The notes beneath the pieces were generated by a model. The model had not been told where the DNA came from. It worked only from the letters and a program-made list of their open reading frames with translations, and made no database searches. A stretch of 64,000 bases of DNA from Nitrospira sp. GTDB lineage: Bacteria > Nitrospirota > Nitrospiria > Nitrospirales > Nitrospiraceae. The stretch spans positions 1-64,000 of the forward strand of contig JAFEBL010000032.1 of NCBI GenBank assembly GCA_018242665.1, given 5' to 3'. The position numbers were made by a program, and so were the translations under genes. This document shows, one piece after another, positions 1 to 64,000 of this stretch (position 1 is its first letter; every line of letters begins with the position of its first letter).

Positions 1-9
1 CGGTACTGT

Positions 10-2565
10 ATGCGCGTGTACGAATTAGCAAAGCAGCTGGGGATGGAAAATCGGGAGCTGATTCCTGAACTGAAACGGCTCGGGATTCCGGTGGCATCCC
101 ACAGCAGCGCCTTGGATGACGATTCGGTTCGCGTGGCGATCGAGAAGCTTAGCTCCAAGGCACGAACGGGCGAGAGCGCTGCCGGACATGAGGGGAAGAA
201 ATCGGGTCGCGCCAAAGAGCATGCCCTGGTGCACGAAGAGCCGCCGAAGCCCGACAAAAAGCGCATTCTGATCAAGAAGAAAAAGGAAGAGGGCGCGGAA
301 GAAGGTGTCGCACCATTGGCCGCGGCGGAGGCGGTGTTTGCGCCGGCTACTCCGCAAGGGACGGAAGCCACGCCAGTTGCGCCGCCAGTGGCCACCGCTT
401 CCGAGAGCGCGGAGATTGCGGCGACCGAACCAGCTCCGATTCAAGAAGCTGTCTCTCCCACGCCGGTAGCCGCGGTCGTAGAAGAGGCAGTGGCGAAACC
501 CCCGCAGGCTCCCGTAACCACGGTCCTTTCAGCAGATGCGGCGAAAAAGAAGGCAGCGACGGAAGCGCTGGAAAGCGAAGCGGCTGCCAAGGACAAGCTG
601 AAAAAAGCGAAGAAGGCGCCGCGGACCCGGGATGAAGATGAAGCGAAGTTCAAAAACGACGCTACTCGATGGGGTGACCTGCGCGCGATTCCTGTGCAGC
701 GGCGTGAAGACCGGTCCAAACATATTCATCACGCCTCGCCGACCGAAATTACGAAGCCGAGGAAAAAAAGCGTGAAATTGAGCGCAGGGACCAGTGTCAA
801 GGAGTTTGCGGAGCTCATCGGCCAGCGGCCTGCGGATGTCGTCCGGAAGCTGATGGAAATGGGACAGATGGTGACGTTCAACCAATCCATCAATCTCGAA
901 GCGGCCTCCCTGATCGCTGAAGAGTACGGGACGAAAGTGGAAGTCTCCACGGAATTGGCGGGCGAAGCGTTGCTGGAGGAGGCGGCCCAATCGGAAGGTG
1001 AAGAGCAGGCGGTGCCGCGCCCGCCGGTGGTGACCATCATGGGGCATGTCGATCACGGCAAGACGTCCCTGCTCGACGCGATTCGTCAAACGAAGGTGGC
1101 GGAAGGCGAGGCTGGAGGCATCACCCAGCATATCGGCGCCTACATGGTCGGCGTCCGCGACAAGCAGGTCACCTTCCTCGATACCCCTGGTCACGAAGCG
1201 TTCACAGCGATGCGCGCGCGTGGGGCAAAAGCGACGGATATTGTCATTCTGGTGGTGGCCGCCGACGATGGGGTGATGCCGCAGACGGTCGAAGCGATTC
1301 ATCACGCCAAAGCCGCTGGGGTGCCGCTGATCGTGGCCGTGAACAAAGTCGACAAGCCGGGCGCGAACGTCGATCGGGTCAAAAACGCTCTGACGGAGCA
1401 TGGGTTGGTTCCTGAAGCCTGGGGCGGCGACACGATTATGGTCGAGGTGTCGGCCAAGCAGCGGACCGGGTTGGATCAACTGCTGGAAATGATTCTCTTG
1501 CAAGCGGAAGTCTTGGAATTGAAGGCCGATCCTGCGCGTATGGCCAAGGGATTGGTCATCGAGGCGAAGCTGGATCGCGGCCGTGGGCCCATCGCGACGG
1601 TGTTGGTGCAAAGCGGGACTCTGCATGTCGGCGATGCGTTTGTGGTCGGTAATTTCAGCGGACGCGTTCGAGCGCTTGTGACCGATACGGGGAAAAAGAC
1701 CACTGAGGCGGGACCGTCGGTGCCTGTTGAGGTGATCGGGTTGCCGGGAGTGCCGTCAGCCGGCGATGTCTTCACGATCGTGAAGGATGAACGCGTGGCT
1801 CGAGAAATCGCCCAGGAACGGGCAATGAAGCAGCGCGCCGCAGAGCTGGCCGGTCCGGCGAAGGTGAGCTTAGATGATCTGTTTGCCAAGATCCAGGAGG
1901 GCAACGTTAAGGAGTTGCCGATCGTGATCAAGGCCGATGTGCAAGGGTCGGCGGAGGCCTTGGCTGCTGCGGTGGAAAAGATGCCAGCGGGGGCCGTCAA
2001 GTTGCGAGTGATGCATACCGGCGTGGGCGGCATTACGGAAACCGATGTGCTGCTGGCGGCCGCGTCCAAGGCGATCGTGATCGGGTTCAATATCCGTCCG
2101 GAGCCGAAAGCTGCAGCCTTGGCGGAGCGCGAGGGCGTTGACGTGCGGCTCTATAGCATCATCTACGATGCACTGAACGACATTCGCGCCGCGATGGAAG
2201 GGTTGCTTGAACCCACGCTGAAGGAGCGCATCCTTGGCCGGGCTGAAGTGCGGCAGATGTTTACGATTCCCAAAGCCGGGTTGGTGGCTGGTTGCTATGT
2301 CGTGGACGGCGTGATTTCCCGAGCGAGTGTCGGCGTGCGCGTGATCCGGGACAGTGTTGTCGTCTATGAGGGAAAACTGGGCTCGCTCCGGCGCTTCAAG
2401 GATGATGTGCGAGAGGTGCAGCAGGGGTACGAGTGTGGTGTCACGGTCGAAAACTTCAATGACCTCAAAGCCGGGGACATCATTGAAGCCTATGCGATCG
2501 ATAAGGTCGCCGCGAAGCTTGAGCCGGTGAATCGAGGTGGGTCTCCGCAAAGTCATCGGGCATGA
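10..2565 (+). CDS. infB: Translation initiation factor IF-2
   Basis: IF-2 is the GTPase that places initiator fMet-tRNA on the 30S subunit and promotes 50S joining. The 851-residue protein has an IF2_N helix at residues 1-50, an Ala/Pro/Lys-rich linker (about 60-250), a second IF2_N module (about 255-315) and the G domain, with G1 motif GHVDHGKT at 345-352, then DTPGHEAF and NKVD. Beta-barrel domains and the C-terminal fMet-binding domain follow. Length and order are normal for the family. The ATG lies only 9 nt into the window; nusA would usually be just upstream but cannot be seen. The stop overlaps the next start by 4 nt (ATGA), so the two are probably translationally coupled. Confidence 0.98.
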
Positions 2566-2843
2566 TCGTCGGACTCTGCACGGTCGAACTGTTCATCCCT
2601 GATGGTCATTCGTTGAAGGAGAAGCGCCAGGTCCTGCAAAGTCTGAAGAGTCGGCTGCGGGACAAGTTCAATGTATCGGTGGCCGAGGTGGGTGACCAGG
2701 AGTTGTGGCAGAAGGCCATTCTCGGGTTGGCCTGCGTGGCGAATGAATCCTCGCACGTGAACCAGGTACTCGACCAAGCGGTGAATTTGATTCAGGCGGT
2801 ACCCACGATTCAGTTGTTGCGCTCGCGAATCGAATTGCTGTAA
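2562..2843 (+). CDS. DUF503 family protein (YlxP-like)
   Basis: A 93-residue protein of the DUF503/YlxP family. The family signature is visible: an N-terminal beta strand ([10 protein letters not shown]), then [17 protein letters not shown], then the [13 protein letters not shown] segment. Members sit between infB and rbfA in many bacteria and are thought to work in ribosome assembly or RNA binding, but the biochemical role is not settled. Here it overlaps infB by 4 nt and ends 8 nt before rbfA, so it belongs to the same operon. Confidence 0.9.
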
Positions 2844-2851
2844 GGCCGCTC

Positions 2852-3247
2852 ATGTCCAAGTCGACGTACAGCCGAGCCGATCGGGTCGCGGACCAAATTC
2901 GCATGGAAGTGGCCGACATTTTGATGCGAAAGATTAAGGATCCGCGGGTGCGTTCCGTGACCGTGACGGATGTGGAGTTGACCAAAGATCTGCGGATCGC
3001 ACGCGTGTTCGTCACGACGATGGAGCAGAACAAGGACGAGCGGCACGTGTTCGACGGGTTGGCGAAGGCGAGCGGTTTTGTGCGTGCAGAATTGGGGCGA
3101 CGCCTGGCATTGCGCTATTTGCCGGAAGTGATTTTTATGAAAGACGTCAGCGGCGCACGAGCAGATCGGGTGCTGAAACTGTTGGATGGATTGCATCAGG
3201 ACACGAAGGAAGAGGTGCTCGTGGAATCCCCTCGCACCGAGATCTAG
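2852..3247 (+). CDS. rbfA: 30S ribosome-binding factor A
   Basis: RbfA binds the 30S precursor near the 5' end of 16S rRNA and helps late maturation, including cold adaptation. The 131-residue product has the single KH-like fold of the family: an RVADQIRMEVADIL helix, then the strand IKDPRVRSVTVTDVELTKDL, a helix with ASGFVRAELGRRL, and LRYLPEVIF. The last ~15 residues are a variable tail. It lies in the infB operon, 8 nt after the DUF503 gene and 3 nt before truB. Confidence 0.96.
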   Translation: MSKSTYSRADRVADQIRMEVADILMRKIKDPRVRSVTVTDVELTKDLRIARVFVTTMEQNKDERHVFDGLAKASGFVRAELGRRLALRYLPEVIFMKDVSGARADRVLKLLDGLHQDTKEEVLVESPRTEI

Positions 3248-3250
3248 CCT

Positions 3251-4282
3251 ATGATCGCGATGCCGTCGACCGAATCCCAAGTGGTCAGCAAGCTTCATGA
3301 CGGAGTCCTGAATGTCCATAAGGAAGCGGGATGGACGTCTCACGACGTGGTCGCGCGTATTCGGGGAAAGTTGCGCGGGATCAAGTTGGGGCACGCGGGG
3401 ACGTTGGATCCGGCGGCCACTGGGGTGCTGCCTCTCCTGCTTGGTCGAGGGACACGCATCGCGGAATATTTGCTGGAATGGGATAAGACCTATCTGGCCG
3501 AATTGCGACTCGGTGAAACCACCGATACGCAAGATGCCACGGGAACCGTTCTCCAGCGCTTGCCGATTGATTCGCTGAGTGAAACCCGCCTCCGAGAGGT
3601 CGTGGCCGGGTTTGAGGGACGTATTCAGCAGATCCCGCCCATGTATTCCGCGGTGAAGGTCCGAGGCGTTCCCCTCTATAAATCTGCGCGCGCCGGCAAG
3701 GATGTCGCGCGTCAACCGCGTGAAGTTTCGATCTATCGGCTCGAAATTGTGAACGTGCGATTCCCCCACGTCATGCTTCGTGTGACGTGCTCAAAAGGGA
3801 CGTATATCCGGACATTGTGTGCAGATATCGGAGCGCAGTTAGGGACCGGCGGACACATGGGCTCGCTCGTTCGTGAACGCGTAGGACCGTTGGTATTGGA
3901 GCAGGCACTGACCGTCGGCGAGGTTGAATCGCAGTTGGCCCAAGGGACGTTGGATGCCTCGTTGCTGACGTTGGATGAGGCGTTGGTCGGACTTCCGATG
4001 TGCACGATCGGCGCGGGAGCAGCCAGGCGGGTGTTGCATGGTATGCCGGTCCCTGGCTCAGAAGTCCTGGGATGGGAAGGCGTGCCTGCGGCGTTTCCTG
4101 AGGAGGCCAGTCGGGCGATTCGTATCAAGGCCGAACAGGGGCGGTTATTGGCCATCGGCACCTTGCCGGCTGGATTCAGTCTGCAAGGGGGAAGCACGGG
4201 GGAATGTTCGATTGCTGTATCGAAAGTATTGGTCACAGAAGAGTCACAGGGCTCAAGTATCGCGAACTCAATAGAGGAGTAG
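3251..4282 (+). CDS. truB: tRNA pseudouridine(55) synthase
   Basis: TruB isomerises U55 to pseudouridine in the T-loop of nearly all tRNAs. The catalytic motif is HAGTLDPAATG, with the nucleophile Asp at residue 53 when counted from the ATG at 3251. Further family blocks are the RIxQ-like GRIQQIPPMYSAVKVRG and the segment SKGTYIRTLCADIG. The product has 343 residues with a C-terminal extension carrying a PUA-like region. An in-frame ATG at 3260 is a possible alternative start. The gene follows rbfA by 3 nt and precedes rpsO by 6 nt. Confidence 0.96.
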   Translation: MIAMPSTESQVVSKLHDGVLNVHKEAGWTSHDVVARIRGKLRGIKLGHAGTLDPAATGVLPLLLGRGTRIAEYLLEWDKTYLAELRLGETTDTQDATGTVLQRLPIDSLSETRLREVVAGFEGRIQQIPPMYSAVKVRGVPLYKSARAGKDVARQPREVSIYRLEIVNVRFPHVMLRVTCSKGTYIRTLCADIGAQLGTGGHMGSLVRERVGPLVLEQALTVGEVESQLAQGTLDASLLTLDEALVGLPMCTIGAGAARRVLHGMPVPGSEVLGWEGVPAAFPEEASRAIRIKAEQGRLLAIGTLPAGFSLQGGSTGECSIAVSKVLVTEESQGSSIANSIEE

Positions 4283-4288
4283 GGACGT

Positions 4289-4558
4289 ATGGCACTGGTG
4301 AAAGAAGTGAAAACGGAATTGGTGAAGAACTTCCAGCAGCACGAGAAGGATACCGGCTCTCCGGAGGTACAAATCGCCATTCTCACGAACCGTATTACGT
4401 ATTTAACGGAACATTTCAAGTTGCACAAGAAGGACCACCACTCGCGGCGGGGATTGTTGACGCTGGTGGGACGGCGTCGCCGGCTGTTGGACTATCTTCG
4501 TCGCATCGAGGAGAGCCGCTACCGGGCTGTCATCGAGCGGCTGGGAATTCGTAAGTAA
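4289..4558 (+). CDS. rpsO: 30S ribosomal protein S15
   Basis: S15 is a primary 16S rRNA-binding protein of the platform. The 89-residue length is exactly typical, and family blocks are clear: [16 protein letters not shown], the [15 protein letters not shown] loop that contacts the h20-h22 junction, and [17 protein letters not shown] ribosome-binding site precedes the ATG. S15 often autoregulates through its own leader; here the gene is only 6 nt behind truB, so any operator would lie inside truB. A strong hairpin follows the gene at 4572-4600. Confidence 0.98.
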
Positions 4559-4571
4559 TCGGGTGATCGAA

Positions 4572-4600
4572 TCGGCCGCCACCAGTGGTGTGGCGGCCGA
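4572..4600 (+). terminator. Strong hairpin between rpsO and pnp (attenuator or processing site)
   Basis: A perfect 11-bp stem (TCGGCCGCCAC with GTGGCGGCCGA) around a 7-nt loop starts 14 nt after the rpsO stop. It is not followed by a run of T (CCTATTGTCC instead), so it is not a textbook intrinsic terminator. In enterobacteria the rpsO-pnp junction carries a partial terminator and RNase III sites through which PNPase controls itself; the position here suggests a comparable attenuation or processing element. Confidence 0.6.
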
Positions 4601-4737
4601 CCTATTGTCCCCGCAGGTGAACACTGAAACACGTTCAAGCGGAAGAGCCACCGGCACCGAAGGGGCTGACCGGGCTGTTGTAAGGTTTGAACGTATCTCT
4701 GTGGGCATCTGTGGGATTTAACCGGAGGAGACCATAG

Positions 4738-6855
4738 ATGAAACATGTTGTAGAGATCGAGCTGGCCGGCCGCCGCTTGACGCTGGAAACCGGCCGAATT
4801 GCCAAGCAGGCGGATGGAGCGATTTGGGCCACCTACGGCGACACTGTCGTGTTGGCGACGGCGGTTGCCTCGCAGACGGCCAAGCCGGGTGTGGATTTTC
4901 TTCCCCTCACCGTGGACTACCAAGAAAAAACCTATGCGGCCGGCAAGATTCCCGGGGGATACTTCAAGCGTGAGGGTCGTCCCTCGGAGCGGGAAGTGCT
5001 CACCAGCCGGTTGATTGATCGTCCCCTTCGTCCGCTCTTTCCCGAAGGCTACTATTTCGAAACGCAAGTGATCACCTCCGTGCTGTCGGCAGATAAGACC
5101 GGCGTGTCTGATGTGATTGCCATCATCGCCGCTTCCGCGGCTTTGGCGATTTCGCCGATTCCATTCAACGGACCGATCGCAGGCGTCAAAATTGGCCGCG
5201 TGAACGGGCAGCTTGTGGTTAATCCGGATCTGGAAACATTGGAATCCAGTGAGCTCCAGCTCGTGGTGGCCGGTACGGCCGATGCCGTCATGATGGTCGA
5301 GGCGGGAGCCAATGAATTGTCGGAAGCGACCATGCTGGAAGCGATTGAACTCGCCCACAGCGAGATCAAGAAAATCGTGGCGAAGATTGAAGAATTGCGC
5401 AAGTTGGCCGGCAAGCCGAAGCGGGAAGTGCGCCAGGAACCGATTGATCCAGGCTTAGCCGAGCAGGTGCGCAAACTGGTTGCCGGACCGATTCGCGAAG
5501 CGATCCTGATTCCGAATAAAAGTGCGCGACAGGAGCGCCTGGACCACGTGTTGGCGGAGGCGCTAGTGGCTCTGAAGTCGGATGAGCCGAATCGGGATCG
5601 GCACGTCAAGATTGTTTTCCACGGACTGGAATATACCGAAGTCCGCAATATGATTCTGGAGAAGCGGGTTCGCGCGGATGGGCGCGGACCGGCGGACATT
5701 CGTCCGATTACCTGCGAAGTCGGAGTGTTGCCGCGCGCACACGGATCGGCGGTGTTTACACGTGGAGAAACGCAGAGTTTGGCCGTGGTCACGTTGGGGA
5801 CCACTGACGATGAACAGCGTATTGATGCTCTGGAAGGAGAGTACATGCGCACGTTCATGCTGCATTATAACTTTCCGCCCTTCAGCGTCGGCGAGGCCCG
5901 GCCGCTCCGGTCTCCCGGACGTCGTGAAGTCGGACACGGAGCTCTCGCCGAGCGTGCGTTGAAGTCGATCATGCCTGGAAAAGATAAATTCCCCTATACG
6001 ATTCGGATCGTGTCGGAAATTCTGGAGTCCAACGGCTCCTCATCCATGGCGACGGTGTGTGGAGGCACGCTGGCGCTGTTGGACGCGGGGGTGCCGATCA
6101 AGGAGCCGGTCGCCGGCATCGCCATGGGTTTGATCAAAGAAGGCAACCAGGTGTTGGTCTTGTCCGACATTCTCGGGCTTGAGGACCACTTGGGTGATAT
6201 GGATTTCAAGGTGACCGGAACGAAAAACGGGGTGACGGCGCTGCAGATGGACATCAAGATCGGGGGGATCAACTCCGACCTGATGCGGGAAGCGCTGGCA
6301 CAGGCGAAGGCGGGGCGGCTGCATATCCTGGGATGCATGGCTCAGGCCTTGACGGCCCCGCGGACCAAGTTGTCCGCGTTTGCACCGCGCATTTTCCCGA
6401 TGAAGATCAAGCAAGACAAGATCCGGGACGTCATCGGGCCAGGTGGAAAAATGATCCGCAGCATCATTGCGGAGACCGGTGTGAAGATTAACGTTGAGGA
6501 CACGGGCGATGTGACGATCGCGTCGTCGGACGAGGCGTCGGCACAAAAGGCCATCGACATGATCAAGCGCCTGACCGAAGAAGTTGAGGTCGGGAAGATT
6601 TATCTGGGTACGGTCCGCAAAATCATGGATTTCGGCGCCTTCGTCGAGGTGTTGCCTGGAACAGACGGGTTGGTCCATATCTCCCAGTTGGCCCACCACC
6701 GCGTGAAGGCGGTCACCGATGAGGTCAAGGAAGGTGATCAGATCAAGGTGAAGGTGTTGGAGATCGACAAGCAGGGGAAAATTCGCCTCAGCCGCAAGGA
6801 AGCGATGCCGGCGCCGGCCGGGTCTCCCACCACTGAACCCACACCCGCGGGATAA
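4738..6855 (+). CDS. pnp: Polyribonucleotide nucleotidyltransferase (PNPase)
   Basis: PNPase is the phosphorolytic 3'-5' exoribonuclease of mRNA decay. The 705-residue protein has the usual order: first RNase PH domain (1-about 145), the all-helical linker, second RNase PH domain (about 310-540, with the FTRGETQSL and DHLGDMDFKVTGT blocks), KH domain (about 555-615, IRDVIGPGGKMIRSI) and S1 domain (about 620-690, VRKIMDFGAFVEVLPGTDGLVHISQ). Ribosome-binding site GGAGGAG at 4724-4730. It lies 180 bp after rpsO with a hairpin in between, and 6 bp before an M16 peptidase gene. Confidence 0.98.
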   Translation: MKHVVEIELAGRRLTLETGRIAKQADGAIWATYGDTVVLATAVASQTAKPGVDFLPLTVDYQEKTYAAGKIPGGYFKREGRPSEREVLTSRLIDRPLRPLFPEGYYFETQVITSVLSADKTGVSDVIAIIAASAALAISPIPFNGPIAGVKIGRVNGQLVVNPDLETLESSELQLVVAGTADAVMMVEAGANELSEATMLEAIELAHSEIKKIVAKIEELRKLAGKPKREVRQEPIDPGLAEQVRKLVAGPIREAILIPNKSARQERLDHVLAEALVALKSDEPNRDRHVKIVFHGLEYTEVRNMILEKRVRADGRGPADIRPITCEVGVLPRAHGSAVFTRGETQSLAVVTLGTTDDEQRIDALEGEYMRTFMLHYNFPPFSVGEARPLRSPGRREVGHGALAERALKSIMPGKDKFPYTIRIVSEILESNGSSSMATVCGGTLALLDAGVPIKEPVAGIAMGLIKEGNQVLVLSDILGLEDHLGDMDFKVTGTKNGVTALQMDIKIGGINSDLMREALAQAKAGRLHILGCMAQALTAPRTKLSAFAPRIFPMKIKQDKIRDVIGPGGKMIRSIIAETGVKINVEDTGDVTIASSDEASAQKAIDMIKRLTEEVEVGKIYLGTVRKIMDFGAFVEVLPGTDGLVHISQLAHHRVKAVTDEVKEGDQIKVKVLEIDKQGKIRLSRKEAMPAPAGSPTTEPTPAG

Positions 6856-6861
6856 GCGATC

Positions 6862-8115
6862 GTGTATCGAAAGATCGTACTCGACAACCGGCTGCGCATC
6901 GTCGCTGAACTGCTTCCGACCTTGAAGTCCGTGACCATCGGGATCTGGGTCAACGTCGGGTCGCGCGATGAACGGTCGGGTGAAGAGGGGTTGTCCCACT
7001 TTCTCGAACACATGTTTTTCAAGGGGACACGGAGCCGGACGGCCACGCAGATCTCCCGCGAAATTGATGCGCTCGGCGGAGAGATGAATGCCTTCACGAC
7101 CAGGGAGACGACCACCTTTTATGTGAAGGTGCTGGATCAGCAGTTGGAGGCGGCCCTAGAGTTGCTCTCCGACCTGTTCTACCGTTCGCGGTTTGAATCC
7201 AAGGAAGTCGAAAAAGAAAAGCAGGTGGTGTTGGAGGAAATCCGGATGGTCCAGGATGATCCGGAGGATCTGGTCCAGGAACTCCACATGAAACATACGC
7301 TCGGCAGTCATCCGTTGGGCCGGCCGATTCTCGGGCAGGCTCCTCGGATCCAAGCCTTGGGGCGCAACGACCTCGTTTCGTATGTTGGCTCGCATTACGA
7401 CCCGGAGCGCACGGTGATTGCGGTGGCGGGCAACTTCACGTGGAAGCATCTCGAAAAATTGCTGGTGCGCTACTTTTCTGCATCTCACAAAGGTGTGGCG
7501 GTCAAGCCGAGCCGTCGTCCGCCGGAAGTGCAGGGAGGGGTGCTGGTAAAACGCAAATCGCTCGAGCAAGTGCATTTGTGTTTGGGGCTGCAGGGGTTAA
7601 GCGCCGGGCACAAGGATCGATATGCGGCGCACGCCTTGAACGGGGTGCTGGGCGGCAGCGTAAGTTCGCGCCTGTTCCAGGAAGTACGCGAGAAACGCGG
7701 ATTGGTGTATTCAATTTATTCGTTCCTCTCCACCTACTCGGATGGAGGGATGACTACGGTCTATGCCGGCACGCGTCCTAAGGAAGTGGCGCGCGTGGTC
7801 GAAGTGGTATGCCGTGAACTCAAGAAGCTTCGTACGCATGGCATTGATGCAAAAGACCTGGCCCGCGTCAAGAACCAGATGAAGGGCAGTCTCATGCTCA
7901 GTCTCGAAAGCTCTCATAGCCGAATGAGTAAGCTGGCCAAGGATGAATTGACCCAGGGCAGCCATGTTTCCCTTGAACAAATGATCGGGGAGATTGATCG
8001 AGTCACCACCGATCAGGTATATCGAGTGGCGCAAACTCTGTTGGATCAACGGTGTCTTGCGATTACGGCGCTCGGGCCGATTCCGGCGAACAGTCTTCAG
8101 TCGTTTGCGTCATAA
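6862..8115 (+). CDS. M16 family zinc peptidase
   Basis: A 417-residue processing-peptidase-like protein starting with GTG. The inverted zinc motif HxxEH is HFLEH at residues 46-50, with the distal glutamate region (KEKQVVLEEI) about 75 residues later. An N-terminal catalytic M16 domain (about 10-160) is followed by a C-terminal M16_C domain (about 165-345). The family includes mitochondrial processing peptidase beta and Bacillus MlpA/YmxG, which also lies next to pnp. Substrate unknown. It follows pnp by 6 nt, so it probably shares that transcript. Confidence 0.93.
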   Translation: MYRKIVLDNRLRIVAELLPTLKSVTIGIWVNVGSRDERSGEEGLSHFLEHMFFKGTRSRTATQISREIDALGGEMNAFTTRETTTFYVKVLDQQLEAALELLSDLFYRSRFESKEVEKEKQVVLEEIRMVQDDPEDLVQELHMKHTLGSHPLGRPILGQAPRIQALGRNDLVSYVGSHYDPERTVIAVAGNFTWKHLEKLLVRYFSASHKGVAVKPSRRPPEVQGGVLVKRKSLEQVHLCLGLQGLSAGHKDRYAAHALNGVLGGSVSSRLFQEVREKRGLVYSIYSFLSTYSDGGMTTVYAGTRPKEVARVVEVVCRELKKLRTHGIDAKDLARVKNQMKGSLMLSLESSHSRMSKLAKDELTQGSHVSLEQMIGEIDRVTTDQVYRVAQTLLDQRCLAITALGPIPANSLQSFAS

Positions 8116-8487
8116 TCGATCAGTGAGGGATAGCCCTCGGTCACGCGAGCTTGGATTCGGAGGAGAGCCACAGGCGGACATCGTGAGAGCTGACGAGCTA
8201 ACTGATTGAATACGCAAGAACTTCACGCTGAAGATTGAGGCGACATTTTAGGAAAACATTTCCTTGACACGTTTGGTGGATTTCAGTACCATGGCCGCGA
8301 TTTTGTCCCATACGGTTGAATTCATTTCGACTGCATTACAGGGGAAGGTAAGCAGAGAGAAAGGGGGTGTGGTTCGCACTTCCTCCTGCTAGCGCGTTCT
8401 CTGGATTTTCTGTTTTTTTGAACTATTTTTTTGGATATTGTGATTCAACGGTTCTCTGGTCATCATTTTTCCAAGGAGGGTAGGGTT
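8116..8487 (+). other. 372-bp intergenic region with promoter and long leader
   Basis: No convincing gene. The first part holds a short hairpin (GAGGG/CCCTC at 8125-8138) after the M16 gene. A sigma70-like promoter lies at 8264-8292, and a leader of roughly 190 nt with two T-rich tracts (8409-8432) runs to the start at 8488. No known riboswitch was recognised by eye. Confidence 0.6.
8264..8292 (+). promoter_or_regulatory. Sigma70-type promoter for the exported-protein pair
   Basis: TTGACA (8264-8269), a 17-bp spacer, then TACCAT (8287-8292). The -35 box is a perfect consensus match and the -10 matches at 4 of 6. It points at the genes at 8488 and 9061. Position and spacing are seen in the sequence; activity is inferred. 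Confidence 0.65.
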
Positions 8488-9000
8488 ATGAATAGGGTCG
8501 GAATTCTAGCCGCACTTGCAGTCTCCTCTGTCGTCGGCTTGTTGACCGCCGGTGTCTCGATGGCGGCCGACGCTCCATCCGGTGGCGGACCCAGCGAAAT
8601 CACCACGGGAAGCGGAAAGTTTTTTAAGGGTGAACCGACGAACACCTTGAAGGGCCGTGTGTGGTCGCAGTGGGCCGACAATCCCGAAGGTGAAATTTTG
8701 TTCGGGATCCAGTATTGGAACACCGGTGATCCAGCGTCCGGTGAGGGTGGTGGCCGTTCCTCAACCTCCATGGATGTGAAGCCGCCGGATCCCTTGTTCA
8801 CCTGCTGTGCCTGGGGCTATACTGGCGGGACGGACAAGAACAATCCCTACGCCGGTTGGCACCATGCGCAGACTACGGTCCGCTTGGCCGTGAAGGATAA
8901 GAGTTTGATGGATCAGATCATCAAGGCATCGCAAGAACTCGTGGCGATGGAAGTGACGCTCGATGGTCGTACCATCACCGGATTTAAGGTTCTGAAGTAG
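8488..9000 (+). CDS. Exported protein of unknown function, first of a pair
   Basis: I do not recognise this family. The start at 8488 is fixed by a near-perfect ribosome-binding site (AAGGAGGG at 8473-8480) and by the signal peptide that follows (MNRVGILAALAVSSVVGLL, cleavage likely after SMA, about residue 27). The mature protein is about 143 residues. Visible marks are a Gly/Pro/Ser-rich start, the segment LKGRVWSQWADNPEG, an adjacent Cys pair (FTCCAWGY) and a His-His in AGWHHAQTTV. There is no transmembrane segment or lipobox. It is followed after 60 bp by a second exported protein, and both are built around a short LKGRV/LQGRV strand, which hints at a shared fold. Likely periplasmic and well expressed. 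Confidence 0.85.
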   Translation: MNRVGILAALAVSSVVGLLTAGVSMAADAPSGGGPSEITTGSGKFFKGEPTNTLKGRVWSQWADNPEGEILFGIQYWNTGDPASGEGGGRSSTSMDVKPPDPLFTCCAWGYTGGTDKNNPYAGWHHAQTTVRLAVKDKSLMDQIIKASQELVAMEVTLDGRTITGFKVLK

Positions 9001-9060
9001 AATTTATATTCGAGGCGACATTCTTTAGACTCTTTTGTCTTCTTTAAGGAGGATGTGATT

Positions 9061-9732
9061 ATGAAGCTTCAAAAGCAAGGGTGGACCTTCATGGCTGCCG
9101 CAGCTTTGGTGGTAAGTTTTGCCTCCACTGCGCTGGCCATTGAGGCGTTCCAAGAGCGTTTTGAGTGGGGAGATCTGAGCAAGCCCACGACGTTGCAAGG
9201 CCGGGTCATCATCTTGGATCCGTATGATGAGGCCGTGTGGCTGAATATCGCCGTGTTCGGCGGCAATGCGGAGAGCGGATTGTGGTGGCAGAGAGTCCAT
9301 CCTGGAAAGAACCTCAAGTTCTATCCTGCTGATAAGGCTGTCTGGGAACAACTGAAGTCGATGGCCCGTCCGCATTCTGGTCCGGCCGCGGCGAAGGAAG
9401 TTCCTCCCGGATCCCCGACCACTCTGGTTGAGTTTGTGGCTCAGGAGACTGAGCAGAACCACCGGGTGATCACTTCCGTGAAGAAGCTCAATGACAACGC
9501 TGGCGAAATGGGCAAGCCGAAGAGCATCTCTTCCCTCCGGTTGAAGGAATGCGAAATGAAAAATGAAATCGACCCAGCTTGCTATGCGGCGAAGCAGGCG
9601 TTGAACACGTCTCCGAAGACTCCGGATGGAGCCCTGCTTCCTCTGCAATATGACGTCTTGTTACCGGATGGCAAGCCGTTGGCGAACTTGATTCCCTGGA
9701 CGGCGCAGTACAACAAGGGAAGCAAACACTAA
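9061..9732 (+). CDS. Exported protein of unknown function, second of a pair
   Basis: A 223-residue protein that I cannot place in a family. The ATG at 9061 has a strong ribosome-binding site (AAGGAGG, 9046-9052), which favours it over the in-frame GTG 6 nt upstream. A signal peptide is clear (residues 1-about 29, ending STALA). The mature part has a PTTLQGRVIILDPYDEAVWLNIAVFGG segment split by variable stretches, tryptophans in SGLWWQRVHPG, and one pair of separated cysteines (CEMKNEIDPAC). It forms an apparent two-gene operon with 8488-9000 and is closed by a strong terminator. Periplasmic location is inferred. Confidence 0.85.
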   Translation: MKLQKQGWTFMAAAALVVSFASTALAIEAFQERFEWGDLSKPTTLQGRVIILDPYDEAVWLNIAVFGGNAESGLWWQRVHPGKNLKFYPADKAVWEQLKSMARPHSGPAAAKEVPPGSPTTLVEFVAQETEQNHRVITSVKKLNDNAGEMGKPKSISSLRLKECEMKNEIDPACYAAKQALNTSPKTPDGALLPLQYDVLLPDGKPLANLIPWTAQYNKGSKH

Positions 9733-9761
9733 GTTCTAGCAGGCATCCTGCCTGAAAAGAG

Positions 9762-9797
9762 AAGGCGGCACTCCAAATGGGGTGCCGCCTTTTTCTT
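9762..9797 (+). terminator. Rho-independent terminator of the exported-protein pair
   Basis: A 13-bp stem, AAGGCGGCACTCC with GGGGTGCCGCCTT (one wobble pair), closes a 4-nt loop AAAT and runs directly into TTTTTCTTT. It lies 30 nt after the stop. The opposite strand also gives a hairpin, with a weaker T-rich tail, and could help stop transcription from mutS. Confidence 0.88.
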
Positions 9798-9848
9798 TGT
9801 TCTAAACGCTAGGAAGGGTGAACTGACGAGGCGCCTCGCGGGGGGAGG

Positions 9849-12500
9849 CTACTCTTCCTTCAAGAGGCGCTGTTGGAGAGCTGCGAGGCGATTGAGGGCA
9901 TCGAGTGGGGTCATGGAGAAGAGATCCATTTGCCGGACTTCTTCCAGCATGGGATGGGGCGCCGGGAGCGTGGCATCGAACCGGAGTGCCTGCTGCGTTT
10001 CGCGAATCGGCTGCGGGGAGGAAGTGGTGGATTCAAGTTGAGCGAGGACCGCCTTGGCTCTCTGGATGACCGCTTCTGGAAGACCTGCCAATTGGGCGAC
10101 ATGAATGCCATAGCTGCGATCAGCCCCCCCAGGGATGATTTTTCGCAGAAACAGGACCTGGCCATTCCGTTCTTGTACCGCCACCGAATAGTTCGCAATG
10201 CCGTCTCGCAGTCCCTCCAACTGCGTCATCTCATGGTAGTGCGTCGCAAACAGCGTACGTGCGCCAAGCCGGGCAGGGTCTTGAATAAATTCTGCGATGG
10301 CCCAGGCGATGCTCAATCCATCATAGGTGCTGGTTCCTCGTCCGACCTCATCGAGCAGGATCAAGCTGCGTGCGGTGGCGCAGTTGAGAATATGGGCAGA
10401 TTCGGTCATCTCCACCATGAATGTGCTTTGGCCGGCGGCGAGATTGTCTGAGGCGCCCACGCGGGTGAAGATGCGGTCCACGAGTCCGATCCGAGCCTCG
10501 GTTGCCGGGACAAAGCTTCCGATCTGTGCCATCAAGGTAATGAGAGCGACTTGACGGAGATAGGTGCTCTTGCCGGCCATATTGGGTCCGGTAAGAATGT
10601 GGAGGCGACTGGTTCGAAGATCCAGGTGAGTATCATTAGGGATAAATCCCCCCGAGAGATCGAGCCGTTCCACGACCGGGTGGCGGCCTTGCCTGATGGA
10701 GAGGACATCGCCCGTATCCACCACGGGTCGCACATAGCGATGTCGCGCGGCGGTTTCGGCGAGGGAGGCCAGCACGTCCAATATGGCCAGCCGCTGACTG
10801 ATGTCCTGGAGCCGCGCCGTTTGTGCGGCGAGCGCGGTTCGTAACGCCTCGAAGAGTTGCTGTTCCAGGGCAATAAGTTTGGTGTCTGCTCCGGTGACAC
10901 GCTCTTCGAGTTCTTTTAGCTCCGCGGTCATGAATCGCTCCGCGTTGACGAGCGTCTGCTTCCGGATGTAGTCGGAGGGTACCTTGCCCAGATTGGCTTT
11001 CGTGACCTCTAGGTAATAGCCAAACACCTGGTTGTAGCGAATTTTCAACGAGTCGATTCCGGTTCGCGCGCGTTCCTTGGCCTCCAGACTGGCGATCCAG
11101 CCTTTACCTTCGCGGCTGGCTTTGCGGAGTTCGTCCACATCCGGGTGGTAGCCGTCCTTCAGAATGCCCCCGTCACGAATCGACACCGGTGCCTCTGACA
11201 CAACGGCGTGTTCGATCAACTCATATAAGTCTGTGGCATGGTCCCACGAGGTAGTCAGATCGATCAGGAGCGGCGCCTGCAACCCCGACAATTCGGCGTG
11301 AATGGCCGGAAGCGAAGAGAGGGACAATTTGAGGGCCAAGACATCCCGTGGGTTCGCCACGCCCAGGGACATGCGGCTGCAGAGACGGGAGATGTCCTGA
11401 ACGGGTCGCAAGGCCGACCGAAGCCGGACTCGTGCATCGAGCTGTTGGTAGAGTTCGTCGACGGCAGTCAGGCGTGCCTCAATGGGGACGCAGGTCACCA
11501 ACGGTCGCAACAGCCATTCTCGGAGCAGCCGACTCCCCATCGCGGTCACGGTGTGGTCTAAGACCCCCAAAAGGGTAGAGGATGAACGCGCGGATGATTC
11601 GTCGGTGCGGCCGCTTGATCGTACGAGCTCCAGATTTCGTATCGTGACACTATCCACATGCATGGCCTCGTGCTGATGGCGCACACGGACCTGTCGAATG
11701 TGGTCGAGCGAGGCGCTGGGTTGCGTTTCTCGGACGTAGCGCAGAACGGCCGCACCGGCCTGGATGCCAAGTGTGAGGGTGTGACACCCGAAGGCATCGA
11801 GCGAATGGACGCGAAAATGTTCTTGCAGCCTGACACGCCCCGCCTCCAGATCAAACCACGCCGTGGGTTGGGCGCAGCAACGCGGGCCGGTCACCTCGCT
11901 CACCCACTCCTGTTCGGCGGGCGGGAGGTCGTCAGCAAACAACAATTCCTTCGGTTCCAGTCGGGTAAGTTCATCCAAGAGCGCACTCGGCGCATGCGGA
12001 CCATGAAATTCGCACAGCCAAAAATCACCGGTCGAAACTTCGAGCGTGGCCAGGCCGAATGAACAGTCCTTGCCGTCAGGACCTCCGGTCCTGAGACGGG
12101 TCGCCACCGCGGCGAGAATATTGGATTCGGCGGCGGGAAGAAACTCGCTATCTATCAGCGTGCCGGGCGTGTAGAGCCGGACAACTTCCCGTCGCACCAG
12201 GCCCTTGGCCAATTTGGGATCTTCGACTTGTTCGCACAGGGCTACAGTGCGGCCTGCCCGAAGCAGCTTGGCGATGTAGTTGGTGGCGGCATGATGGGGA
12301 ACGCCACAGAGGGGGATCGGAGTCTCGCTCGACTTGTCGCGCGAAGTGAGCGCGATCGACAGCAGTTTGGAGGCTTCGACTGCGTCCTCCTGAAACATTT
12401 CGTAGAAATCACCGACTCGAAAAAACAGAATGGCATCGCGGTAGGCTTGCTTGATCTCGCGGTACTGCCGCATTAAGGGTGTGCCGTCAGTGTCACCCAT
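9849..12500 (-). CDS. mutS: DNA mismatch repair protein MutS
   Basis: MutS recognises mismatches and small loops and recruits MutL using ATP. The 883-residue protein has the mismatch-wedge motif FYE at residues 32-34 (GDFYEMF), connector and lever/clamp domains, and a C-terminal ABC ATPase with Walker A TGPNMAGKST, then LDEVGRGTSTYDG and FATHYHEM. The short C-terminal tail matches MutS1. Its start overlaps the LapA-like gene by 8 nt, so mutS is the last gene of the minus-strand run from pdxJ. Confidence 0.98.
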   Translation of the reverse strand: MGDTDGTPLMRQYREIKQAYRDAILFFRVGDFYEMFQEDAVEASKLLSIALTSRDKSSETPIPLCGVPHHAATNYIAKLLRAGRTVALCEQVEDPKLAKGLVRREVVRLYTPGTLIDSEFLPAAESNILAAVATRLRTGGPDGKDCSFGLATLEVSTGDFWLCEFHGPHAPSALLDELTRLEPKELLFADDLPPAEQEWVSEVTGPRCCAQPTAWFDLEAGRVRLQEHFRVHSLDAFGCHTLTLGIQAGAAVLRYVRETQPSASLDHIRQVRVRHQHEAMHVDSVTIRNLELVRSSGRTDESSARSSSTLLGVLDHTVTAMGSRLLREWLLRPLVTCVPIEARLTAVDELYQQLDARVRLRSALRPVQDISRLCSRMSLGVANPRDVLALKLSLSSLPAIHAELSGLQAPLLIDLTTSWDHATDLYELIEHAVVSEAPVSIRDGGILKDGYHPDVDELRKASREGKGWIASLEAKERARTGIDSLKIRYNQVFGYYLEVTKANLGKVPSDYIRKQTLVNAERFMTAELKELEERVTGADTKLIALEQQLFEALRTALAAQTARLQDISQRLAILDVLASLAETAARHRYVRPVVDTGDVLSIRQGRHPVVERLDLSGGFIPNDTHLDLRTSRLHILTGPNMAGKSTYLRQVALITLMAQIGSFVPATEARIGLVDRIFTRVGASDNLAAGQSTFMVEMTESAHILNCATARSLILLDEVGRGTSTYDGLSIAWAIAEFIQDPARLGARTLFATHYHEMTQLEGLRDGIANYSVAVQERNGQVLFLRKIIPGGADRSYGIHVAQLAGLPEAVIQRAKAVLAQLESTTSSPQPIRETQQALRFDATLPAPHPMLEEVRQMDLFSMTPLDALNRLAALQQRLLKEE

Positions 12501-12864
12501 CGGCCGGTTCTCCCTCGGCGGGAAGATCTGACGAGGTTCCTACGCGGCGCGCGGCTTTATCGAGAGCCTGGCGTAGGCGTTCAAGGTCCACTTCGGCTTC
12601 TTGCAGGGCCTTGGTTTTGCGGCGCAGCTCAATGCGTCCGCGTACCCAGGCGGGAAAGAGAAGGATGCCTGAAACCAGAAGGCCGACGCCAAACGAGGCC
12701 AGGATCGGTTTGTAGATCAAAATGGAGGCGGAGCGGAGGCCGAAAAAATACCGTAAGGTGACTTCCTGTTCTTGATTCTGGAGCACAAACGACAGCGCAA
12801 GTAGTAGCAGCGTGCCCACCAGTATCAATCGGATCAATGCGAGACCCTCCTTGGCCGGCGTCAT
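12493..12864 (-). CDS. LapA-domain (DUF1049) membrane protein
   Basis: A 123-residue inner-membrane protein. Two transmembrane helices are visible (about residues 10-28 and 48-70), with the family signature FVLQNQEQEVTLRYFFG between them and a charged, coiled-coil-prone cytoplasmic tail (about 75-110). In enterobacteria LapA works with LapB in LPS assembly control, but many LapA-domain proteins have no known role and no lapB is seen here. It overlaps tsaE by 4 nt upstream and mutS by 8 nt downstream. Confidence 0.82.
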   Translation of the reverse strand: MTPAKEGLALIRLILVGTLLLLALSFVLQNQEQEVTLRYFFGLRSASILIYKPILASFGVGLLVSGILLFPAWVRGRIELRRKTKALQEAEVDLERLRQALDKAARRVGTSSDLPAEGEPADG

Positions 12865-13460
12865 TGTACACGGGTTTGTCGAACCACTCTAGTGGGGCGG
12901 TGCGCGGACAAGCCGGCGCGAAGCTGGCCCAGGAGACGGGCCGCCGACGGCCCTGTGGCCGTGATACTGGCGCGCCGTGCGGCCGATGGATGATGCGTCA
13001 AACGAACCTCCAGGCGGTCCGCAGGCAGGCCCGCGCCCCATCGATCCGCCCATTCGATGGCGACGACGGTGTGCCCATCTATGTAGTCGCCGAGGCCTGT
13101 GTCTTCCAGTTGGGGAGCGGTCAGCCGGTACAGATCCGTATGGATCAGGGGCAGGCGCCCGCGATATTCATGGATCAGGGTGAACGTGGGGCTACTGACG
13201 GCTGTGGAGTCGGCCAGCAATCCTTCGGCCATGCCTCGAACCAGCGAGGTCTTCCCGGTGCCGAGCTCGCCGAACAGGGCGATGATTTCCCCTCCATGGA
13301 GCAGCGTGCCCGCACAATGGCCCAGGCGGTGCGTCTCTTGCGGAGTGCGAAGAAGGAGGCGCCAGGGTTTGCCGATGGGCCATGCTCCTGCGCGCGTCTC
13401 AGGAGTAGAGGCGTCGGATGCACGTTGCGGCTTAGGCGTGCGTGGTCGGCGCGATGGCAT
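12861..13460 (-). CDS. tsaE: tRNA threonylcarbamoyladenosine biosynthesis ATPase TsaE
   Basis: TsaE is the small ATPase that with TsaB and TsaD makes t6A37 in ANN-decoding tRNAs. Walker A is GELGTGKT at residues 64-71; further blocks are SSPTFTLIHEY, HTDLYRL and VVAIEWADRW. The 199 residues exceed the usual ~150 because of about 35 extra N-terminal residues and a basic tail; the N-terminal extension overlaps nnrDE by 29 nt, so a shorter start is possible. nnr and tsaE are neighbours in many genomes (yjeF-yjeE in E. coli). Confidence 0.93.
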   Translation of the reverse strand: MPSRRPRTPKPQRASDASTPETRAGAWPIGKPWRLLLRTPQETHRLGHCAGTLLHGGEIIALFGELGTGKTSLVRGMAEGLLADSTAVSSPTFTLIHEYRGRLPLIHTDLYRLTAPQLEDTGLGDYIDGHTVVAIEWADRWGAGLPADRLEVRLTHHPSAARRASITATGPSAARLLGQLRAGLSAHRPTRVVRQTRVQ

Positions 13461-14997
13461 AGGGAATCTGCCGGATGAGATCGCGGGTGATCATGCCGGC
13501 TTGGCTGAGGTGTTGTGCGGCCAGATCTCCGGCCAGGCCATGAAAGTAGGTGGCGGTACAGGCGGCATCCCAGGGCGTCAGGCCTTGGGCCAGCAAGCCG
13601 CCGACCATGCCGGTTAAGACATCCCCGGTGCCGGCGGTAGCCATTCCAGGGTTGCCGGTGGGACAGATGGCAGCCAGTCCATCGGGTCTGGCAATCACCG
13701 TCCTGGCGCCTTTAAGAATTACAAAGACTCCGCGCTCACGGGCAAATCGGGTGGCGGTGCCGAGGCGGTCTTCATTGACGGATTGCGTCGTCGCCTCGGC
13801 TTCCAGTCTGGCCATTTCACCGGGGTGCGGCGTGATGATGGGTGGGTGCGTGCATTCCGTGAGAAGCGAGGCTTTTCCTGCGAGGGCATTCAGTGCGTCG
13901 GCGTCCAGCACGCAGGGTTTGCCGACTCGTTTGACGAATTCTTGCACGAGTTCGACGGTTTCCGGGTGAGTGGTGAGGCCGGGACCGATGGCGACCGCAT
14001 CACGGGCGCTCGCGAATGCCAACAGACGATCCAAGCCTGAGCGCGCGAACGTGCGCGCTTTCGTGTCCGGCATTGGGATCGTCATGGCTTCCAACAATTT
14101 AGCCTCCAGGACATCGTTGACGCTGGACGGCACCGCCACCGTGACAAGGCCGGTTCCGATTCGAAGTGCCGCGAGCGCCGCCATGGCTGCGGCACCGGTT
14201 TTTCCGACCGATCCGGCGATGATGCCGAGATGGCCGTAGGTGCCTTTGTGCGAGGAGGGGCGGCGGGCGGGAATCGCTTTTCGCGCGGCGCTGTCCGTGA
14301 GGAGCATCAACCGGCTGCCAATGGCGTCGACAAACGTCGGGGGAATGCCGATATCGACCAGGCAGACCTTCCCGGCGCAATCAATGCCAGCCCCGCAGTA
14401 CAGGCCTACCTTTGGCAATCCGAAGGTGACGGTGAGATCTGCTTGTACCGCCGCGCCCAAAATTGCGCCGCTGTCGGCATGCAGACCAGAAGGAAGATCG
14501 ACTGCGATCGTCGGACGGGCGGCCTTGTTGATGGCTTCGATCGCATCACGGTAGAGGCCGGTGACAGCGGTGGAAAGGCCGGTGCCGAGAATCGCATCCA
14601 CAACGAGGTCGCTGGCTGTCAGGCGTTGCTCAATGGTTTCCGCATTAGCGGGACGCGTTACGGCTGCTTGCCCGGCCATTCGTTGAAACCGTTGATACAT
14701 GGTCTTCGCATCGCGACTCAGTTCAGAGGACGATGTGAGCAGTAGTACGTGGACCCGCGCTTTTTTGCGTCGCAACAGCCGGGCCACGACGAAGCCGTCT
14801 CCTCCATTGTTGCCTTTGCCGCACAGGATCGTCACCGACTTTGCAGTGACCGGTCCATACTGCGCCTCAAGTTGAGTCACGACACCGGCCCCCGCCCGTT
14901 CCATCAGCACCAGCGACGAAACATGGGCTTCCGTGATCGTTCGATCATCAAGCCGGCGCATTTGTTCAGCGGTTATGATCGGTAGCATGGGCGCCAC
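13432..14997 (-). CDS. nnr: Bifunctional NAD(P)H-hydrate epimerase / ADP-dependent dehydratase
   Basis: The protein repairs hydrated NAD(P)H. The N-terminal YjeF_N domain (about 1-215) is the epimerase, with GKGNNGGDGFVVARLL near residue 60. The C-terminal ribokinase-like domain (about 225-510) is the dehydratase, with GSVGKTGAAAMAALAALR, TPHPGEMARL and the AGTGDVLTGMVGG anion-hole motif. The 521-residue length matches fused NnrE-NnrD. An ATG three codons inside (14988) is an equally possible start. It lies 57 nt after pdxJ in the same direction. Confidence 0.95.
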   Translation of the reverse strand: MAPMLPIITAEQMRRLDDRTITEAHVSSLVLMERAGAGVVTQLEAQYGPVTAKSVTILCGKGNNGGDGFVVARLLRRKKARVHVLLLTSSSELSRDAKTMYQRFQRMAGQAAVTRPANAETIEQRLTASDLVVDAILGTGLSTAVTGLYRDAIEAINKAARPTIAVDLPSGLHADSGAILGAAVQADLTVTFGLPKVGLYCGAGIDCAGKVCLVDIGIPPTFVDAIGSRLMLLTDSAARKAIPARRPSSHKGTYGHLGIIAGSVGKTGAAAMAALAALRIGTGLVTVAVPSSVNDVLEAKLLEAMTIPMPDTKARTFARSGLDRLLAFASARDAVAIGPGLTTHPETVELVQEFVKRVGKPCVLDADALNALAGKASLLTECTHPPIITPHPGEMARLEAEATTQSVNEDRLGTATRFARERGVFVILKGARTVIARPDGLAAICPTGNPGMATAGTGDVLTGMVGGLLAQGLTPWDAACTATYFHGLAGDLAAQHLSQAGMITRDLIRQIPYAIAPTTHA

Positions 14998-15053
14998 GTG
15001 GTTCCCTAGCCGAGGCTGGCGACGACGCCATTCATGGCTGCCAACCAGCTTGT

Positions 15054-15767
15054 CTACTGCAGCAATTCCTTCATTTCACGGACGGCCTGGACGAGCCCAA
15101 CCAGCACGGACCGGGCAATGATGCTGTGACCGATATTGAATTCGACGATCTCCGGCAGTTTGGCTAGGCGTTTGACGTTTTTGTAAGTCAACCCATGCCC
15201 GGCACTTACGCCGAGGCCCAGTTTGTACGCCAGTTTGGCTGCCTGGGTAATCGCCTCAAACTCCTCGTCTTCTTCCTTGGACCGTTTCGCGTTGGCGTAT
15301 CGGCCGGTGTGCAGTTCGACGTAAGCCGCGCCGACCTTATGGGCGGCCTTGATTTGGTCGAGGCTGGGTTCCACGAAAAGACTCGTGGGGATGCCCCCGT
15401 CTCGAAGCAAATCGACAATCTTTTGAATCCGTTCACGGTGGGTGGCGACATCCAGCCCGCCTTCCGTGGTCAGTTCCTGACGACGTTCGGGCACGAGGGT
15501 GACCAAGTCGGGCTTCACGCTCAGGGCGATCTTGGCCATGGCGTCATCGGCAGCCATTTCTAAATCGAGTTTGGTTCGAACGATTTCCCGCAGCATGGTG
15601 AGGTCGCGGTCTTGGATATGGCGGCGATCCTCCCGGAGATGCACGACCAAGCCGTCTGCGCCGGCGAGTTCCACCAGGATGGCGGCGGTCAGCGGATCGG
15701 GATCCGTTCCTCCACGCGCCTGCCGGAGTGTCGCCACATGATCGATATTGACGCCCAGTCGAGCCAT
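15054..15767 (-). CDS. pdxJ: Pyridoxine 5'-phosphate synthase
   Basis: PdxJ condenses 1-deoxyxylulose 5-phosphate with 3-amino-2-oxopropyl phosphate to pyridoxine 5'-phosphate, the last ring-closing step of DXP-dependent B6 synthesis. The 237 residues are normal length. Family blocks: [16 protein letters not shown] at the N-terminus, [29 protein letters not shown], and [13 protein letters not shown]. It is the first gene of the minus-strand run pdxJ-nnr-tsaE-lapA-like-mutS and diverges from alaC. Confidence 0.97.
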
Positions 15768-16070
15768 GACACCTCCGCAATTTCCATGAGTGGTGCACGA
15801 GAAAGATTCCGGAACTGGCCGAAATTCATAGACAATTCTGTCGTCGGTGAGGCATTATTAACAGAAGACGATAGGGCGGAGCAAGGCGGCCATTTCTTGA
15901 GGAGCCGCCGACCGCTCGGCAACGTGTGCAGTCAGGTGCCGTTCCGCAACTCCCGAGAATTGTAGTGAAATTGACTCGTTTTGAGGGCTCCATTAAAATA
16001 CGCGCCTTTCAGAGGCATGACGACTCAACCTGTGCCGTAGAGGACCCGCCAGCAGGAGCCTGACACACCC
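15768..16070. other. 303-bp divergent intergenic region pdxJ / alaC
   Basis: No gene is seen. The right half carries a strong promoter for the alaC operon (15971-15999). I could not find an equally good promoter for pdxJ on the minus strand. No riboswitch or attenuator was recognised, although an amino-acid operon follows. Confidence 0.6.
15971..15999 (+). promoter_or_regulatory. Sigma70-type promoter of the alaC-hom-thrC operon
   Basis: TTGACT (15971-15976), a 17-bp spacer and TAAAAT (15994-15999), each box matching consensus at 5 of 6. It lies 72 nt before the alaC ATG, and no other good promoter occurs until lysC, so it may drive the 6-kb run alaC-hom-thrC-phosphomutase-lysC. Confidence 0.7.
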
Positions 16071-17267
16071 ATGTCGATCAGCGACGGTTTTTACCGCATC
16101 AAGCGACTTCCTCCGTACGTATTTGCCCAGGTGCAATCCCTCAAGTTCGAGGCGCGTCAGCGAGGTGAGGATATCATTGACTTCGGGATGGGCAATCCGG
16201 ACCAGCCCACCCCGCCCCATATCGTCGATAAGCTGATCGAAGCATCGAAGAAGGCCAAGAATCATCGCTATTCCGCGTCGCGCGGCATCACGAAACTTCG
16301 CCATGCGATCACCGGTTGGTATAAGCGCAACTACGACGTCGAATTGGATCCTGAGACCGAAGCAATCGTCACGATCGGGTCGAAGGAAGGTCTCGCGCAC
16401 CTGGCGCTGGCCACGATCGGGCCGGGCGATGTGGTGCTGACCCCGACGCCGACGTATCCCATCCATATGTACAGTTTTATTATTGCGGGCGGCGAAGTGC
16501 GCGGGATTGAACTGCGACAGGATAGCGATTTTTTCGATGATCTGCTGCGTGTCTATCGCCAGACCTTGCCACGCCCGCGCATCCTGGTCATCAACTTTCC
16601 CCACAACCCCACGACCGCGGTGGTCGATCTCGAGTTCTTCAAGAAAATCGTCGCGTTTGCCAAAGAACACGATGTCATTGTGATTCACGATTTAGCCTAC
16701 GCGGATATCGCCTTCGACGGATATAAGGCGCCGAGTTTTTTGCAAGTGCCGGAGGCGAAGGATGTGGGCGTCGAGTTCTATACGCTGTCCAAGGCGTACA
16801 ACATGCCGGGCTGGCGAGTTGGGTTTTGTGTGGGTAATCGTGAGGTGGTGGGCGCACTCGCGAAGCTGAAGAGCTATTTGGACTACGGTATTTTTCAGCC
16901 GATCCAAATCGCCAGCACCGTTGCGTTGAACGGACCGCAAGATTGCGTCAAGGATGTGGTGCAGCGGTATCAAAACCGCCGGAACGTCCTGGTGAACGGG
17001 CTCAATCGTATCGGTTGGCCGGTGGCCTTGCCTAGGGCCACGATGTTCGTCTGGGCCCGTATCCCGGACCCGTTCCGGCATATGGGGTCGTTGGAGTTTT
17101 CAAAATTGTTGTTGCGAGAGGCGAAGGTGGCCGTGTCACCGGGAATCGGATTCGGAGAGGGTGGAGATGAATACGTCCGATTCGCTCTGGTGGAAAATGA
17201 GCATCGTACGCGCCAGGCCCTCCGAGGAATTCGGAAGGTGTTGAACCTGGATGATCAGGAGCCATGA
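16071..17267 (+). CDS. alaC: Alanine transaminase AlaC-type aminotransferase
   Basis: A class I/II PLP aminotransferase whose sequence follows E. coli AlaC closely from memory: [51 protein letters not shown], and the PLP-lysine block [14 protein letters not shown] with Lys at residue 241. AlaC makes alanine from pyruvate with glutamate. The 398-residue length is normal. It overlaps hom by 4 nt; an alaC-like gene before hom-thrC is common in proteobacteria, and the enzyme may supply alanine or act on another 2-oxo acid. Confidence 0.92.
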
Positions 17268-18577
17268 AGACTGAGATCGGAGTAGGATTAATCGGCTTCG
17301 GCACCGTCGGGACCGGCGTGGCGAGAGTGCTGATCGAAAATGCGGACTTGATCCGCCGGCGGGTGGGCGTGCCCATCACGTTGGTTCGCATTGCGGATTT
17401 GGATATCACGCGTGATCGAGGCATCGCGATCCCGCCGGGCGTGTTGACCACGGACATCCAGCAGGTGCTCGCGGACCCGCGTGTGGACATCGTCATCGAA
17501 TTGATGGGCGGCTATGACGTGGCGAAACGCGTCATCTTGGACACAGTGCAACGAGGCAAGCACGTTGTGACAGCCAATAAGGCGCTGTTGGCCGTGCATG
17601 GGGAGGAGATTTTTGCCGCGGCGTCCCGTCAAGGCGTTGATCTCGGATTCGAAGCGAGCGTCGGAGGCGGCATCCCGGTTATTCGTGCACTGACCGAAGG
17701 ATTGGCCGCGAACAATATTCAGTCGATTTACGGCATTATCAACGGCACATCGAACTACATTTTGAGCCGAATGACCAGTGAAGGGCAGCGGTTCGATGTG
17801 GTGTTGGACGAGGCGAAACGGGCCGGCTATGCCGAAGCCGATCCCACGTTTGATGTGGCGGGGATCGATTCGGCGCATAAGCTGACGATCATGGTCAGTC
17901 TGGCCTATGGCACCCCCGTCAATTTCAAGGACATCTATACGGAGGGGATTACCGCGCTGACGCCCCTCGATATTGCCTACGCCAAAGAATTCGGGTTCAC
18001 CATCAAGCTGTTGGCCATCGCCAAGTTTTCCGATGGAGAAATTGAAGCGCGCGTACATCCCACGATGGTTCCCTCTGCATCGCAAATTGCGAAGGTGGAT
18101 GGGGTCTACAATGCCATTCAGTTGGTCGGCGATGCCGTGGAAGACGTGGTGCTGTATGGACGTGGCGCAGGATCGATGCCGACCGGCAGTGCGGTGGTGA
18201 GTGACGTGATGTCCATTGCGCGCGACGTGCTCAAGCATGCGACGGGACGTGTGCCGCCGGCGTCCTATCAGCCGGATCAACGCCGGCCATTGCGGATGCG
18301 GCCGATGGAGGAAATCACCTCGCTGTACTATATCCGGTTCATGGTCTTGGATCGGCCGGGGGTCTTGTCGCAGATTGCCGGGGTGTTGGGCCATTACGGC
18401 ATCAGCATTTCCTCCGTCTTGCAGCAGGGACGCAAGGAAGGGCAGACTGTGCCGGTGGTCATCATGACGCACATGGCCAAAGAGCGGGATATTCAAAACG
18501 CGCTCCGCGAAATCAACCCGATGCCGTATATCTCCGAGCCAACAACGCTGATTCGTGTTGAGGGGCGTGACGAATGA
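17264..18577 (+). CDS. hom: Homoserine dehydrogenase
   Basis: Hom reduces aspartate semialdehyde to homoserine, the branch to threonine and methionine. The N-terminal Rossmann motif is GFGTVGTGV; the catalytic segment contains [11 protein letters not shown] and [24 protein letters not shown]; a C-terminal ACT domain (about residues 350-430, [19 protein letters not shown]) suggests feedback inhibition by threonine. The 437 residues are typical of the monofunctional enzyme. It overlaps alaC by 4 nt (ATGA) and lies 37 nt before thrC. Confidence 0.97.
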
Positions 18578-18614
18578 TGAGCAGGCCCGCGATGGTCACA
18601 GACAGGGTGGGTAG

Positions 18615-19679
18615 ATGGTTATGAGCCGCTGGCGTGGCATTATCGAAGAGTACCGGAAGTTCCTGCCCGTGACGGCTCAGACGCCCGTCATCACGCTCGG
18701 GGAGGGCAACACCCCGCTCATCCGCGCGGCGCGGCTGGCCAAAAAGATCGCCCCTGGGGTGGATCTCTATCTCAAGTATGAGGGCATGAATCCCACGGGA
18801 TCCTTCAAGGATCGCGGCATGACGATGGCCATTTCCAAAGCGGTCGAGGGCGGGGCGAAAGCCGTCATATGTGCCTCCACGGGCAATACGTCCGCATCGG
18901 CCGCCGCCTATGGCGCCCGGGCGGGCATTGCTGTGTATGTGCTCATTCCGGCCGGCAAAATCGCGCTCGGGAAGTTGTCGCAGGCCATGATGCACCAAGC
19001 CACGGTGATTCAGGTCGAGGGAAACTTCGATCAAGCCTTGACGATCGTCAAGGAGCTGTCGGCCACGTATCCTGTTGAGTTGGTCAACTCGCTTAACCCC
19101 TTCCGGATCGAAGGCCAGAAAACAGCCGCGATGGAAATTTGCGATGACCTCGGTGATGCCCCGACTCTCCATGTACTTCCTGTAGGCAATGCGGGTAATA
19201 TCACCGCCTATTGGAATGGGTATCGCGAATATCGGGCTGCCAACCAGACGACGCGGCTGCCGCGCATGATGGGATTTCAAGCTGCCGGGGCTGCGCCGAT
19301 CGTGTTGGGTCACGTGGTGGAGGCGCCGCAAACCGTGGCGACGGCCATCCGCATCGGTAATCCCGCCAGTTGGCAATCGGCGTTGAGTGCGGTGAAAGAA
19401 TCCTCCGGCGCGATTGATATGGTGACAGATGAAGAAATTTTGCACGCCTACGCCCTGGTGGCTCGCGAAGAAGGCGTGTTTTGCGAACCGGCTTCCGCCA
19501 CGTCCGTCGCCGGTGTGATTAAGTTACGCCAAGCCGGGCAATTAAAGGAAGGTGCGACGGTCGTCTGTACGTTGACCGGACATGGTTTGAAAGATGCCGA
19601 TACAGCGATTGGTATTTCACGTCAGCCCCAAACGGTGAAAGCAACCCGCGATGATGTGGCCCGCCTCCTTCATGTCTGA
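18615..19679 (+). CDS. thrC: Threonine synthase
   Basis: ThrC converts O-phosphohomoserine to threonine with PLP. The PLP lysine lies in GSFKDRGM at residue 65; [16 protein letters not shown] and the glycine-rich phosphate cup [12 protein letters not shown] fit the short (about 350-residue) class. A GGGTGGG-type ribosome-binding site precedes ATG 18615; ATG 18621 is also possible. The next gene is a phosphomutase-like protein that may supply the phosphohomoserine. Confidence 0.97.
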
Positions 19680-19697
19680 TTACCTCAGGAACATTGC

Positions 19698-20948
19698 ATG
19701 AAATATTTGATCCTGCATGCCGACGGGATGGCTGATCTTGCGTCTCCGGACCTTGGGGGCAGCACCCCGCTTCAAGCGGCGACGACTCCATTCCTTGACC
19801 AGATTGCCCAACATGGAGAGGTGGGGCTGCTGAGTCTGCCATCGGACGCGGGGGCTGCGGGCAGCGATGTGACGAGTGTGGCCGTGCTGGGGTACGACCC
19901 GAAAAAGTACTATCCAGGCCCCGGTCCACTGGAGGCTGCCGGATTGGGCGTGACCGTCGGTGAGCAGGATGTGGTGTTCCGCTGCACCATGGTGACGGTG
20001 CGCGGCGAGTCTGCGACTGGTGCCAAGGATCGGGACGCGGATATCAAAAAATTAGGGCCACATGTGTTGATGGAGGATGCCACGGCTGGCCTCATCGACA
20101 CGGAGCAGGCTCGGGAATTGCTCGATGCGGTCAACGAACAGCTGGGGTCGGAGAGTATTCAATTTTACCCTGGCTCCGGACATCGGCATTTGATGGTCTG
20201 GGTGGGAGGCAAATCCCGTGCGGCTTGCGTGGATCCTCAAGAGTTGGTGGGCCGCTCGATTGCGGAGGCCTTGCCGGGCGGTGATGGCGCCGACGTCTTG
20301 AGAAAGATCATGGATGCGTCATTCGTGATCCTGCGGGACCATCCGGTCAATGAAGAGCGTGAGGCGGACGGGCTGAAGCCGGCCAATTGTCTCTGGTTGT
20401 GGGGGCAGGGCCGTGCCCCTCTGTGGCCGCCCTTGCCGGAACGGTATCAAGTGTCAGGCGTGGTCGTGTCCCCCAGCGACGTGCATCGTGGCGTTGGGTT
20501 GTGTGCGGGGCTGGATGCGGCAGAGCTACCGGCTGACGGTGGTGACGAAGAGCAGAAGTTCTCGGCCTGTGTTGCTGCGGTCGCCCAGGAGTTGACCAAA
20601 CGCGACTTCGTCTATCTGCATGCTGGATTGTCCGATGATGTGCTTCATGCGACCAATGTGCAGGACAAAGTCCGGGCCATTGAACGCTTCGATGCGCAGG
20701 TGGTTGGGCCGGTCCTTGCGGAACTGGCGAAATATCCCTCTCATCGATTGCTGATTGTCTGTGATCCGGGCTTGTCCAGGGGGCATGGCTCTGCGGTTCC
20801 GCCGATTCTGTATGCGCTCTGTGACAGTGCGGCCACAGTGCAGCCTGGCTCGACGACACGGTTCCATGAGCAGGACAAGACCATCGCTGGATCCGCACCG
20901 CGCGATGCCACCAAACTCATGATCCGACTCTTTCCTCGTGGAGCCTAG
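19698..20948 (+). CDS. ApgM-family phosphomutase-like protein, candidate homoserine kinase (TIGR02535-like)
   Basis: A 416-residue alkaline-phosphatase-superfamily protein related to archaeal-type cofactor-independent phosphoglycerate mutase: [25 protein letters not shown] at the N-terminus, then [28 protein letters not shown] around the nucleophile region, and [11 protein letters not shown]-like [19 protein letters not shown] near the C-terminus. A subfamily of these proteins (TIGR02535) was proposed to be a homoserine kinase because the genes lie in threonine operons of species without ThrB. That is the context here, between thrC (18 nt) and lysC (5 nt), with no GHMP-type thrB in the window. 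A phosphoglycerate mutase role remains possible. Confidence 0.85.
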
Positions 20949-20953
20949 GACCT

Positions 20954-22189
20954 GTGGCACTCATTGTTCACAAATACGGCGGCACGTCGGTCGGAAATAT
21001 TGAGCGGATTCATCGGGTCGCTGAACGAGTCGAGCGCGCGCAGAAGGACGGGCATCAGGTCGTCGTGGTGCTGTCGGCTATGAGCGGCGAAACTGATCGA
21101 TTGCTCAAGCTGGCACATGAAGCGACCGGCTCCCCGGATGAGCGTGAACTGGACATGTTGCTTTCAACAGGCGAGCGGGTCACCATCGCGCTCCTCGCCA
21201 TGGAGCTTCGGGGGCGAGGAGTGAACGCCCGGTCTTTCACGGGCCGGCAGGTCGGCATTCATACTGACAGCGCCCATACCAAGGCGAGAATTTCCCGTGT
21301 CACGGCCGAACGGATCAAGGAAGCGCTCGCCGGGGGCGTCATTCCAGTTGTGGCTGGGTTCCAAGGCATCAATGCCAGCTCGGACGTCACGACGCTGGGA
21401 CGGGGCGGATCCGATTTGACGGCGGTTGCCTTAGCCGCCGCGCTCAAGGCCGATCGCTGTATTATCTACACGGATGTGGATGGCGTATACACCGCTGATC
21501 CGAACATCGTGCCGGCTGCACGTCGCCTGGACAAGATTTCCTATGAAGAAATGCTGGAGATGGCCAGTCTCGGGGCGAAAGTCCTCCAGAGTCGCTCGGT
21601 TGAGTTTGCGGCGAAATATTCCGTTCCGGTGGAAGTCAATTCAAGCTTCAAGGAAGGAAAGGGAACGCTCGTGACACGTGAAGATGCCGATATGGAAGGG
21701 GTCCTGGTGTCGGGTGTGACGGGAGACCGCAATCAGGCCAAGATTACGATTGTCGGAGTGCCGGATCGCCCGGGCATTGCAGCCCAAGTGTTCGGGTCCG
21801 TTGCCAATGCCAATATCGTCGTCGACATGATCATTCAAAACGTCAGCCAAGCCTCCATGACCGACATTTCGTTTACGGTGCCGAAGGCGGATTTGCGCAA
21901 GGCGGTAGATCTCGTCCAGCGGTTATCGCAGGAGATCGGCGCCCGATCGGTTGCGGTAACCGAATCAATCGCCAAGGTGTCGCTCATCGGCGTGGGCATG
22001 CGGTCGCACTCAGGCGTGGCGGCGAAGATGTTTGAGGTGTTGTCACGCGAAGGCGTGAACATCATGATGATCAGCACCTCCGAAATCAAAATCTCCTGCG
22101 TCATCGAGGAAAAGTATTTGGAATTGGCGATGCGCACGCTCCACACGGCGTTCGGGTTGGATCGCGTGTCGGCGCCCGCGCTGGGCTGA
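20954..22189 (+). CDS. lysC: Aspartate kinase
   Basis: LysC phosphorylates aspartate, the first step toward lysine, threonine and methionine. GTG start 5 nt after the preceding gene. The N-terminal kinase domain shows [31 protein letters not shown] and [12 protein letters not shown]; two C-terminal ACT domains (about 265-335 and 345-405, with [14 protein letters not shown] and [16 protein letters not shown]) imply allosteric control by lysine and/or threonine. Length 411 is normal for monofunctional enzymes. Confidence 0.97.
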
Positions 22190-22254
22190 TTGTCCGGACG
22201 CGTCGATCGCGTAACCCTCGACAGATCTTATCAGGCCTTGTTACCCTCTACTCT

Positions 22255-23898
22255 ATGAAACGTCGAGCTACCCCCTCCCGTCGCACTCGTGTTGAGGAAC
22301 CTGCTTCGGTGCCGAGCCTCACCGCCGCCCAGGCGTCGGTGCTCGAAATTTACGACACCACATTACGGGACGGTGCCCAGGCGGAAGACGTGAGTTTCTC
22401 CGTGGAGGATAAGCTCCGCGTGGCGCAGCAGCTCGACGCACTTGGTGTGCACTTCATTGAGGGCGGATGGCCGGGGGCGAATCCCAAAGATATTGAGTTT
22501 TTCCGGCAAATCAAAACCATCCCATTCCGAAATGCGACCGTGGTGGCATTCGGCTCGACGCGCAAGGCCAGCAACTCAGTTCGCAAAGACAAGAATCTCC
22601 AAGCGCTGCTCGATTCAGGCACGCCGACCATTACCCTCTTCGGAAAGAGCTGGTCGTTTCAGGTGACGGATGCGCTGGGCATTGCCCTCGCAAAGAACCT
22701 GGAACTCATTGAAGATTCCATTCACTATTTGCGATCTAAGAATCGGCGGGTCTTTTATGACGCCGAGCATTTTTTCGACGGCTATAAGGCCAATCCCGAT
22801 TATGCGCTCCAAACCATTCGCCGGGCGATTGCCGGCGGCGCCGAGCGTGTCATCTTATGTGATACGAACGGCGGCACCATGCCCTGGGAGATTCGCGAAA
22901 TTTGCCGGGTGGTGAAGCAGGAGTGTCCCGTGCCGCTCGGTATCCATGCGCACAATGACAGCGAGATGGCTGTGGCGAATTCGCTGGTCGCGGTGGAGTC
23001 GGGGATTTTGCAGGTGCAGGGCACGATCAACGGAATCGGCGAGCGCTGTGGAAACGCCAACCTGTGCTCCATCATTCCGAACTTGCAATTGAAGATGCAA
23101 CGACCGGCGCTTGGCAATAACCTGGCGCACTTGAAAGACGTGTCAGGTTTTGTAACCGAAATCGCCAACCTCATGCCGAATAAGCGGCAGCCGTATGTCG
23201 GAGATGCGGCGTTTGCTCACAAGGGTGGTGTGCATATTCACGCCGTGCTCAAGAATGCCGCGACCTACGAGCACATTGATCCCGTCGTCGTCGGGAACCG
23301 TCGCCGCATTCTCGTCTCGGACTATGCGGGCCGCAGTGGATTGTTGGAAAAAGTCGAGGCCTATGGCATTTCGTTGACCAAGAACCATGCGAAGGTCCAA
23401 GAGCTGGTGGAGACGCTGAAGGAACGGGAAAGCCAGGGCTATCAATTCGAAGGGGCGGAAGGGTCGTTTGAATTGCTGATGCGAAAGGCGATGGGAAGTC
23501 ATCGTCCCTCGTTCCAGTTGTTGGGTTTCCGGGTGATCGTGGAAAAGAAGCAGGAGCATGGCCTGCTGCTGTCGGAAGCGACCGTCATGGTGAAGGTCGG
23601 CGATGTGGTCGAACACACCGCGGCTGTGGGAGCCGGTCCGGTGAATGCGCTCGACCATGCGCTTCGTAAGGCATTGGAGAAATTTTACCCGCAGCTGCGT
23701 GAAGTGAAGCTACTCGATTATAAAGTGCGGGTGCTGTCGGCGGAAAAGGGAACGGAATCGAAGGTGCGGGTGTTGATCGAATCCGGAGATCATAAAGACA
23801 AGTGGGGCACAGTCGGGGTGTCAGAAAACATCATGGAAGCCAGCTGGCAAGCGCTCGCCGACAGCATCGAATATAAATTGCTGCTCACCGGCCGTTAA
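22255..23898 (+). CDS. cimA: (R)-citramalate synthase
   Basis: CimA condenses pyruvate with acetyl-CoA to citramalate, giving 2-oxobutyrate for isoleucine without threonine deaminase. The 547-residue protein has the HMGL-like TIM barrel (YDTTLRDGAQAEDVSFSVEDKL, GIHAHNDSEMAVANSLVAVE, GIGERCGNANLCSIIP) and a C-terminal LeuA dimerisation/regulatory domain (about 410-540). It belongs to the long CimA subfamily (TIGR00977) rather than 2-isopropylmalate synthase. It lies 65 nt after lysC in the same direction, consistent with a shared aspartate-family and branched-chain block. Confidence 0.94.
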   Translation: MKRRATPSRRTRVEEPASVPSLTAAQASVLEIYDTTLRDGAQAEDVSFSVEDKLRVAQQLDALGVHFIEGGWPGANPKDIEFFRQIKTIPFRNATVVAFGSTRKASNSVRKDKNLQALLDSGTPTITLFGKSWSFQVTDALGIALAKNLELIEDSIHYLRSKNRRVFYDAEHFFDGYKANPDYALQTIRRAIAGGAERVILCDTNGGTMPWEIREICRVVKQECPVPLGIHAHNDSEMAVANSLVAVESGILQVQGTINGIGERCGNANLCSIIPNLQLKMQRPALGNNLAHLKDVSGFVTEIANLMPNKRQPYVGDAAFAHKGGVHIHAVLKNAATYEHIDPVVVGNRRRILVSDYAGRSGLLEKVEAYGISLTKNHAKVQELVETLKERESQGYQFEGAEGSFELLMRKAMGSHRPSFQLLGFRVIVEKKQEHGLLLSEATVMVKVGDVVEHTAAVGAGPVNALDHALRKALEKFYPQLREVKLLDYKVRVLSAEKGTESKVRVLIESGDHKDKWGTVGVSENIMEASWQALADSIEYKLLLTGR

Positions 23899-23932
23899 CA
23901 GGGTTTTTCCCTCCATTCGATACATATAATCC

Positions 23933-23961
23933 TTGACAGGCCAGGTAACCTCACGTAACTT
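23933..23961 (+). promoter_or_regulatory. Sigma70-type promoter of the HU/IHF gene
   Basis: TTGACA (23933-23938), 17-bp spacer, TAACTT (23956-23961). The -35 is perfect; the -10 is weaker. It lies 83 nt before the likely ATG at 24045. Confidence 0.6.
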
Positions 23962-24044
23962 ATGGGGAAATTCTGTGTCTTGGACGCTCGACACCAAGAA
24001 GCACTTCCTAGGGGACGACGCGAGTGGACGGCGGGGGGAAAGGC

Positions 24045-24320
24045 ATGAGAAAGGCGGATATCGCGAACGAAATCTTCAAGCAGGTTGGAGTGTCTAAAAA
24101 CGATGCAGCCGATATCGTCGAACTTGTGCTCAATCTGCTGAAGGGCGTGCTTCAGAAAGGCGATGCGGTCAAGATTGCGGGATTTGGAAATTTTGTTGTT
24201 CGAAGCAAAGGGGCCCGGAAGGGACGCAATCCGCGAACCGGCGAAGAAATCGGCATTACTCCCCGTCGGGTGGTGACGTTTCGTCCCAGTCAGGTCTTTA
24301 AAAAGTACGTCAATTCCTAA
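24045..24320 (+). CDS. HU/IHF-family nucleoid protein (IHF alpha-like)
   Basis: A 91-residue DNA-bending protein. The sequence begins MRKADIANEIFKQVGVSKNDA, and the beta-arm region shows GFGNFVVRSKGARKGRNPRTGEEIGITPRRVVTFRPS with the intercalating proline in GRNPRTG. The ATG at 24045 is preferred over the in-frame GTG at 24024 because it gives the family length. An HU/IHF gene followed by a MerR gene and tRNA-Pro is the classic ihfA neighbourhood, which favours the alpha subunit, but HU cannot be excluded. Confidence 0.93.
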   Translation: MRKADIANEIFKQVGVSKNDAADIVELVLNLLKGVLQKGDAVKIAGFGNFVVRSKGARKGRNPRTGEEIGITPRRVVTFRPSQVFKKYVNS

Positions 24321-24361
24321 CCACTATTTAGCCACGAGCACACGCAGCATGAGGACCGGTC

Positions 24362-24715
24362 ATGGGGAATGAGCCCAGACTGGGAAGTCAGGTTTTTTAT
24401 AAAATCGGCGAAGTCAGCAAGCTGTCCAAGTTGCCGGCGTATGTCTTGCGGTTTTGGGAATCGGAGTTTAGCTTCCTCAAGCCAAAGAAGAGCCGCGGCA
24501 ATCAGCGATTGTATGTGCAGCGTGATGTGGATACTGTATTGGAAATCAAGCGGATGCTCTATGATGAAGGGCATACGCTGGCTGGGGTGAAGCGCTACTG
24601 GGCTCGGCGAGGACGGGCATCCGTGAAGAAAAGCGGGTCGCGGAAAGAGCTGGCCCAGCGTGTCCGCGGCGATCTCCAGGCAATTATCCGGTTGATTGAT
24701 TCACATTCAGCATGA
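24362..24715 (+). CDS. MerR-family transcriptional regulator
   Basis: A 117-residue small MerR-type DNA-binding protein: winged helix at about residues 15-80 with [24 protein letters not shown] and [25 protein letters not shown], then a short basic tail ([16 protein letters not shown]). It has no metal-binding cysteines or effector domain, so it resembles the uncharacterised MerR protein found directly after ihfA in many genomes. It follows the HU/IHF gene by 41 nt. Confidence 0.9.
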
Positions 24716-24776
24716 ACCGTTCCGTGATGGGGCGGCTGCGTCCATCGGGTGTAGGTAACATTGATGTCGGCCGTGT

Positions 24777-24853
24777 CGGGGCGTAGCGCAGCCCGGTAGC
24801 GCACTCGCTTGGGGTGCGAGGGGTCGTGGGTTCAAATCCCGCCGCCCCGACCA
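24777..24853 (+). tRNA. tRNA-Pro (anticodon GGG)
   Basis: A full cloverleaf can be folded by eye: 7-bp acceptor stem CGGGGCG with CGCCCCG, D arm GCGC...GCGC, anticodon stem CTCGC/GCGAG with loop TTGGGGT (anticodon GGG at 24811-24813), T arm GTGGG TTCAAAT CCCGC, discriminator A and an encoded CCA (24851-24853). The C1-G72 pair is the usual tRNA-Pro identity mark. It follows the HU/IHF-MerR pair, as in many bacteria. The 150 bp between it and surE hold nothing I can name. Confidence 0.96.
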
Positions 24854-25002
24854 CCGGCATGATGTTGTCCATGACGCAGTGTCCTGAGGAGCGTTGAGTA
24901 TCGCAACCAATCATGTGCGTGCGTGCCTTTCGTGTGATTCCCCTCATTCCGGCGATTCTGATTCTCTCCATTCCACATAGGTTCGATTGAGAAGGAGCAG
25001 GC

Positions 25003-25818
25003 GTGGCGCGTGTACGGATTCTTGTAACCAACGATGATGGGATTGCGTCCCCCGGCATCCATGCGGTGGCCGCCGCACTCGGTGCGCTGGGGGAGGTCTG
25101 GATTGTCGCGCCGGATCGTGAGCGGACTGCCGTCGGGCATGCGGTCACGCTGCACAAGCCGCTCCGCATCACAAAAATGGGTTCCCGGATGTTCATGGTC
25201 AATGGCACTCCTGTGGATTGTGTCAATCTGGCGCTTGCGAAAATCTTGCCGGATCAGCCGGCTCTTCTCGTGTCAGGGATCAATCGCGGTGTGAACCTCG
25301 GCGATGATGTCATGTATTCCGGGACCGTGTCAGGGGCTCTGGAAGGTACGATTCTGGGTATTCCTTCTCTGGCCGTGTCTCAGGAGGGGGAGGACATATT
25401 TCGTTTTGAGGTCGGGGCCCGCTATGCGGCCCGGGTGGCGGCGGAGGTGCTGGCGCATGGCTTGCCGCCGGAAACCATCCTGAACGTCAATATCCCTGAC
25501 GTTCCCCTACGCGGAATCAAGGGGGTGAAGGTGACCTGTCTCAGTCGGCGCCGTTTCAACAATCCTATCGTCGAGAAAGTCGATCCGAGGGGGCGGAAGT
25601 ATTACTGGATCGCCGGCACGCGGCAATCGTGGAGCCGGCAGAAAGATGCCGATCATGAGGCCTTGGCTCGCCAGATGGTCTCGGTGACGCCGATCCGCCT
25701 GGATACGACCCATCACGCCCTGTTGGATCACTTCAAGGCCTGGGAGGGGACACTTTCGAGCCCGCTTGGGGGACGGATCCCAGCGCGTCGGCGTGTGCCG
25801 AGAAGGTCTCGCGCATGA
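25003..25818 (+). CDS. surE: 5'/3'-nucleotidase SurE
   Basis: SurE is a metal-dependent phosphatase of nucleoside monophosphates and short polyphosphate, linked to stationary-phase survival. GTG start with ribosome-binding site AAGGAG at 24992-24997. The metal-binding motif ILVTNDDGIASPGIHA is at the N-terminus, followed by VAPDRERTAVGHAVT, NGTPVDCVNLAL and VSGINRGVNLGDDVMYSGTVSGA. The 271 residues are typical. It overlaps the DedA gene by 4 nt. Confidence 0.96.
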   Translation: MARVRILVTNDDGIASPGIHAVAAALGALGEVWIVAPDRERTAVGHAVTLHKPLRITKMGSRMFMVNGTPVDCVNLALAKILPDQPALLVSGINRGVNLGDDVMYSGTVSGALEGTILGIPSLAVSQEGEDIFRFEVGARYAARVAAEVLAHGLPPETILNVNIPDVPLRGIKGVKVTCLSRRRFNNPIVEKVDPRGRKYYWIAGTRQSWSRQKDADHEALARQMVSVTPIRLDTTHHALLDHFKAWEGTLSSPLGGRIPARRRVPRRSRA

Positions 25819-26450
25819 GCGGCCTGATCGAGTGGTTGATCGAAGTGCTGGGTCGATTCGTGATCGCGACGATCTCAACGTTTGGCTACACCGGCATTGT
25901 GATTACGATGGCGATTGAAAGCGCCTGCATTCCCCTGCCGAGTGAAATCATCATGCCGTTTTCCGGCTACCTGGTTTCCACCGGACAATTCTCGTTGTTG
26001 GGTGTGACGCTGGCCGGCGCAGTCGGGAATGTGTTGGGGTCCTTAGTCGCATATTATGTGGGCGTCTGGGGTGGACGTCCGTTTGTCGAGCGGTATGGGC
26101 GGTATGTACTCATCTCGCAGCATGACGTGGATGTGGCCGACCGGTGGTTTGCCAAGCATGGCGAGGCCGCGGTGTTGATCGGTCGGCTCCTGCCCGTCGT
26201 CCGGACGTTCATCTCTCTCCCTGCAGGCATCGCGCGCATGGATATCTGGAAATTCGTGTTGTATTCGTTTGTCGGGGCGCTGCCCTTCTGTTACGCGTTG
26301 GCCTATGTGGGATTGAAGATGGGCGAGCATTGGAATGAGCTGCATCAATATTTCCACCACGCGGATCTGGTGATCGGGTTGTGTCTCGCCGTGGGCCTCG
26401 GGTATTTTCTCTGGTCGCATTGGCCGAAGCGCCGCGCGTCTGTGGAGTAG
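25815..26450 (+). CDS. DedA family membrane protein
   Basis: A 211-residue integral membrane protein with a VTT/SNARE-associated domain. DedA signatures are visible: FGYTGIVITMAIESACIPLPSEIIMPFSGYL, then GNVLGSLVAYYVG, and GRLLPVVRTFISLPAGIARM with the conserved arginines. Family members are implicated in undecaprenyl-phosphate or phospholipid recycling across the inner membrane. It is coupled to surE (4-nt overlap) and lies 5 nt before cysS. Confidence 0.93.
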   Translation: MSGLIEWLIEVLGRFVIATISTFGYTGIVITMAIESACIPLPSEIIMPFSGYLVSTGQFSLLGVTLAGAVGNVLGSLVAYYVGVWGGRPFVERYGRYVLISQHDVDVADRWFAKHGEAAVLIGRLLPVVRTFISLPAGIARMDIWKFVLYSFVGALPFCYALAYVGLKMGEHWNELHQYFHHADLVIGLCLAVGLGYFLWSHWPKRRASVE

Positions 26451-26455
26451 TGCGG

Positions 26456-27919
26456 ATGAGATTGCGTGTCTACAATACCCTGACCGGGCACAAAGACCCG
26501 TTTGAACCGATGGTTCCCGGGAAGGTTCGCATGTATGTGTGCGGAGTCACGGTTTACGACTATTGTCACATCGGGCATGCGCGGAGTGCCTTGGTCTTCG
26601 ATGTGTTGCGGCGGTACTTGGAATATTCCGGACTTGCTGTCGAGTTTGCCAAGAACTTCACCGATGTCGATGACAAGATCATCAAGCGCGCCCACGAGAA
26701 GGGGGTGAGTTGGGATCAGCTCACGGCCACGTACATCCAGGCGTACTACGATGACATGGAAAGGTTGGGTGTCCGACGGGCTACTCTTGAGCCGAGGGCG
26801 ACGGAACACATGGCCGACATTGTTGCCTTGGTCGCGACCTTGGTGACCAAGGGAATGGCCTATTGCGTTGAGGGAGATGTCTATTTTCAGGTCGACCGGT
26901 TTCCGGCGTACGGCCGCCTCTCCAAGCGCAAGATCGATGATCTGCAGGCCGGCGCGCGTGTGGATGTGGATCAGCGCAAGCGCCACCCTATGGATTTTGC
27001 TCTGTGGAAAGGGATCAAGCCCGGTGAACCGTCGTGGGATAGCCCGTGGGGGCCGGGTCGTCCAGGCTGGCATATCGAATGCTCGGCGATGGCCATGCGG
27101 CATCTGGGGGAGACCTTCGACATTCATGGCGGAGGAATGGATTTGATCTTCCCGCACCACGAGAATGAGATCGCCCAATCGTGCGGGGCCACCGGCAAGG
27201 AATTCGCGCGTTATTGGGTGCATAACGGCTTTGTGCAGATCAACCAGGAGAAGATGTCCAAGTCGTTGGGAAATTTTTTTACCATTCGCGAAATTTTTGA
27301 TAAATCTGAGTGGCCGGATGCAGTCACGGGCGAGATGTTGCGGTACTTTCTGCTGTCCACCCACTACCGCAGCCCATTGGATTTTTCCGATCAAAGCCTG
27401 GCCGAAGCGAAGAATGCGCTGAATGGATTCTATGACCTCTTCGACCGGCTCAAGGAGACGGCTCCGGCACTGGGAGCCGCCGATCTACCGTTGCGCGAGA
27501 CCGCAGCTCGCACGCGGCAGGCGTTTGTCGCGGCCATGGATGACGACCTGAACACGCCCAGCGCGATCGCGGCGCTCCAAAAACTGCGAGGGGATACCAA
27601 CAAAGCGCTCGACGCCGGATTGTCCGAAGATACGCGTCGGTTCGTTAGAGCAGAGTTCCGGCGATTGGGCGAGGTGTTGGGGTTGCTGCAGTCCGATGAC
27701 TGGCAGTTTAAAAGTCAATCGAAGCAAGCGGCATCAGGAACCCCTGCCGCCGGAGTGGCGGCCCTGTCGGATCAGGAGATTGCTGAACGGCTCGCCGCGC
27801 GGCTCGCCGCGAAACAAGCCAAAAATTATCGGCTTGCCGACCAGCTTCGAGCCGAGCTGGCATCCCAGGGTATTACGATCGAGGATCGGCCTGATGGCAC
27901 CAGCCGCTGGAAGCGATAA
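26456..27919 (+). CDS. cysS: Cysteinyl-tRNA synthetase
   Basis: CysRS charges tRNA-Cys. The chosen ATG gives the standard start MRLRVYNTLTGHKDPFEP. The class I signature HIGH is at residues 38-41, preceded by the zinc-ligand Cys29 (VCGVTVYDYC), and KMSKS is at 266-270. Other zinc-site segments are WHIECSAMAMRHLG and FPHHENEIAQSCG. A DALR domain and anticodon-binding end bring it to 487 residues. The 3' end overlaps rlmB by 26 nt. Confidence 0.97.
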   Translation: MRLRVYNTLTGHKDPFEPMVPGKVRMYVCGVTVYDYCHIGHARSALVFDVLRRYLEYSGLAVEFAKNFTDVDDKIIKRAHEKGVSWDQLTATYIQAYYDDMERLGVRRATLEPRATEHMADIVALVATLVTKGMAYCVEGDVYFQVDRFPAYGRLSKRKIDDLQAGARVDVDQRKRHPMDFALWKGIKPGEPSWDSPWGPGRPGWHIECSAMAMRHLGETFDIHGGGMDLIFPHHENEIAQSCGATGKEFARYWVHNGFVQINQEKMSKSLGNFFTIREIFDKSEWPDAVTGEMLRYFLLSTHYRSPLDFSDQSLAEAKNALNGFYDLFDRLKETAPALGAADLPLRETAARTRQAFVAAMDDDLNTPSAIAALQKLRGDTNKALDAGLSEDTRRFVRAEFRRLGEVLGLLQSDDWQFKSQSKQAASGTPAAGVAALSDQEIAERLAARLAAKQAKNYRLADQLRAELASQGITIEDRPDGTSRWKR

Positions 27920-28670
27920 TGCCGCAGAACTGATTTACGGTCTCCATGCCGTACGCGAAGCGCTTCGCGCCGGTGCGCGCCCGCTTCAGCGGCTGCTGGT
28001 GCTGGGAACCGATCGGCAGTTCGGCGATATCGTGCGGTTGGCTAGGGAGCAGCGGGTGCCTGTCTACGTCGAACCACGCGTTGCCTTGGATCGCCTTGTT
28101 CCGGGTGGCCGCCATCAGGGTGCCGTTGGATTAGTAGCCGCGAAAGCCTACGCGGAACCAGAAGATATTCTTTCTTCGGCGCAGGCCGCGGGCCAGATTC
28201 CGCTGCTAATCTTGCTGGATGGTGTTGAGGATCCGCACAACCTTGGAGCCATTCTCCGCACGGTTGAGGCTTCAGGGGCCCATGGCGTCTTCATTCCCGA
28301 ACGTCGTGCGGTGGGGCTGACTAGTGTGGTGGCCAAGGCTTCTGCCGGCGCCGTCGACTATGTGCCCGTGGGGCGCGTGCCAAACCTCTCACGATGGATC
28401 GAGCGGCTGAAGAGTGCGGGAATCTGGGTGTATGCGCTGGATGCCGAAGCGTCTACATTGTATACCGAGCTGGATTTTCGAGGGCCGGTCGCTTTGGTGT
28501 TGGGTGGAGAGGGGAAGGGGGTGCGTCCCGGCGTGCGCGCCGCCTGCGATGCGGTGGCACAGATTCCCATGTCGGGGAAGGTCAGCTCGCTGAACGTATC
28601 GGCTTCGACAGCCATTGTACTCTATGAAGCTGTGCGACAGCGTCGAGAAGGGGTAGGCAGAAAGGGGTGA
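27894..28670 (+). CDS. rlmB: 23S rRNA (guanosine-2'-O-)-methyltransferase RlmB (TrmH family)
   Basis: RlmB methylates G2251 of the 23S rRNA P-loop using SAM. The start at 27894 gives 258 residues beginning MAPAAGSDNAAELIYGLHAVREALRAG, as expected for the substrate-binding domain; it lies inside the cysS end. The SpoU/SPOUT knot motifs are LLILLDGVEDPHNLGAILRTVEASG, ALVLGGEGKGVRPGVRAACD and IPMSGKVSSLNVSASTAIVLYE. cysS-rlmB adjacency is common. Confidence 0.94.
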   Translation: MAPAAGSDNAAELIYGLHAVREALRAGARPLQRLLVLGTDRQFGDIVRLAREQRVPVYVEPRVALDRLVPGGRHQGAVGLVAAKAYAEPEDILSSAQAAGQIPLLILLDGVEDPHNLGAILRTVEASGAHGVFIPERRAVGLTSVVAKASAGAVDYVPVGRVPNLSRWIERLKSAGIWVYALDAEASTLYTELDFRGPVALVLGGEGKGVRPGVRAACDAVAQIPMSGKVSSLNVSASTAIVLYEAVRQRREGVGRKG

Positions 28671-28678
28671 GCCGCGGA

Positions 28679-28969
28679 TTACCGCAGCTTCAGCATTTTC
28701 CCTTGAATGGCAGCCTTGAGCAGTTGGGCGGTATTGGAAACTCGGATTTTCTTCATCATGTTGGCCCGGTGGGCCTCAACGGTTTTCACACTGATTTTGA
28801 GGCGCTGTGCGATTTCCTTGTTCTTAAATCCAGTCCAGATCAGCTCGAGAATTTCCTGTTCCCTGGTGGTCAGCGCTTCCGGACGTCGTTTGCGAGGGGG
28901 AATGATTGGTTCGGCGATTGCGGCTTTCGTTCGGCCTTTGGTGGTCCTGGCGGCTGTCGACATGTACAT
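28679..28969 (-). CDS. Stand-alone LuxR/NarL-type HTH DNA-binding protein
   Basis: A 96-residue protein that is almost only a LuxR-type HTH (about residues 30-92): LTTREQEILELIWTGFKNKEIAQRLKISVKTVEAHRANMMKKIRVSNTAQLLKAA. The first 28 residues are basic and disordered-looking. No receiver or ligand domain is fused. It converges on rlmB (8-bp gap) and its 5' end faces the prepilin peptidase gene and the pilus region, so pilus control is possible but unproven. Family and DNA binding are clear; the target is not. Confidence 0.9.
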   Translation of the reverse strand: MYMSTAARTTKGRTKAAIAEPIIPPRKRRPEALTTREQEILELIWTGFKNKEIAQRLKISVKTVEAHRANMMKKIRVSNTAQLLKAAIQGKMLKLR

Positions 28970-29147
28970 CTAGCTCCACTTCGAGTAAAGGCAGTTCACT
29001 GTTGAAGGTCTGGGACCTCCCGCGCCCAAATCGATGCCGGATTATACGCAGCGCTCCGGGCATTTGTAAATGGAAAGCACCGCCGGGAAGATCGGATGTT
29101 TCTGCTATCATAGCCGTAGGCAGCAATACGTATATTTGTATGTCAAT

Positions 29148-29960
29148 GTGAGTATCGGATTGGAACCCGTTACGGCGAGCCTGCTCATGATTCCCTACGT
29201 GATCGTGTTTTTGTTCGGCGCAGTCATCGGCAGTTTTCTTAATGTATGCATCTATCGGCTGCCACGGGAGGAGTCCGTGGCGTGGCCCGCCTCTCACTGT
29301 CCCTCCTGTGGGAAAGCCATCGCGGTCTACGACAACATCCCGATCCTCAGCTATCTGATCTTGCAGGGGCGGTGCCGCGCTTGCCGGGTGCCGATCTCGA
29401 TCCGGTATCCATTGGTGGAAGCGGCGAACGCCCTCGGATATCTGGCGGTCTTCTGGATGTTTGGATTCACCGGCGTCGCCTGTGTATACGCGGGACTGCT
29501 GTCCGCGCTGATCGTCATTACGGGAACAGACCTTTCGCACACCATGATCCCCGATGCGGTGACCTTGCCGGGAATTGTCGTCGGCCTGGTCTGTGCTGTC
29601 ACCATCCTCCCTCTCGGCTGGCTGAACTCCATACTCGGCGTGGTCTCGGGCGGGGGGATTCTCTGGCTGCTCGCGTGGGTCAGTCCGTATGTCTTCGGCA
29701 AAGAAGGCATGGGGGGTGGGGATATCAAGTTGATGGCCATGGTTGGGGCATTCATCGGGTGGCAGCCTGTGTTGTTGGCCATTATGATCGGATCGTTTCT
29801 TGGCTCCCTTGTCGGGGTGGGGCTGATCGCCATTGGAATCATGCGACGTGATCAATATATCCCTTTCGGACCGTTTCTTGCCGCAGGCTCACTCCTCGCG
29901 CTGCTGTTTCATCAGCCACTCCTGGATTGGTACTGGTCGCTGATCGCCCTTCCGCAGTAA
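29148..29960 (+). CDS. pilD: Prepilin peptidase / N-methyltransferase
   Basis: PilD/GspO cleaves type IV prepilin leaders at the inner membrane and N-methylates residue 1. The zinc tetracysteine is present (CPSCGKA and CRAC), and both catalytic aspartates are visible in GTDLSHTMIPD and GMGGGDIKLMA. Seven or eight hydrophobic helices follow the pattern of the family. The true start is uncertain: GTG 29148 is given here, ATG 29187 (MIPYVIVFLFGAVIGSFLNV) is equally plausible. It precedes two minor-pilin sets that are its natural substrates. Confidence 0.94.
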   Translation: MSIGLEPVTASLLMIPYVIVFLFGAVIGSFLNVCIYRLPREESVAWPASHCPSCGKAIAVYDNIPILSYLILQGRCRACRVPISIRYPLVEAANALGYLAVFWMFGFTGVACVYAGLLSALIVITGTDLSHTMIPDAVTLPGIVVGLVCAVTILPLGWLNSILGVVSGGGILWLLAWVSPYVFGKEGMGGGDIKLMAMVGAFIGWQPVLLAIMIGSFLGSLVGVGLIAIGIMRRDQYIPFGPFLAAGSLLALLFHQPLLDWYWSLIALPQ

Positions 29961-30254
29961 TACGCTGCCAATCGGCTTCCAGAGCCACTTTGACGGCGTT
30001 CCTGTCGATGCTCCTCTGTATCTGAATCGATGGCACCTGTATCTGATTTGGAACAGTTCACAATTGTGCCTTCCTGCCGACCGCAGTGATTTCCGGCAGT
30101 CACGCTAGTCCTCCACTGAGTTGTTTCTGGAAATCTCGACATTTTTCCGTGGGGTTTTGCGCCGGAAGCGTCGGCTGCCCCGTTGCGTGCTCCGTGGAGC
30201 CGAGACGGCATGGAAATTGGAATCGCTCTACGCGCTCGATGAAAGGAGTGGGGC

Positions 30255-30689
30255 ATGGATGAACGTGGAGTGAGTCTTGTGGAATTGTGTGTCGTGTTGG
30301 CGGTTCTGGCCGTGGTGATGGGGGTAAGCGTGCCTGGCTGGGCGGCGTTGGTCGCAAAACATCGGCAGCGTGCCGCGGTGACGGAAATTGCGTCTGAATT
30401 GCGCATGGCTCGTCAGCTGGCGATGGCGCGCCACGAGCGTGTTCGGGTCGTGGTGAACCTGGAGCAGTCGGAGTTGCGGACTGAATGCATCGAGTGTGAC
30501 CACAGCGCGCTCCGCCGCTATGAGTTCGGGCGGACCGGCACGGTCATCGACTCGATGAGCACGCGGCCAGAAATTGTCTTTCACCCGAGCGGTCGCTCCG
30601 CAACAGCCACGACCATGGTTTTGGTCGATTCACGTCACGAAGTGCATCAGGTGACGGTGAGCCTCACGGGACGGGTGGTCGTGTCGTGA
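30255..30689 (+). CDS. Minor pilin, FimT/GspH-like (set 1)
   Basis: A 144-residue type IV pilin-like protein with a very short leader (MDERG) and cleavage expected before VSLVELCVVLAVLAVV, with Glu at position +5. The body contains SELRMARQLAMARHERVRVVVN, typical of FimT/GspH pseudopilins. The C-terminal strand VSLTGRVVVS also fits. It opens the first minor-pilin set and overlaps the next gene by 4 nt. A ribosome-binding site AAAGGAG precedes it. The 294 bp upstream (29961-30254) hold no gene. Confidence 0.88.
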   Translation: MDERGVSLVELCVVLAVLAVVMGVSVPGWAALVAKHRQRAAVTEIASELRMARQLAMARHERVRVVVNLEQSELRTECIECDHSALRRYEFGRTGTVIDSMSTRPEIVFHPSGRSATATTMVLVDSRHEVHQVTVSLTGRVVVS

Positions 30690-31213
30690 CACAGACGGCG
30701 GAGAAGATGATGAAACGATGTGGGCTGGTACAGGACTCAGGTGGCTTCACGCTCGTCGAAAGCATGGTGGCCTTGGTGGTGCTCTCCATCGGGGTGATTG
30801 GGACAATCGCGATGTGTGAGTGGGCTCAGCGAGGCCTGCAGCGTGGAGCGTTGACGGCGACGGCGCTAGCCTTGGTGGAATCGCGGCTGGAGGAGAAGCG
30901 CAGTCTGCCATGGGAACAACTGCTCACGGATGATTTGGACCAGGACGGGACGGCGGAATCGCGGATGCGTGACGATGGCGTGGAGGGCGACGTTGCGAAT
31001 GGGGATGGCGTCTATACCGGAAGCATGACGCGATCGAACATACATCTGGAATGGACGGTGGAATTCAATCGTGGCAGGCAGCCTGGTACGGCCAGTCTGG
31101 CGACGATTGAGGCGCGCGGACGATTCAGGACAATAGGAGGGCAGGAACGTGAGGTGCGGCTTCGGACGATTCGGGCTAACCCGCGCTATGTCGGCCCGCC
31201 GGTGCTCTCATGA
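30686..31213 (+). CDS. Minor pilin, PilV-like (set 1)
   Basis: A 175-residue pilin-like protein starting with GTG in a 4-nt overlap with the previous gene. The cleavage site is GG^FTLVESMVALVVLSIGVIG with Glu+5. The segment GLQRGALTATALALVESRLEEKRSLPW is typical of PilV/GspI-type proteins. The rest is polar and low in aromatic residues. It also overlaps the PilW-like gene by 4 nt, so set 1 is tightly coupled. Confidence 0.88.
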   Translation: MTQTAEKMMKRCGLVQDSGGFTLVESMVALVVLSIGVIGTIAMCEWAQRGLQRGALTATALALVESRLEEKRSLPWEQLLTDDLDQDGTAESRMRDDGVEGDVANGDGVYTGSMTRSNIHLEWTVEFNRGRQPGTASLATIEARGRFRTIGGQEREVRLRTIRANPRYVGPPVLS

Positions 31214-31989
31214 TGGAGGCTATGGGAAGCCAGTCGCGGTCATCCACGCGAAGGGCCCCGGATGGGCGTTTGGGATTGGCCGGGGTCAGTCTTATCGAAC
31301 TGTTGATTGCGTTGGCGATCAGCAGCGTGGGGATCTCGGCAGCCATTCAGGCCTTTGCGGCCTATGGCCTTCGGTTAGGTCAGCAACATGTCGCAATGAT
31401 CGAGAACCAGGAACTCCGTTTGGGTATGGATGTGCTCTGTAGCGAGCTACGTTTGGCGGCAAGTGGGTTTTTGGGTGGTGAGGCTCCGTTTCTAAAAGCG
31501 GACGACGACGAAGCCGAATTCTTTGCCAATTTGAGCGGTTTGACAACCAATCTGACGCAAAGTGCCGACGCCGGTCGGCAAGACCTGTCGGTGGAAGATG
31601 GCGCCGATTGGCCGAAGGGGAAGCAGATCGTGATGTGCACCGCGACGCATTGCGCATGGAATCGATTGGCGGCCGACGGCCGGAAGAACACCCTCGCACT
31701 CGCCATGCTGCCGACGGAACCCTTCCAGGCCAGGACTGCGGTCTTTTTGCTGAATCGCGTGCGGTATTACGTCAAACCGCAGGGGAATGGCCTCCTTCGG
31801 TTGATGCGTGACGTGGACGGCGGTGCGAGTACGGTATTGAGCGATGTGCGCCGCTTTCATCTGCGGTATTTCAACCGGCTTGGGAGCGTGACGGAAGATG
31901 TGCGGGAAATGGTGCGTGTGCAAGTGACCATAGAAGTGGGAATGCAAGGCGCGAGGCTCACACGAGAGATCGCGATTCGGACGACATAA
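31210..31989 (+). CDS. Minor pilin, PilW-like (set 1)
   Basis: A 259-residue pilin-like protein with an unusually long basic leader of about 25 residues before AG^VSLIELLIALAISSVGISAAIQAF. The body QQHVAMIENQELRLGMDVLCSELRLAASGFLG is the PilW pattern (membrane-distal helix followed by strands). It overlaps the previous gene by 4 nt and lies 3 nt before the PilX-like gene. Confidence 0.87.
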   Translation: MMEAMGSQSRSSTRRAPDGRLGLAGVSLIELLIALAISSVGISAAIQAFAAYGLRLGQQHVAMIENQELRLGMDVLCSELRLAASGFLGGEAPFLKADDDEAEFFANLSGLTTNLTQSADAGRQDLSVEDGADWPKGKQIVMCTATHCAWNRLAADGRKNTLALAMLPTEPFQARTAVFLLNRVRYYVKPQGNGLLRLMRDVDGGASTVLSDVRRFHLRYFNRLGSVTEDVREMVRVQVTIEVGMQGARLTREIAIRTT

Positions 31990-31992
31990 GAA

Positions 31993-33501
31993 ATGGGGAA
32001 CACGAACGTGAACATGAATACGAACAACGTGCGGCGGAGTGCCGGCGAAGGGCACGATGAACGTGGAATCGCCTTGTTGGCGGTGTTGATGGTGGTGTGT
32101 CTATTGACGCTCTTAGGAATGACCTCCATGCATCTGGCGGGGCAGGAGATTGTCGGAGCCAGTGTGCTCCAGGAAGAGCGTCTCGCTCATCACGCCGCGG
32201 AGTCAGCCGTTGATGTCGTGATGGGATGGTTTCACGATCCGTCGACTGTGTCGCAGGAAGCCGGGACAACGTGGTTCGCAAAACGAGTCGTCAATGCGCA
32301 AGGCGATCCCTCCTATATGGATGCGCAGGGGCGCGCGCAATTTGTCGGGACTGCCGCACGTCCGGATGTGGTCTTTGACGCGACCAACCCGCAGCATGAT
32401 CGCATGTTGAACGATCCGCAGACGGGATGGTTTAGATCCCTGAAAGGGTTGGCCAGGATTCTCAAGCTGCGGGTGTATGGAGCGATGCGGCCCGGTCTGC
32501 TCTGTACGGTGGAGGTGACGGCTGGAGCTGGCCACGCTGGTCGAGTGACCAAGACAGTATCCGTAGAGTTCGGAGCCTATGCCGTGCCCGCCTTACATGC
32601 ACCGCTGCAAAGCGGCGCGTTGGGGTATCCATCCACTGAGTCGAACGCCGGAAGTGTGGCTGCTCACTGGGGGGATATGATTGTCCGCGGGCAAGCACAT
32701 TTCCCGAAACCGAATCATGTGCCGGTGAAGAGCGCCCTTGCTCCGGTGAGCGGACAGACCTACGACGAAATGGGCCAGCGGGCCGATCGCTGGCTTACGA
32801 TAAGAATTGGAGGAGAAGCCTATTTTGCACAACTCCCCCAAGAAACCTGGCCGGACGTTCCATTGAACATCCACGCACATCAGGAGCCCATTCCAGGAAT
32901 CAAGGTCGATCAGTGGGACTATGCAGTCTTGAAGCGAATGGCCGCGCAGTTTGGACAAGTCTATGGGATTGATCGAGACGGCCTATTGTATGCGGGGGGT
33001 GTGATTGAGCCGGGACTGGGACGTCCTGCCTCGGAGGTGTTTGCCTCGAAAGGACCGGGGGACCATCGAGGGCTTGTGTTTGTGGACACGCTGGATGGAA
33101 TGCCGCCCCGCGTCGATAACTTGGGTACCATTGTCCTCGATCAGGACTATGCCGAAGGCATCTTCATCGTGAATGCCCATGTACTTTGGAAGGCAGGATC
33201 TCCGGGACGAGCCGTCCCTGCTCTGAGCCCCCCGCCGGATGGCCAGCAATCGCTAGGGGCGCGCATTCCGGTGCAATTGTCGGGCATTCATCTGCAGGGT
33301 GTGTTGTATGCGGCTGGTGATGTGCGCTATGCGGGCCACGTCAAGGTCTACGGTGGGGTAGTGGCGCAGGGCGCGATCGTGGATGGCACACACGGGGCGG
33401 GCACATTCGAGGTCTGGTACAACCACGATCTTCGCGAAGGGCTGGTGCAGGGCCTGCCATTGGTGTTTGTTGCGCCGGGCAGTTGGCAGACCAAAATGTA
33501 G
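31993..33501 (+). CDS. Oversized PilX-like minor pilin (set 1)
   Basis: A 502-residue protein with a PilX-type N-terminus: ERGIALLAVLMVVCLLTLLGMTSMHLAGQEI with no Glu+5, then a helix carrying LAHHAAESAVDVVMGWF. PilX proteins are usually 150-220 residues; here more than 300 extra residues follow, rich in Gly/Val strands such as VKVYGGVVAQGAIVDG and ending with FEVWYNHDL. This distal part resembles the long PilX-like proteins of Deltaproteobacteria and Nitrospirota and may be exposed at the pilus tip. It lies 66 bp before the PilB-type ATPase. Confidence 0.83.
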   Translation: MGNTNVNMNTNNVRRSAGEGHDERGIALLAVLMVVCLLTLLGMTSMHLAGQEIVGASVLQEERLAHHAAESAVDVVMGWFHDPSTVSQEAGTTWFAKRVVNAQGDPSYMDAQGRAQFVGTAARPDVVFDATNPQHDRMLNDPQTGWFRSLKGLARILKLRVYGAMRPGLLCTVEVTAGAGHAGRVTKTVSVEFGAYAVPALHAPLQSGALGYPSTESNAGSVAAHWGDMIVRGQAHFPKPNHVPVKSALAPVSGQTYDEMGQRADRWLTIRIGGEAYFAQLPQETWPDVPLNIHAHQEPIPGIKVDQWDYAVLKRMAAQFGQVYGIDRDGLLYAGGVIEPGLGRPASEVFASKGPGDHRGLVFVDTLDGMPPRVDNLGTIVLDQDYAEGIFIVNAHVLWKAGSPGRAVPALSPPPDGQQSLGARIPVQLSGIHLQGVLYAAGDVRYAGHVKVYGGVVAQGAIVDGTHGAGTFEVWYNHDLREGLVQGLPLVFVAPGSWQTKM

Positions 33502-33567
33502 GTGTGGCCGAGCCCGAGCCGTTACGTAGGATGTCTTGTTCGATGTCGTTGGAAAGGAACTGCTCTC

Positions 33568-35367
33568 ATGAGTCGATCAATGGTAACTGCGCAGTCATCC
33601 GCTGAAATGCGTCAAGCCCGTACACGTGCCCAGGAGACGCAGGGCCGTGCCCGGTACGACCAACTTGTTCGACAGGGGTTTCTTGGGCAGGAAGAGCTCA
33701 CACTCGCCCTGTCGGAAGCTGCGCGCAAACACCTCGATGCATCCACGTTTCTCATAGATCGGTATCGCATTCCCAAACCGGCCATCGGCGCCGCGTTGGC
33801 AGAATTTTATCGATGCCCGTTTCTTGACTATGATGGGCGCATGGTCATCGAGCGCGATGTGTTGAAGAATCTTAGCTTCGACTATCTCCGTATGAATCAT
33901 TGGGTGCCGCTTCAGCGTCAAGGCTCTGGAGTGGAAGTGCTAATCGACGATCCGCACGATGCCGATAAACTCCTGGATGTGCGGCGGGCGTTTCCCGGTC
34001 ACGCCATCTCCTACCGTGTTGGCCTGCGAGCCGACATCGAGCGTGTGCTCAGTGTGGCTTGCGGGCGAGAGGGTGTTGATCCGATCAGCGATATCCTCGG
34101 GGAACTGGTGAGTGAGGCCCAGTTAGAAGAGCAGCAGAATGCGACCATCGCAGCCATCACTGAAAACGATTCGGCCATTGTTCGCCTCGCCAACCAGATT
34201 ATTGCGGAGGCATATCGGCGTGGGGCGTCCGATATCCATATCGAACCCTATGCCGACCGCAAGGAAACGTCGGTGCGTTTTCGCGTCGACGGGACCTGCT
34301 TCACCTACATGAAGATTCCGGCCGCCTATCGTCGCGCGATCGTGTCGCGGGTGAAAATCATGGCCAGCCTGGATATTGCGGAACGACGAAAACCACAGGA
34401 TGGAAAAATCCGATTCAAACTGAGCACGGGACAGGAGATTGAATTGCGAGTGGCGACCCTTCCCACCGCAGGGTTTAACGAAGATGTGGTGCTTCGGCTG
34501 TTGAGTGCGAATGGACCTCGGCGTCTTGAGGATCTCGAATTCAGTGAGGAGACGCGCCGACTGGTTGGCGCGTTGGCTGAGAAGCCGCATGGCATCGTGC
34601 TGTGTGCAGGACCGACGGGCTCGGGGAAGACCACGACGTTGCATGCCATTCTGGCCTCGATTAATACGGATGAGCGGAAAATTTGGACAGCAGAAGATCC
34701 GATCGAAATCACACAGGATGGTCTACGGCAGGTGCAGGTTCATCCCAAGATCGGCCTGACTTTTGCGACCACCATGCGGGCATTCCTGCGGGCGGATCCG
34801 GATGTCATTATGATCGGTGAAATGCGGGACAAGGAAACGGCTGATATTGCCATCGAAGCCTCGTTGACCGGTCATCTGGTGTTCAGCACGATCCATACGA
34901 ATAGTGCCGTGGAAACCGTGGTGCGACTGCTCGATTTAGGTTGCGATCCCTTCAATTTTTCTGATGCCATGCTGGGCGTGCTGGCGATGCGCTTGTGCAA
35001 GCGCATCTGCCCCAATTGCCGTGAGGCCTATCAGGCCACTCGCGACGAATATGAAGAATTGGTCCATGCGTTCGGAGCGCAAGCGTGGGCGCGAGCCCAC
35101 GTTGACGAGAATGTTTCGCCCACGCTGTATCGTGGGCGAGGATGTGAGGCGTGTAATCACAGCGGCTATCGAGGGCGGGTGCCGATTCATGAACTGATGG
35201 TGGTTTCTGATCGCATGAAGGCATTCATTCAGACGCGGACTCGCACAGGCGAATTGCTGGCCCTCGCCAAGAACGAAGGCATGAAGACCTTGCTCCAGGA
35301 TGGCATCGAGAAGGTTCTTCAGGGACTCACGACGTACAAGCAAGTGCGTGCGGTGGCTATCAAATAG
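33568..35367 (+). CDS. Type IV pilus / type II secretion assembly ATPase (PilB/GspE)
   Basis: The cytoplasmic hexameric ATPase that powers pilin polymerisation. The ATG at 33568 is fixed by a GGAAAGGA ribosome-binding site, giving 599 residues. An N-terminal MshEN-type region (about 20-160) is followed by the ATPase with Walker A GPTGSGKT at 348-355, Asp box, Walker B GEMRDKETADIAIEASLTGH, His box STIHTN, and a zinc tetracysteine (CKRICPNC...CEACNHSGYRGR). It stands between the two minor-pilin sets. The retraction ATPase PilT is not seen. Confidence 0.95.
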   Translation: MSRSMVTAQSSAEMRQARTRAQETQGRARYDQLVRQGFLGQEELTLALSEAARKHLDASTFLIDRYRIPKPAIGAALAEFYRCPFLDYDGRMVIERDVLKNLSFDYLRMNHWVPLQRQGSGVEVLIDDPHDADKLLDVRRAFPGHAISYRVGLRADIERVLSVACGREGVDPISDILGELVSEAQLEEQQNATIAAITENDSAIVRLANQIIAEAYRRGASDIHIEPYADRKETSVRFRVDGTCFTYMKIPAAYRRAIVSRVKIMASLDIAERRKPQDGKIRFKLSTGQEIELRVATLPTAGFNEDVVLRLLSANGPRRLEDLEFSEETRRLVGALAEKPHGIVLCAGPTGSGKTTTLHAILASINTDERKIWTAEDPIEITQDGLRQVQVHPKIGLTFATTMRAFLRADPDVIMIGEMRDKETADIAIEASLTGHLVFSTIHTNSAVETVVRLLDLGCDPFNFSDAMLGVLAMRLCKRICPNCREAYQATRDEYEELVHAFGAQAWARAHVDENVSPTLYRGRGCEACNHSGYRGRVPIHELMVVSDRMKAFIQTRTRTGELLALAKNEGMKTLLQDGIEKVLQGLTTYKQVRAVAIK

Positions 35368-35696
35368 CCCGATCGTTTCCCATTCGGGCTTCTGCAAAAC
35401 GACGGAATCTCCGTTTCAGATCGTTCCGCCCACACTTGTCTGGGTAGAGCTAGACAAAGCGGTACTGGTTCGTTGTGAGCTGAACATCCGGCTTCTCGCG
35501 CCGCTGGCCCTGTCAGGTCGACCTTGGCGCTCCTTCACCTCAGAATTCACCTTTCTCTGCAGGGCTCATCACAAACATTTTCGACAAAAATTGTCATCTG
35601 CCGGCGCGCAAAACGCTCGGAAATGTACGCCAGGTTCCAGGAACAGGACTGGTATATCAACGGGTTCTGGAGATTTTCCCCTGGGATCTCATCGGC
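35368..35696 (+). other. 329-bp gap between the ATPase and the second pilin set
   Basis: No gene is supported here: the open frames lack pilin or family features and a good ribosome-binding site. A 7-bp hairpin (AGCCCGA/TCGGGCT, 35366-35390) sits on the ATPase stop and may act as a weak terminator. A short inverted repeat GACAA-AAA-TTGTC lies at 35583-35595. No convincing sigma70 or sigma54 promoter was found by eye. Confidence 0.5.
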
Positions 35697-36200
35697 ATGG
35701 CACTTGCTCATCTGCCTGTTGCTATGTGTAGCCGCCGTGACCAATCAAGGCCTGTTGTTGCCCGTGCGCAGATGGGGTTTACCCTCATTGAAGTGATGAT
35801 CGCGGTGGCGATCGTCGGCATCCTCGCCATGGTGGCAGTTCCCAACTATCTCCAATGGAATGCACGGTATCAATTGAAGCAAGGGACGACCGAACTTGCC
35901 GGAAGTCTGACTTTGGCCAGGATGGCGGCGATGAATCGCAATCTTGCCGTCACCGTGACGCTGTCCCTCGTCTCGGGGAGAGTGAATGTCGATTTCGGCA
36001 ATGCCCTTGCTCCCATCGTGCTGCCGCAAGCCATTGTCGGATTCACCGGTGGCCCGACGGTGCAATTCACTAGGCAAGGGTTGAGCGGGTCCACTGCGAA
36101 TGTGCCCCTGACTCTGGTTTCACAGCAGGGCACCGTCTATTCCATGGTCATCACACCGTCAGGCAAAGTGAATTGGTGTGCGCACGCGACCTGTCCGTAG
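35697..36200 (+). CDS. Minor pilin, FimT/GspH-like (set 2)
   Basis: A 167-residue pilin-like protein. Cleavage is expected in QMG^FTLIEVMIAVAIVGILAMVAVPNYLQW, a textbook type IV pilin N-terminus with Glu+5 and Pro22. The body GTTELAGSLTLARMAAMNRNLAVTVTL fits FimT/GspH, and a Cys pair (WCAHATC) closes the C-terminus, similar to the disulfide loop of pilins. The start may be ATG 35697 or ATG 35724. It begins the second minor-pilin set, 7 nt before the PilV-like gene. Confidence 0.88.
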   Translation: MALAHLPVAMCSRRDQSRPVVARAQMGFTLIEVMIAVAIVGILAMVAVPNYLQWNARYQLKQGTTELAGSLTLARMAAMNRNLAVTVTLSLVSGRVNVDFGNALAPIVLPQAIVGFTGGPTVQFTRQGLSGSTANVPLTLVSQQGTVYSMVITPSGKVNWCAHATCP

Positions 36201-36207
36201 AGGCTGA

Positions 36208-36732
36208 ATGACGCGCATGGAAACATACAAGACGTGCATCGATTCACCCCAGCGCCTTCAACGCGGATTTACTCTGTTGGAAGCGATGGTTGCGGCTGGA
36301 GTGCTCTCAGTTGGGCTGTTGGGCCTGGCGGGACTCTCGGGGATGGCGTTGGGAAAAAACGTGGATGCGAACGACATGTCGCGCATTACAAACCTCGCGG
36401 CAGACATGGCCGAACGTATTCAGAGTAACCGCCAACGCGTGCTGGATTACCACAACACGGCCACGAACGCGGCCTGTCCACAGAGCGTCAGCACGCAGCG
36501 TATGGCCTGGGGCGACTGTGCGCAGTGGTCAACGTTGGTGGCCAACTCCGGTCTCCTATCGGCCGTTGGCACCGTAACAGCCACGCGTCTCGATCCTGAT
36601 CCCACGGCGAACCCCGTGACGATGAATCGCTTCCTGGTCACGATCACTCTGAACTGGCAGACACGAAAGACGGATGTGAGCACCTCTCGCAACAAGACTG
36701 CCGCGTTCACCACGGTGGTTGCGCCTGAATAG
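36208..36732 (+). CDS. pilV: Minor pilin, PilV-like (set 2)
   Basis: A 174-residue protein with leader ending QRG^FTLLEAMVAAGVLSVGLLGLAGL and the PilV hallmark NLAADMAERIQSNRQRVLDYHN after the helix. It matches classical PilV better than the set 1 paralogue. Two cysteines (AACPQ, GDCAQW) may form the D-region loop. It works with FimT, PilW, PilX and PilY1 in the priming or tip complex of the pilus, by analogy with Pseudomonas. Confidence 0.9.
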   Translation: MTRMETYKTCIDSPQRLQRGFTLLEAMVAAGVLSVGLLGLAGLSGMALGKNVDANDMSRITNLAADMAERIQSNRQRVLDYHNTATNAACPQSVSTQRMAWGDCAQWSTLVANSGLLSAVGTVTATRLDPDPTANPVTMNRFLVTITLNWQTRKTDVSTSRNKTAAFTTVVAPE

Positions 36733-36751
36733 ACATGCCGGGAGCAGGACT

Positions 36752-37852
36752 ATGCGTCGAGTGACAAGAAACCAACGAGGCTTCACGCTTGTAGAGTTGA
36801 TGGCCGCGGTGTTGATCACCGTGGTGATCGTGGCGGCGATGATGACCACCGTCGTGACATCAAATCGCGCCAATGTCGTGAATAGCCAGGTGGCTGATAC
36901 GCAGCAGAATGTTCGATTGGCGATCGATCTACTCGGTCGGGATATCAAGCTCGCAGGATTTAACTACAACGCCACCGATCCGGCCACCACGGCAGTGGGT
37001 GCCTGTAGTGCGACCATTGGTGCTGTAACCAAGCCGGTTGGACTCCTTCCACAAGACCAGACCCCAACGGCTGCGGATACCGGTCCTGATGGTGTTTCGA
37101 TGGTATTGCCGGTCATGAATACCAACTGGACCTTGTCGGCAGCGGCAGGTGGCACAGCCAATGCGCCGACCTTCGACAACTCCATTAGCCTGTCAGGAGC
37201 CGCGATGACTGAAATGATGGCCCAGGGCCTGGCCGTCAATTCCACCATTTCGATTGGAGGTGCCGTTACGAAGACGGTCAAGTCTGTGACCGCGACGTCA
37301 ATCGGTTTCGGGACGGGGAATTATGTGAGCGGACAGTTTCCCATCGGTACTCCGGTGTATTTGCTCCAATGTGTCCAATACCAAGTGGTGGTGAATACGC
37401 CGGCCACGTGTGGGAGCAATGCCCCCTGCCTGGTCCGAGACAATGTCCCCCTGGTCGATGGCGTCGAAGATATGCAGATCACCTATGCCTGTGATGGATG
37501 CAATCAGGCCGCGCCCAATCCCCTCTATCCGGACGGAATCATCGACGACCAGGATGGATCGTCGTCAGGCGGCTTCCCTACATTTTCACAGGGGGACTTT
37601 GTCTCCAACGGCTCGTGGGCGATCACACCCAGGACACCGGACAAGATCAGGATGGCACAGGTGAGTCTCGTCGTGAGGCCGACAAAAGCTGACGACGGCT
37701 TGGATGAGAAGGGAACCAAAGCCGTCAATACGACTGGGCCGGTGATCGTCGGTGATCACAACCCATCGGCGGATACCGGGTACACCGCACAGACGTATCA
37801 GCAGCAACGAAGGCGGGTAGTAATCCGCACCATTCAGCCGAGAAACCTGTAA
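36752..37852 (+). CDS. pilW: Minor pilin, PilW-like (set 2)
   Basis: A 366-residue protein from ATG 36752, chosen because GGGAGCAGG lies just upstream. N-terminal leader QRG^FTLVELMAAVLITVVIVAAMM; after the helix QQNVRLAIDLLGRDIKLAGFNYN is the PilW signature. The large periplasmic region has a CVQYQ...CGSNAPC and CDGC cysteine cluster and a C-terminal RRRVVIRTIQPRNL strand. It overlaps pilX by 1 nt (TAATG). Confidence 0.91.
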   Translation: MRRVTRNQRGFTLVELMAAVLITVVIVAAMMTTVVTSNRANVVNSQVADTQQNVRLAIDLLGRDIKLAGFNYNATDPATTAVGACSATIGAVTKPVGLLPQDQTPTAADTGPDGVSMVLPVMNTNWTLSAAAGGTANAPTFDNSISLSGAAMTEMMAQGLAVNSTISIGGAVTKTVKSVTATSIGFGTGNYVSGQFPIGTPVYLLQCVQYQVVVNTPATCGSNAPCLVRDNVPLVDGVEDMQITYACDGCNQAAPNPLYPDGIIDDQDGSSSGGFPTFSQGDFVSNGSWAITPRTPDKIRMAQVSLVVRPTKADDGLDEKGTKAVNTTGPVIVGDHNPSADTGYTAQTYQQQRRRVVIRTIQPRNL

Positions 37853-38502
37853 TGAGAGACGCCGCGATGCAGGTGCGACCGATGTCAAGGGCCGGACAAT
37901 TGATGCCAGGCGAAATGCAGAGGAACGGGCAGCAAGGCATCGCCTTGCTGACCGTCATGCTGATGCTGCTGATTCTGTCGATCCTCGGCATTGCCTCGAT
38001 CACCGTGACCAGTATGGAAAATCGAATGGCCGGGTTTTTCCGCACAACCGAAGCGGTCGTGGCGGCTGCGGATTCGTGTGAAGGTCTCGCGGCCAACATC
38101 ATTCAGCAAACGCTGTCACCGCCGGGAGTCTTGCCGGCTGCATTTGTTGCGCCGGCTGGTCCGGTCCCCACAGCCAATTCAACGATTCTCTGGCAAGAGA
38201 TCATCGGCTCTTCGCCGCTTCCGTCTCCCGCGCCCACGGGAACGTTGGCTGAGAACTACGCAGATTCTGCGGCAACGAGTCCCAATTTCATCATGACGAA
38301 TGTGCCTGGGTTCACGGTCAATGGCGACATTGACCGGCTCTATGCGCATCCAAAGTCCGGGCAGGGCACCGGGGTGACGGCGACGGAATTTGTCTACAGA
38401 ATCACCTGTACGGCGACGAATGCCACGACCGGCTCGAGTAGTACCGTGACCTCCGTGTATGGGTGCCTGGACGGCGACACGTGCGTGAAAAAGGTCAACT
38501 GA
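37852..38502 (+). CDS. pilX: Minor pilin, PilX-like (set 2)
   Basis: A 216-residue PilX-type protein of normal size. N-terminus QQG^IALLTVMLMLLILSILGIASITVTSMENRMAGFF lacks Glu+5, as is usual for PilX, and the helix ends with ENRMAGFFRTTEAVVAAADS, a strong family match. A Cys pair (CLDGDTC) lies at the extreme C-terminus. It starts within the pilW stop codon. Confidence 0.9.
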   Translation: MRDAAMQVRPMSRAGQLMPGEMQRNGQQGIALLTVMLMLLILSILGIASITVTSMENRMAGFFRTTEAVVAAADSCEGLAANIIQQTLSPPGVLPAAFVAPAGPVPTANSTILWQEIIGSSPLPSPAPTGTLAENYADSAATSPNFIMTNVPGFTVNGDIDRLYAHPKSGQGTGVTATEFVYRITCTATNATTGSSSTVTSVYGCLDGDTCVKKVN

Positions 38503-38516
38503 GAGAGGAGCGCGTG

Positions 38517-38837
38517 ATGACCAACAGGATGCTGCTTATGATGCTTGGCCTACTGGCACTGGTGCCGGTTGGATCGCATTCCGTCTATGCCGAGCCTGAA
38601 CAGAGTCAGGAGCCGATATCGTTTTCGACGGTCGGCTTTCAGTCGGGGGTTATCGATGAAGTGCAGGGATCGACGATCCGCATTGATGGCCGGACCTATG
38701 TGTTGAAAGCGAATGTGTTGGTGGTCGACCACAGAAGTCGATCCTTGGAGTTGGAACGCATTGTGCCGACCTCGCTCGTCAAGTTTCATCTGAAAGAGGG
38801 CCACATCGACAAGATGATGGTCACGTTACCGCAATAA
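38517..38837 (+). CDS. Small exported protein between pilX and pilY1
   Basis: A 106-residue protein I cannot name. ATG 38517 follows GAGAGGAG (GTG 38514 is also possible). A signal peptide is clear (MTNRMLLMMLGLLALVPVG, cleavage near SVYA, about residue 23). The mature part reads as a small all-beta domain: FSTVGFQSGVIDEVQGSTIRID, RTYVLKANVLVVD, LVKFHLKEGHIDKMMVTLP. Similar small exported beta proteins sit before pilY1 in other pilus clusters; the role may be in PilY1 export or stability. Confidence 0.78.
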   Translation: MTNRMLLMMLGLLALVPVGSHSVYAEPEQSQEPISFSTVGFQSGVIDEVQGSTIRIDGRTYVLKANVLVVDHRSRSLELERIVPTSLVKFHLKEGHIDKMMVTLPQ

Positions 38838-38914
38838 CGTATGAAAGGTCTTGTCTCAACTCGTAGCCGTCACATGACGGTGTGTGTCCTGCTTGAGATG
38901 AGGAGGAAGCACGC

Positions 38915-41900
38915 ATGAATCGACGAACTCTTGCCTCGCTGATGGTTTTTGTCGGTAGTGTCAGTACCGGTCTGTTTGGCTCCGGCGAGGCGGCAGCCGT
39001 CGTCTCGAACGCAGACTACACCGCGGTCCCACCATTTGTCTCAAGCGCAACGACACCGAATATCATCATCTTGATGGACAATTCCGGAAGCATGAGCAAC
39101 TTGGGAAACTGTGACGGTACCGATGACGGAGACTGTGTTGATGCTGGCGATAAGGCATTCACGAATACGACCAACTGGGCTGGGTACTTTGATAGCCTCA
39201 CTTGTTACACCTATGATACGACCGACACACGGTTCGAACCAGCTGCGGTCAGGGCGACGCTCGCCGATACTTGCTCCAGCACGCAATGGGATGGAAATTT
39301 TTTGAATTGGGCGACGCTGCGCCGATTCGATGCGGTCAAGAAGGCGATGAGCGGAGGAGATTGCTTTGTCACCAGAGCCGCGGATGGAACCTGCCCGACA
39401 AATGGAACTCCGGCATTGAAGACAATGGTTGCGCAAGGTGCTGGAGTCAACAGCCAAATTGCAAGGAGCACAAACTATGTGGGGCGGGTGCCGAGTAGTA
39501 CATATACGACCACTACAGGTGTTTTCTTTACGCAAGCCAATTCCGGAACGCCTCCCTATGTCTGCACCGGCTTTGAGACCAATTCTTCAAAGACGTCCAC
39601 CACGTATGGTTGTGGCACAAAGTATTATCTGAAGATTGCATCTGCGGTCGAGCCGACCGGCGTTATTCAACAGATCGGAAGCAAGGCCCGCTTCGGCCTC
39701 GTCGAATTCAAGTCCAGCAGTGAAGGTATGCGCATGTTGGTGGGGGTTGGTTCCCGTCAGGCCATTGCCTGGTCCGGAACCACGGTTGGGACGTTCAATA
39801 CGAACACGGCGGCCATGCTCAATGCAATCCAGGCGTCGTACCCCTCGACATGGACACCCTTGAGCGAATCGCTCTATGAAACGGCTCGGTATGTCGCACA
39901 GATCCAGTCCACCTTTGCAACAGGCTATGTCTACCCGATTGCTTTTGCTGGTGGAATTTCCAATGGAGTGAATTTTGCCACGGCTGGAGCCGGCTCAATT
40001 GGTACGAGCGAAATCACGGCACTGGTCGGCAGCGAAACCTGCCCCGCTGGATACATCACAAATGCCTGCGGTCGAGACCCGTATTTTTTTGGTCAAAACC
40101 ATACGCCGCCCTGGGCATCGACCTCTCAGGTCGTAAATTGCTGTCGGACGTTTGTGATTATTTTTACCGACGGCGAGCCGACACAGGACACGAATGTGCC
40201 GACGGCACTGCAAGACTATGCTCATGCTTACCATGGAATTCATTGCACCAATAGCGATGCCGGTACTCCTCCTCGCCCCATCAACGGAACTTGCAATACC
40301 AATGATGCGACGCCATTCAGCGACTTACTGGCCGAGCACAAGACTGACTATGCCGATAGTGGCAATCATTACTTGGATGATGTGGCATTCTGGGCCCATA
40401 CGAATGATCTCAGGCCCTGCAGCGGTACAAGCGATGCGACAATTTCCGGTTTGGCAGTCACCGGGCACTGCATCCCGGGTACGCAGAATCTCACCGTATA
40501 CTCGTTTTTCGCCTTCGGCAACATGAATGGGCGCGGAATTCTTGCGCAAACCGCCCGTTTGGGGGGATTTGAAGATGCGAACGGAGACGGGATCCCCCAG
40601 ACTTCCGAATGGGACAAAGAAAACAATTTGACCGGAGCCTCAACCCCAGACGGCATTCCAGATGCCTATTTCGAGTCCTCCAACGTGGACGATCTACAGG
40701 ACAAGTTATTAGCCACGATCGCGAGTATTCTCCGACGGAGCGCATCAGGTTCCTCTGTGTCGGTGTTGGCTACCGCGTCGACGGGAGAAGGCGCCCTGTA
40801 TCAGTCCTACTTCTATCCCAGCACGATCGAGCCCTCCACACTTAATGATGTGAAATGGACCGGTTATACCCAGGCGTTGTTCATCGATACGTTCGGCAAT
40901 ACTCGAGAGGACACGAATCAAGACGGTCGCCTCGATTACAAAGTCGACAAGATCATCAAAACCCGTTTTGACTCACTGTCCAACTCGGTGAAAGTCGATA
41001 AATATGTCGATACGGACGGCGATGGACTGCCGAACGATCAGAATAGCGACGGCGTCGTGACGGTGGCGGATTGCAATCCCTGCGGCAAGGCGTTGAGCGA
41101 CATCTTGCCGATCTGGGAAGCCGGCAAGAAGTTGGCATTGAAGGATGCGTCGACTCGAACCATTCTTACATGGGTCGATGCCGACCATGACGGCGTGGTT
41201 GACTCCGGTGAACAGATGGCGTTCTCGACCGCGAACGAGCCGACACTGCGTCCGTACCTTCGCGCCGCATCAAGTGCAGAAGGAACCAAGATCATCAACT
41301 TTGTGCGGGGGTGTGATGCGACCACATGTACGGAACAGGCGACAACCCGGGATCGCCGCCTTCAGGTTCCTGCTGGGAGCGGAACACTCAAAGTGTGGAA
41401 GCTGGGGGATGTGATTAACTCCACACCGACAGTAGTGGCTGGTCCTCGAGACCGGCATGATGCGATCTATGGAGATCAGAGTTATTCGGCATTCCTGCAA
41501 AAGTGGTACAACCGCAGACAGGTCGCGTACGTCGGTGGAAACGATGGCATGCTGCATGCGTTTAACGCCGGCTACTACCACCCCGGCGATGACACGAGCG
41601 CATCTGCTCCTGCCAGTACAACCGAGCACGGCTGGTTTACGACGGCTCCCGCGGACAATTCCAGCGGGGCGCCGTTGGGTGATGAGTTGTGGGGATTTGT
41701 GCCGTATGAGCTCCTCCCGCAGCTTGAGTTCCTGAGTCGTGCCGACTACCAACATGCCTACTACGTGGACTTGCCGCTCAAAGTAGCCGATGTGCGGATC
41801 TTTACGGCGGATACCGATCATCCCAATGGATGGGGCACCATCTTGATCGGTGGCTTCAGAATGGGAGGAAGTTGCGGTGCCTGTGTAGCCGGTACTGGTG

Positions 41901-43297
41901 CGCCGCCGATGACGGTCAACATCAGCGGGACCAATTACAATTTCTATAGCGCCTATTTCGTGATGGATGTGACCAATCCCGATAGTCCGAAACTGCTGTG
42001 GTCGTTCAGCAGTTCGGATTTGGGATTGTCGACCAGCGTGCCGGCGGTCGTTCGCGTGAATCCGGCCGCCGATGCCAAAGCCAGCAATACCAATGCGAAG
42101 TGGTACATGGTCGTGGGGTCTGGTCCGACTGGGTACGACGCCAGCGTGGCGCAGACTGCCAAGATTTTTGTGGTCGATCTGGCAACAGGACCAGGAAGCA
42201 GCAACGCATTGGTGACATCGTACGTAGCGGGAACATGGAATTCCTTCATCGGGGACATCACGGCGTTTGATCGAGATCTCGACTATCGCCACGATGTCGT
42301 CTACTTCGGTCGAGTCATCAATGATGGCGCCGGTCCTTGGAGAGGTAAAGTCTATCGGCTGACTATGGGGGCAGGCGGAGTGACGTCCAAGTTCGGGACC
42401 GTTACGAATCCCGCGCAATGGGGCATTGCGTCCGGCAGCGGGCGCGTGCCGACGGAAATGCTGGACACGTTTACGTCCGGAGCGGAGATGGGGCCGGTTG
42501 CGAGCGCCCCCTCCGTGACGACAGATGACGCGGCGAATGTGTGGGTGTTTGTGGGGAGCGGTCGGTATTACAGCAAATCTGATAAGACCGACACATCAAC
42601 ACAGTACTTTGTGGGACTGAAAGATTCCGTGCTCAATGCCGGATGCGATCAAACAAGCGGTGTCACAAACTGCATGGACAATGATCTTGTGGATGTGACC
42701 AGTGCCACTGTGTGTGTAGTGGGTGTCGGCGACTGTGGACTGGCGAGCGGCACCAATCAGGTATCTGGGGTGACCGGTGCGACCAGCTTCACTGGTTTGA
42801 TCGGGCTTGTCCAAAGCAAGGATGGGTGGGTCACCAGGCTTGTGGAACCTGCCAACCCCCCGACGAATCCGGCTCCGTATGGCATCGGAGAGCGGGCGGT
42901 GAGTAGTCCGACGGTGTTTGGAGGGGTCGTGTTTTTCCCGACCTTTATTCCGACTAACGACATCTGCGTGTCGTCCGGAACCAGCCGGCTCTGGGCCTTG
43001 TTCTATAAAACCGGAAGTGCGTATCAAGAGCCGATTCTCGGTAAAACTGCGGCCGGTGCAAATCAGACAATCAACAAATTTGGATCTTTAGGCGAAGGGT
43101 TGGCATTCGGTGTCGTGGTTCATATGGGGTCCGGCCGAGATGGCGGAAGTCCGTTCGGGCTGCTGATTAACATGAGTCAGGGAAATTTTGGAGATTGTGC
43201 GACCTGTACGACAGGTGGTGGAATGTTTGGTTCGAACATCAGCGTTCCTGTCGCGATAGATCCGCGGAGTAGATTCTTCTCATGGACGAATCAGTAA
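38915..43297 (+). CDS. pilY1: PilY1-type pilus tip adhesin / assembly protein
   Basis: A 1460-residue exported protein. Signal peptide at residues 1-28; a VWA-like domain begins about residue 45 with MIDAS motif DNSGSM at 55-60, then TFVIIFTDGEPTQD about residue 410. The middle holds several Asp-rich calcium-loop candidates: DANGDGIPQTSEWD (near 554), DTDGDGLPND (near 699) and DADHDGVVDSGE (near 755). The C-terminal PilY1 beta-propeller starts near 830, with VAYVGGNDGMLHAFNAGYY, and runs to about 1350. In Pseudomonas and Neisseria PilY1/PilC promotes pilus extension, adhesion and surface sensing in a calcium-dependent way. Confidence 0.95.
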   Translation: MNRRTLASLMVFVGSVSTGLFGSGEAAAVVSNADYTAVPPFVSSATTPNIIILMDNSGSMSNLGNCDGTDDGDCVDAGDKAFTNTTNWAGYFDSLTCYTYDTTDTRFEPAAVRATLADTCSSTQWDGNFLNWATLRRFDAVKKAMSGGDCFVTRAADGTCPTNGTPALKTMVAQGAGVNSQIARSTNYVGRVPSSTYTTTTGVFFTQANSGTPPYVCTGFETNSSKTSTTYGCGTKYYLKIASAVEPTGVIQQIGSKARFGLVEFKSSSEGMRMLVGVGSRQAIAWSGTTVGTFNTNTAAMLNAIQASYPSTWTPLSESLYETARYVAQIQSTFATGYVYPIAFAGGISNGVNFATAGAGSIGTSEITALVGSETCPAGYITNACGRDPYFFGQNHTPPWASTSQVVNCCRTFVIIFTDGEPTQDTNVPTALQDYAHAYHGIHCTNSDAGTPPRPINGTCNTNDATPFSDLLAEHKTDYADSGNHYLDDVAFWAHTNDLRPCSGTSDATISGLAVTGHCIPGTQNLTVYSFFAFGNMNGRGILAQTARLGGFEDANGDGIPQTSEWDKENNLTGASTPDGIPDAYFESSNVDDLQDKLLATIASILRRSASGSSVSVLATASTGEGALYQSYFYPSTIEPSTLNDVKWTGYTQALFIDTFGNTREDTNQDGRLDYKVDKIIKTRFDSLSNSVKVDKYVDTDGDGLPNDQNSDGVVTVADCNPCGKALSDILPIWEAGKKLALKDASTRTILTWVDADHDGVVDSGEQMAFSTANEPTLRPYLRAASSAEGTKIINFVRGCDATTCTEQATTRDRRLQVPAGSGTLKVWKLGDVINSTPTVVAGPRDRHDAIYGDQSYSAFLQKWYNRRQVAYVGGNDGMLHAFNAGYYHPGDDTSASAPASTTEHGWFTTAPADNSSGAPLGDELWGFVPYELLPQLEFLSRADYQHAYYVDLPLKVADVRIFTADTDHPNGWGTILIGGFRMGGSCGACVAGTGAPPMTVNISGTNYNFYSAYFVMDVTNPDSPKLLWSFSSSDLGLSTSVPAVVRVNPAADAKASNTNAKWYMVVGSGPTGYDASVAQTAKIFVVDLATGPGSSNALVTSYVAGTWNSFIGDITAFDRDLDYRHDVVYFGRVINDGAGPWRGKVYRLTMGAGGVTSKFGTVTNPAQWGIASGSGRVPTEMLDTFTSGAEMGPVASAPSVTTDDAANVWVFVGSGRYYSKSDKTDTSTQYFVGLKDSVLNAGCDQTSGVTNCMDNDLVDVTSATVCVVGVGDCGLASGTNQVSGVTGATSFTGLIGLVQSKDGWVTRLVEPANPPTNPAPYGIGERAVSSPTVFGGVVFFPTFIPTNDICVSSGTSRLWALFYKTGSAYQEPILGKTAAGANQTINKFGSLGEGLAFGVVVHMGSGRDGGSPFGLLINMSQGNFGDCATCTTGGGMFGSNISVPVAIDPRSRFFSWTNQ

Positions 43298-44307
43298 AAA
43301 CGGCCATCCGGGGCATGTTGGTGAGCAGTGCGGAGAGATTCTCCCTCCGCACGCTCATTCCCGCTGCACAATTGCCGCTGGCGGCCTTGGTCGTCGCGAC
43401 GTTATCGGGGTGCTCCTCTTCTCCTCCTGACGGACCATCGGCTGCAGTTGGGCCGAATGGCAATCATCCTCCCATCGTTCGTCTCGTCACGATTGTGCCG
43501 GATCCGCTTGTGCTTATCGGCCCTCTTGCTGCCCATGTGATGGCAGACGATCCCGATGGGACGGAACCGACCACACGCTTTCAATGGATCGTCAACGGAG
43601 CGCCTGTGTTGGGTGCGACTGGTCCTGAGCTGGACCCGAGCCATGTGAAGCGGGGGGATCGTGTGGTGCTTGAAGTGATTGCGACGGATGGTCAAGCGGA
43701 AAGCGCGCCCTTCCGTACCGAGCCGGTTACGGTGGTGAATACTCCGCCGATCATCAGTCATGTGGTCGTCGAGGCGGAGTCTCCGGACAAGGGCAATCGG
43801 GTTCACGCTAAGGTCGAAGCCGTAGACCCTGATCGTGATGAGATCCACTATACCTACCGATGGTGGCGAAACGACAAACAAATCCAGGAAGGCGAGGAGA
43901 GCGCGCTGGACATCACGGGTTTCGGCCGGAAGGATGTCGTGATGGTCGAGGTGGTTGCGCGAGATCAGGAGGCAGCCGCTGCACCGGTACGATCAGCGCC
44001 CAGTGCGCTCGGGAACTCGCCTCCGCTGATTACATCGGCTCCGGCTCCATTGACGAACCGTGAACTCTATGAGTATCTCCTGCAGGCGAAAGATGTGGAC
44101 GGGGATACCGTGACCTATGGGTTGGAGACAGGACCTCCAGGAATGACCATCGATTCCGCGACAGGGCAAGTCACCTGGAAGGTCACTTCCGGCGTGGCTG
44201 GGACTCATCGCGTGAAAGTGATGGCGGACGATGGACAGGGGGGCACGACCTGGCAAGAGTTCGAACTATCGATTCCCTCGACGGCCCAGTCGTCGCCTCA
44301 AGGTTAG
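43282..44307 (+). CDS. Lipoprotein with Ig/cadherin-like repeats
   Basis: A 341-residue putative lipoprotein that starts inside the end of pilY1 (16-nt overlap; ATG 43315 is an alternative). A long n-region is followed by PLAALVVATLSGC, a lipobox with Cys near residue 44. Three repeated beta-sandwich modules follow, each with NxPP and DPDG/DRD motifs: HPPIVRLVTIVPDPLVLIG, NTPPIISHVVVEAESPDKGN, NSPPLITSAPAPLTNRELYEY, the last a He_PIG-type domain (YGLETGPPGMTIDSATGQVTW). The coupling to pilY1 suggests an envelope partner of the pilus. Confidence 0.82.
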   Translation: MDESVKTAIRGMLVSSAERFSLRTLIPAAQLPLAALVVATLSGCSSSPPDGPSAAVGPNGNHPPIVRLVTIVPDPLVLIGPLAAHVMADDPDGTEPTTRFQWIVNGAPVLGATGPELDPSHVKRGDRVVLEVIATDGQAESAPFRTEPVTVVNTPPIISHVVVEAESPDKGNRVHAKVEAVDPDRDEIHYTYRWWRNDKQIQEGEESALDITGFGRKDVVMVEVVARDQEAAAAPVRSAPSALGNSPPLITSAPAPLTNRELYEYLLQAKDVDGDTVTYGLETGPPGMTIDSATGQVTWKVTSGVAGTHRVKVMADDGQGGTTWQEFELSIPSTAQSSPQG

Positions 44308-44356
44308 CGGTCATCGGGCGACAGATACCTTCTCCCTGCACACTTTCCTTCTGAGC

Positions 44357-44386
44357 TTGTTCCTCCCTTTCGCTGTTTGTTAGAAT
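44357..44386 (+). promoter_or_regulatory. Candidate sigma70-type promoter for phoH-ybeY-ftsY
   Basis: TTGTTC (44357-44362), 18-bp spacer, TAGAAT (44381-44386). It lies 39 nt before the phoH GTG. The -10 is good; the -35 is moderate. Confidence 0.45.
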
Positions 44387-44425
44387 CTACCTATCGCTCA
44401 AGCGAAAGGAGTTCTCGACACCGGC

Positions 44426-45481
44426 GTGCGCAAGATCAAGCTACGGGAAGGCACCAACACCGCGGTCCTCTTTGGACACCACGATCGCCACCTCAAGCTC
44501 ATTGAGGAGGAATACGGCGTGCGATGTTCGGCGCGGGGCGAAGAAGTCACGGTTGAGGGCATGCCCGAAACGGTCAAGCAGGCCGAACGGGTCCTCAATG
44601 AACTTGCCGCGCTTACCAATGAAGGTTATGAACTCAGGTCGGATGATATTAGTCACGCCCTGACCGCACTCCGCCACAATCAAGACGCCTCGCTCAAAGA
44701 ATTGCTCTTCAGCGCATCTCCCATCGTTACCAGAAAACGCTTCATCGTTCCGAAGACCCCGACGCAGAAGCACTATCTCGAGGCCATCGAAAAACACGAC
44801 ATCGTGATTGGCATCGGTCCGGCTGGAACCGGCAAGACCTACTTGGCGATGGCCATGGCCGTGAGTGCACTGATGAAAAAAGACGTCAGCCGCATCATTC
44901 TCGCCCGTCCCGCGGTAGAAGCCGGGGAAAAGCTCGGTTACTTGCCGGGAGACATGTACGCCAAGGTCAATCCGTATCTGCGTCCTCTCTATGACGCGCT
45001 GTTCGATATGATGGACATGGAACGGGCCAATCGGTTGATCGATCGTGGAGATATTGAAATTGCGCCGCTGGCGTTCATGCGCGGCCGGACGCTCAACGAC
45101 TCGTTTGTCATTTTGGATGAGGCACAAAACGCGACTGCCGAACAAATGAAGATGTTCCTCACGCGTCTGGGCTTCCACTCGAAGGCGGTCGTCACGGGCG
45201 ATATCACGCAAATCGATCTGCCCTCGGATCGGGTCTCCGGGCTGATCGAAGTGAGGGACATTCTCCAGGGCATTGCCGGGATCGAATTTGTCCACTTCGA
45301 TGAGCGAGACGTCGTGCGGCATCGTCTCGTACAAGAAATCATCAAGGCCTACGATCGCCATTCCGCCCCTCCGCCGCACCTTCCCTCGCGAAAGAGTGAC
45401 TCTTCCAAAGGACAGCGACACGACACCAAAAATCCACGTCCCAATCCCTCGCAGCCCGGTTCCTGGGGCCAATCGCACTAA
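44426..45481 (+). CDS. phoH: PhoH family ATPase (PhoH-like)
   Basis: A 351-residue P-loop ATPase, related to the helicase-like core of superfamily 1, linked to RNA metabolism together with YbeY. Walker A GPAGTGKT is at residues 131-138, Walker B SFVILDEAQNA near 235, and GDITQIDLP follows. The first 70 residues form a KH-like region (VLFGHHDRHLKLIEEEYGVRCS). The C-terminal tail is basic and disordered. The GTG start lies 14 nt after AAAGGAG, a rather long spacing. The stop overlaps ybeY by 1 nt. Confidence 0.95.
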   Translation: MRKIKLREGTNTAVLFGHHDRHLKLIEEEYGVRCSARGEEVTVEGMPETVKQAERVLNELAALTNEGYELRSDDISHALTALRHNQDASLKELLFSASPIVTRKRFIVPKTPTQKHYLEAIEKHDIVIGIGPAGTGKTYLAMAMAVSALMKKDVSRIILARPAVEAGEKLGYLPGDMYAKVNPYLRPLYDALFDMMDMERANRLIDRGDIEIAPLAFMRGRTLNDSFVILDEAQNATAEQMKMFLTRLGFHSKAVVTGDITQIDLPSDRVSGLIEVRDILQGIAGIEFVHFDERDVVRHRLVQEIIKAYDRHSAPPPHLPSRKSDSSKGQRHDTKNPRPNPSQPGSWGQSH

Positions 45482-45945
45482 TGCCGGTCGTTGTCGGCAT
45501 GCGGCTTCGGCGGCAGCGCCTGCGCCTGCGCCTCAACGCGCTCACGGTACTTGCCGCTCGTATCCTGCAGTGCGTCGGAGAATCCCATGCGCTCCTCAGC
45601 CTTGAAATTATCGGTGATGTGAGGATGCGCCGGCTGAATCGAACATTTCGCCAGCGCGACACCACGACGGATGTGCTGGCTTTCGCAACCAGGGAAGGCC
45701 CAGGGCCATCGTCAGCCTTGCTCGGAGACGTGGTCATTTCGTTGCCGCAGGCCGTCCGGCAGTCCCAGCGCCATCAACGAGGGGTTGACCATGAACTGGT
45801 GGTGTTGTTGATTCATGGAATATTGCATCTATGCGGATACGATCATGAGCGGAGTGAGCAGGAAGCGAGCAGAATGAGTCGGCGCGAGCGGGCGGTGCTT
45901 CGTGCTGTTGGCCGGATCCCGAGGTTATTGGTGTCCGGCGATTGA
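45481..45945 (+). CDS. ybeY: Endoribonuclease / rRNA maturation factor YbeY
   Basis: YbeY is a zinc-dependent RNase needed for 16S rRNA 3' maturation and 70S quality control. The metal motif HGILHLCGYDH is intact, with His112, His116 and His122. TTDVLAFAT and LGDVVIS are further family blocks. The 154 residues are normal, although the first 20 are unusually arginine-rich. It overlaps phoH (TAATG), the usual phoH-ybeY pair. Confidence 0.95.
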   Translation: MPVVVGMRLRRQRLRLRLNALTVLAARILQCVGESHALLSLEIIGDVRMRRLNRTFRQRDTTTDVLAFATREGPGPSSALLGDVVISLPQAVRQSQRHQRGVDHELVVLLIHGILHLCGYDHERSEQEASRMSRRERAVLRAVGRIPRLLVSGD

Positions 45946-46016
45946 GATCGGGTATGATGCATAGCGTGACGGCGTGCGCCGGCAGCGTCCGGGCAAACAG
46001 ACGCAAGAGGTAAGCG

Positions 46017-46931
46017 GTGGGGTGGTTTCAGAAACTGAGCGAGGGGCTGGCCAAAACGCGTGATGCGGTCACGGGGCACCTCGACCGGTTTCTCGGACGG
46101 GCGGCAGATCCGGCTCTCCTTGATGAGCTGGAGGTGGCACTGATCAGCGCCGACCTGGGCATGCCGGTCGTGGATCGGGTCATGGAACAGCTACGCGCGC
46201 AGATGCGCGGGGGCAATTTTTCCGATTCCGGGAAGGTGCGAGAATTGCTCAGGAAATCTGTGTTGGATATCCTGCTTCCGACCCAATCCGCGTCCCTGGA
46301 ACAGCTCGTCTCGCAAGGCCCGCGCCCATTTGTCATCCTCGCGGTCGGCGTGAACGGGGTCGGGAAGACGACCACGGTGGCCAAGCTGACGCAGCGATTT
46401 CGTCAACAGGGAAAGACGCCGCTTCTGGTTGCCGGGGACACATTTCGTGCGGCCGCGATCGACCAGCTTCAGATCTGGGCGGACCGCGTCAAGGCCGAGG
46501 TCATTCGCCATCGGCCCGGCGCCGACCCGGCCGCCGTGGCGTACGACGGGATGGCTGCCGCGAAAGCGCGCGGGGTTGATGTGGTGCTCATCGACACCGC
46601 CGGCCGATTGCACACCAAGACCAATTTGATGGATGAATTGCGAAAGATCAAACGCGTGGTTGCGCAAGAATGCCCGGGTGCTCCCCACGAAGTCTTGCTC
46701 GTCTTGGATGCCACGGTCGGGCAAAATGCCATTGCTCAGGCCCGGCAGTTTCACGACGCGGTCGGGGTGACAGGTATCGCGCTGACCAAACTGGATGGCA
46801 CGGCACGCGGAGGGATTGTGGTCGCCATCGCCGATACGTTTAAGATTCCGGTTCGCCTGATCGGAGTCGGGGAATCCGTGGAAGATCTGCAGGACTTTGA
46901 TGCCAAGGCTTTCGTCGACGCACTCTTCTGA
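46017..46931 (+). CDS. ftsY: Signal recognition particle receptor FtsY
   Basis: FtsY is the membrane-bound SRP receptor GTPase that targets nascent membrane proteins to SecYEG. This 304-residue form is essentially the NG domain: the N region starts at once (MGWFQKLSEGLAKTRDAVTG), G1 is GVNGVGKT at 111-118, then DTFRAAAIDQLQ, DTAGRLHTKTNLMDEL, TKLDGTARGG and GVGESVEDLQDFD. The acidic A domain of E. coli FtsY is absent, which is common; the first amphipathic helix probably binds the membrane. Start is GTG, 71 nt after ybeY. Confidence 0.96.
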   Translation: MGWFQKLSEGLAKTRDAVTGHLDRFLGRAADPALLDELEVALISADLGMPVVDRVMEQLRAQMRGGNFSDSGKVRELLRKSVLDILLPTQSASLEQLVSQGPRPFVILAVGVNGVGKTTTVAKLTQRFRQQGKTPLLVAGDTFRAAAIDQLQIWADRVKAEVIRHRPGADPAAVAYDGMAAAKARGVDVVLIDTAGRLHTKTNLMDELRKIKRVVAQECPGAPHEVLLVLDATVGQNAIAQARQFHDAVGVTGIALTKLDGTARGGIVVAIADTFKIPVRLIGVGESVEDLQDFDAKAFVDALF

Positions 46932-47087
46932 TTGCCCCGCATGGCCGCGGCCCGCTCTCTGGCTCTCCTCAAACGCTTTCGTTCAATTTCTTCTCATCGC
47001 GTGAAGCCCATGCTAGGGTGGTAGTACGGGGTTACCTCCAGGCGGAGCCTCGCAGTGTCCAGCCTTGCATGGAACCGGGAGCAGTCT

Positions 47088-47873
47088 ATGAGCACGTTGT
47101 TGGTCATTGATGATGATCAGTTGCACTGCGATCTGCTGCACATGGCATTGGCGCGTCAGGGGTATCAGGTCCGCACGGCCACCAGCGGACGCGAAGGGGT
47201 CGCTGTGTTTCGGCAGCTCCGTCCCGCCGTGACCTTGCTCGACCTCCGGATGCCGGACATGGACGGGCTGGCTGTGCTGAAGGAGATTCGCACGATCGAT
47301 CCCCAGTCGGGGGTCATCATGCTGGGAGGCGGTGCCACCGAGGAGTTGGAGAACCATGCTCGGCAGCTGCGCGTCACGGATTTCTTCCGAAAGGGGTTGT
47401 CGCTGGACGTGCTCATCGGCGCGGTGCACCGGGTGGCGCAGCAGGCCAGGCGAGGGGGCTCCGCCGCCGCGTCGCGTGTGGAAGAGGAGAGGGAGTCGAC
47501 AGCACAAGAACAGATTCTTGTGGTGGATGACGATGTGATGGCGCGGGACCTGCTCGCCCGTTTTCTCGGCCTGCGCGGCTATCGCGTGCGTGCCGCCCAG
47601 GACGGCCGTGAAGCCTTGCGAATGGTCGAGGAATCGGCCCCGGATTTGGTGATCCTCGACCTTGCCATGCCGGAAATGAATGGCGTGGAACTGTTGCGAG
47701 CGCTGGCCGCGCGGGACTATGCCGGACGGACGATAATTTTGAGCGGACATCAGAACGATCCGTTGCTGGCGGACGCCTGGGCGTTGGGGCCGCAGGAGGT
47801 GTTGGATAAACCCATCGATTTGGAGCGAGCCCTGATGGCCGTCCAGCTTGTGATGGTCTGCCGGGAGTGTTAA
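47088..47873 (+). CDS. Tandem receiver-domain response regulator without output domain
   Basis: A 261-residue protein made of two receiver domains joined by a ~25-residue Ala/Arg/Glu linker. REC1 (3-118) has the acidic pocket IDDDQ, phospho-acceptor Asp52 (LLDLRMPDMDG) and Lys102, but the switch Thr/Ser is replaced by Gly80 (VIMLGGG). REC2 (142-258) has VVDDDVMARDLL, Asp191 (LDLAMPEMNG), Ser219 (IILSGH) and Lys241 (LDKPID), a full canonical set. There is no DNA-binding or enzymatic domain, so signalling must be through protein contacts or a phosphorelay. No histidine kinase lies in the window. ATG 47088 has a GGGAGCAG ribosome-binding site and is favoured over GTG 47055. Confidence 0.93.
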   Translation: MSTLLVIDDDQLHCDLLHMALARQGYQVRTATSGREGVAVFRQLRPAVTLLDLRMPDMDGLAVLKEIRTIDPQSGVIMLGGGATEELENHARQLRVTDFFRKGLSLDVLIGAVHRVAQQARRGGSAAASRVEEERESTAQEQILVVDDDVMARDLLARFLGLRGYRVRAAQDGREALRMVEESAPDLVILDLAMPEMNGVELLRALAARDYAGRTIILSGHQNDPLLADAWALGPQEVLDKPIDLERALMAVQLVMVCREC

Positions 47874-47906
47874 TCTTCACCCTCCATCTCGTGGCGCCGG
47901 TGAAGG

Positions 47907-50096
47907 GTGAATTGGTTGTATCGCCTCCTCCGTTGTAGTCTGTGTGCCTCCTGCCTCATTCCTGCGCTTGCAGTTGCTGAGTCTGTTCCCTCGCTACCAT
48001 CCATTACCCATCACCAGCTGACGATCGAACTGCGGCCGGATTCCCATCAACTGGCTGCCACAGATCGTGTGACCGTACGCGGAGGGGCCTCAGGCCAGGA
48101 GTTGGCCTTTTCTCTTGCCCCCGCTCTTGAGCTGGAACGGGTCGAGGATGTCACTCGCTGTCAGGATTCTTGCGAGTCCGCTCCTTCGGTTGCATTCAGA
48201 CGAGAGAGCGTAGCCGGTCGGCCGGAGCTGCCGCGCGTCATCCTCTCGCAGCCGGCAGGGGTTGGAGAAGACGGCCTGGTGCGGTTGAGGTTTTCCTACC
48301 GTGGTGTCATCGACGATCCTCCTCGTGATCCCCGTCATCTGCGATTTGTCACTCCGAGTGAGACGTCCGGTCATATCGGCCCGGAAGGGATCTATTTGAG
48401 TAGTGAGAGCCAGTGGTACCCCGACCTCGACGATTCCCTGGCGACGTATGACATACGGATCACGGTGCCGGAGGGTTGGGCTGCGGTGACACAAGGGACA
48501 GTCCAATCCGATCCCGCGCACTGGATGGTCTCCACGAAGAGTGAAGCGTTGACGGTGGTCGCCAACCGGTTCGTCGTGAAGACTCGTCCCTGGAGGGCGC
48601 AATCGGGACAGGAGATTTTGCTGGCTACGTATCTGTTTCCGGACGACGCGGCGCTGGCGGAGGAGTATCTCGATGCCTCAGCCCGCTATCTCGATGCCTA
48701 TATCCCGCTCCTCGGTCCCTATCCCTTTGCGCAGTTCGCGGTGGTCGAAAACTTTTTCTCCAGCGGCCTGGGCATGCCATCGTTTACGCTGCTGGGGAGC
48801 GGGGTGATTAAGCGGCACTATACCCAGCCCTATGCGTTGGGGCATGAGATCGTGCATTCCTGGATCGGCAATGGGGTGTTCAATCGGGTGAGCCGGGGCA
48901 ATTGGGTGGAGGGGCTGACCACCTACCTGTCTAATTACTACTACCATGAACTCACGGGCGACCTGGTTCAGGCGCGCGAACAGCGACGATTGATGCTCAT
49001 GGGCTATGCGGTCCACGTACGTCCCGGCGAGGAATATCCTGTCATACAGTTTGCGCAGAAGCATGACGAGAAGGACAATGCCATCGGCTATCAACAGTGC
49101 GCCATGGTGTTCCATGCGTTGCGAAGGGAACTGGGCGAGGAGGCGTTCTGGCGAGGCGTGAGGCGGATCACGGAACGATATCTGGGGGCCGTGGCAGATT
49201 GGGAGGATCTCGAGCGGATTTTTCAGGAGTCGGCCGGCCGGAATCTCCGGTGGTTTTTTGCCCAGTGGGTTGAACGGGCCGGTGCGCCGGACGTGGTCCT
49301 ATCGGGGTTCCGCGTGCAACCGTCTCGCGACATGGCCGGGGCGCGGCAGGGCACTGAGGCGCTGGTGCACCTTGCGCAACGAGGAGTTCCCTACCGTGTG
49401 TCGATCGAACTGGAGTTTGTGCTGAGTGAGGGGCGTACCCATCGGACGCAGGTGCAACTTGCCGAATCGCAGCAGGATCTCATCGTGCCGGTGCCGGAAC
49501 GTCCCCTAGCTGTGCGGCTGGACCCCGGTCTTCATCTGTTCCGTCGCATGGCTCGATCTGACCTGGCTCCGATGCTGAATCTCTATGTGACGGATGCGCA
49601 GCGGACTCTGGTCGTTCCGCCTGAGGCCTCTGGATCGCCGGGGCCGTTCTCCGACATCGTGCAACGGATCGTGGCGCAGGAAGCGGCGAAACCCGCTCAG
49701 GCACGCACGGCAGTGGTGACCGCCGGCGAAGACGCAAGCGTTGCGCGCGCCGGATCTTGGCTCGTGCTGGGCGGCCCACAAGACAATCCGGCAGCCGAGG
49801 CAGTGGTGCGGCAGTGCGGCGATCACCTCCGGCTACACGACCAGGGATTTGCCGTGGACGGGAAGACGTACGATGGGGCAGGCATGGCCATGCTGGTCTC
49901 TTGCCGGCGGCAGGATCATCCGGGCAGCGTGGTGACCCTCCTGTATGGCGTGACGCCGCAGGCCTTGGGGCGTGTGGCCCGGCTCTTGTTTTTTTATGGA
50001 TGGCAGAGCTATGTGGTGTTCAAGGATGGGGCCGTGGTTGCACGGGGAGATTGGGAGGATAGGATGACTGCTGAGGTGCTACGTGACAAACCGTAA
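47907..50096 (+). CDS. Exported M1-family-like metallopeptidase
   Basis: A 729-residue protein with GTG start and signal peptide (LLRCSLCASCLIPALAVAES, about 1-25). After an N-terminal beta domain, the gluzincin motif is HEIVH at 313-317 with Glu335 as the third zinc ligand (NWVEGL); the spacing is one residue shorter than in classical M1 enzymes. The substrate motif GAMEN is replaced by GLGMPSFTLLG, and the usual YxKG block with the catalytic Tyr reads IGYQQCAMVFHAL. A C-terminal region of about 250 residues looks like a beta plus alpha/beta accessory domain. It may be a peptidase of unusual specificity or a zinc protein that has lost aminopeptidase activity. It overlaps the next gene by 14 nt. 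Confidence 0.85.
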   Translation: MNWLYRLLRCSLCASCLIPALAVAESVPSLPSITHHQLTIELRPDSHQLAATDRVTVRGGASGQELAFSLAPALELERVEDVTRCQDSCESAPSVAFRRESVAGRPELPRVILSQPAGVGEDGLVRLRFSYRGVIDDPPRDPRHLRFVTPSETSGHIGPEGIYLSSESQWYPDLDDSLATYDIRITVPEGWAAVTQGTVQSDPAHWMVSTKSEALTVVANRFVVKTRPWRAQSGQEILLATYLFPDDAALAEEYLDASARYLDAYIPLLGPYPFAQFAVVENFFSSGLGMPSFTLLGSGVIKRHYTQPYALGHEIVHSWIGNGVFNRVSRGNWVEGLTTYLSNYYYHELTGDLVQAREQRRLMLMGYAVHVRPGEEYPVIQFAQKHDEKDNAIGYQQCAMVFHALRRELGEEAFWRGVRRITERYLGAVADWEDLERIFQESAGRNLRWFFAQWVERAGAPDVVLSGFRVQPSRDMAGARQGTEALVHLAQRGVPYRVSIELEFVLSEGRTHRTQVQLAESQQDLIVPVPERPLAVRLDPGLHLFRRMARSDLAPMLNLYVTDAQRTLVVPPEASGSPGPFSDIVQRIVAQEAAKPAQARTAVVTAGEDASVARAGSWLVLGGPQDNPAAEAVVRQCGDHLRLHDQGFAVDGKTYDGAGMAMLVSCRRQDHPGSVVTLLYGVTPQALGRVARLLFFYGWQSYVVFKDGAVVARGDWEDRMTAEVLRDKP

Positions 50097-51216
50097 CAGA
50101 TCCGTGGTTGGGGTACTGGGTGTGCTGCTGTGCCTGGGCGTGACAGGTTCGGCCTGGGCCGAGGGTCCGAAACAGGCCGCGCCCAAGTTGCCTATTGCTG
50201 TATCGGCCGAACGGCATCTGATCAACGTCCGGCAGCTCACGTTTGGGCGGCAAAATGCCGAGGCCTATTTTTCGTTCAGCGGCGACAAACTCATTTTCCA
50301 GTCCACCAACAATTGGATGAAAGACACGTTTGCCGCAGCGATGTATCCGGCCGACATTCCCCTGGGCTGCTATCAAATGTATGTGATGGATCTCGCGAGT
50401 GAAAAGATCCGGATGGTCAGCACCGGTTCCGGCACCACGACCTGCGGCTACTTTTTCCCCGGCGATCGGCGCGTGTTGTATTCCTCGACGCATTTGCGAG
50501 GGCCGAACTGCCCGCCGAAGCCGAAGCGTGACGGGGGGGCGTACCGCTGGGCGTTGGACGACTACGATCTGTTTTCTGTCAGGATCGATGGGCAGGACCC
50601 TCAGCGATTGACCAACACGCCGGGGTATGACGCGGAGGCCACGGTCTCTCCCAACGGAAAGACCATCGTCTGGACTTCCATGCGAGACGGGGATTTGGAT
50701 ATCTATGCCATGGATCTGGACGGGACCCATCCACGGCGGCTGACCCACGAAGTCGGGTACGACGGCGGGGCATTCTTTTCTCCCGATAGCAAACGGATTG
50801 TCTATCGCGCGCAGCACCCGAGCAATCAGGAAGAATTGGACCAATATAAGGGGCTCCTCGCTCAAAACTTGGTCGAACCAGGCCGGCTCGAAATCTTCAT
50901 CATGAATGCCGACGGGAACGGCAAACAGCAGGTCACAAACAATGGCGCGTCCAACTTCTCGCCCTACTTCCATCCCGATGGTCACCGCGTCATCTTTTCG
51001 TCGAACGTGGAAACCCGCAATGAGGGAGGGAGGCCGGAATTTCACCTCTATCTCGTCAATGAAGACGGAACCGGGTTGGAGCGGGTAAGCGTTGGCGGGA
51101 AGTTCAATAGCTTTCCGATGTTCTCGCCGGACGGCAAGCATCTCGTCTGGGTCTCCGATCGGAACGCGAAAGAGCCGGGAGAGTTCAACGTGTTTCTTGC
51201 TGACTGGGTGCCATGA
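50083..51216 (+). CDS. Exported TolB/WD40-like beta-propeller protein
   Basis: A 377-residue secreted protein starting with GTG inside the preceding gene. Signal peptide VVGVLGVLLCLGVTGSAWA, cleavage near residue 26. Several PD40-type blades are visible, e.g. EAYFSFSGDKLIFQST, EATVSPNGKTIVWTSMRDGDLDIYAMDLDGTHPRRLT, GAFFSPDSKRIVYRA, FSPYFHPDGHRVIFSS and FPMFSPDGKHLVWVSDRN. Probably periplasmic, with a six-bladed propeller used for binding. It is coupled to the M1-like gene upstream and to PAP2 downstream (4-nt overlap). It is not TolB itself: no N-terminal TolB domain or tol genes are present. Confidence 0.88.
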   Translation: MTNRNRSVVGVLGVLLCLGVTGSAWAEGPKQAAPKLPIAVSAERHLINVRQLTFGRQNAEAYFSFSGDKLIFQSTNNWMKDTFAAAMYPADIPLGCYQMYVMDLASEKIRMVSTGSGTTTCGYFFPGDRRVLYSSTHLRGPNCPPKPKRDGGAYRWALDDYDLFSVRIDGQDPQRLTNTPGYDAEATVSPNGKTIVWTSMRDGDLDIYAMDLDGTHPRRLTHEVGYDGGAFFSPDSKRIVYRAQHPSNQEELDQYKGLLAQNLVEPGRLEIFIMNADGNGKQQVTNNGASNFSPYFHPDGHRVIFSSNVETRNEGGRPEFHLYLVNEDGTGLERVSVGGKFNSFPMFSPDGKHLVWVSDRNAKEPGEFNVFLADWVP

Positions 51217-52292
51217 GTGGATCGGGCGACGGGCAGGTTGCGTCGCCCTCGATGCAGCCTGCACCAGCACCGGATTGCCCGCCGGCTCCGGCCGTCATTT
51301 GTTCGATGCTCGTGCTGCTCGGATCGTTCGCCGCACTCTTCGATATCGATGTTCCCATCCTCCGCTTCCTCCGGTCTCACGACCTGTCGGCGCTCCAGCG
51401 GCTCGGCGATCTCGGTGAAAAGCTCGGTAACGGCGGGACTCTCATCACCATCAGCCTTCTCCTCCTAGCCACGGGCTTTATGCTCAAACGGCAGGCATGG
51501 GTGCGAGTGGCGTGGGACAGTCTGCTGGCGCATGGCGTGGTGGCCGTCGTGGTCAACAGTCTCAAACATATCATCGGCCGCCCACGGCCGCGTCTGACGC
51601 ATACAGGCGGGTGGCATTGGTGGCCATCGCTGGAGTCCGGACTAGATTCATTTCCTTCCGGCCATACCTCGGCGACGGTCGCCGTGGTGACGGTCCTGGC
51701 ACGGGCGCTGCCACGCCTGCGCTGGGTGCCGTTCGCACTAGCTGCGTGGGTCGGTGCCAGCCGAATCTGGAGAGGCTCTCATTTTCCCGGCGATGTGGTC
51801 GGCGGGATGGCCTTGGGGTTTCTTGTGGGCTCCGTCTTCAATGCGCCCCTGCGCGCGTGGAAACAGTCCTGCGCACAGGCGCTGGTTCGTGTCGCGCCGA
51901 TGGTCCTCTTACTCACGGGATGTTTTTGGGTTCTCACGCATCGGATTGTAGATCCTGTGATCGATACCGTACTGGCCTCGGTGGGAGTGATGCTCATGGT
52001 GGGTGGCTGGTTGAGCCGTCTGAGATGGAGCCAGCAGGCCACCGTTGTCGGCGGGGGGAACACAGGTAAGGGGTCGAATGCGTTCGTGTGGTTGGGGCTG
52101 GGAGTAGCCACCGGTGCGCCGGTTGTCATCGGGTTGACGGTGCTGCTCTGTGTGGCGCAATGGACCAGCGCTGGGATGGCCTGCGCGTCGTCGGCAGCAC
52201 GATCGTGGTGGGGCGAAGCGGTCTACGGACTGGGTCTGTTCGCGGCAGTGGCGGTAGTGCAATTGCTCAAAGGGCTGGTGCCATTGCAGTAA
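51213..52292 (+). CDS. PAP2-family membrane phosphatase
   Basis: A 359-residue integral membrane phosphatase. The three acid-phosphatase signatures are in order: KHIIGRPRPRL (C1), PSGHTSATVA (C2, catalytic His) and SRIWRGSHFPGDVVGG (C3, nucleophile His). At least six transmembrane helices; after the PAP2 domain an extra C-terminal membrane part of about 130 residues. Likely acts on a lipid phosphate such as undecaprenyl pyrophosphate, phosphatidic acid or a lipid A phosphate. Third gene of the coupled trio; it converges on the GT39 gene with a 4-bp gap. Confidence 0.93.
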   Translation: MSGSGDGQVASPSMQPAPAPDCPPAPAVICSMLVLLGSFAALFDIDVPILRFLRSHDLSALQRLGDLGEKLGNGGTLITISLLLLATGFMLKRQAWVRVAWDSLLAHGVVAVVVNSLKHIIGRPRPRLTHTGGWHWWPSLESGLDSFPSGHTSATVAVVTVLARALPRLRWVPFALAAWVGASRIWRGSHFPGDVVGGMALGFLVGSVFNAPLRAWKQSCAQALVRVAPMVLLLTGCFWVLTHRIVDPVIDTVLASVGVMLMVGGWLSRLRWSQQATVVGGGNTGKGSNAFVWLGLGVATGAPVVIGLTVLLCVAQWTSAGMACASSAARSWWGEAVYGLGLFAAVAVVQLLKGLVPLQ

Positions 52293-52296
52293 TCGG

Positions 52297-54096
52297 TCAA
52301 TGGCCGGGGATACGCATCGCGGGCTTTTCCGCCTCTTCCGGTACATTGATCAGCGATTGACTGGCGAGCAGGATGTAGCCATAGCGTTCCAGCATGACCG
52401 GGTAGTCCATGGTTTCAAACGGCAATCGATTGCGCATGGCTGCGGGCAGCAGAATCATGGTGCGCCCCGGTTGAGTCAGGTAGGGCTTGATGTTGGCCTC
52501 CTCACCTTTCGGGACGACGATGGCTTTGCGCTTGGCATAGAAGACGAGTGAGGGTCGTGGTTGCCCGTACAGAATCAGCCGGTCGTTGGGACCAAGGTTC
52601 AGTCCTGCGACTTCCGCCAACTGTTGCGGCGGCTCGATGACAAAATAGTCGATCAATGGAAACGTCAATTGCATGGCGGCCAGCACCACGAGGGCCAGTG
52701 ACCCGCCAGCGGCCCAGAAGGCCGCCGGTCGCCGCGTGTCGCTGAGTCCGAAATAGGCGACCAGCCCCATTCCCACCAAAAAAATTGAGGCGACAGTGTA
52801 GGGCCCGGGTCCCAGCGTCACCTGTCCCGCCAGGGGAAACTCCTCCACTAGTTTGCCGGCGAATTTGGCATAGAGCGGAGGCAGCAGCGCAAATGCCAGC
52901 GCCAGGAGCGAGCCCACGGCGGTGATCGTATGGATTGCGGCCCGTAGGCCCGGCGCAGCCTGATCGGTCACGCATCGATTCCAATAACAAGCCGCCAGAA
53001 TGGCCGCCGCAGGAAACAGCGGCCCGATATAGTGCGGCAAGCGGGTTGAGGAGAGACTAAAAAAGATGAATCCTCCCAAGACCCACGCCGCGGCAAACCA
53101 TTCGAGCGCACCGGGCGAGGAGGAGGCCTCGACCTCGGCGGGCTGATTAGGCGGCAGGGTTTCGGTGCGTCTCGCCTCACGCCAGCTTCGATAACTCTGG
53201 TACCAGGCAAAGGGAAGCAGGCCACTCCAAGGGAAAAATCCGAGCAGGAAGACGGGAATATAAAACAGCAGCGTGCCGCCATGCCCTTCCATCGCTCCGA
53301 AGAAACGGCCGACCGTGTCCCCCCTGGCGGACGTTGTATAGCGTTCCCCGTGAAGGTTCAGCATCATGAGATACCAAGGGAGCGCGAGGGCGATGAAAAG
53401 CATGAGGCCGGGAATAAGATGCCCGCGACGACGGAACAACGGCCAGGAACGGGTCAGCCATAGGTAGAGACCCACCGCCAGCAAGGGAATGAGGAAACCA
53501 ATGGGGCCTTTGGTCAATGTCGCCAGCGCCATGCCGATATAGAACAGCCAAATGAAGCGCCGCCCTCCTCCTTCTCCATGTAGACCCAGCCAAAAGCCAT
53601 AGAGCGAGAGGGTGGTGAAGAAGATCAGCACGCTGTCGGTCAAGGCCATGCGACTGAGGCCGATGATCTCAAGGTTGAGCAACAGCATCGCCGCAGCAAA
53701 CAGGCCGACGACTCGTCCCCGGCACCGTGTCACAAACCAATATTGCAGCAGAATCAACCCAAGCCCGAACAGTGCCGACGGGAATCGCGCGGCGAATTCG
53801 TTCACGCCGAAGAGATGATAGGAACCAGTCATCAGCCAATACACAAAGACCGGCTTGGCGAAGCGCGGTTCGTAGTTGAATGTCGGGCTGATATAGTTGC
53901 CCGTTTCAAACATTTCCCGACCCGCTTCGGCGTTTCGTCCTTCGTCTCGGTCGGTCAAGCCGAGGGAGCCGAGTCCGACGAAGAACAGCACGGCGGCCAT
54001 CGACAGCAGGAGTAGCAGCGCAAGCGGCTGGACGGAACGATCGATCGGCGCAGACGGCTGCAAGGGGGGGAGCTCTCCGTTCATCTGTGGTTCCAT
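52297..54096 (-). CDS. GT39-family (ArnT/PMT-like) membrane glycosyltransferase
   Basis: A 599-residue polytopic inner-membrane protein with about 12 transmembrane helices. The GT39/GT83 catalytic loop is GSLGLTDRDEGRNAEAGREM with Asp49, Asp51 and Glu52; FAKPVFVYWLM follows as in ArnT. A periplasmic C-terminal domain (about residues 470-590) closes the protein. Such enzymes move a sugar from a polyprenyl phosphate to lipid A or proteins on the periplasmic face. It overlaps the LAB_N gene by 1 nt and is the last gene of the GT2-LAB_N-GT39 trio, which suggests that its donor is made by the GT2 enzyme. Confidence 0.9.
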   Translation of the reverse strand: MEPQMNGELPPLQPSAPIDRSVQPLALLLLLSMAAVLFFVGLGSLGLTDRDEGRNAEAGREMFETGNYISPTFNYEPRFAKPVFVYWLMTGSYHLFGVNEFAARFPSALFGLGLILLQYWFVTRCRGRVVGLFAAAMLLLNLEIIGLSRMALTDSVLIFFTTLSLYGFWLGLHGEGGGRRFIWLFYIGMALATLTKGPIGFLIPLLAVGLYLWLTRSWPLFRRRGHLIPGLMLFIALALPWYLMMLNLHGERYTTSARGDTVGRFFGAMEGHGGTLLFYIPVFLLGFFPWSGLLPFAWYQSYRSWREARRTETLPPNQPAEVEASSSPGALEWFAAAWVLGGFIFFSLSSTRLPHYIGPLFPAAAILAACYWNRCVTDQAAPGLRAAIHTITAVGSLLALAFALLPPLYAKFAGKLVEEFPLAGQVTLGPGPYTVASIFLVGMGLVAYFGLSDTRRPAAFWAAGGSLALVVLAAMQLTFPLIDYFVIEPPQQLAEVAGLNLGPNDRLILYGQPRPSLVFYAKRKAIVVPKGEEANIKPYLTQPGRTMILLPAAMRNRLPFETMDYPVMLERYGYILLASQSLINVPEEAEKPAMRIPGH

Positions 54097-54395
54097 TACG
54101 ATTTGGTTGCCGGAGAGGCTGTGCCGGAATCGGCAGAGTTCGGGCGGTGAATGAGCATGAGATTACGAACGTACACGATGCTCCCGATGCTCTGACCGGC
54201 AATGAACACCGGGTCCAGCCGGTAGATCGCGTAGGCCAGGGTGATCAATCCGCCGATCAAGCTCATATACCAGAAGGCGGTGGGCACCCGGCTTTCGGCA
54301 TGGCGTTCGGAGGCAATCCATTGGACCACCCAGCGCATGAAGAAGATTCCCTGTCCGAGGAATCCGATAATGATCCAAATGGTCTCGGTGGTCAT
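54096..54395 (-). CDS. LAB_N-domain small membrane protein
   Basis: A 99-residue integral membrane protein with three hydrophobic helices. It is a free-standing lipid-A-biosynthesis N-terminal (LAB_N) domain: IWIIIGFLGQGIFFMRWVVQW, ERHAESRVPTAFWYMSLIGG, GQSIGSIVYVRNLMLIHR. ATG 54395 overlaps the GT2 gene by 4 nt; an upstream start is less likely because it would lengthen that overlap. The LAB_N fold is, as I recall, related to the MtN3/PQ-loop transporters, so a flippase-like role for the lipid-linked sugar is possible by analogy with ArnE/ArnF. Confidence 0.87.
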   Translation of the reverse strand: MTTETIWIIIGFLGQGIFFMRWVVQWIASERHAESRVPTAFWYMSLIGGLITLAYAIYRLDPVFIAGQSIGSIVYVRNLMLIHRPNSADSGTASPATKS

Positions 54396-55153
54396 AGGCG
54401 TGCGGGGGCTGGAGGCGTTCCGGTCGCGCGGTAACGGTAACGCAGGCAACGGTGCTGCATCCATCGCACAGCCACCAGGTCATAGAGACCCTTGAAGAGA
54501 CGGTTGCCCACACCGTATTTCGAGGTTCCACGTGTGCGTGGATAATGGCGCACCGGCACCTCGGTGACGGTAAACCCGTGCATCAAGGCAAGGGCGGGGA
54601 AGAATCGGTGCATACCCTCGAACAATTGCAATTTGTCGACCACCGCCCGTCGAAACAGCTTCAGTGAGCAGCCAGTGTCGTGCACCCGGTCGCCGGTGAC
54701 GGCGCTGCGTACGCGGTTGGCGATCCGGGAGGAAATCTTTCGTGTCAGATTGTCATGCCGGTCCTTACGCCAGCCGCAGACCAGATCAAACTCTTTGATC
54801 AAAGGGAGCAGCGTGGCGATATCCGCCGGGTCGTTCTGTAAATCGCCGTCGATCGTCATCACCAGGTCCCCGGTCGATTGCTTGAACCCCGCATCGAAGG
54901 CCGCCGACTGGCCATAGTTGCGATCGAAGTGAAAGACCTTGATTGTGGCGTATTGGGCGGCCAAGCCATCCAGCACCTCTGAGCTGCCGTCCGAACTGCC
55001 GTCGTCGATGAAGATCAATTCGAACGGGGCCGATCGCGATTCCTCGCGGCTATCCAGCACCTTCACGAGTTGCTCTGTCAGGGGTACCAGATTCTCTCGC
55101 TCATCCTTGATGGGGATGACAACGGAAGCCCATGGGCGGGTGGCAACAGTCAT
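54392..55153 (-). CDS. GT2-family glycosyltransferase (polyprenyl-phosphate sugar synthase-like)
   Basis: A 253-residue GT-A enzyme resembling dolichyl-phosphate mannose synthase and ArnC. Nucleotide-binding motif DDGSSDGS at 50-57 and DGDLQNDP (DxD region) at 102-109; HDTGCSLKLFRR and PVRHYPRTRGTSKYG follow the family pattern. Unlike ArnC it has no C-terminal transmembrane pair, so it should be a cytosolic or peripheral enzyme. It likely makes a polyprenyl-phosphate sugar used by the GT39 enzyme two genes downstream. Confidence 0.92.
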   Translation of the reverse strand: MTVATRPWASVVIPIKDERENLVPLTEQLVKVLDSREESRSAPFELIFIDDGSSDGSSEVLDGLAAQYATIKVFHFDRNYGQSAAFDAGFKQSTGDLVMTIDGDLQNDPADIATLLPLIKEFDLVCGWRKDRHDNLTRKISSRIANRVRSAVTGDRVHDTGCSLKLFRRAVVDKLQLFEGMHRFFPALALMHGFTVTEVPVRHYPRTRGTSKYGVGNRLFKGLYDLVAVRWMQHRCLRYRYRATGTPPAPARL

Positions 55154-55455
55154 GGAGCGGGATCAGTTCCTTCAGGCAGCCGTTTACGCATGGACACGGC
55201 GCACATTCTACAAAAGGATTGTTGGATGGTCAAACCTCCCTCACCGAGAATCGCGAGTTGCAGGCTCTGCCGAACCCGACAGTCATGCTGGTGCTGTATG
55301 AGGGCGAGCGCGGTGGGTTCACGATCACCTCAGTGTGAGCCAGAACATATTTTGGTGCTGGATGATCGACTCATGCAGGACTAGGGCGCTGATGAACCAC
55401 CTGTTCAGTTTGGGAATAGAGCGCGAGAGAAGTTGGGGGACGGGGGCGGCTCGGT
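55154..55455. other. 302-bp gap upstream of the GT2 operon
   Basis: Apart from the GT2 promoter I see nothing in it: the small open frames have no family features or ribosome-binding sites, and no terminator with a T-run follows the exported protein gene at 55456. Confidence 0.5.
55205..55233 (-). promoter_or_regulatory. Sigma70-type promoter of the GT2-LAB_N-GT39 operon
   Basis: On the minus strand: TTGACC (55233-55228), 17-bp spacer, TAGAAT (55210-55205), each 5 of 6 to consensus, 52 nt before the GT2 start. Confidence 0.68.
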
Positions 55456-56031
55456 TTACCGACCTGTGGGAGAAGGGTTCGATTCCGCTGCTGCCATGAT
55501 CGTGAAGCGCATGGTGCCCATCAAGCTCATGTCATTGACCTGTTCACCGGCATGAATTTCCACTTTGTAGCGGCCTGGCTTCCAGCCGCCTTCCGCGGGA
55601 AGCAAGGTCAGGTATCCGGTTTGGTCCTCCAGCGCGATGTACATCGCATCTTCCGCCACAACCGGCTGCGCCGCCGTTCCCGCTTCCGGCTCGGGATAAC
55701 AGCGGCTGAACACTTGAAACGACTGGTAGTGCTGGTGCAGCTCAAAGACGATGAAAATCGGCTTCGCGCCGGCGGGGAACCGTTCCGTTGGTGTGACGGG
55801 AACGATTTCATGGGTTCGTTGAAAGCCGATCTCCTCATCGAACCCTTCGGCAAGGACAATGCGGCGAAACATTCCCTCGGGGGGGGCGTCGAAATTGTAC
55901 GGGGTGACGGTTTCGGTGCGATTTTGGAAACCGGGAATCGGAACATTGCGGGTCAGCGGAAGATCTTCGGCCCCAAGCGGGGAGTTGTAGAGAACAACGA
56001 TAAGACAGACCGCCAGGCCTCGCTCCCGCAT
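55456..56031 (-). CDS. Exported protein of unknown function
   Basis: A 191-residue protein I do not recognise. From ATG 56031 it begins MRERGLAVCLIVVLYNSPLG with a probable signal peptide cleaved near GAEDL (about residue 21). The mature part appears all-beta: HEIVPVTPTERFPAGAKPIFIVFEL, DAMYIALEDQTGYLTLLPAEGGWKPGRYKVEIHAGEQVND, MGTMRFTIMA; the end resembles a small Ig-like or DUF-type sandwich. No ribosome-binding site precedes the ATG, but a promoter sits so close that the mRNA may be leaderless. It diverges from the methyltransferase gene. Confidence 0.8.
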   Translation of the reverse strand: MRERGLAVCLIVVLYNSPLGAEDLPLTRNVPIPGFQNRTETVTPYNFDAPPEGMFRRIVLAEGFDEEIGFQRTHEIVPVTPTERFPAGAKPIFIVFELHQHYQSFQVFSRCYPEPEAGTAAQPVVAEDAMYIALEDQTGYLTLLPAEGGWKPGRYKVEIHAGEQVNDMSLMGTMRFTIMAAAESNPSPTGR

Positions 56032-56037
56032 GCCGTC

Positions 56038-56067
56038 TTGGTACACCCGCCTCGGCCGGCCTGTCAA
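56038..56067 (-). promoter_or_regulatory. Candidate promoter for the exported protein, possibly leaderless
   Basis: On the minus strand: TTGACA (56067-56062), 18-bp spacer, TACCAA (56043-56038). Transcription would begin at or next to the ATG at 56031, and no Shine-Dalgarno is visible there. The -10 is a 3 of 6 match. Confidence 0.45.
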
Positions 56068-56140
56068 GGAAGGGCAATGTGACGCGGGAATCAGGATAGG
56101 CCGGTTGGTGCCTTTAAGTCCGGGTCTCGCCGGAGACCGG

Positions 56141-56169
56141 TTGCGGGCGAAATTTGCTTCCTGTTAGAC
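56141..56169 (+). promoter_or_regulatory. Weak candidate promoter for the methyltransferase gene
   Basis: TTGCGG (56141-56146), 17-bp spacer, TTAGAC (56164-56169), 27 nt before the ATG at 56197. Both boxes are moderate matches. Confidence 0.35.
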
Positions 56170-56196
56170 TTTCCCTCTTTTCCACAGGGGGGCAGC

Positions 56197-57657
56197 ATGG
56201 AACAGCACCTGATGACGCAGGTCGAGGATCCCGACGCGTTACCGCAACCGATCGGGGAGTACAAGCCGGTGAATTACTGGCAGGCGCATATCAACACTCT
56301 GTTCTATCAGCTGCGCGGCGAGCAGCAACGAAGTTTCTATCAGACCTTCGCCTCTGCCGATTATCGATTGGCGCATGCATTGGCGGTGGATTATTTCGAA
56401 CAGGTCGTCAAACGTGACAAGAAAGCTGGAGCACAGTCTTCTGCGTCCGCCGAGACTGCTTCCCGGCCAGCGTTGACTGTCATGGAGTGGGGCCCCGGTA
56501 ACGGCAACCTCGCGGCCTGTTTCCTCGGCCATCTACAGCGTCTGGACAAGGCCGGCCAGGTCTATCCCCGCGTGCGATATGTGCTGGTCGATTCCCATGC
56601 TCCCGCGTTGGAGGGGGCATGCACGCACCCCGATCTGGTACCGCATCTGTCCAAGGTCGAGTCCCTCTGTGCCGATGTCGAGGACATGGCCAGCATCGCC
56701 GACGGCACGGTCGACCGGATCATCTGTAATGAGATGTGGAATGAGTTGGCGACCAAGCTCATTGCGAAGAAGGGCGGGGAGTATGAAGAAGAACATCTCC
56801 GGCCGAATCTCAATGAGCATAAGGCGGCCGCGATTGCCGACTGGTCCGGATTCGTCCGTGCCTTCGACGCCAAGGACGTCGAAAAACTGAAACAGTTCCC
56901 GCCGTTTCTGGATGATCTGATCTGGGAGCGTGAGTATCACAAGGTAGACTGGAAAGATGTTCCGTATCGAAAGACGATCATCGAATTCATGAAGGCGATC
57001 GACGACGAGGTGTTGGTGCCGGTGAATCTCGGTGCCTGTGCCTCAATCAAGGAAGCCAAACGGGTGCTGGCGCCGGATGCCGTGGGGTTCAGCAGTTTCG
57101 ATGCCGGGACGGCGGATATGCAGGTGCTCAACGATCCCGAGAAGCCTTGTTATGGCCAGTTCGGCGGGCAATACAGTTTTATGGTGAACCTGGCCCTGAT
57201 CCAAGCGGTCGCCAAGCACCTGGGTATTGCGGCGACCACCGTGGAAACACAACGGGAATTCGTGGGAAGCCGGCTCGGGACGAACGTCATGACGCTGATG
57301 GATGTGCTGGCCTGCCATCCGATGGTCGGCTCAAAGGTTCCGGCCTGGGAGTTGGATCGCCTGACCGTGCAGACCATTCGCACGTTGAATGACATCTATG
57401 AAAGCCCGTATCAGCGCAAGATCGATTTCCCGCTCCGTCACGAAATGCCCGCGGAGGAGCGTGAATCAGCGCAGGGCATCCTGCTTTCCCTGAAGCCAAA
57501 CGGCATCCCGGATACCATTGCCTATGTCACCGAAGAGGAATTGAATCAGGCGCAAGCTGAATTAGAGACCTTGGGGTATGAGCGTGAGGCGGTGATGATG
57601 GCCCTTGGCGCGCCGCCAAGTCCCGTCGAGTACTACCATTTCGCATTTCGACCCTAG
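56197..57657 (+). CDS. Class I SAM-dependent methyltransferase (MidA/PF02636-like)
   Basis: A 486-residue cytoplasmic protein. The SAM-binding glycine motif is MEWGPGNGNLAACFLGHL near residue 95, followed by an acidic end of strand 2 (YVLVDSHAPALEGA) and motif IV-like DRIICNEMWNELATKL. This order resembles the SAM-dependent MidA family (in mitochondria NDUFAF7 dimethylates an arginine of complex I), but the match is partial. The C-terminal half (about 330-486) is unknown: GQYSFMVNLALIQAVAKHLG, then a segment with many acidic residues. GGGGGGCAG precedes the ATG. The substrate cannot be told from context. Confidence 0.72.
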   Translation: MEQHLMTQVEDPDALPQPIGEYKPVNYWQAHINTLFYQLRGEQQRSFYQTFASADYRLAHALAVDYFEQVVKRDKKAGAQSSASAETASRPALTVMEWGPGNGNLAACFLGHLQRLDKAGQVYPRVRYVLVDSHAPALEGACTHPDLVPHLSKVESLCADVEDMASIADGTVDRIICNEMWNELATKLIAKKGGEYEEEHLRPNLNEHKAAAIADWSGFVRAFDAKDVEKLKQFPPFLDDLIWEREYHKVDWKDVPYRKTIIEFMKAIDDEVLVPVNLGACASIKEAKRVLAPDAVGFSSFDAGTADMQVLNDPEKPCYGQFGGQYSFMVNLALIQAVAKHLGIAATTVETQREFVGSRLGTNVMTLMDVLACHPMVGSKVPAWELDRLTVQTIRTLNDIYESPYQRKIDFPLRHEMPAEERESAQGILLSLKPNGIPDTIAYVTEEELNQAQAELETLGYEREAVMMALGAPPSPVEYYHFAFRP

Positions 57658-57715
57658 CGAGCGGTGAATGTTCCCGGCTGCATGCCGCGCGGAAGATGGC
57701 CGCAGGAGAAAGAGC

Positions 57716-57744
57716 TTGACTAATTAAAGTCGATTCTATAGCCT
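57716..57744 (+). promoter_or_regulatory. Candidate sigma70-type promoter for tatA
   Basis: TTGACT (57716-57721), 17-bp spacer, TAGCCT (57739-57744); TATAGC with a 15-bp spacer overlaps it. The leader to the tatA ATG would be about 180 nt. Confidence 0.45.
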
Positions 57745-57928
57745 TTCCCGCGATTTCCGAGAGAAGACCTGTCTTTTCCCAGGCATCTTGAGTATGCAGA
57801 GGAGGACGGGGCTTGCAGGCACGATCATCATCAGACGACGTCCTTCACGAGACGGCAGTGTCCTCGCCGGGGCGTGACTCTGCGTCGTGCGAATAGTCGC
57901 ACAGCTGTAACAAGGAGCACACAGTACC

Positions 57929-58213
57929 ATGTTTGGTTCGTTCGGCTGGATGGAGCTGCTGCTGATTCTTATCATTGTCCTGATCATCTTCGGAGCCGGG
58001 AAAATTCCCCAGCTTGGTGAGGGATTAGGCAAGGCCATCAAAGGGTTCAAGAAGTCGGTTCACGAAGCGGATGCCATCGATGTGACGGCGACCGAGGCGG
58101 AACCAGCTGCGGCTCCACCCACGGCACAGATCCAGCAACCAGGACAGCCGGCCACGCCGCCGCCTGCGCAGCAGGCCGCCGCGGCTCCACCGCCACGGAC
58201 GACGCAGGGATAA
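57929..58213 (+). CDS. tatA: Twin-arginine translocase subunit TatA/E
   Basis: TatA oligomers form the protein-conducting part of the Tat pathway for folded proteins. The 94-residue product has a single N-terminal helix ([23 protein letters not shown]), the hinge [20 protein letters not shown] and an amphipathic helix, followed by a long Pro/Ala/Gln-rich tail (about residues 55-94) rather than the usual charged one. AAGGAG lies upstream. A second TatA-type gene follows after 93 bp; no tatC is nearby. Confidence 0.94.
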
Positions 58214-58306
58214 CCTGCGAGGCTGAGGACACAGACCGCATGACGGCATTGGTGTGTAGCAGCGACGCCGCCCGGTCTTTACCACAACCCCCTCAGTAGG
58301 AACACC

Positions 58307-58606
58307 ATGTTCGGTCTTGGCGCTGGAGAAATTCTCATCATCCTGGTCATTGCGTTCCTGTTGTTCGGGCCCAAGCAATTGCCCGAAATCGGGCGCCAAG
58401 TGGGCAAGGCTGTCAAGGGATTCAAGGAGACGGCGGATGACCTGAAGAAGACAGTTGAGCCTGAGCTCAACATGATTCAACAGGAAATGAAGATGGTGGA
58501 GCAGGATTTCGAATCGTCGATGAAGGAAGCGGAAGAACAGATTAACCATGCAACATCGGGCGTAGAGCACGGGGCAGAGGAATCAGGTTTGCCCAAGCAG
58601 GCCTAA
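58307..58606 (+). CDS. Second TatA/TatB-type translocase subunit
   Basis: A 99-residue TatA/B-family protein: helix GAGEILIILVIAFLLFGPKQLPEIGRQVGKAVKGFKETADDL with the conserved polar Glu8 and FGPKQLP hinge, then a longer charged coiled-coil-like helix (about 45-85). The Glu8 and long acidic tail lean toward TatB, while FGPKQLPEIGR is shared with TatA/E; the two cannot be separated reliably by eye. It probably pairs with the TatA at 57929 and a TatC encoded elsewhere. Confidence 0.9.
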   Translation: MFGLGAGEILIILVIAFLLFGPKQLPEIGRQVGKAVKGFKETADDLKKTVEPELNMIQQEMKMVEQDFESSMKEAEEQINHATSGVEHGAEESGLPKQA

Positions 58607-58858
58607 TACCATTTTATACTCGCTCTACGGTTGTGAAGGGAGGTGACCACAGCGACAGTACAAGACCGGACGGTGTGTGGGGTTCGCTTCGGGACTGAAG
58701 CGACGTCGTAGCTGGATGGTGGGCACCATTCGGGTTCGGCAGACGAATCCCCGCATGCGCGAGTTGGCTTTGTAATGCAATAGCGGTTGGATGTAGACGC
58801 GGCACCCGGAGTGAATGGGTACACGAAGGGTTGCCATCCAATTCACAGGAGGAACGCT

Positions 58859-60547
58859 ATGAACAGCATCCATGGACGGACCAGATGGGGCCGGTTGGCC
58901 GCCATCTTCGGCGCTGCAGCAGTAACGGCTTTGCAGTGTCTGTCACTCCCGGCCTTTGCCGGATTCGAACTTCCCCCGGGCGAACGTATCACCAATCTCC
59001 CTGCCATCCCTCGCAACATGCCACAGAAAGAAGCGTACGAACTGTACGATCCGGTCATCGGACGGAACTTCGACATCAAGAATCTCTGGATGCGCGCCGA
59101 TCTGCGTGTGCGCCCGGAAATGCGGAACAATGCCTGCTTCGGCTTGGCTCAGGGGGCGGGCGGGACGTGTAACTCGTTCGGAACCAGAGGGGCCAATCCA
59201 ACTGGCGGCAATAAGGGCAACGACATGTTCGTGCAGCAGTGGATGCGTTTGGGCATCGGGTACGATCTGTCGCCGGACGTGAATTTCTACGTGGAAATCA
59301 TCGACAGCGCAAACTGGGGGAGCAACGGCACCGCGGTCAATGCCGGCAACGGTGGCGACCCTCTGACTCAAAACGGCGGCGTTGCTGCTGGTTCAGGAAA
59401 CGGTGGCCGCTTGGGCGTCCGTGCAGCCTATATGTTGGTCCGCAATCTGGCCGACATTCAGGGGTTGAGCATGAAGGTCGGTCGTCAATATGTCGTGTTT
59501 GGCAATCACTCCCTCTTCGGTCACTTCGACTGGGCGAACACCGGCTATTCACATGACGGTGTGATGTTCGCCTACCAGACTAAGAGCTGGGACAGCTATT
59601 TCGGCTGGTTCCGCAATTCGGAGAGCGATCTCGGTCAAGCGGCGCCAGGTGGAAGTGCAGCGCCCAACGTCGCGGGTGGATCGGCAACTGTTGGCGGCGC
59701 CACCAATTTAGTGGGTGGGGATGCCAATCGCGATGCCGACATGTTCATTTTCTACAACCAGCTCAAGATGGTTCCTGGCATGGTCATCGAGCCGTTCTAT
59801 GTCTATTACAAAAATAACTACAGTTCTTCGGACAACGTGGCCCAGGGGTTGGGCACCGCGAAGCACTCCAATCAGACCCGTCATATGATCGGAAACCGGG
59901 TCGAGGTGCGCAAGGGCGGGTTCGACTTCTCGAACGAAATCGCCTGGCAGTTTGGCCAAATGGGTCAAATTGGCGCATGTACTGGTGAACAAAAGTGTAT
60001 TCACATCAATGCCTGGGCGACGAGAAACTGGATCGGCTATACGTTCTATGACACGGCCTGGAAGACGCGTCTGGCGTTCAACCTCGATTACGCATCTGGC
60101 GACAGCCGGAACAATTGCACAAACGGTGCAAACACCGGTTGTAAGACTGCGAACACCTTTGAAAACTTCTTCCCGACGAACCACATCCACATGGGATACA
60201 TGGACGTGCAAGCGTGGAAGAACATGCTGTCCCCTTCCGTCAACTTGCAGGCCCGGCCTTCGGCGCGTGACCATATCGAATTGTGGTACACGAATCTGAA
60301 TCTGGCCAACTCCAAGGACTGCTGGTATCGGGCGTCGCAAGGTTGTTACGTCTTCTCGAATAACGCGAACACGAAGACGCACATCGGCGACGAAATCGAC
60401 GTGGCCTATACCCGGATGTTCGCCGACGGCAAGGTGGCCTTGCAAGCTGCGTATGGCACCATTTTCGCTGGTGGCTATTTGACCAGCACCTTGAACCAGA
60501 CGCAGAATCAGCACTGGGCCTATATGTCCTTGTGGATGAACTTCTAG
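58859..60547 (+). CDS. Outer-membrane porin, alginate-export-like family
   Basis: A 562-residue exported beta-barrel protein. ATG 58859 follows ACAGGAGG, and a signal peptide ends near PAFAGF (about residue 33). The barrel part shows alternating strands with a typical porin character (FVQQWMRLGIGYDLSPDVNFYVEIID, MKVGRQYVVFGNHSLFGHFDWANTGYSHDGVMFAYQTKSWDSYFGWF) and a C-terminal aromatic end WAYMSLWMNF. It most resembles the Alginate_exp (PF13372) family, common in Nitrospira, where the substrate is unknown. Four close Cys pairs lie in probable surface loops. The 252 bp upstream hold no gene. Confidence 0.87.
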   Translation: MNSIHGRTRWGRLAAIFGAAAVTALQCLSLPAFAGFELPPGERITNLPAIPRNMPQKEAYELYDPVIGRNFDIKNLWMRADLRVRPEMRNNACFGLAQGAGGTCNSFGTRGANPTGGNKGNDMFVQQWMRLGIGYDLSPDVNFYVEIIDSANWGSNGTAVNAGNGGDPLTQNGGVAAGSGNGGRLGVRAAYMLVRNLADIQGLSMKVGRQYVVFGNHSLFGHFDWANTGYSHDGVMFAYQTKSWDSYFGWFRNSESDLGQAAPGGSAAPNVAGGSATVGGATNLVGGDANRDADMFIFYNQLKMVPGMVIEPFYVYYKNNYSSSDNVAQGLGTAKHSNQTRHMIGNRVEVRKGGFDFSNEIAWQFGQMGQIGACTGEQKCIHINAWATRNWIGYTFYDTAWKTRLAFNLDYASGDSRNNCTNGANTGCKTANTFENFFPTNHIHMGYMDVQAWKNMLSPSVNLQARPSARDHIELWYTNLNLANSKDCWYRASQGCYVFSNNANTKTHIGDEIDVAYTRMFADGKVALQAAYGTIFAGGYLTSTLNQTQNQHWAYMSLWMNF

Positions 60548-60611
60548 GAATAGCGGTCAGCTGACGGCGTTCTTGCTCAATGCTGATAGCTTTCATCAAA
60601 GGAGACACGCA

Positions 60612-61040
60612 ATGAAGAAACTCATGTTCGTCACGCTGGGCGTCGCAGCGTTGGCGATCGGCAGCCAGCCGGTCACCGCGCAAGCTCAGGTCGCGGATGC
60701 GATTCAAGCAGTGAATGATGCCATCGTGGAGTTGACCGATGCGCCGGGGCTCGGCAAGCGGACAACCGTCGATTTGGCGAAGCGGTGGGGATCTGACCGG
60801 ACCGTCATCGACAGCGCCACGGCGAAATTGCAGGACGGGCTCAGCAAGGCTCAGTCCGGTGGAGCGGGAGCCGATGCCATGCGCCAGTTGAAGATGGCGG
60901 TGGAGTACGGCAAGGCTCGTTTGCATAAGGAAGCCCGGTTGTCTGCGCAGGGCGCGCTGCGTTACCTGTGCGTGGCCAATCAAGATCAAGGGCCTGGGTG
61001 TGACACGGTGCCGAAGTTTGGAAGCTACACCGCGCCCTAG
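60612..61040 (+). CDS. Small exported partner protein of the porin
   Basis: A 142-residue protein starting with a strong AAAGGAG site. Signal peptide MKKLMFVTLGVAALAIGSQPVTAQA (about 1-25). The mature part is mostly helical: VADAIQAVNDAIVELTDAPG, STAKLQDGLSKAQSGGAGADAMRQLKMAVEYGKARLHKEARL, with Cys in YLCVANQDQGPGC near the end. It shares an operon with the porin (64-bp gap) and a perfect terminator closes the pair. Function unknown; periplasmic location and a role with the porin are inferred. Confidence 0.85.
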   Translation: MKKLMFVTLGVAALAIGSQPVTAQAQVADAIQAVNDAIVELTDAPGLGKRTTVDLAKRWGSDRTVIDSATAKLQDGLSKAQSGGAGADAMRQLKMAVEYGKARLHKEARLSAQGALRYLCVANQDQGPGCDTVPKFGSYTAP

Positions 61041-61099
61041 CTGAAGTCGTGACTCTCATGCGAGGCGAGAGGGAGACCCCCTGCCTGTCTCGATGAATG

Positions 61100-61137
61100 A
61101 ACCCCCGCCGGGTGATCCCCGGCGGGGGTTCTGTTTT
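61100..61137 (+). terminator. Rho-independent terminator of the porin operon
   Basis: Perfect 13-bp stem AACCCCCGCCGGG with CCCGGCGGGGGTT around a 5-nt loop, followed by CTGTTTT, 59 nt after the stop. Confidence 0.88.
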
Positions 61138-61196
61138 GGCCTGCTGAGTCATGCATCACAGGCTGGTTGTTCGGCAGGAATCTGGGTGGTTGCAGC

Positions 61197-61226
61197 TTGC
61201 CCGAGGTTCATCAGGCGCCGTATACT
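61197..61226 (+). promoter_or_regulatory. Sigma70-type promoter for recQ
   Basis: TTGCCC (61197-61202), 18-bp spacer, TATACT (61221-61226). A start of transcription near 61233 would exclude the upstream ATG at 61151 and supports the GTG at 61274 for recQ. Confidence 0.55.
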
Positions 61227-61273
61227 CCGTTCACCTGCTATGTCTTGTACTGCGTCCCCTCCGAGTCCTCACC

Positions 61274-63136
61274 GTGGATGATCTGACCAGGCAGCTCGCT
61301 CAACAATTCGGGTTCTCCGCATTCCGCCAAGGCCAGCGTGACGTGATCGATGCGGTCTTGTCCCGGCGCGATGCCATGGCCGTCATGCCCACCGGCCAGG
61401 GGAAGTCACTCTGCTATCAGCTGCCGGCCACGATTCTGCCGGGCCTCACGCTGGTCATTTCCCCGTTGATCGCCCTGATGCAGGATCAGGTGAACGCGTT
61501 GAATGCCCGCAATATTCCCGCGGCGGCCTTCCACTCAGGACTCTCCGAGCAGGAGCGGGATCGAGTGGTGCTCCACCTCAAGTTGCGGCGGCTGCGGTTG
61601 CTCTACCTGGCTCCTGAGCGGATGCAGCATGAGCGATTCCTTCGCCTGTTGCGATCCTTGTGGGTGTCGCTGCTGGTCGTGGACGAAGCCCATTGCATCT
61701 CTCAGTGGGGACATGATTTCCGACCGGACTATTTGAACATCGGTCGCCTGCGGCGGGAGCTCGAAAATCCTCCCTGTCTGGCCTTGACGGCCACCGCCAC
61801 GGCCAGGGTGCAGGCGGATCTGTGCGAACGACTCTCACTCCAAGACCCGCTTCGATTGGTCACGGGGTTTCGCCGGCCGAATCTTGCCCTGTCGGTTCGT
61901 CCGTGCCGTTCGCGCCAGGAGAAACTGGCTCAATTGGAGCGCGTGGTGCGCGAGTACCCCACAGGGACGCTGCTTATCTATTGCGCCACGCGACGTGCGG
62001 TGGAGGATGTGGCGACCTGCCTGGGACGTTCCAATTCATCCGTCGGGTACTACCATGCGGGGTTGTCGGATGACGAGCGACGGTCGGTTCATGAGGAGTT
62101 TCGCGCAGGGACGATCCGGATATTGGCGGCCACCAACGCGTTCGGTATGGGGATTGATAAGGCCGATGTCAGACTGGTCGTCCATTTTGATATTCCCGGG
62201 AGCCTGGAGGCGTACTACCAGGAGGTCGGACGGGCCGGGCGTGACGGCCAACCGGCTGCCTGCCTGTTGTTGTTCCACGAGCGGGATGTGGCCACGCAGG
62301 AGTATTTCATTCAGCAAGCTTCGAAAGAAGCCGGCAATTCAGCGCGTGCGGAACGCATGAAAACCTTGCTGCAAGATTTGCTCGACTATGTGTCGGTTCA
62401 AACCTGCCGCCAGCTGGCCATATTGGACTATTTCAGCGATGAGGCGGAACGGGCGCTGGGGCCATGCGGGCTCTGCGATCGTTGTCAGACACCGCGACCA
62501 TTGCCCGCGGACGTCGTCCATGACGAGGCGGCCTGTGCAAAGGCGGTCCTCGCGGCCGTATCTTGGTGCGAGGGGCGATTCGGGGTGACACGCATCGTCG
62601 AGATGCTGCGGGGAAGCCGTTCGAAAGGCCTGATCGCCTATGGGGCTGACGGTTGTCCGGGATATGGAATGTATCAGACCTGGACGAAGACGGCGCTGAC
62701 TCGTCTTGTGAAAACCTTGATCGAGTCCGGCCATCTTCAGGTGGAGGGCCTGGACTATCCCACTCTTGATCTGACTCGACGCGGGCAGGAAGCGCTGAAG
62801 GACCTCAGCCCGATGAACATACAGCAGGCGGTCGAGCCATCGGCCGCGTTGTCCCAAAAGTCCTCGGTCAGCGGCCGGGACCGCTCCCTGGCTACATCAC
62901 TTGCCTCGTCGGTCGATCCACAGCTGTTTGAACGACTCCGTCAGTTGCGGAAAGAACTGGCGGAGGAGGAAGGGGTGGCGCCCTTTGTCATTTTCCACGA
63001 CAAGACGCTTCGCACCATCGCGGGACACAAACCCATGACGCTCAGTGCCTTGCGGGACATATCTGGAATCGGCGAAGTCAAAGTGGAGCGATATGGCCGC
63101 CGAGTGTTGAACGTGGTGAACCCTGAGCCGGGGTAG
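61274..63136 (+). CDS. recQ: ATP-dependent DNA helicase RecQ
   Basis: RecQ is a 3'-5' helicase in recombination and replication-fork repair. From GTG 61274 it has 620 residues beginning MDDLTRQLAQQFGFSAFRQGQ. Helicase motifs: MPTGQGKSLCYQLPA (I), DEAHCISQWGHDFRPDY (II), ALTATATARV (III), FRRPNLAL (IV), and ATNAFGMGIDKADVRLVVHFDIPGS plus YYQEVGRAGRDGQPA (V-VI). RQC zinc cysteines include CRQL and CGLCDRC; a C-terminal HRDC domain (about residues 550-615) is present. The upstream in-frame ATG 61151 would lie before the promoter and is rejected. Confidence 0.94.
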   Translation: MDDLTRQLAQQFGFSAFRQGQRDVIDAVLSRRDAMAVMPTGQGKSLCYQLPATILPGLTLVISPLIALMQDQVNALNARNIPAAAFHSGLSEQERDRVVLHLKLRRLRLLYLAPERMQHERFLRLLRSLWVSLLVVDEAHCISQWGHDFRPDYLNIGRLRRELENPPCLALTATATARVQADLCERLSLQDPLRLVTGFRRPNLALSVRPCRSRQEKLAQLERVVREYPTGTLLIYCATRRAVEDVATCLGRSNSSVGYYHAGLSDDERRSVHEEFRAGTIRILAATNAFGMGIDKADVRLVVHFDIPGSLEAYYQEVGRAGRDGQPAACLLLFHERDVATQEYFIQQASKEAGNSARAERMKTLLQDLLDYVSVQTCRQLAILDYFSDEAERALGPCGLCDRCQTPRPLPADVVHDEAACAKAVLAAVSWCEGRFGVTRIVEMLRGSRSKGLIAYGADGCPGYGMYQTWTKTALTRLVKTLIESGHLQVEGLDYPTLDLTRRGQEALKDLSPMNIQQAVEPSAALSQKSSVSGRDRSLATSLASSVDPQLFERLRQLRKELAEEEGVAPFVIFHDKTLRTIAGHKPMTLSALRDISGIGEVKVERYGRRVLNVVNPEPG

Positions 63137-63176
63137 GACGGTCTTACTTCCGCCTCCCTGGTCACGTCCTTCAGCG

Positions 63177-63797
63177 TTAGGCTTTCAGCCCCCCCGCCCT
63201 GCGAAACTGTTCCTGCAATTCCACATACGTCGTCGTCACGGGAAATTGCGGGAATTCCTTCGGCAGATGGGCCGGCGGACGGAAGAAGAACCCGGCATGG
63301 GCCTCTCCCAACATGGCCGTGTCGTTGTAGGCGTCTCCTGCCGCCATCACGTGAAAATTCAAATTTTTCAGCGCGGCGACGGCGTGTTTCTTCTGGTTGG
63401 GCTGGCGGAGTTTGTAGCTGACAATGCGGCCGTTCGGGCCAATCTCCAGTTGATTGCAGAATATCGTGGGAAAGCCCAGTTGCCGCATCAACGGGAGGGC
63501 AAATTCATAGAATGTGTCGGACAGGATGATGACTTGAGCCCGTTCACGCAGCCAGGCGATGAAATCGGCGGCCCCTTCCATCGGACCCATGGCGTCGATC
63601 ACGGACTGAATATCGGCAAGGGTGAATCCGTGCTGATCCAGAATGTTCAACCGGCGCGTCATCAATGCATCATAGTCCGGCATTTCGCGTGTGGTGATCT
63701 TGAGTTCCTCGATGCCGGTCTTGATGGCAAAGTTGACCCAGATTTCCGGAACGAGCACGCCCTCAAGGTCCAGACACACAATGACGGGATTCTGCAT
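63177..63797 (-). CDS. thrH: Phosphoserine phosphatase / homoserine phosphotransferase ThrH
   Basis: A 206-residue HAD enzyme that follows Pseudomonas ThrH closely from memory: VIVCLDLEGVLVPEIWVNFA with Asp10 and Glu12, PDYDALMTRRLNILD, VIILSDTFYEFALPLMRQLGFPTIFC, and AAGDAYNDTAMLGEAHAG. ThrH can dephosphorylate phosphoserine and pass the phosphate to homoserine. The start is ATG 63797, with the run GGGAGGAGGGGGA just upstream as ribosome-binding site; the TTG at 63812 reads this site as Gly codons and is rejected. It converges with recQ. Confidence 0.93.
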   Translation of the reverse strand: MQNPVIVCLDLEGVLVPEIWVNFAIKTGIEELKITTREMPDYDALMTRRLNILDQHGFTLADIQSVIDAMGPMEGAADFIAWLRERAQVIILSDTFYEFALPLMRQLGFPTIFCNQLEIGPNGRIVSYKLRQPNQKKHAVAALKNLNFHVMAAGDAYNDTAMLGEAHAGFFFRPPAHLPKEFPQFPVTTTYVELQEQFRRAGGLKA

Positions 63798-63888
63798 TCC
63801 CCCTCCTCCCAAAAATTAAGATGTTGAGTGTTTCAAGCGGTCACGAGCGATTCCATGAGCATGCGTCACGCATTCCGGCGTGCTCTCG

Positions 63889-64000
63889 CTATGTGGCACT
63901 GTTGCGTCGGGCGCTTTCTTGACTGAGGTAGCGTCCAATCTTCTCGATGGCCTTCTCGAACAATTCTGTGCCGGCCCATCGGCTCTCCTGCTCGGCTTGA
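63889..64000 (-). CDS. 3' end of an unidentified minus-strand gene (partial)
   Basis: The minus strand reads open from the window edge for 36 codons and stops with TAG at 63891-63889. The encoded end includes SRWAGTELFEKAIEKIGRYLSQESARRNSAT, an amphipathic, charged pattern of real coding character. It is too short to identify. Whether it is co-transcribed with thrH (gap 91 bp) is unknown. Confidence 0.45.
   Translation of the reverse strand, partial: QAEQESRWAGTELFEKAIEKIGRYLSQESARRNSAT

Follow-up and report, generated by a model that had tools for sequence, protein, structure and literature searches.

A LAB_N protein of the SWEET/PQ-loop superfamily as a candidate membrane partner of an ArnC-type glycosyltransferase in Nitrospira

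Introduction

What does a small membrane protein do when its gene lies between those of two glycosyltransferases? The question is raised by a locus in Nitrospira sp. (GenBank assembly GCA_018242665.1), within the first 64,000 nt of contig JAFEBL010000032.1; this whole stretch was analysed and is referred to here as the window. An earlier note on this DNA read the GT2, LAB_N, and GT39 genes of the locus as a minimal lipid-linked sugar transfer system, parallel to ArnC-ArnE/F-ArnT and with LAB_N in the position of the flippase. Three-component systems of this kind consist of a polyprenyl-phosphate GT2, a small membrane protein, and a GT-C transferase, with GtrA and SMR proteins, both proposed exporters, as the better-known occupants of the small-protein position (PMC11127046). 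For the proposed polyprenyl-phosphate monosaccharide flippases, the same 2024 paper describes direct experimental evidence of activity as lacking. LAB_N bears on the identity of these flippases: at only about 90 aa, it is widespread and, in most cases, encoded beside the enzyme likely to make its substrate, which makes it an unusually clean test case.

The GT2-LAB_N-GT39 locus

The features of the locus, in window coordinates, are:

51213..52292, plus strand: PAP2-family phosphatase gene, a conserved neighbor (PF01569, 80 bits)
52297..54096, minus strand: GT39, ArnT-like GT-C glycosyltransferase, 599 aa (PF02366 and PF13231 above cut-off)
54096..54395, minus strand: LAB_N, membrane protein of half-SWEET/PQ-loop type and putative translocase or anchor, 99 aa (PF07578)
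54392..55153, minus strand: GT2, catalytic domain of an ArnC-type polyprenyl-phosphate glycosyltransferase, 253 aa (PF00535, ArnC match)
55205..55233, minus strand: sigma-70-like promoter match 5' of GT2 (TTGACC-17-TAGAAT, 10/12 consensus bases)

GT2, LAB_N, and GT39 are real, correctly placed, and conserved genes. As previously described, they overlap on the minus strand. The overlap is 4 bp (ATGA) between GT2 and LAB_N and 1 bp (TAATG) between LAB_N and GT39. Their Pfam matches are all above cut-off (Glycos_transf_2, 99.6 bits; LAB_N, 109.5; PMT, 81). Given these overlaps, translation of the trio is probably coupled. The "good promoter" reported ahead of them is less convincing than the earlier wording suggests: just one promoter-like site was found in the stretch scanned, where shuffled sequences average 1.1, and neither promoter nor terminator patterns around the trio exceed their frequency in shuffled sequence.

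The closest solved structure to GT2 is ArnC (E 1.9e-38), in an alignment that stops at query residue 228; GtrB sll0501 and DPMS are further top matches, placing GT2 among polyprenyl-phosphate glycosyltransferases of the ArnC/GtrB/DPMS kind. GT39 has ArnT (5ezm, E 8.6e-32) as its sole PDB match, which qualifies it as the GT-C transferase of a three-component system and bears out its description as ArnT-like; the Asp of its DEGR and the Asp of its LTDSVL line up with Asp in ArnT. Convergent with GT39, the two stop codons four bases apart, is the PAP2 phosphatase gene, which is part of the locus and was missed in the earlier note: it is present at 26 of 27 Nitrospirota loci (among the best 80 of 578 loci). 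Its best PDB match is LpxE (6ebu, E 3.8e-7), but other PAP2 enzymes score nearly as well; its nearest NCBIfam model is SepP, far below that model's cut-off.

The proposed parallel to ArnC-ArnE/F-ArnT thus stands for the two enzymes, GT2 being nearest to ArnC and GT39 to ArnT, with a small membrane protein gene alongside; LAB_N occupies the flippase position, with a putative function. The differences are that LAB_N takes the place of an SMR-type protein and that GT2 has no membrane tail (see below). No Arn sugar genes were found in the trio neighborhood examined, and neither SMR nor EamA is among the Pfam matches of 53 LAB_N proteins from the best 80 of 578 loci. The GtrA-GtrB-Gtr* systems are likewise built from a polyprenyl-phosphate GT2, a small membrane protein, and a GT-C, but LAB_N is not GtrA: the two (GtrA, PF04138) have no similarity by Pfam or profile comparison, a GtrA control aligning with LAB_N over only 4 columns. 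No GtrA gene was found in the window genome. As a possible precedent, Bordetella LgmA-D was dropped: lgmD is reported not to be essential (PMC4993483), and no statement of the LgmD family was found.

Conservation of the gene grouping

The 148 Nitrospirota genomes searched contain 42 LAB_N genes. An ArnC-type GT2 is near every one of them (42/42), and a GT39/PMT gene is close by at 41 of 42. With one LAB_N and only six PMT_2 matches in the 4.06 Mb of the window genome, this grouping is far above chance; in one locus count, the trio was present at 25 of 30 loci. Cross-phylum comparisons used the best 80 of 578 confirmed LAB_N loci, ranked by similarity and found with a single pattern that tandem LAB_N can escape. 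At the 53 of these (best 80 of 578) outside Nitrospirota, GT2 is directly upstream of LAB_N at 45, and GT39 is directly downstream at 27 and not directly there at 26. The same grouping recurs in many bacterial phyla, so that the outcome that would have told against the trio, a lack of co-occurrence of LAB_N with these glycosyltransferases, was not what the survey of gene order found. The Gram-positive Paenibacillus has a GT2-LAB_N pair, with no GT39 in the neighborhood.

Among viral contigs, three stretches matched LAB_N. Genes for UDP-glucose dehydrogenase and an epimerase-like protein adjoin some LAB_N loci, a hint of uronic acids there. As no NCBIfam name was obtained for the epimerase-like gene, and neither gene was seen beside the window trio, no sugar is claimed.

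Relationship of LAB_N to SWEET and PQ-loop proteins

By sequence comparison, LAB_N falls within the SWEET/PQ-loop superfamily, as one of its three-helix units. An AF2 model (mean pLDDT 90.9) confirms the three helices noted earlier, at residues 3-32, 39-58, and 62-83, and the top four PDB sequence matches are SemiSWEET-type chains (E 0.0064-0.054). Apart from LAB_N itself, just one Pfam family, MtN3_slv (SWEET), matches many LAB_N members: it is found at E<=0.05 in 15 of the 53 LAB_N proteins from outside Nitrospirota (among the best 80 of 578 loci) and in none of 13 GtrA controls. The window LAB_N alone does not match MtN3_slv. Tandem LAB_N copies joined by a linker occur in the Bacteroidota genera Hymenobacter and Phocaeicola, and the Phocaeicola tandem scores 30.0 bits to MtN3_slv, against a cut-off of 23.7. 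Profile-profile comparison aligned LAB_N with SemiSWEET over 65 columns in the expected register, but with E 0.071, low probability, and shallow profiles this is not counted as proof.

The structural comparison with PQ-loop transporters proposed in the earlier note is thus supported by sequence (SemiSWEET and MtN3_slv matches). Fold searches with the LAB_N monomer produced no significant match: Foldseek returned nothing at E<=0.001, and in VIA-align the values for SWEET (Z 6.3) and KDELR (Z 6.0; rmsd 1.8 over 78 residues) did not exceed those for unrelated helical chains. LAB_N shares with SemiSWEETs, SWEETs, and PQ-loop proteins such as MPDU1 and Any1 the three-helix unit, the tandem form (in Bacteroidota), and the MtN3_slv sequence link. 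It differs in its fixed GT2 partnership and in its invariant residues, which include R21, Q25, W26, E30, R77, and N78; it does not conserve the Trp and Asn that all SemiSWEETs in the alignment share. Q25 is found in all 53 proteins, but in the window it is preceded by V24, giving VQ where PQ is expected, and helix 1 of the window protein has neither the PQ motif nor its Pro.

A GT2 without a membrane tail

The GT2 partner of LAB_N does not have the membrane tail of ordinary ArnC and GtrB, a feature overlooked in the earlier note. The window GT2 has no transmembrane segment and no hydrophobic C-terminal tail, in keeping with its earlier description as cytosolic. In Nitrospirota, all 42 LAB_N-linked GT2s are without a tail, and a tail is present in 65 of 66 complete homologues not linked to LAB_N (the count leaves out one truncated GT2). 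A GT2 tree was built after excluding frames open at a contig end, below 90 bits, or shorter than 180 residues, and thinning near-copies in the same state (172 to 119). It requires two changes for the tail and four for LAB_N, and amounts to one old split, so the association is not repeated evidence; an independent-pairs test of tail against LAB_N was without power. The tail dichotomy was therefore dropped as strong independent evidence. In Azospirillum thermophilum, a tail-less GT2 adjoins GT39 with no LAB_N between them.

The absence of the tail makes an anchor role for LAB_N conceivable, which had not been considered before. The arrangement resembles type II DPMS (DPM1-DPM2-DPM3) in anatomy only, both having a tail-less catalytic GT2 and a separate small membrane subunit; LAB_N, by contrast, has three helices and SWEET kinship.

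Possible functions of LAB_N

Elsewhere, GT39 and GT2 genes adjoin GtrA, SMR, or PF03706 flippase-like genes, and in three Alteromonadales genera a VTT/DedA gene lies between GT2 and GT39. These families include accepted or proposed flippases of polyprenyl phosphate or its sugar derivatives; the DedA protein PA4029 is reported to be a C55-P flippase (PMC12893004). Among PQ-loop proteins, Any1 is reported to scramble phospholipid in vitro (PMC11893163), and MPDU1, to which LAB_N is related through the superfamily in a published study, is required in mammals for all known dolichol-phosphate-monosaccharide-dependent reactions (PMC3281891).

The results suggest that LAB_N is the membrane partner of GT2, and it is probably a translocase of polyprenyl-phosphate sugar; no such proposal was found in the literature searched. 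The reading favored here, at a probability of about 0.5, is that the operon encodes a variant of such three-component systems and serves to place a sugar on a periplasmic acceptor, with LAB_N both docking GT2 and moving the lipid-linked sugar. The tail-less GT2, judging by its ArnC-type homologues, would make a polyprenyl-phosphate sugar at the cytoplasmic face; a LAB_N dimer of half-SWEET units would dock the soluble enzyme at the membrane and carry the product to the outer face, where the ArnT-like GT39 would be expected to hand the sugar to the acceptor. PAP2, the least certain participant, might strip a phosphate from lipid A or otherwise ready the acceptor, or it might handle carrier phosphates. 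This reading draws on the co-occurrence of LAB_N with the glycosyltransferases, its SWEET kinship, the flippase families in the same position, the MPDU1 and Any1 parallels, and the failure to find GtrA in the window genome. Counting against it are the absent SemiSWEET Trp and Asn, VQ for PQ, the monomer fold result, the single event behind the tail association, the tail-less A. thermophilum GT2 next to GT39 without LAB_N, the 26 of 53 loci (best 80 of 578) without GT39 directly after LAB_N, and the Paenibacillus pair with no GT39 nearby. More tentatively, at somewhat less than even odds, LAB_N might represent a new class of half-SWEET (PQ-loop) translocase, uniting the membrane tail of ArnC/GtrB enzymes with the flippase of Gtr/Arn systems, active as a dimer or, in Bacteroidota, a tandem, and forming a bacterial counterpart of MPDU1. 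Flipping of lipid-linked sugars by LAB_N, if real, would suggest a concrete job for this human PQ-loop protein in the use of dolichol-phosphate sugars.

The main rival to the translocase reading is that LAB_N only anchors and activates the tail-less GT2, as DPM2 and DPM3 do for DPM1, while another protein flips. Type II DPMS is reported to work in this way (PMC5526996), the tail counts (absent in 42/42, present in 65/66) fit it, and GT2-LAB_N pairing is commoner than LAB_N-GT39 (45/53 and 27/53, best 80 of 578 loci). Chlamydiaceae have a fusion of LAB_N with the glycosyltransferase LpxB (PMC3937554); as LpxB acts at the cytosolic face, an anchor fits this fusion better than a flippase. Such a limited role is nonetheless rather unlikely, since LAB_N belongs to a transporter superfamily, VTT/DedA, a lipid-flippase family, takes its place in the three Alteromonadales genera, no PF03706 flippase-like gene was found near LAB_N at 89 loci, and the A. 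thermophilum GT2 has neither tail nor neighboring LAB_N.

LAB_N could instead bring spent polyprenyl phosphate back to the cytoplasmic face, a function reported for translocases of the DedA and DUF368 families. The VTT/DedA genes in the same position are consistent with this, DedA proteins being known for the return step (PMC12893004), but it is improbable given that the tightest partner of LAB_N is a cytosolic GT2 and that GtrA and SMR, in that position, are proposed exporters (PMC11127046). That LAB_N is a SemiSWEET for free sugar, with only a metabolic reason for its place in the operon, agrees with its superfamily but is very improbable: the window genome carries a separate ordinary SemiSWEET, the invariant residues differ, and the fixed partner is a lipid-sugar synthase. 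Equally hard to credit is a role in lipid A synthesis itself, as the Pfam name implies and as the LpxB fusion (PMC3937554) and the similarity of LAB_N to the LAB_N-LpxB fusion model might suggest, since Paenibacillus has the GT2-LAB_N pair and, in Nitrospirota, LAB_N is limited to 42 of the 148 genomes. A need for LAB_N in lipid A acylation alone, raised in the earlier note as an alternative, likewise finds no support, the fusion partner LpxB being a glycosyltransferase and Paenibacillus Gram-positive. The superfamily study calls the annotation misleading (PMC3281891), and the translocase reading, if true, would correct the database name "lipid A biosynthesis N-terminal".

The Gene Trio and Its Neighbors

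The earlier note described three overlapping minus-strand genes, for a GT2 glycosyltransferase, a LAB_N protein (PF07578) and a GT39 glycosyltransferase, and likened them to ArnC-ArnE/F-ArnT. They are present, with overlaps of 4 bp (GT2/LAB_N) and 1 bp (LAB_N/GT39):

55153-54392, minus: GT2, Pfam match over cut-off
54395-54096, minus: LAB_N, Pfam match over cut-off
54096-52297, minus: GT39, Pfam match over cut-off
51213-52292, plus: PAP2 phosphatase, convergent with GT39, stop codons 4 bases apart

The ArnC and ArnT parallel is borne out. Among solved structures, ArnC enzymes come closest to the GT2 (E 1.9e-38), ahead of GtrB and DPMS; the ArnC match ends at residue 228 of 253, and ArnC itself continues beyond. 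The sole solved relative of the GT39 is ArnT (5ezm), whose Asp aligns with acidic residues in the stretches DEGR and LTDSVL, which we take to be catalytic. For PAP2 the top solved relative is LpxE (E 3.8e-7). The “good promoter” claimed before GT2 is weaker than stated: the promoter-like site there is no better than in shuffles. Farther upstream are a same-strand ORF that begins like a signal peptide and matches nothing in Pfam (55456-56067, minus); a 486-aa ORF with only a sub-threshold Methyltransf_28 match (56197-57657, plus; 22 vs. 23.3 bits); and two small adjacent ORFs, TatA/TatB-like as judged by eye alone (57929-58213 and 58307-58606, plus).

Conservation of the Grouping

PF07578 is present in 42 of 148 Nitrospirota genomes. 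By BLAST with the window proteins and 1.5 kb flanks, all three genes were found at 25 of 30 loci; in wider stretches a homologous GT2 is near LAB_N at 42/42 loci, and a GT39/PMT gene at 41/42. Order can vary: LAB_N-PAP2-GT39-GT2 in three of these genomes, and GT2-PAP2-GT39-LAB_N-GT39 in one. A cross-phylum scan (one genome per species) yielded 578 loci, the best 80 of which comprise 27 from Nitrospirota and 53 others. Among these 80, GT2 is directly upstream in 26/27 and GT39 directly downstream in 27/27 for Nitrospirota; for the others, GT2 is upstream in 45/53 (anywhere, 48/53) and GT39 downstream in 27/53 (anywhere, 35/53). A Pfam check recovered GT39-type genes scored low by our own model (e.g., at locus L068). 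The original observation is right and reaches wider than the earlier note could know. LAB_N loci span Alpha- and Gammaproteobacteria, Fusobacteriota, Bacteroidota, Halanaerobium, Planctomycetes, Acidobacteriota, and further groups; many of these genomes are metagenome bins. In Gram-positive Paenibacillus the order is dehydrogenase-epimerase-GT2-LAB_N, without GT39 in the stretch viewed. Among the control genomes, the LAB_N model also matches the archaeon Methanocaldococcus jannaschii and Bacteroides ihuae, one of the two over the cut-off.

GT2 Enzymes With and Without a Membrane Tail

All 109 GT2 homologs at E ≤ 1e-30 in the 148 genomes were taken. The LAB_N-linked ones (235-264 aa) lack the hydrophobic C-terminal tail of ordinary ArnC/GtrB enzymes in 42 of 42 cases; among complete unlinked ones 65 of 66 have it, the exception being a distant sequence (L289). 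PF03706, a “flippase-like” membrane protein, is near 43/67 unlinked GT2s, 0/42 linked ones (30 of these with 1.5 kb flanks only), and 0/89 LAB_N loci (L031-L119). In a 119-row tree of the catalytic domains, a clade of 67 tail-less rows, 65 with LAB_N, separates with support 100 from one of 52 rows; 51 of the 52 are tailed, one of these having LAB_N (L080), and L289 is untailed. The dichotomy is one ancient event, unusable as repeated evidence.

Other genes can occupy the LAB_N position. An Alteromonas plasmid and Glaciecola have GT2-VTT/DedA-GT39, the Alteromonas GT2 falling inside the tail-less clade beside LAB_N-linked ones, and in Salinimonas VTT overlaps GT39. Beside other GT39 genes the position is held by GtrA (Cupriavidus, Sulfitobacter), SMR (Variovorax), or a flippase-like protein (Sinorhizobium). 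In Azospirillum thermophilum (L294, 3462-5945) GT39 comes immediately after a tail-less GT2, and LAB_N is absent from the locus; in A. ramasamyi (L033) LAB_N occupies that spot. A. thermophilum, one replicon of which was viewed, is a counter-example to strict GT2 dependence on a neighboring LAB_N.

Relation of LAB_N to PQ-Loop Proteins

Built from 53 sequences, the AlphaFold model of LAB_N shows three helices, with a mean pLDDT of 90.9 and values above 95 in the helices. Lys plus Arg per protein averages 0.08 (N-terminus), 2.77 (loop 1), 1.36 (loop 2), and 1.91 (C-terminus), a charge distribution that suggests an N-out, C-in topology. Twenty positions are invariant across all rows, including R21, Q25, E30, D61, Q68, R77, and N78. 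In a PDB profile search ranks 1-4 were all SemiSWEET-type chains (E 0.0064-0.054). The SWEET family MtN3_slv was matched (E ≤ 0.05) by 15/53 LAB_N proteins, though not by the window protein by itself, versus 0/13 GtrA controls; any other second Pfam family was matched by at most two of the 53. Fold searches with the short monomer gave no significant match. Tandem LAB_N proteins occur in Hymenobacter and Phocaeicola (222 and 209 aa), the latter over the MtN3_slv cut-off (30.0 vs. 23.7 bits), resembling the SemiSWEET-to-SWEET duplication. LAB_N lacks the PQ motif, and also the Trp and Asn that are invariant in the SemiSWEETs aligned here. A PQ-loop family paper terms the name LAB_N misleading (PMC3281891).

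Possible Functions

The trio is best read as a variant of the three-component glycosylation kind. No proposal of a LAB_N role in lipid-linked sugar transfer was found among the papers listed by the literature searches, which covered few subscription journals. GT2 would probably add a sugar to polyprenyl phosphate at the cytoplasmic face, kept at the membrane by LAB_N, which would probably also carry the sugar-bearing lipid across to the outer side, where GT39 presumably consumes it. The earlier note's placing of LAB_N in the flippase position stands, a position held elsewhere by GtrA, SMR, or VTT; flipping itself is plausible only. GtrA- and SMR-type proteins are themselves proposed flippases, without direct proof of flipping (PMC11127046), and C55-P flippase activity is reported for the DedA protein PA4029 (PMC12893004). 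Within LAB_N's own superfamily, precedents for lipid handling are Any1, a PQ-loop protein reported to scramble phospholipid in vitro (PMC11893163), and MPDU1, described as required for every known mammalian reaction that depends on dolichol-phosphate monosaccharides (PMC3281891).

LAB_N might instead serve as anchor only, for which human DPM1, itself without membrane helices and requiring DPM3 (PMC5526996), is a precedent; LAB_N fused to LpxB in Chlamydiaceae (PMC3937554) fits an anchoring or lipid-presenting role. Anchoring without translocation seems somewhat less likely than translocation.

As PAP2 neighbors the trio, dephosphorylated lipid A is a reasonable guess at the acceptor in Gram-negative hosts, although it cannot hold generally. 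At two LAB_N-less Nitrospirota loci, PAP2 and PMT (GT39-type) domains are fused in one protein (Pfam; L221, 212-2377; L230, 418-2436), ahead of a tailed GT2 and adjoining PF03706; this fusion suggests that phosphatase and transferase act together. PAP2 also joins the LAB_N system beyond Nitrospirota, in a GT39-PAP2-GT2-LAB_N run in two Legionella-type genomes (L085, L103).
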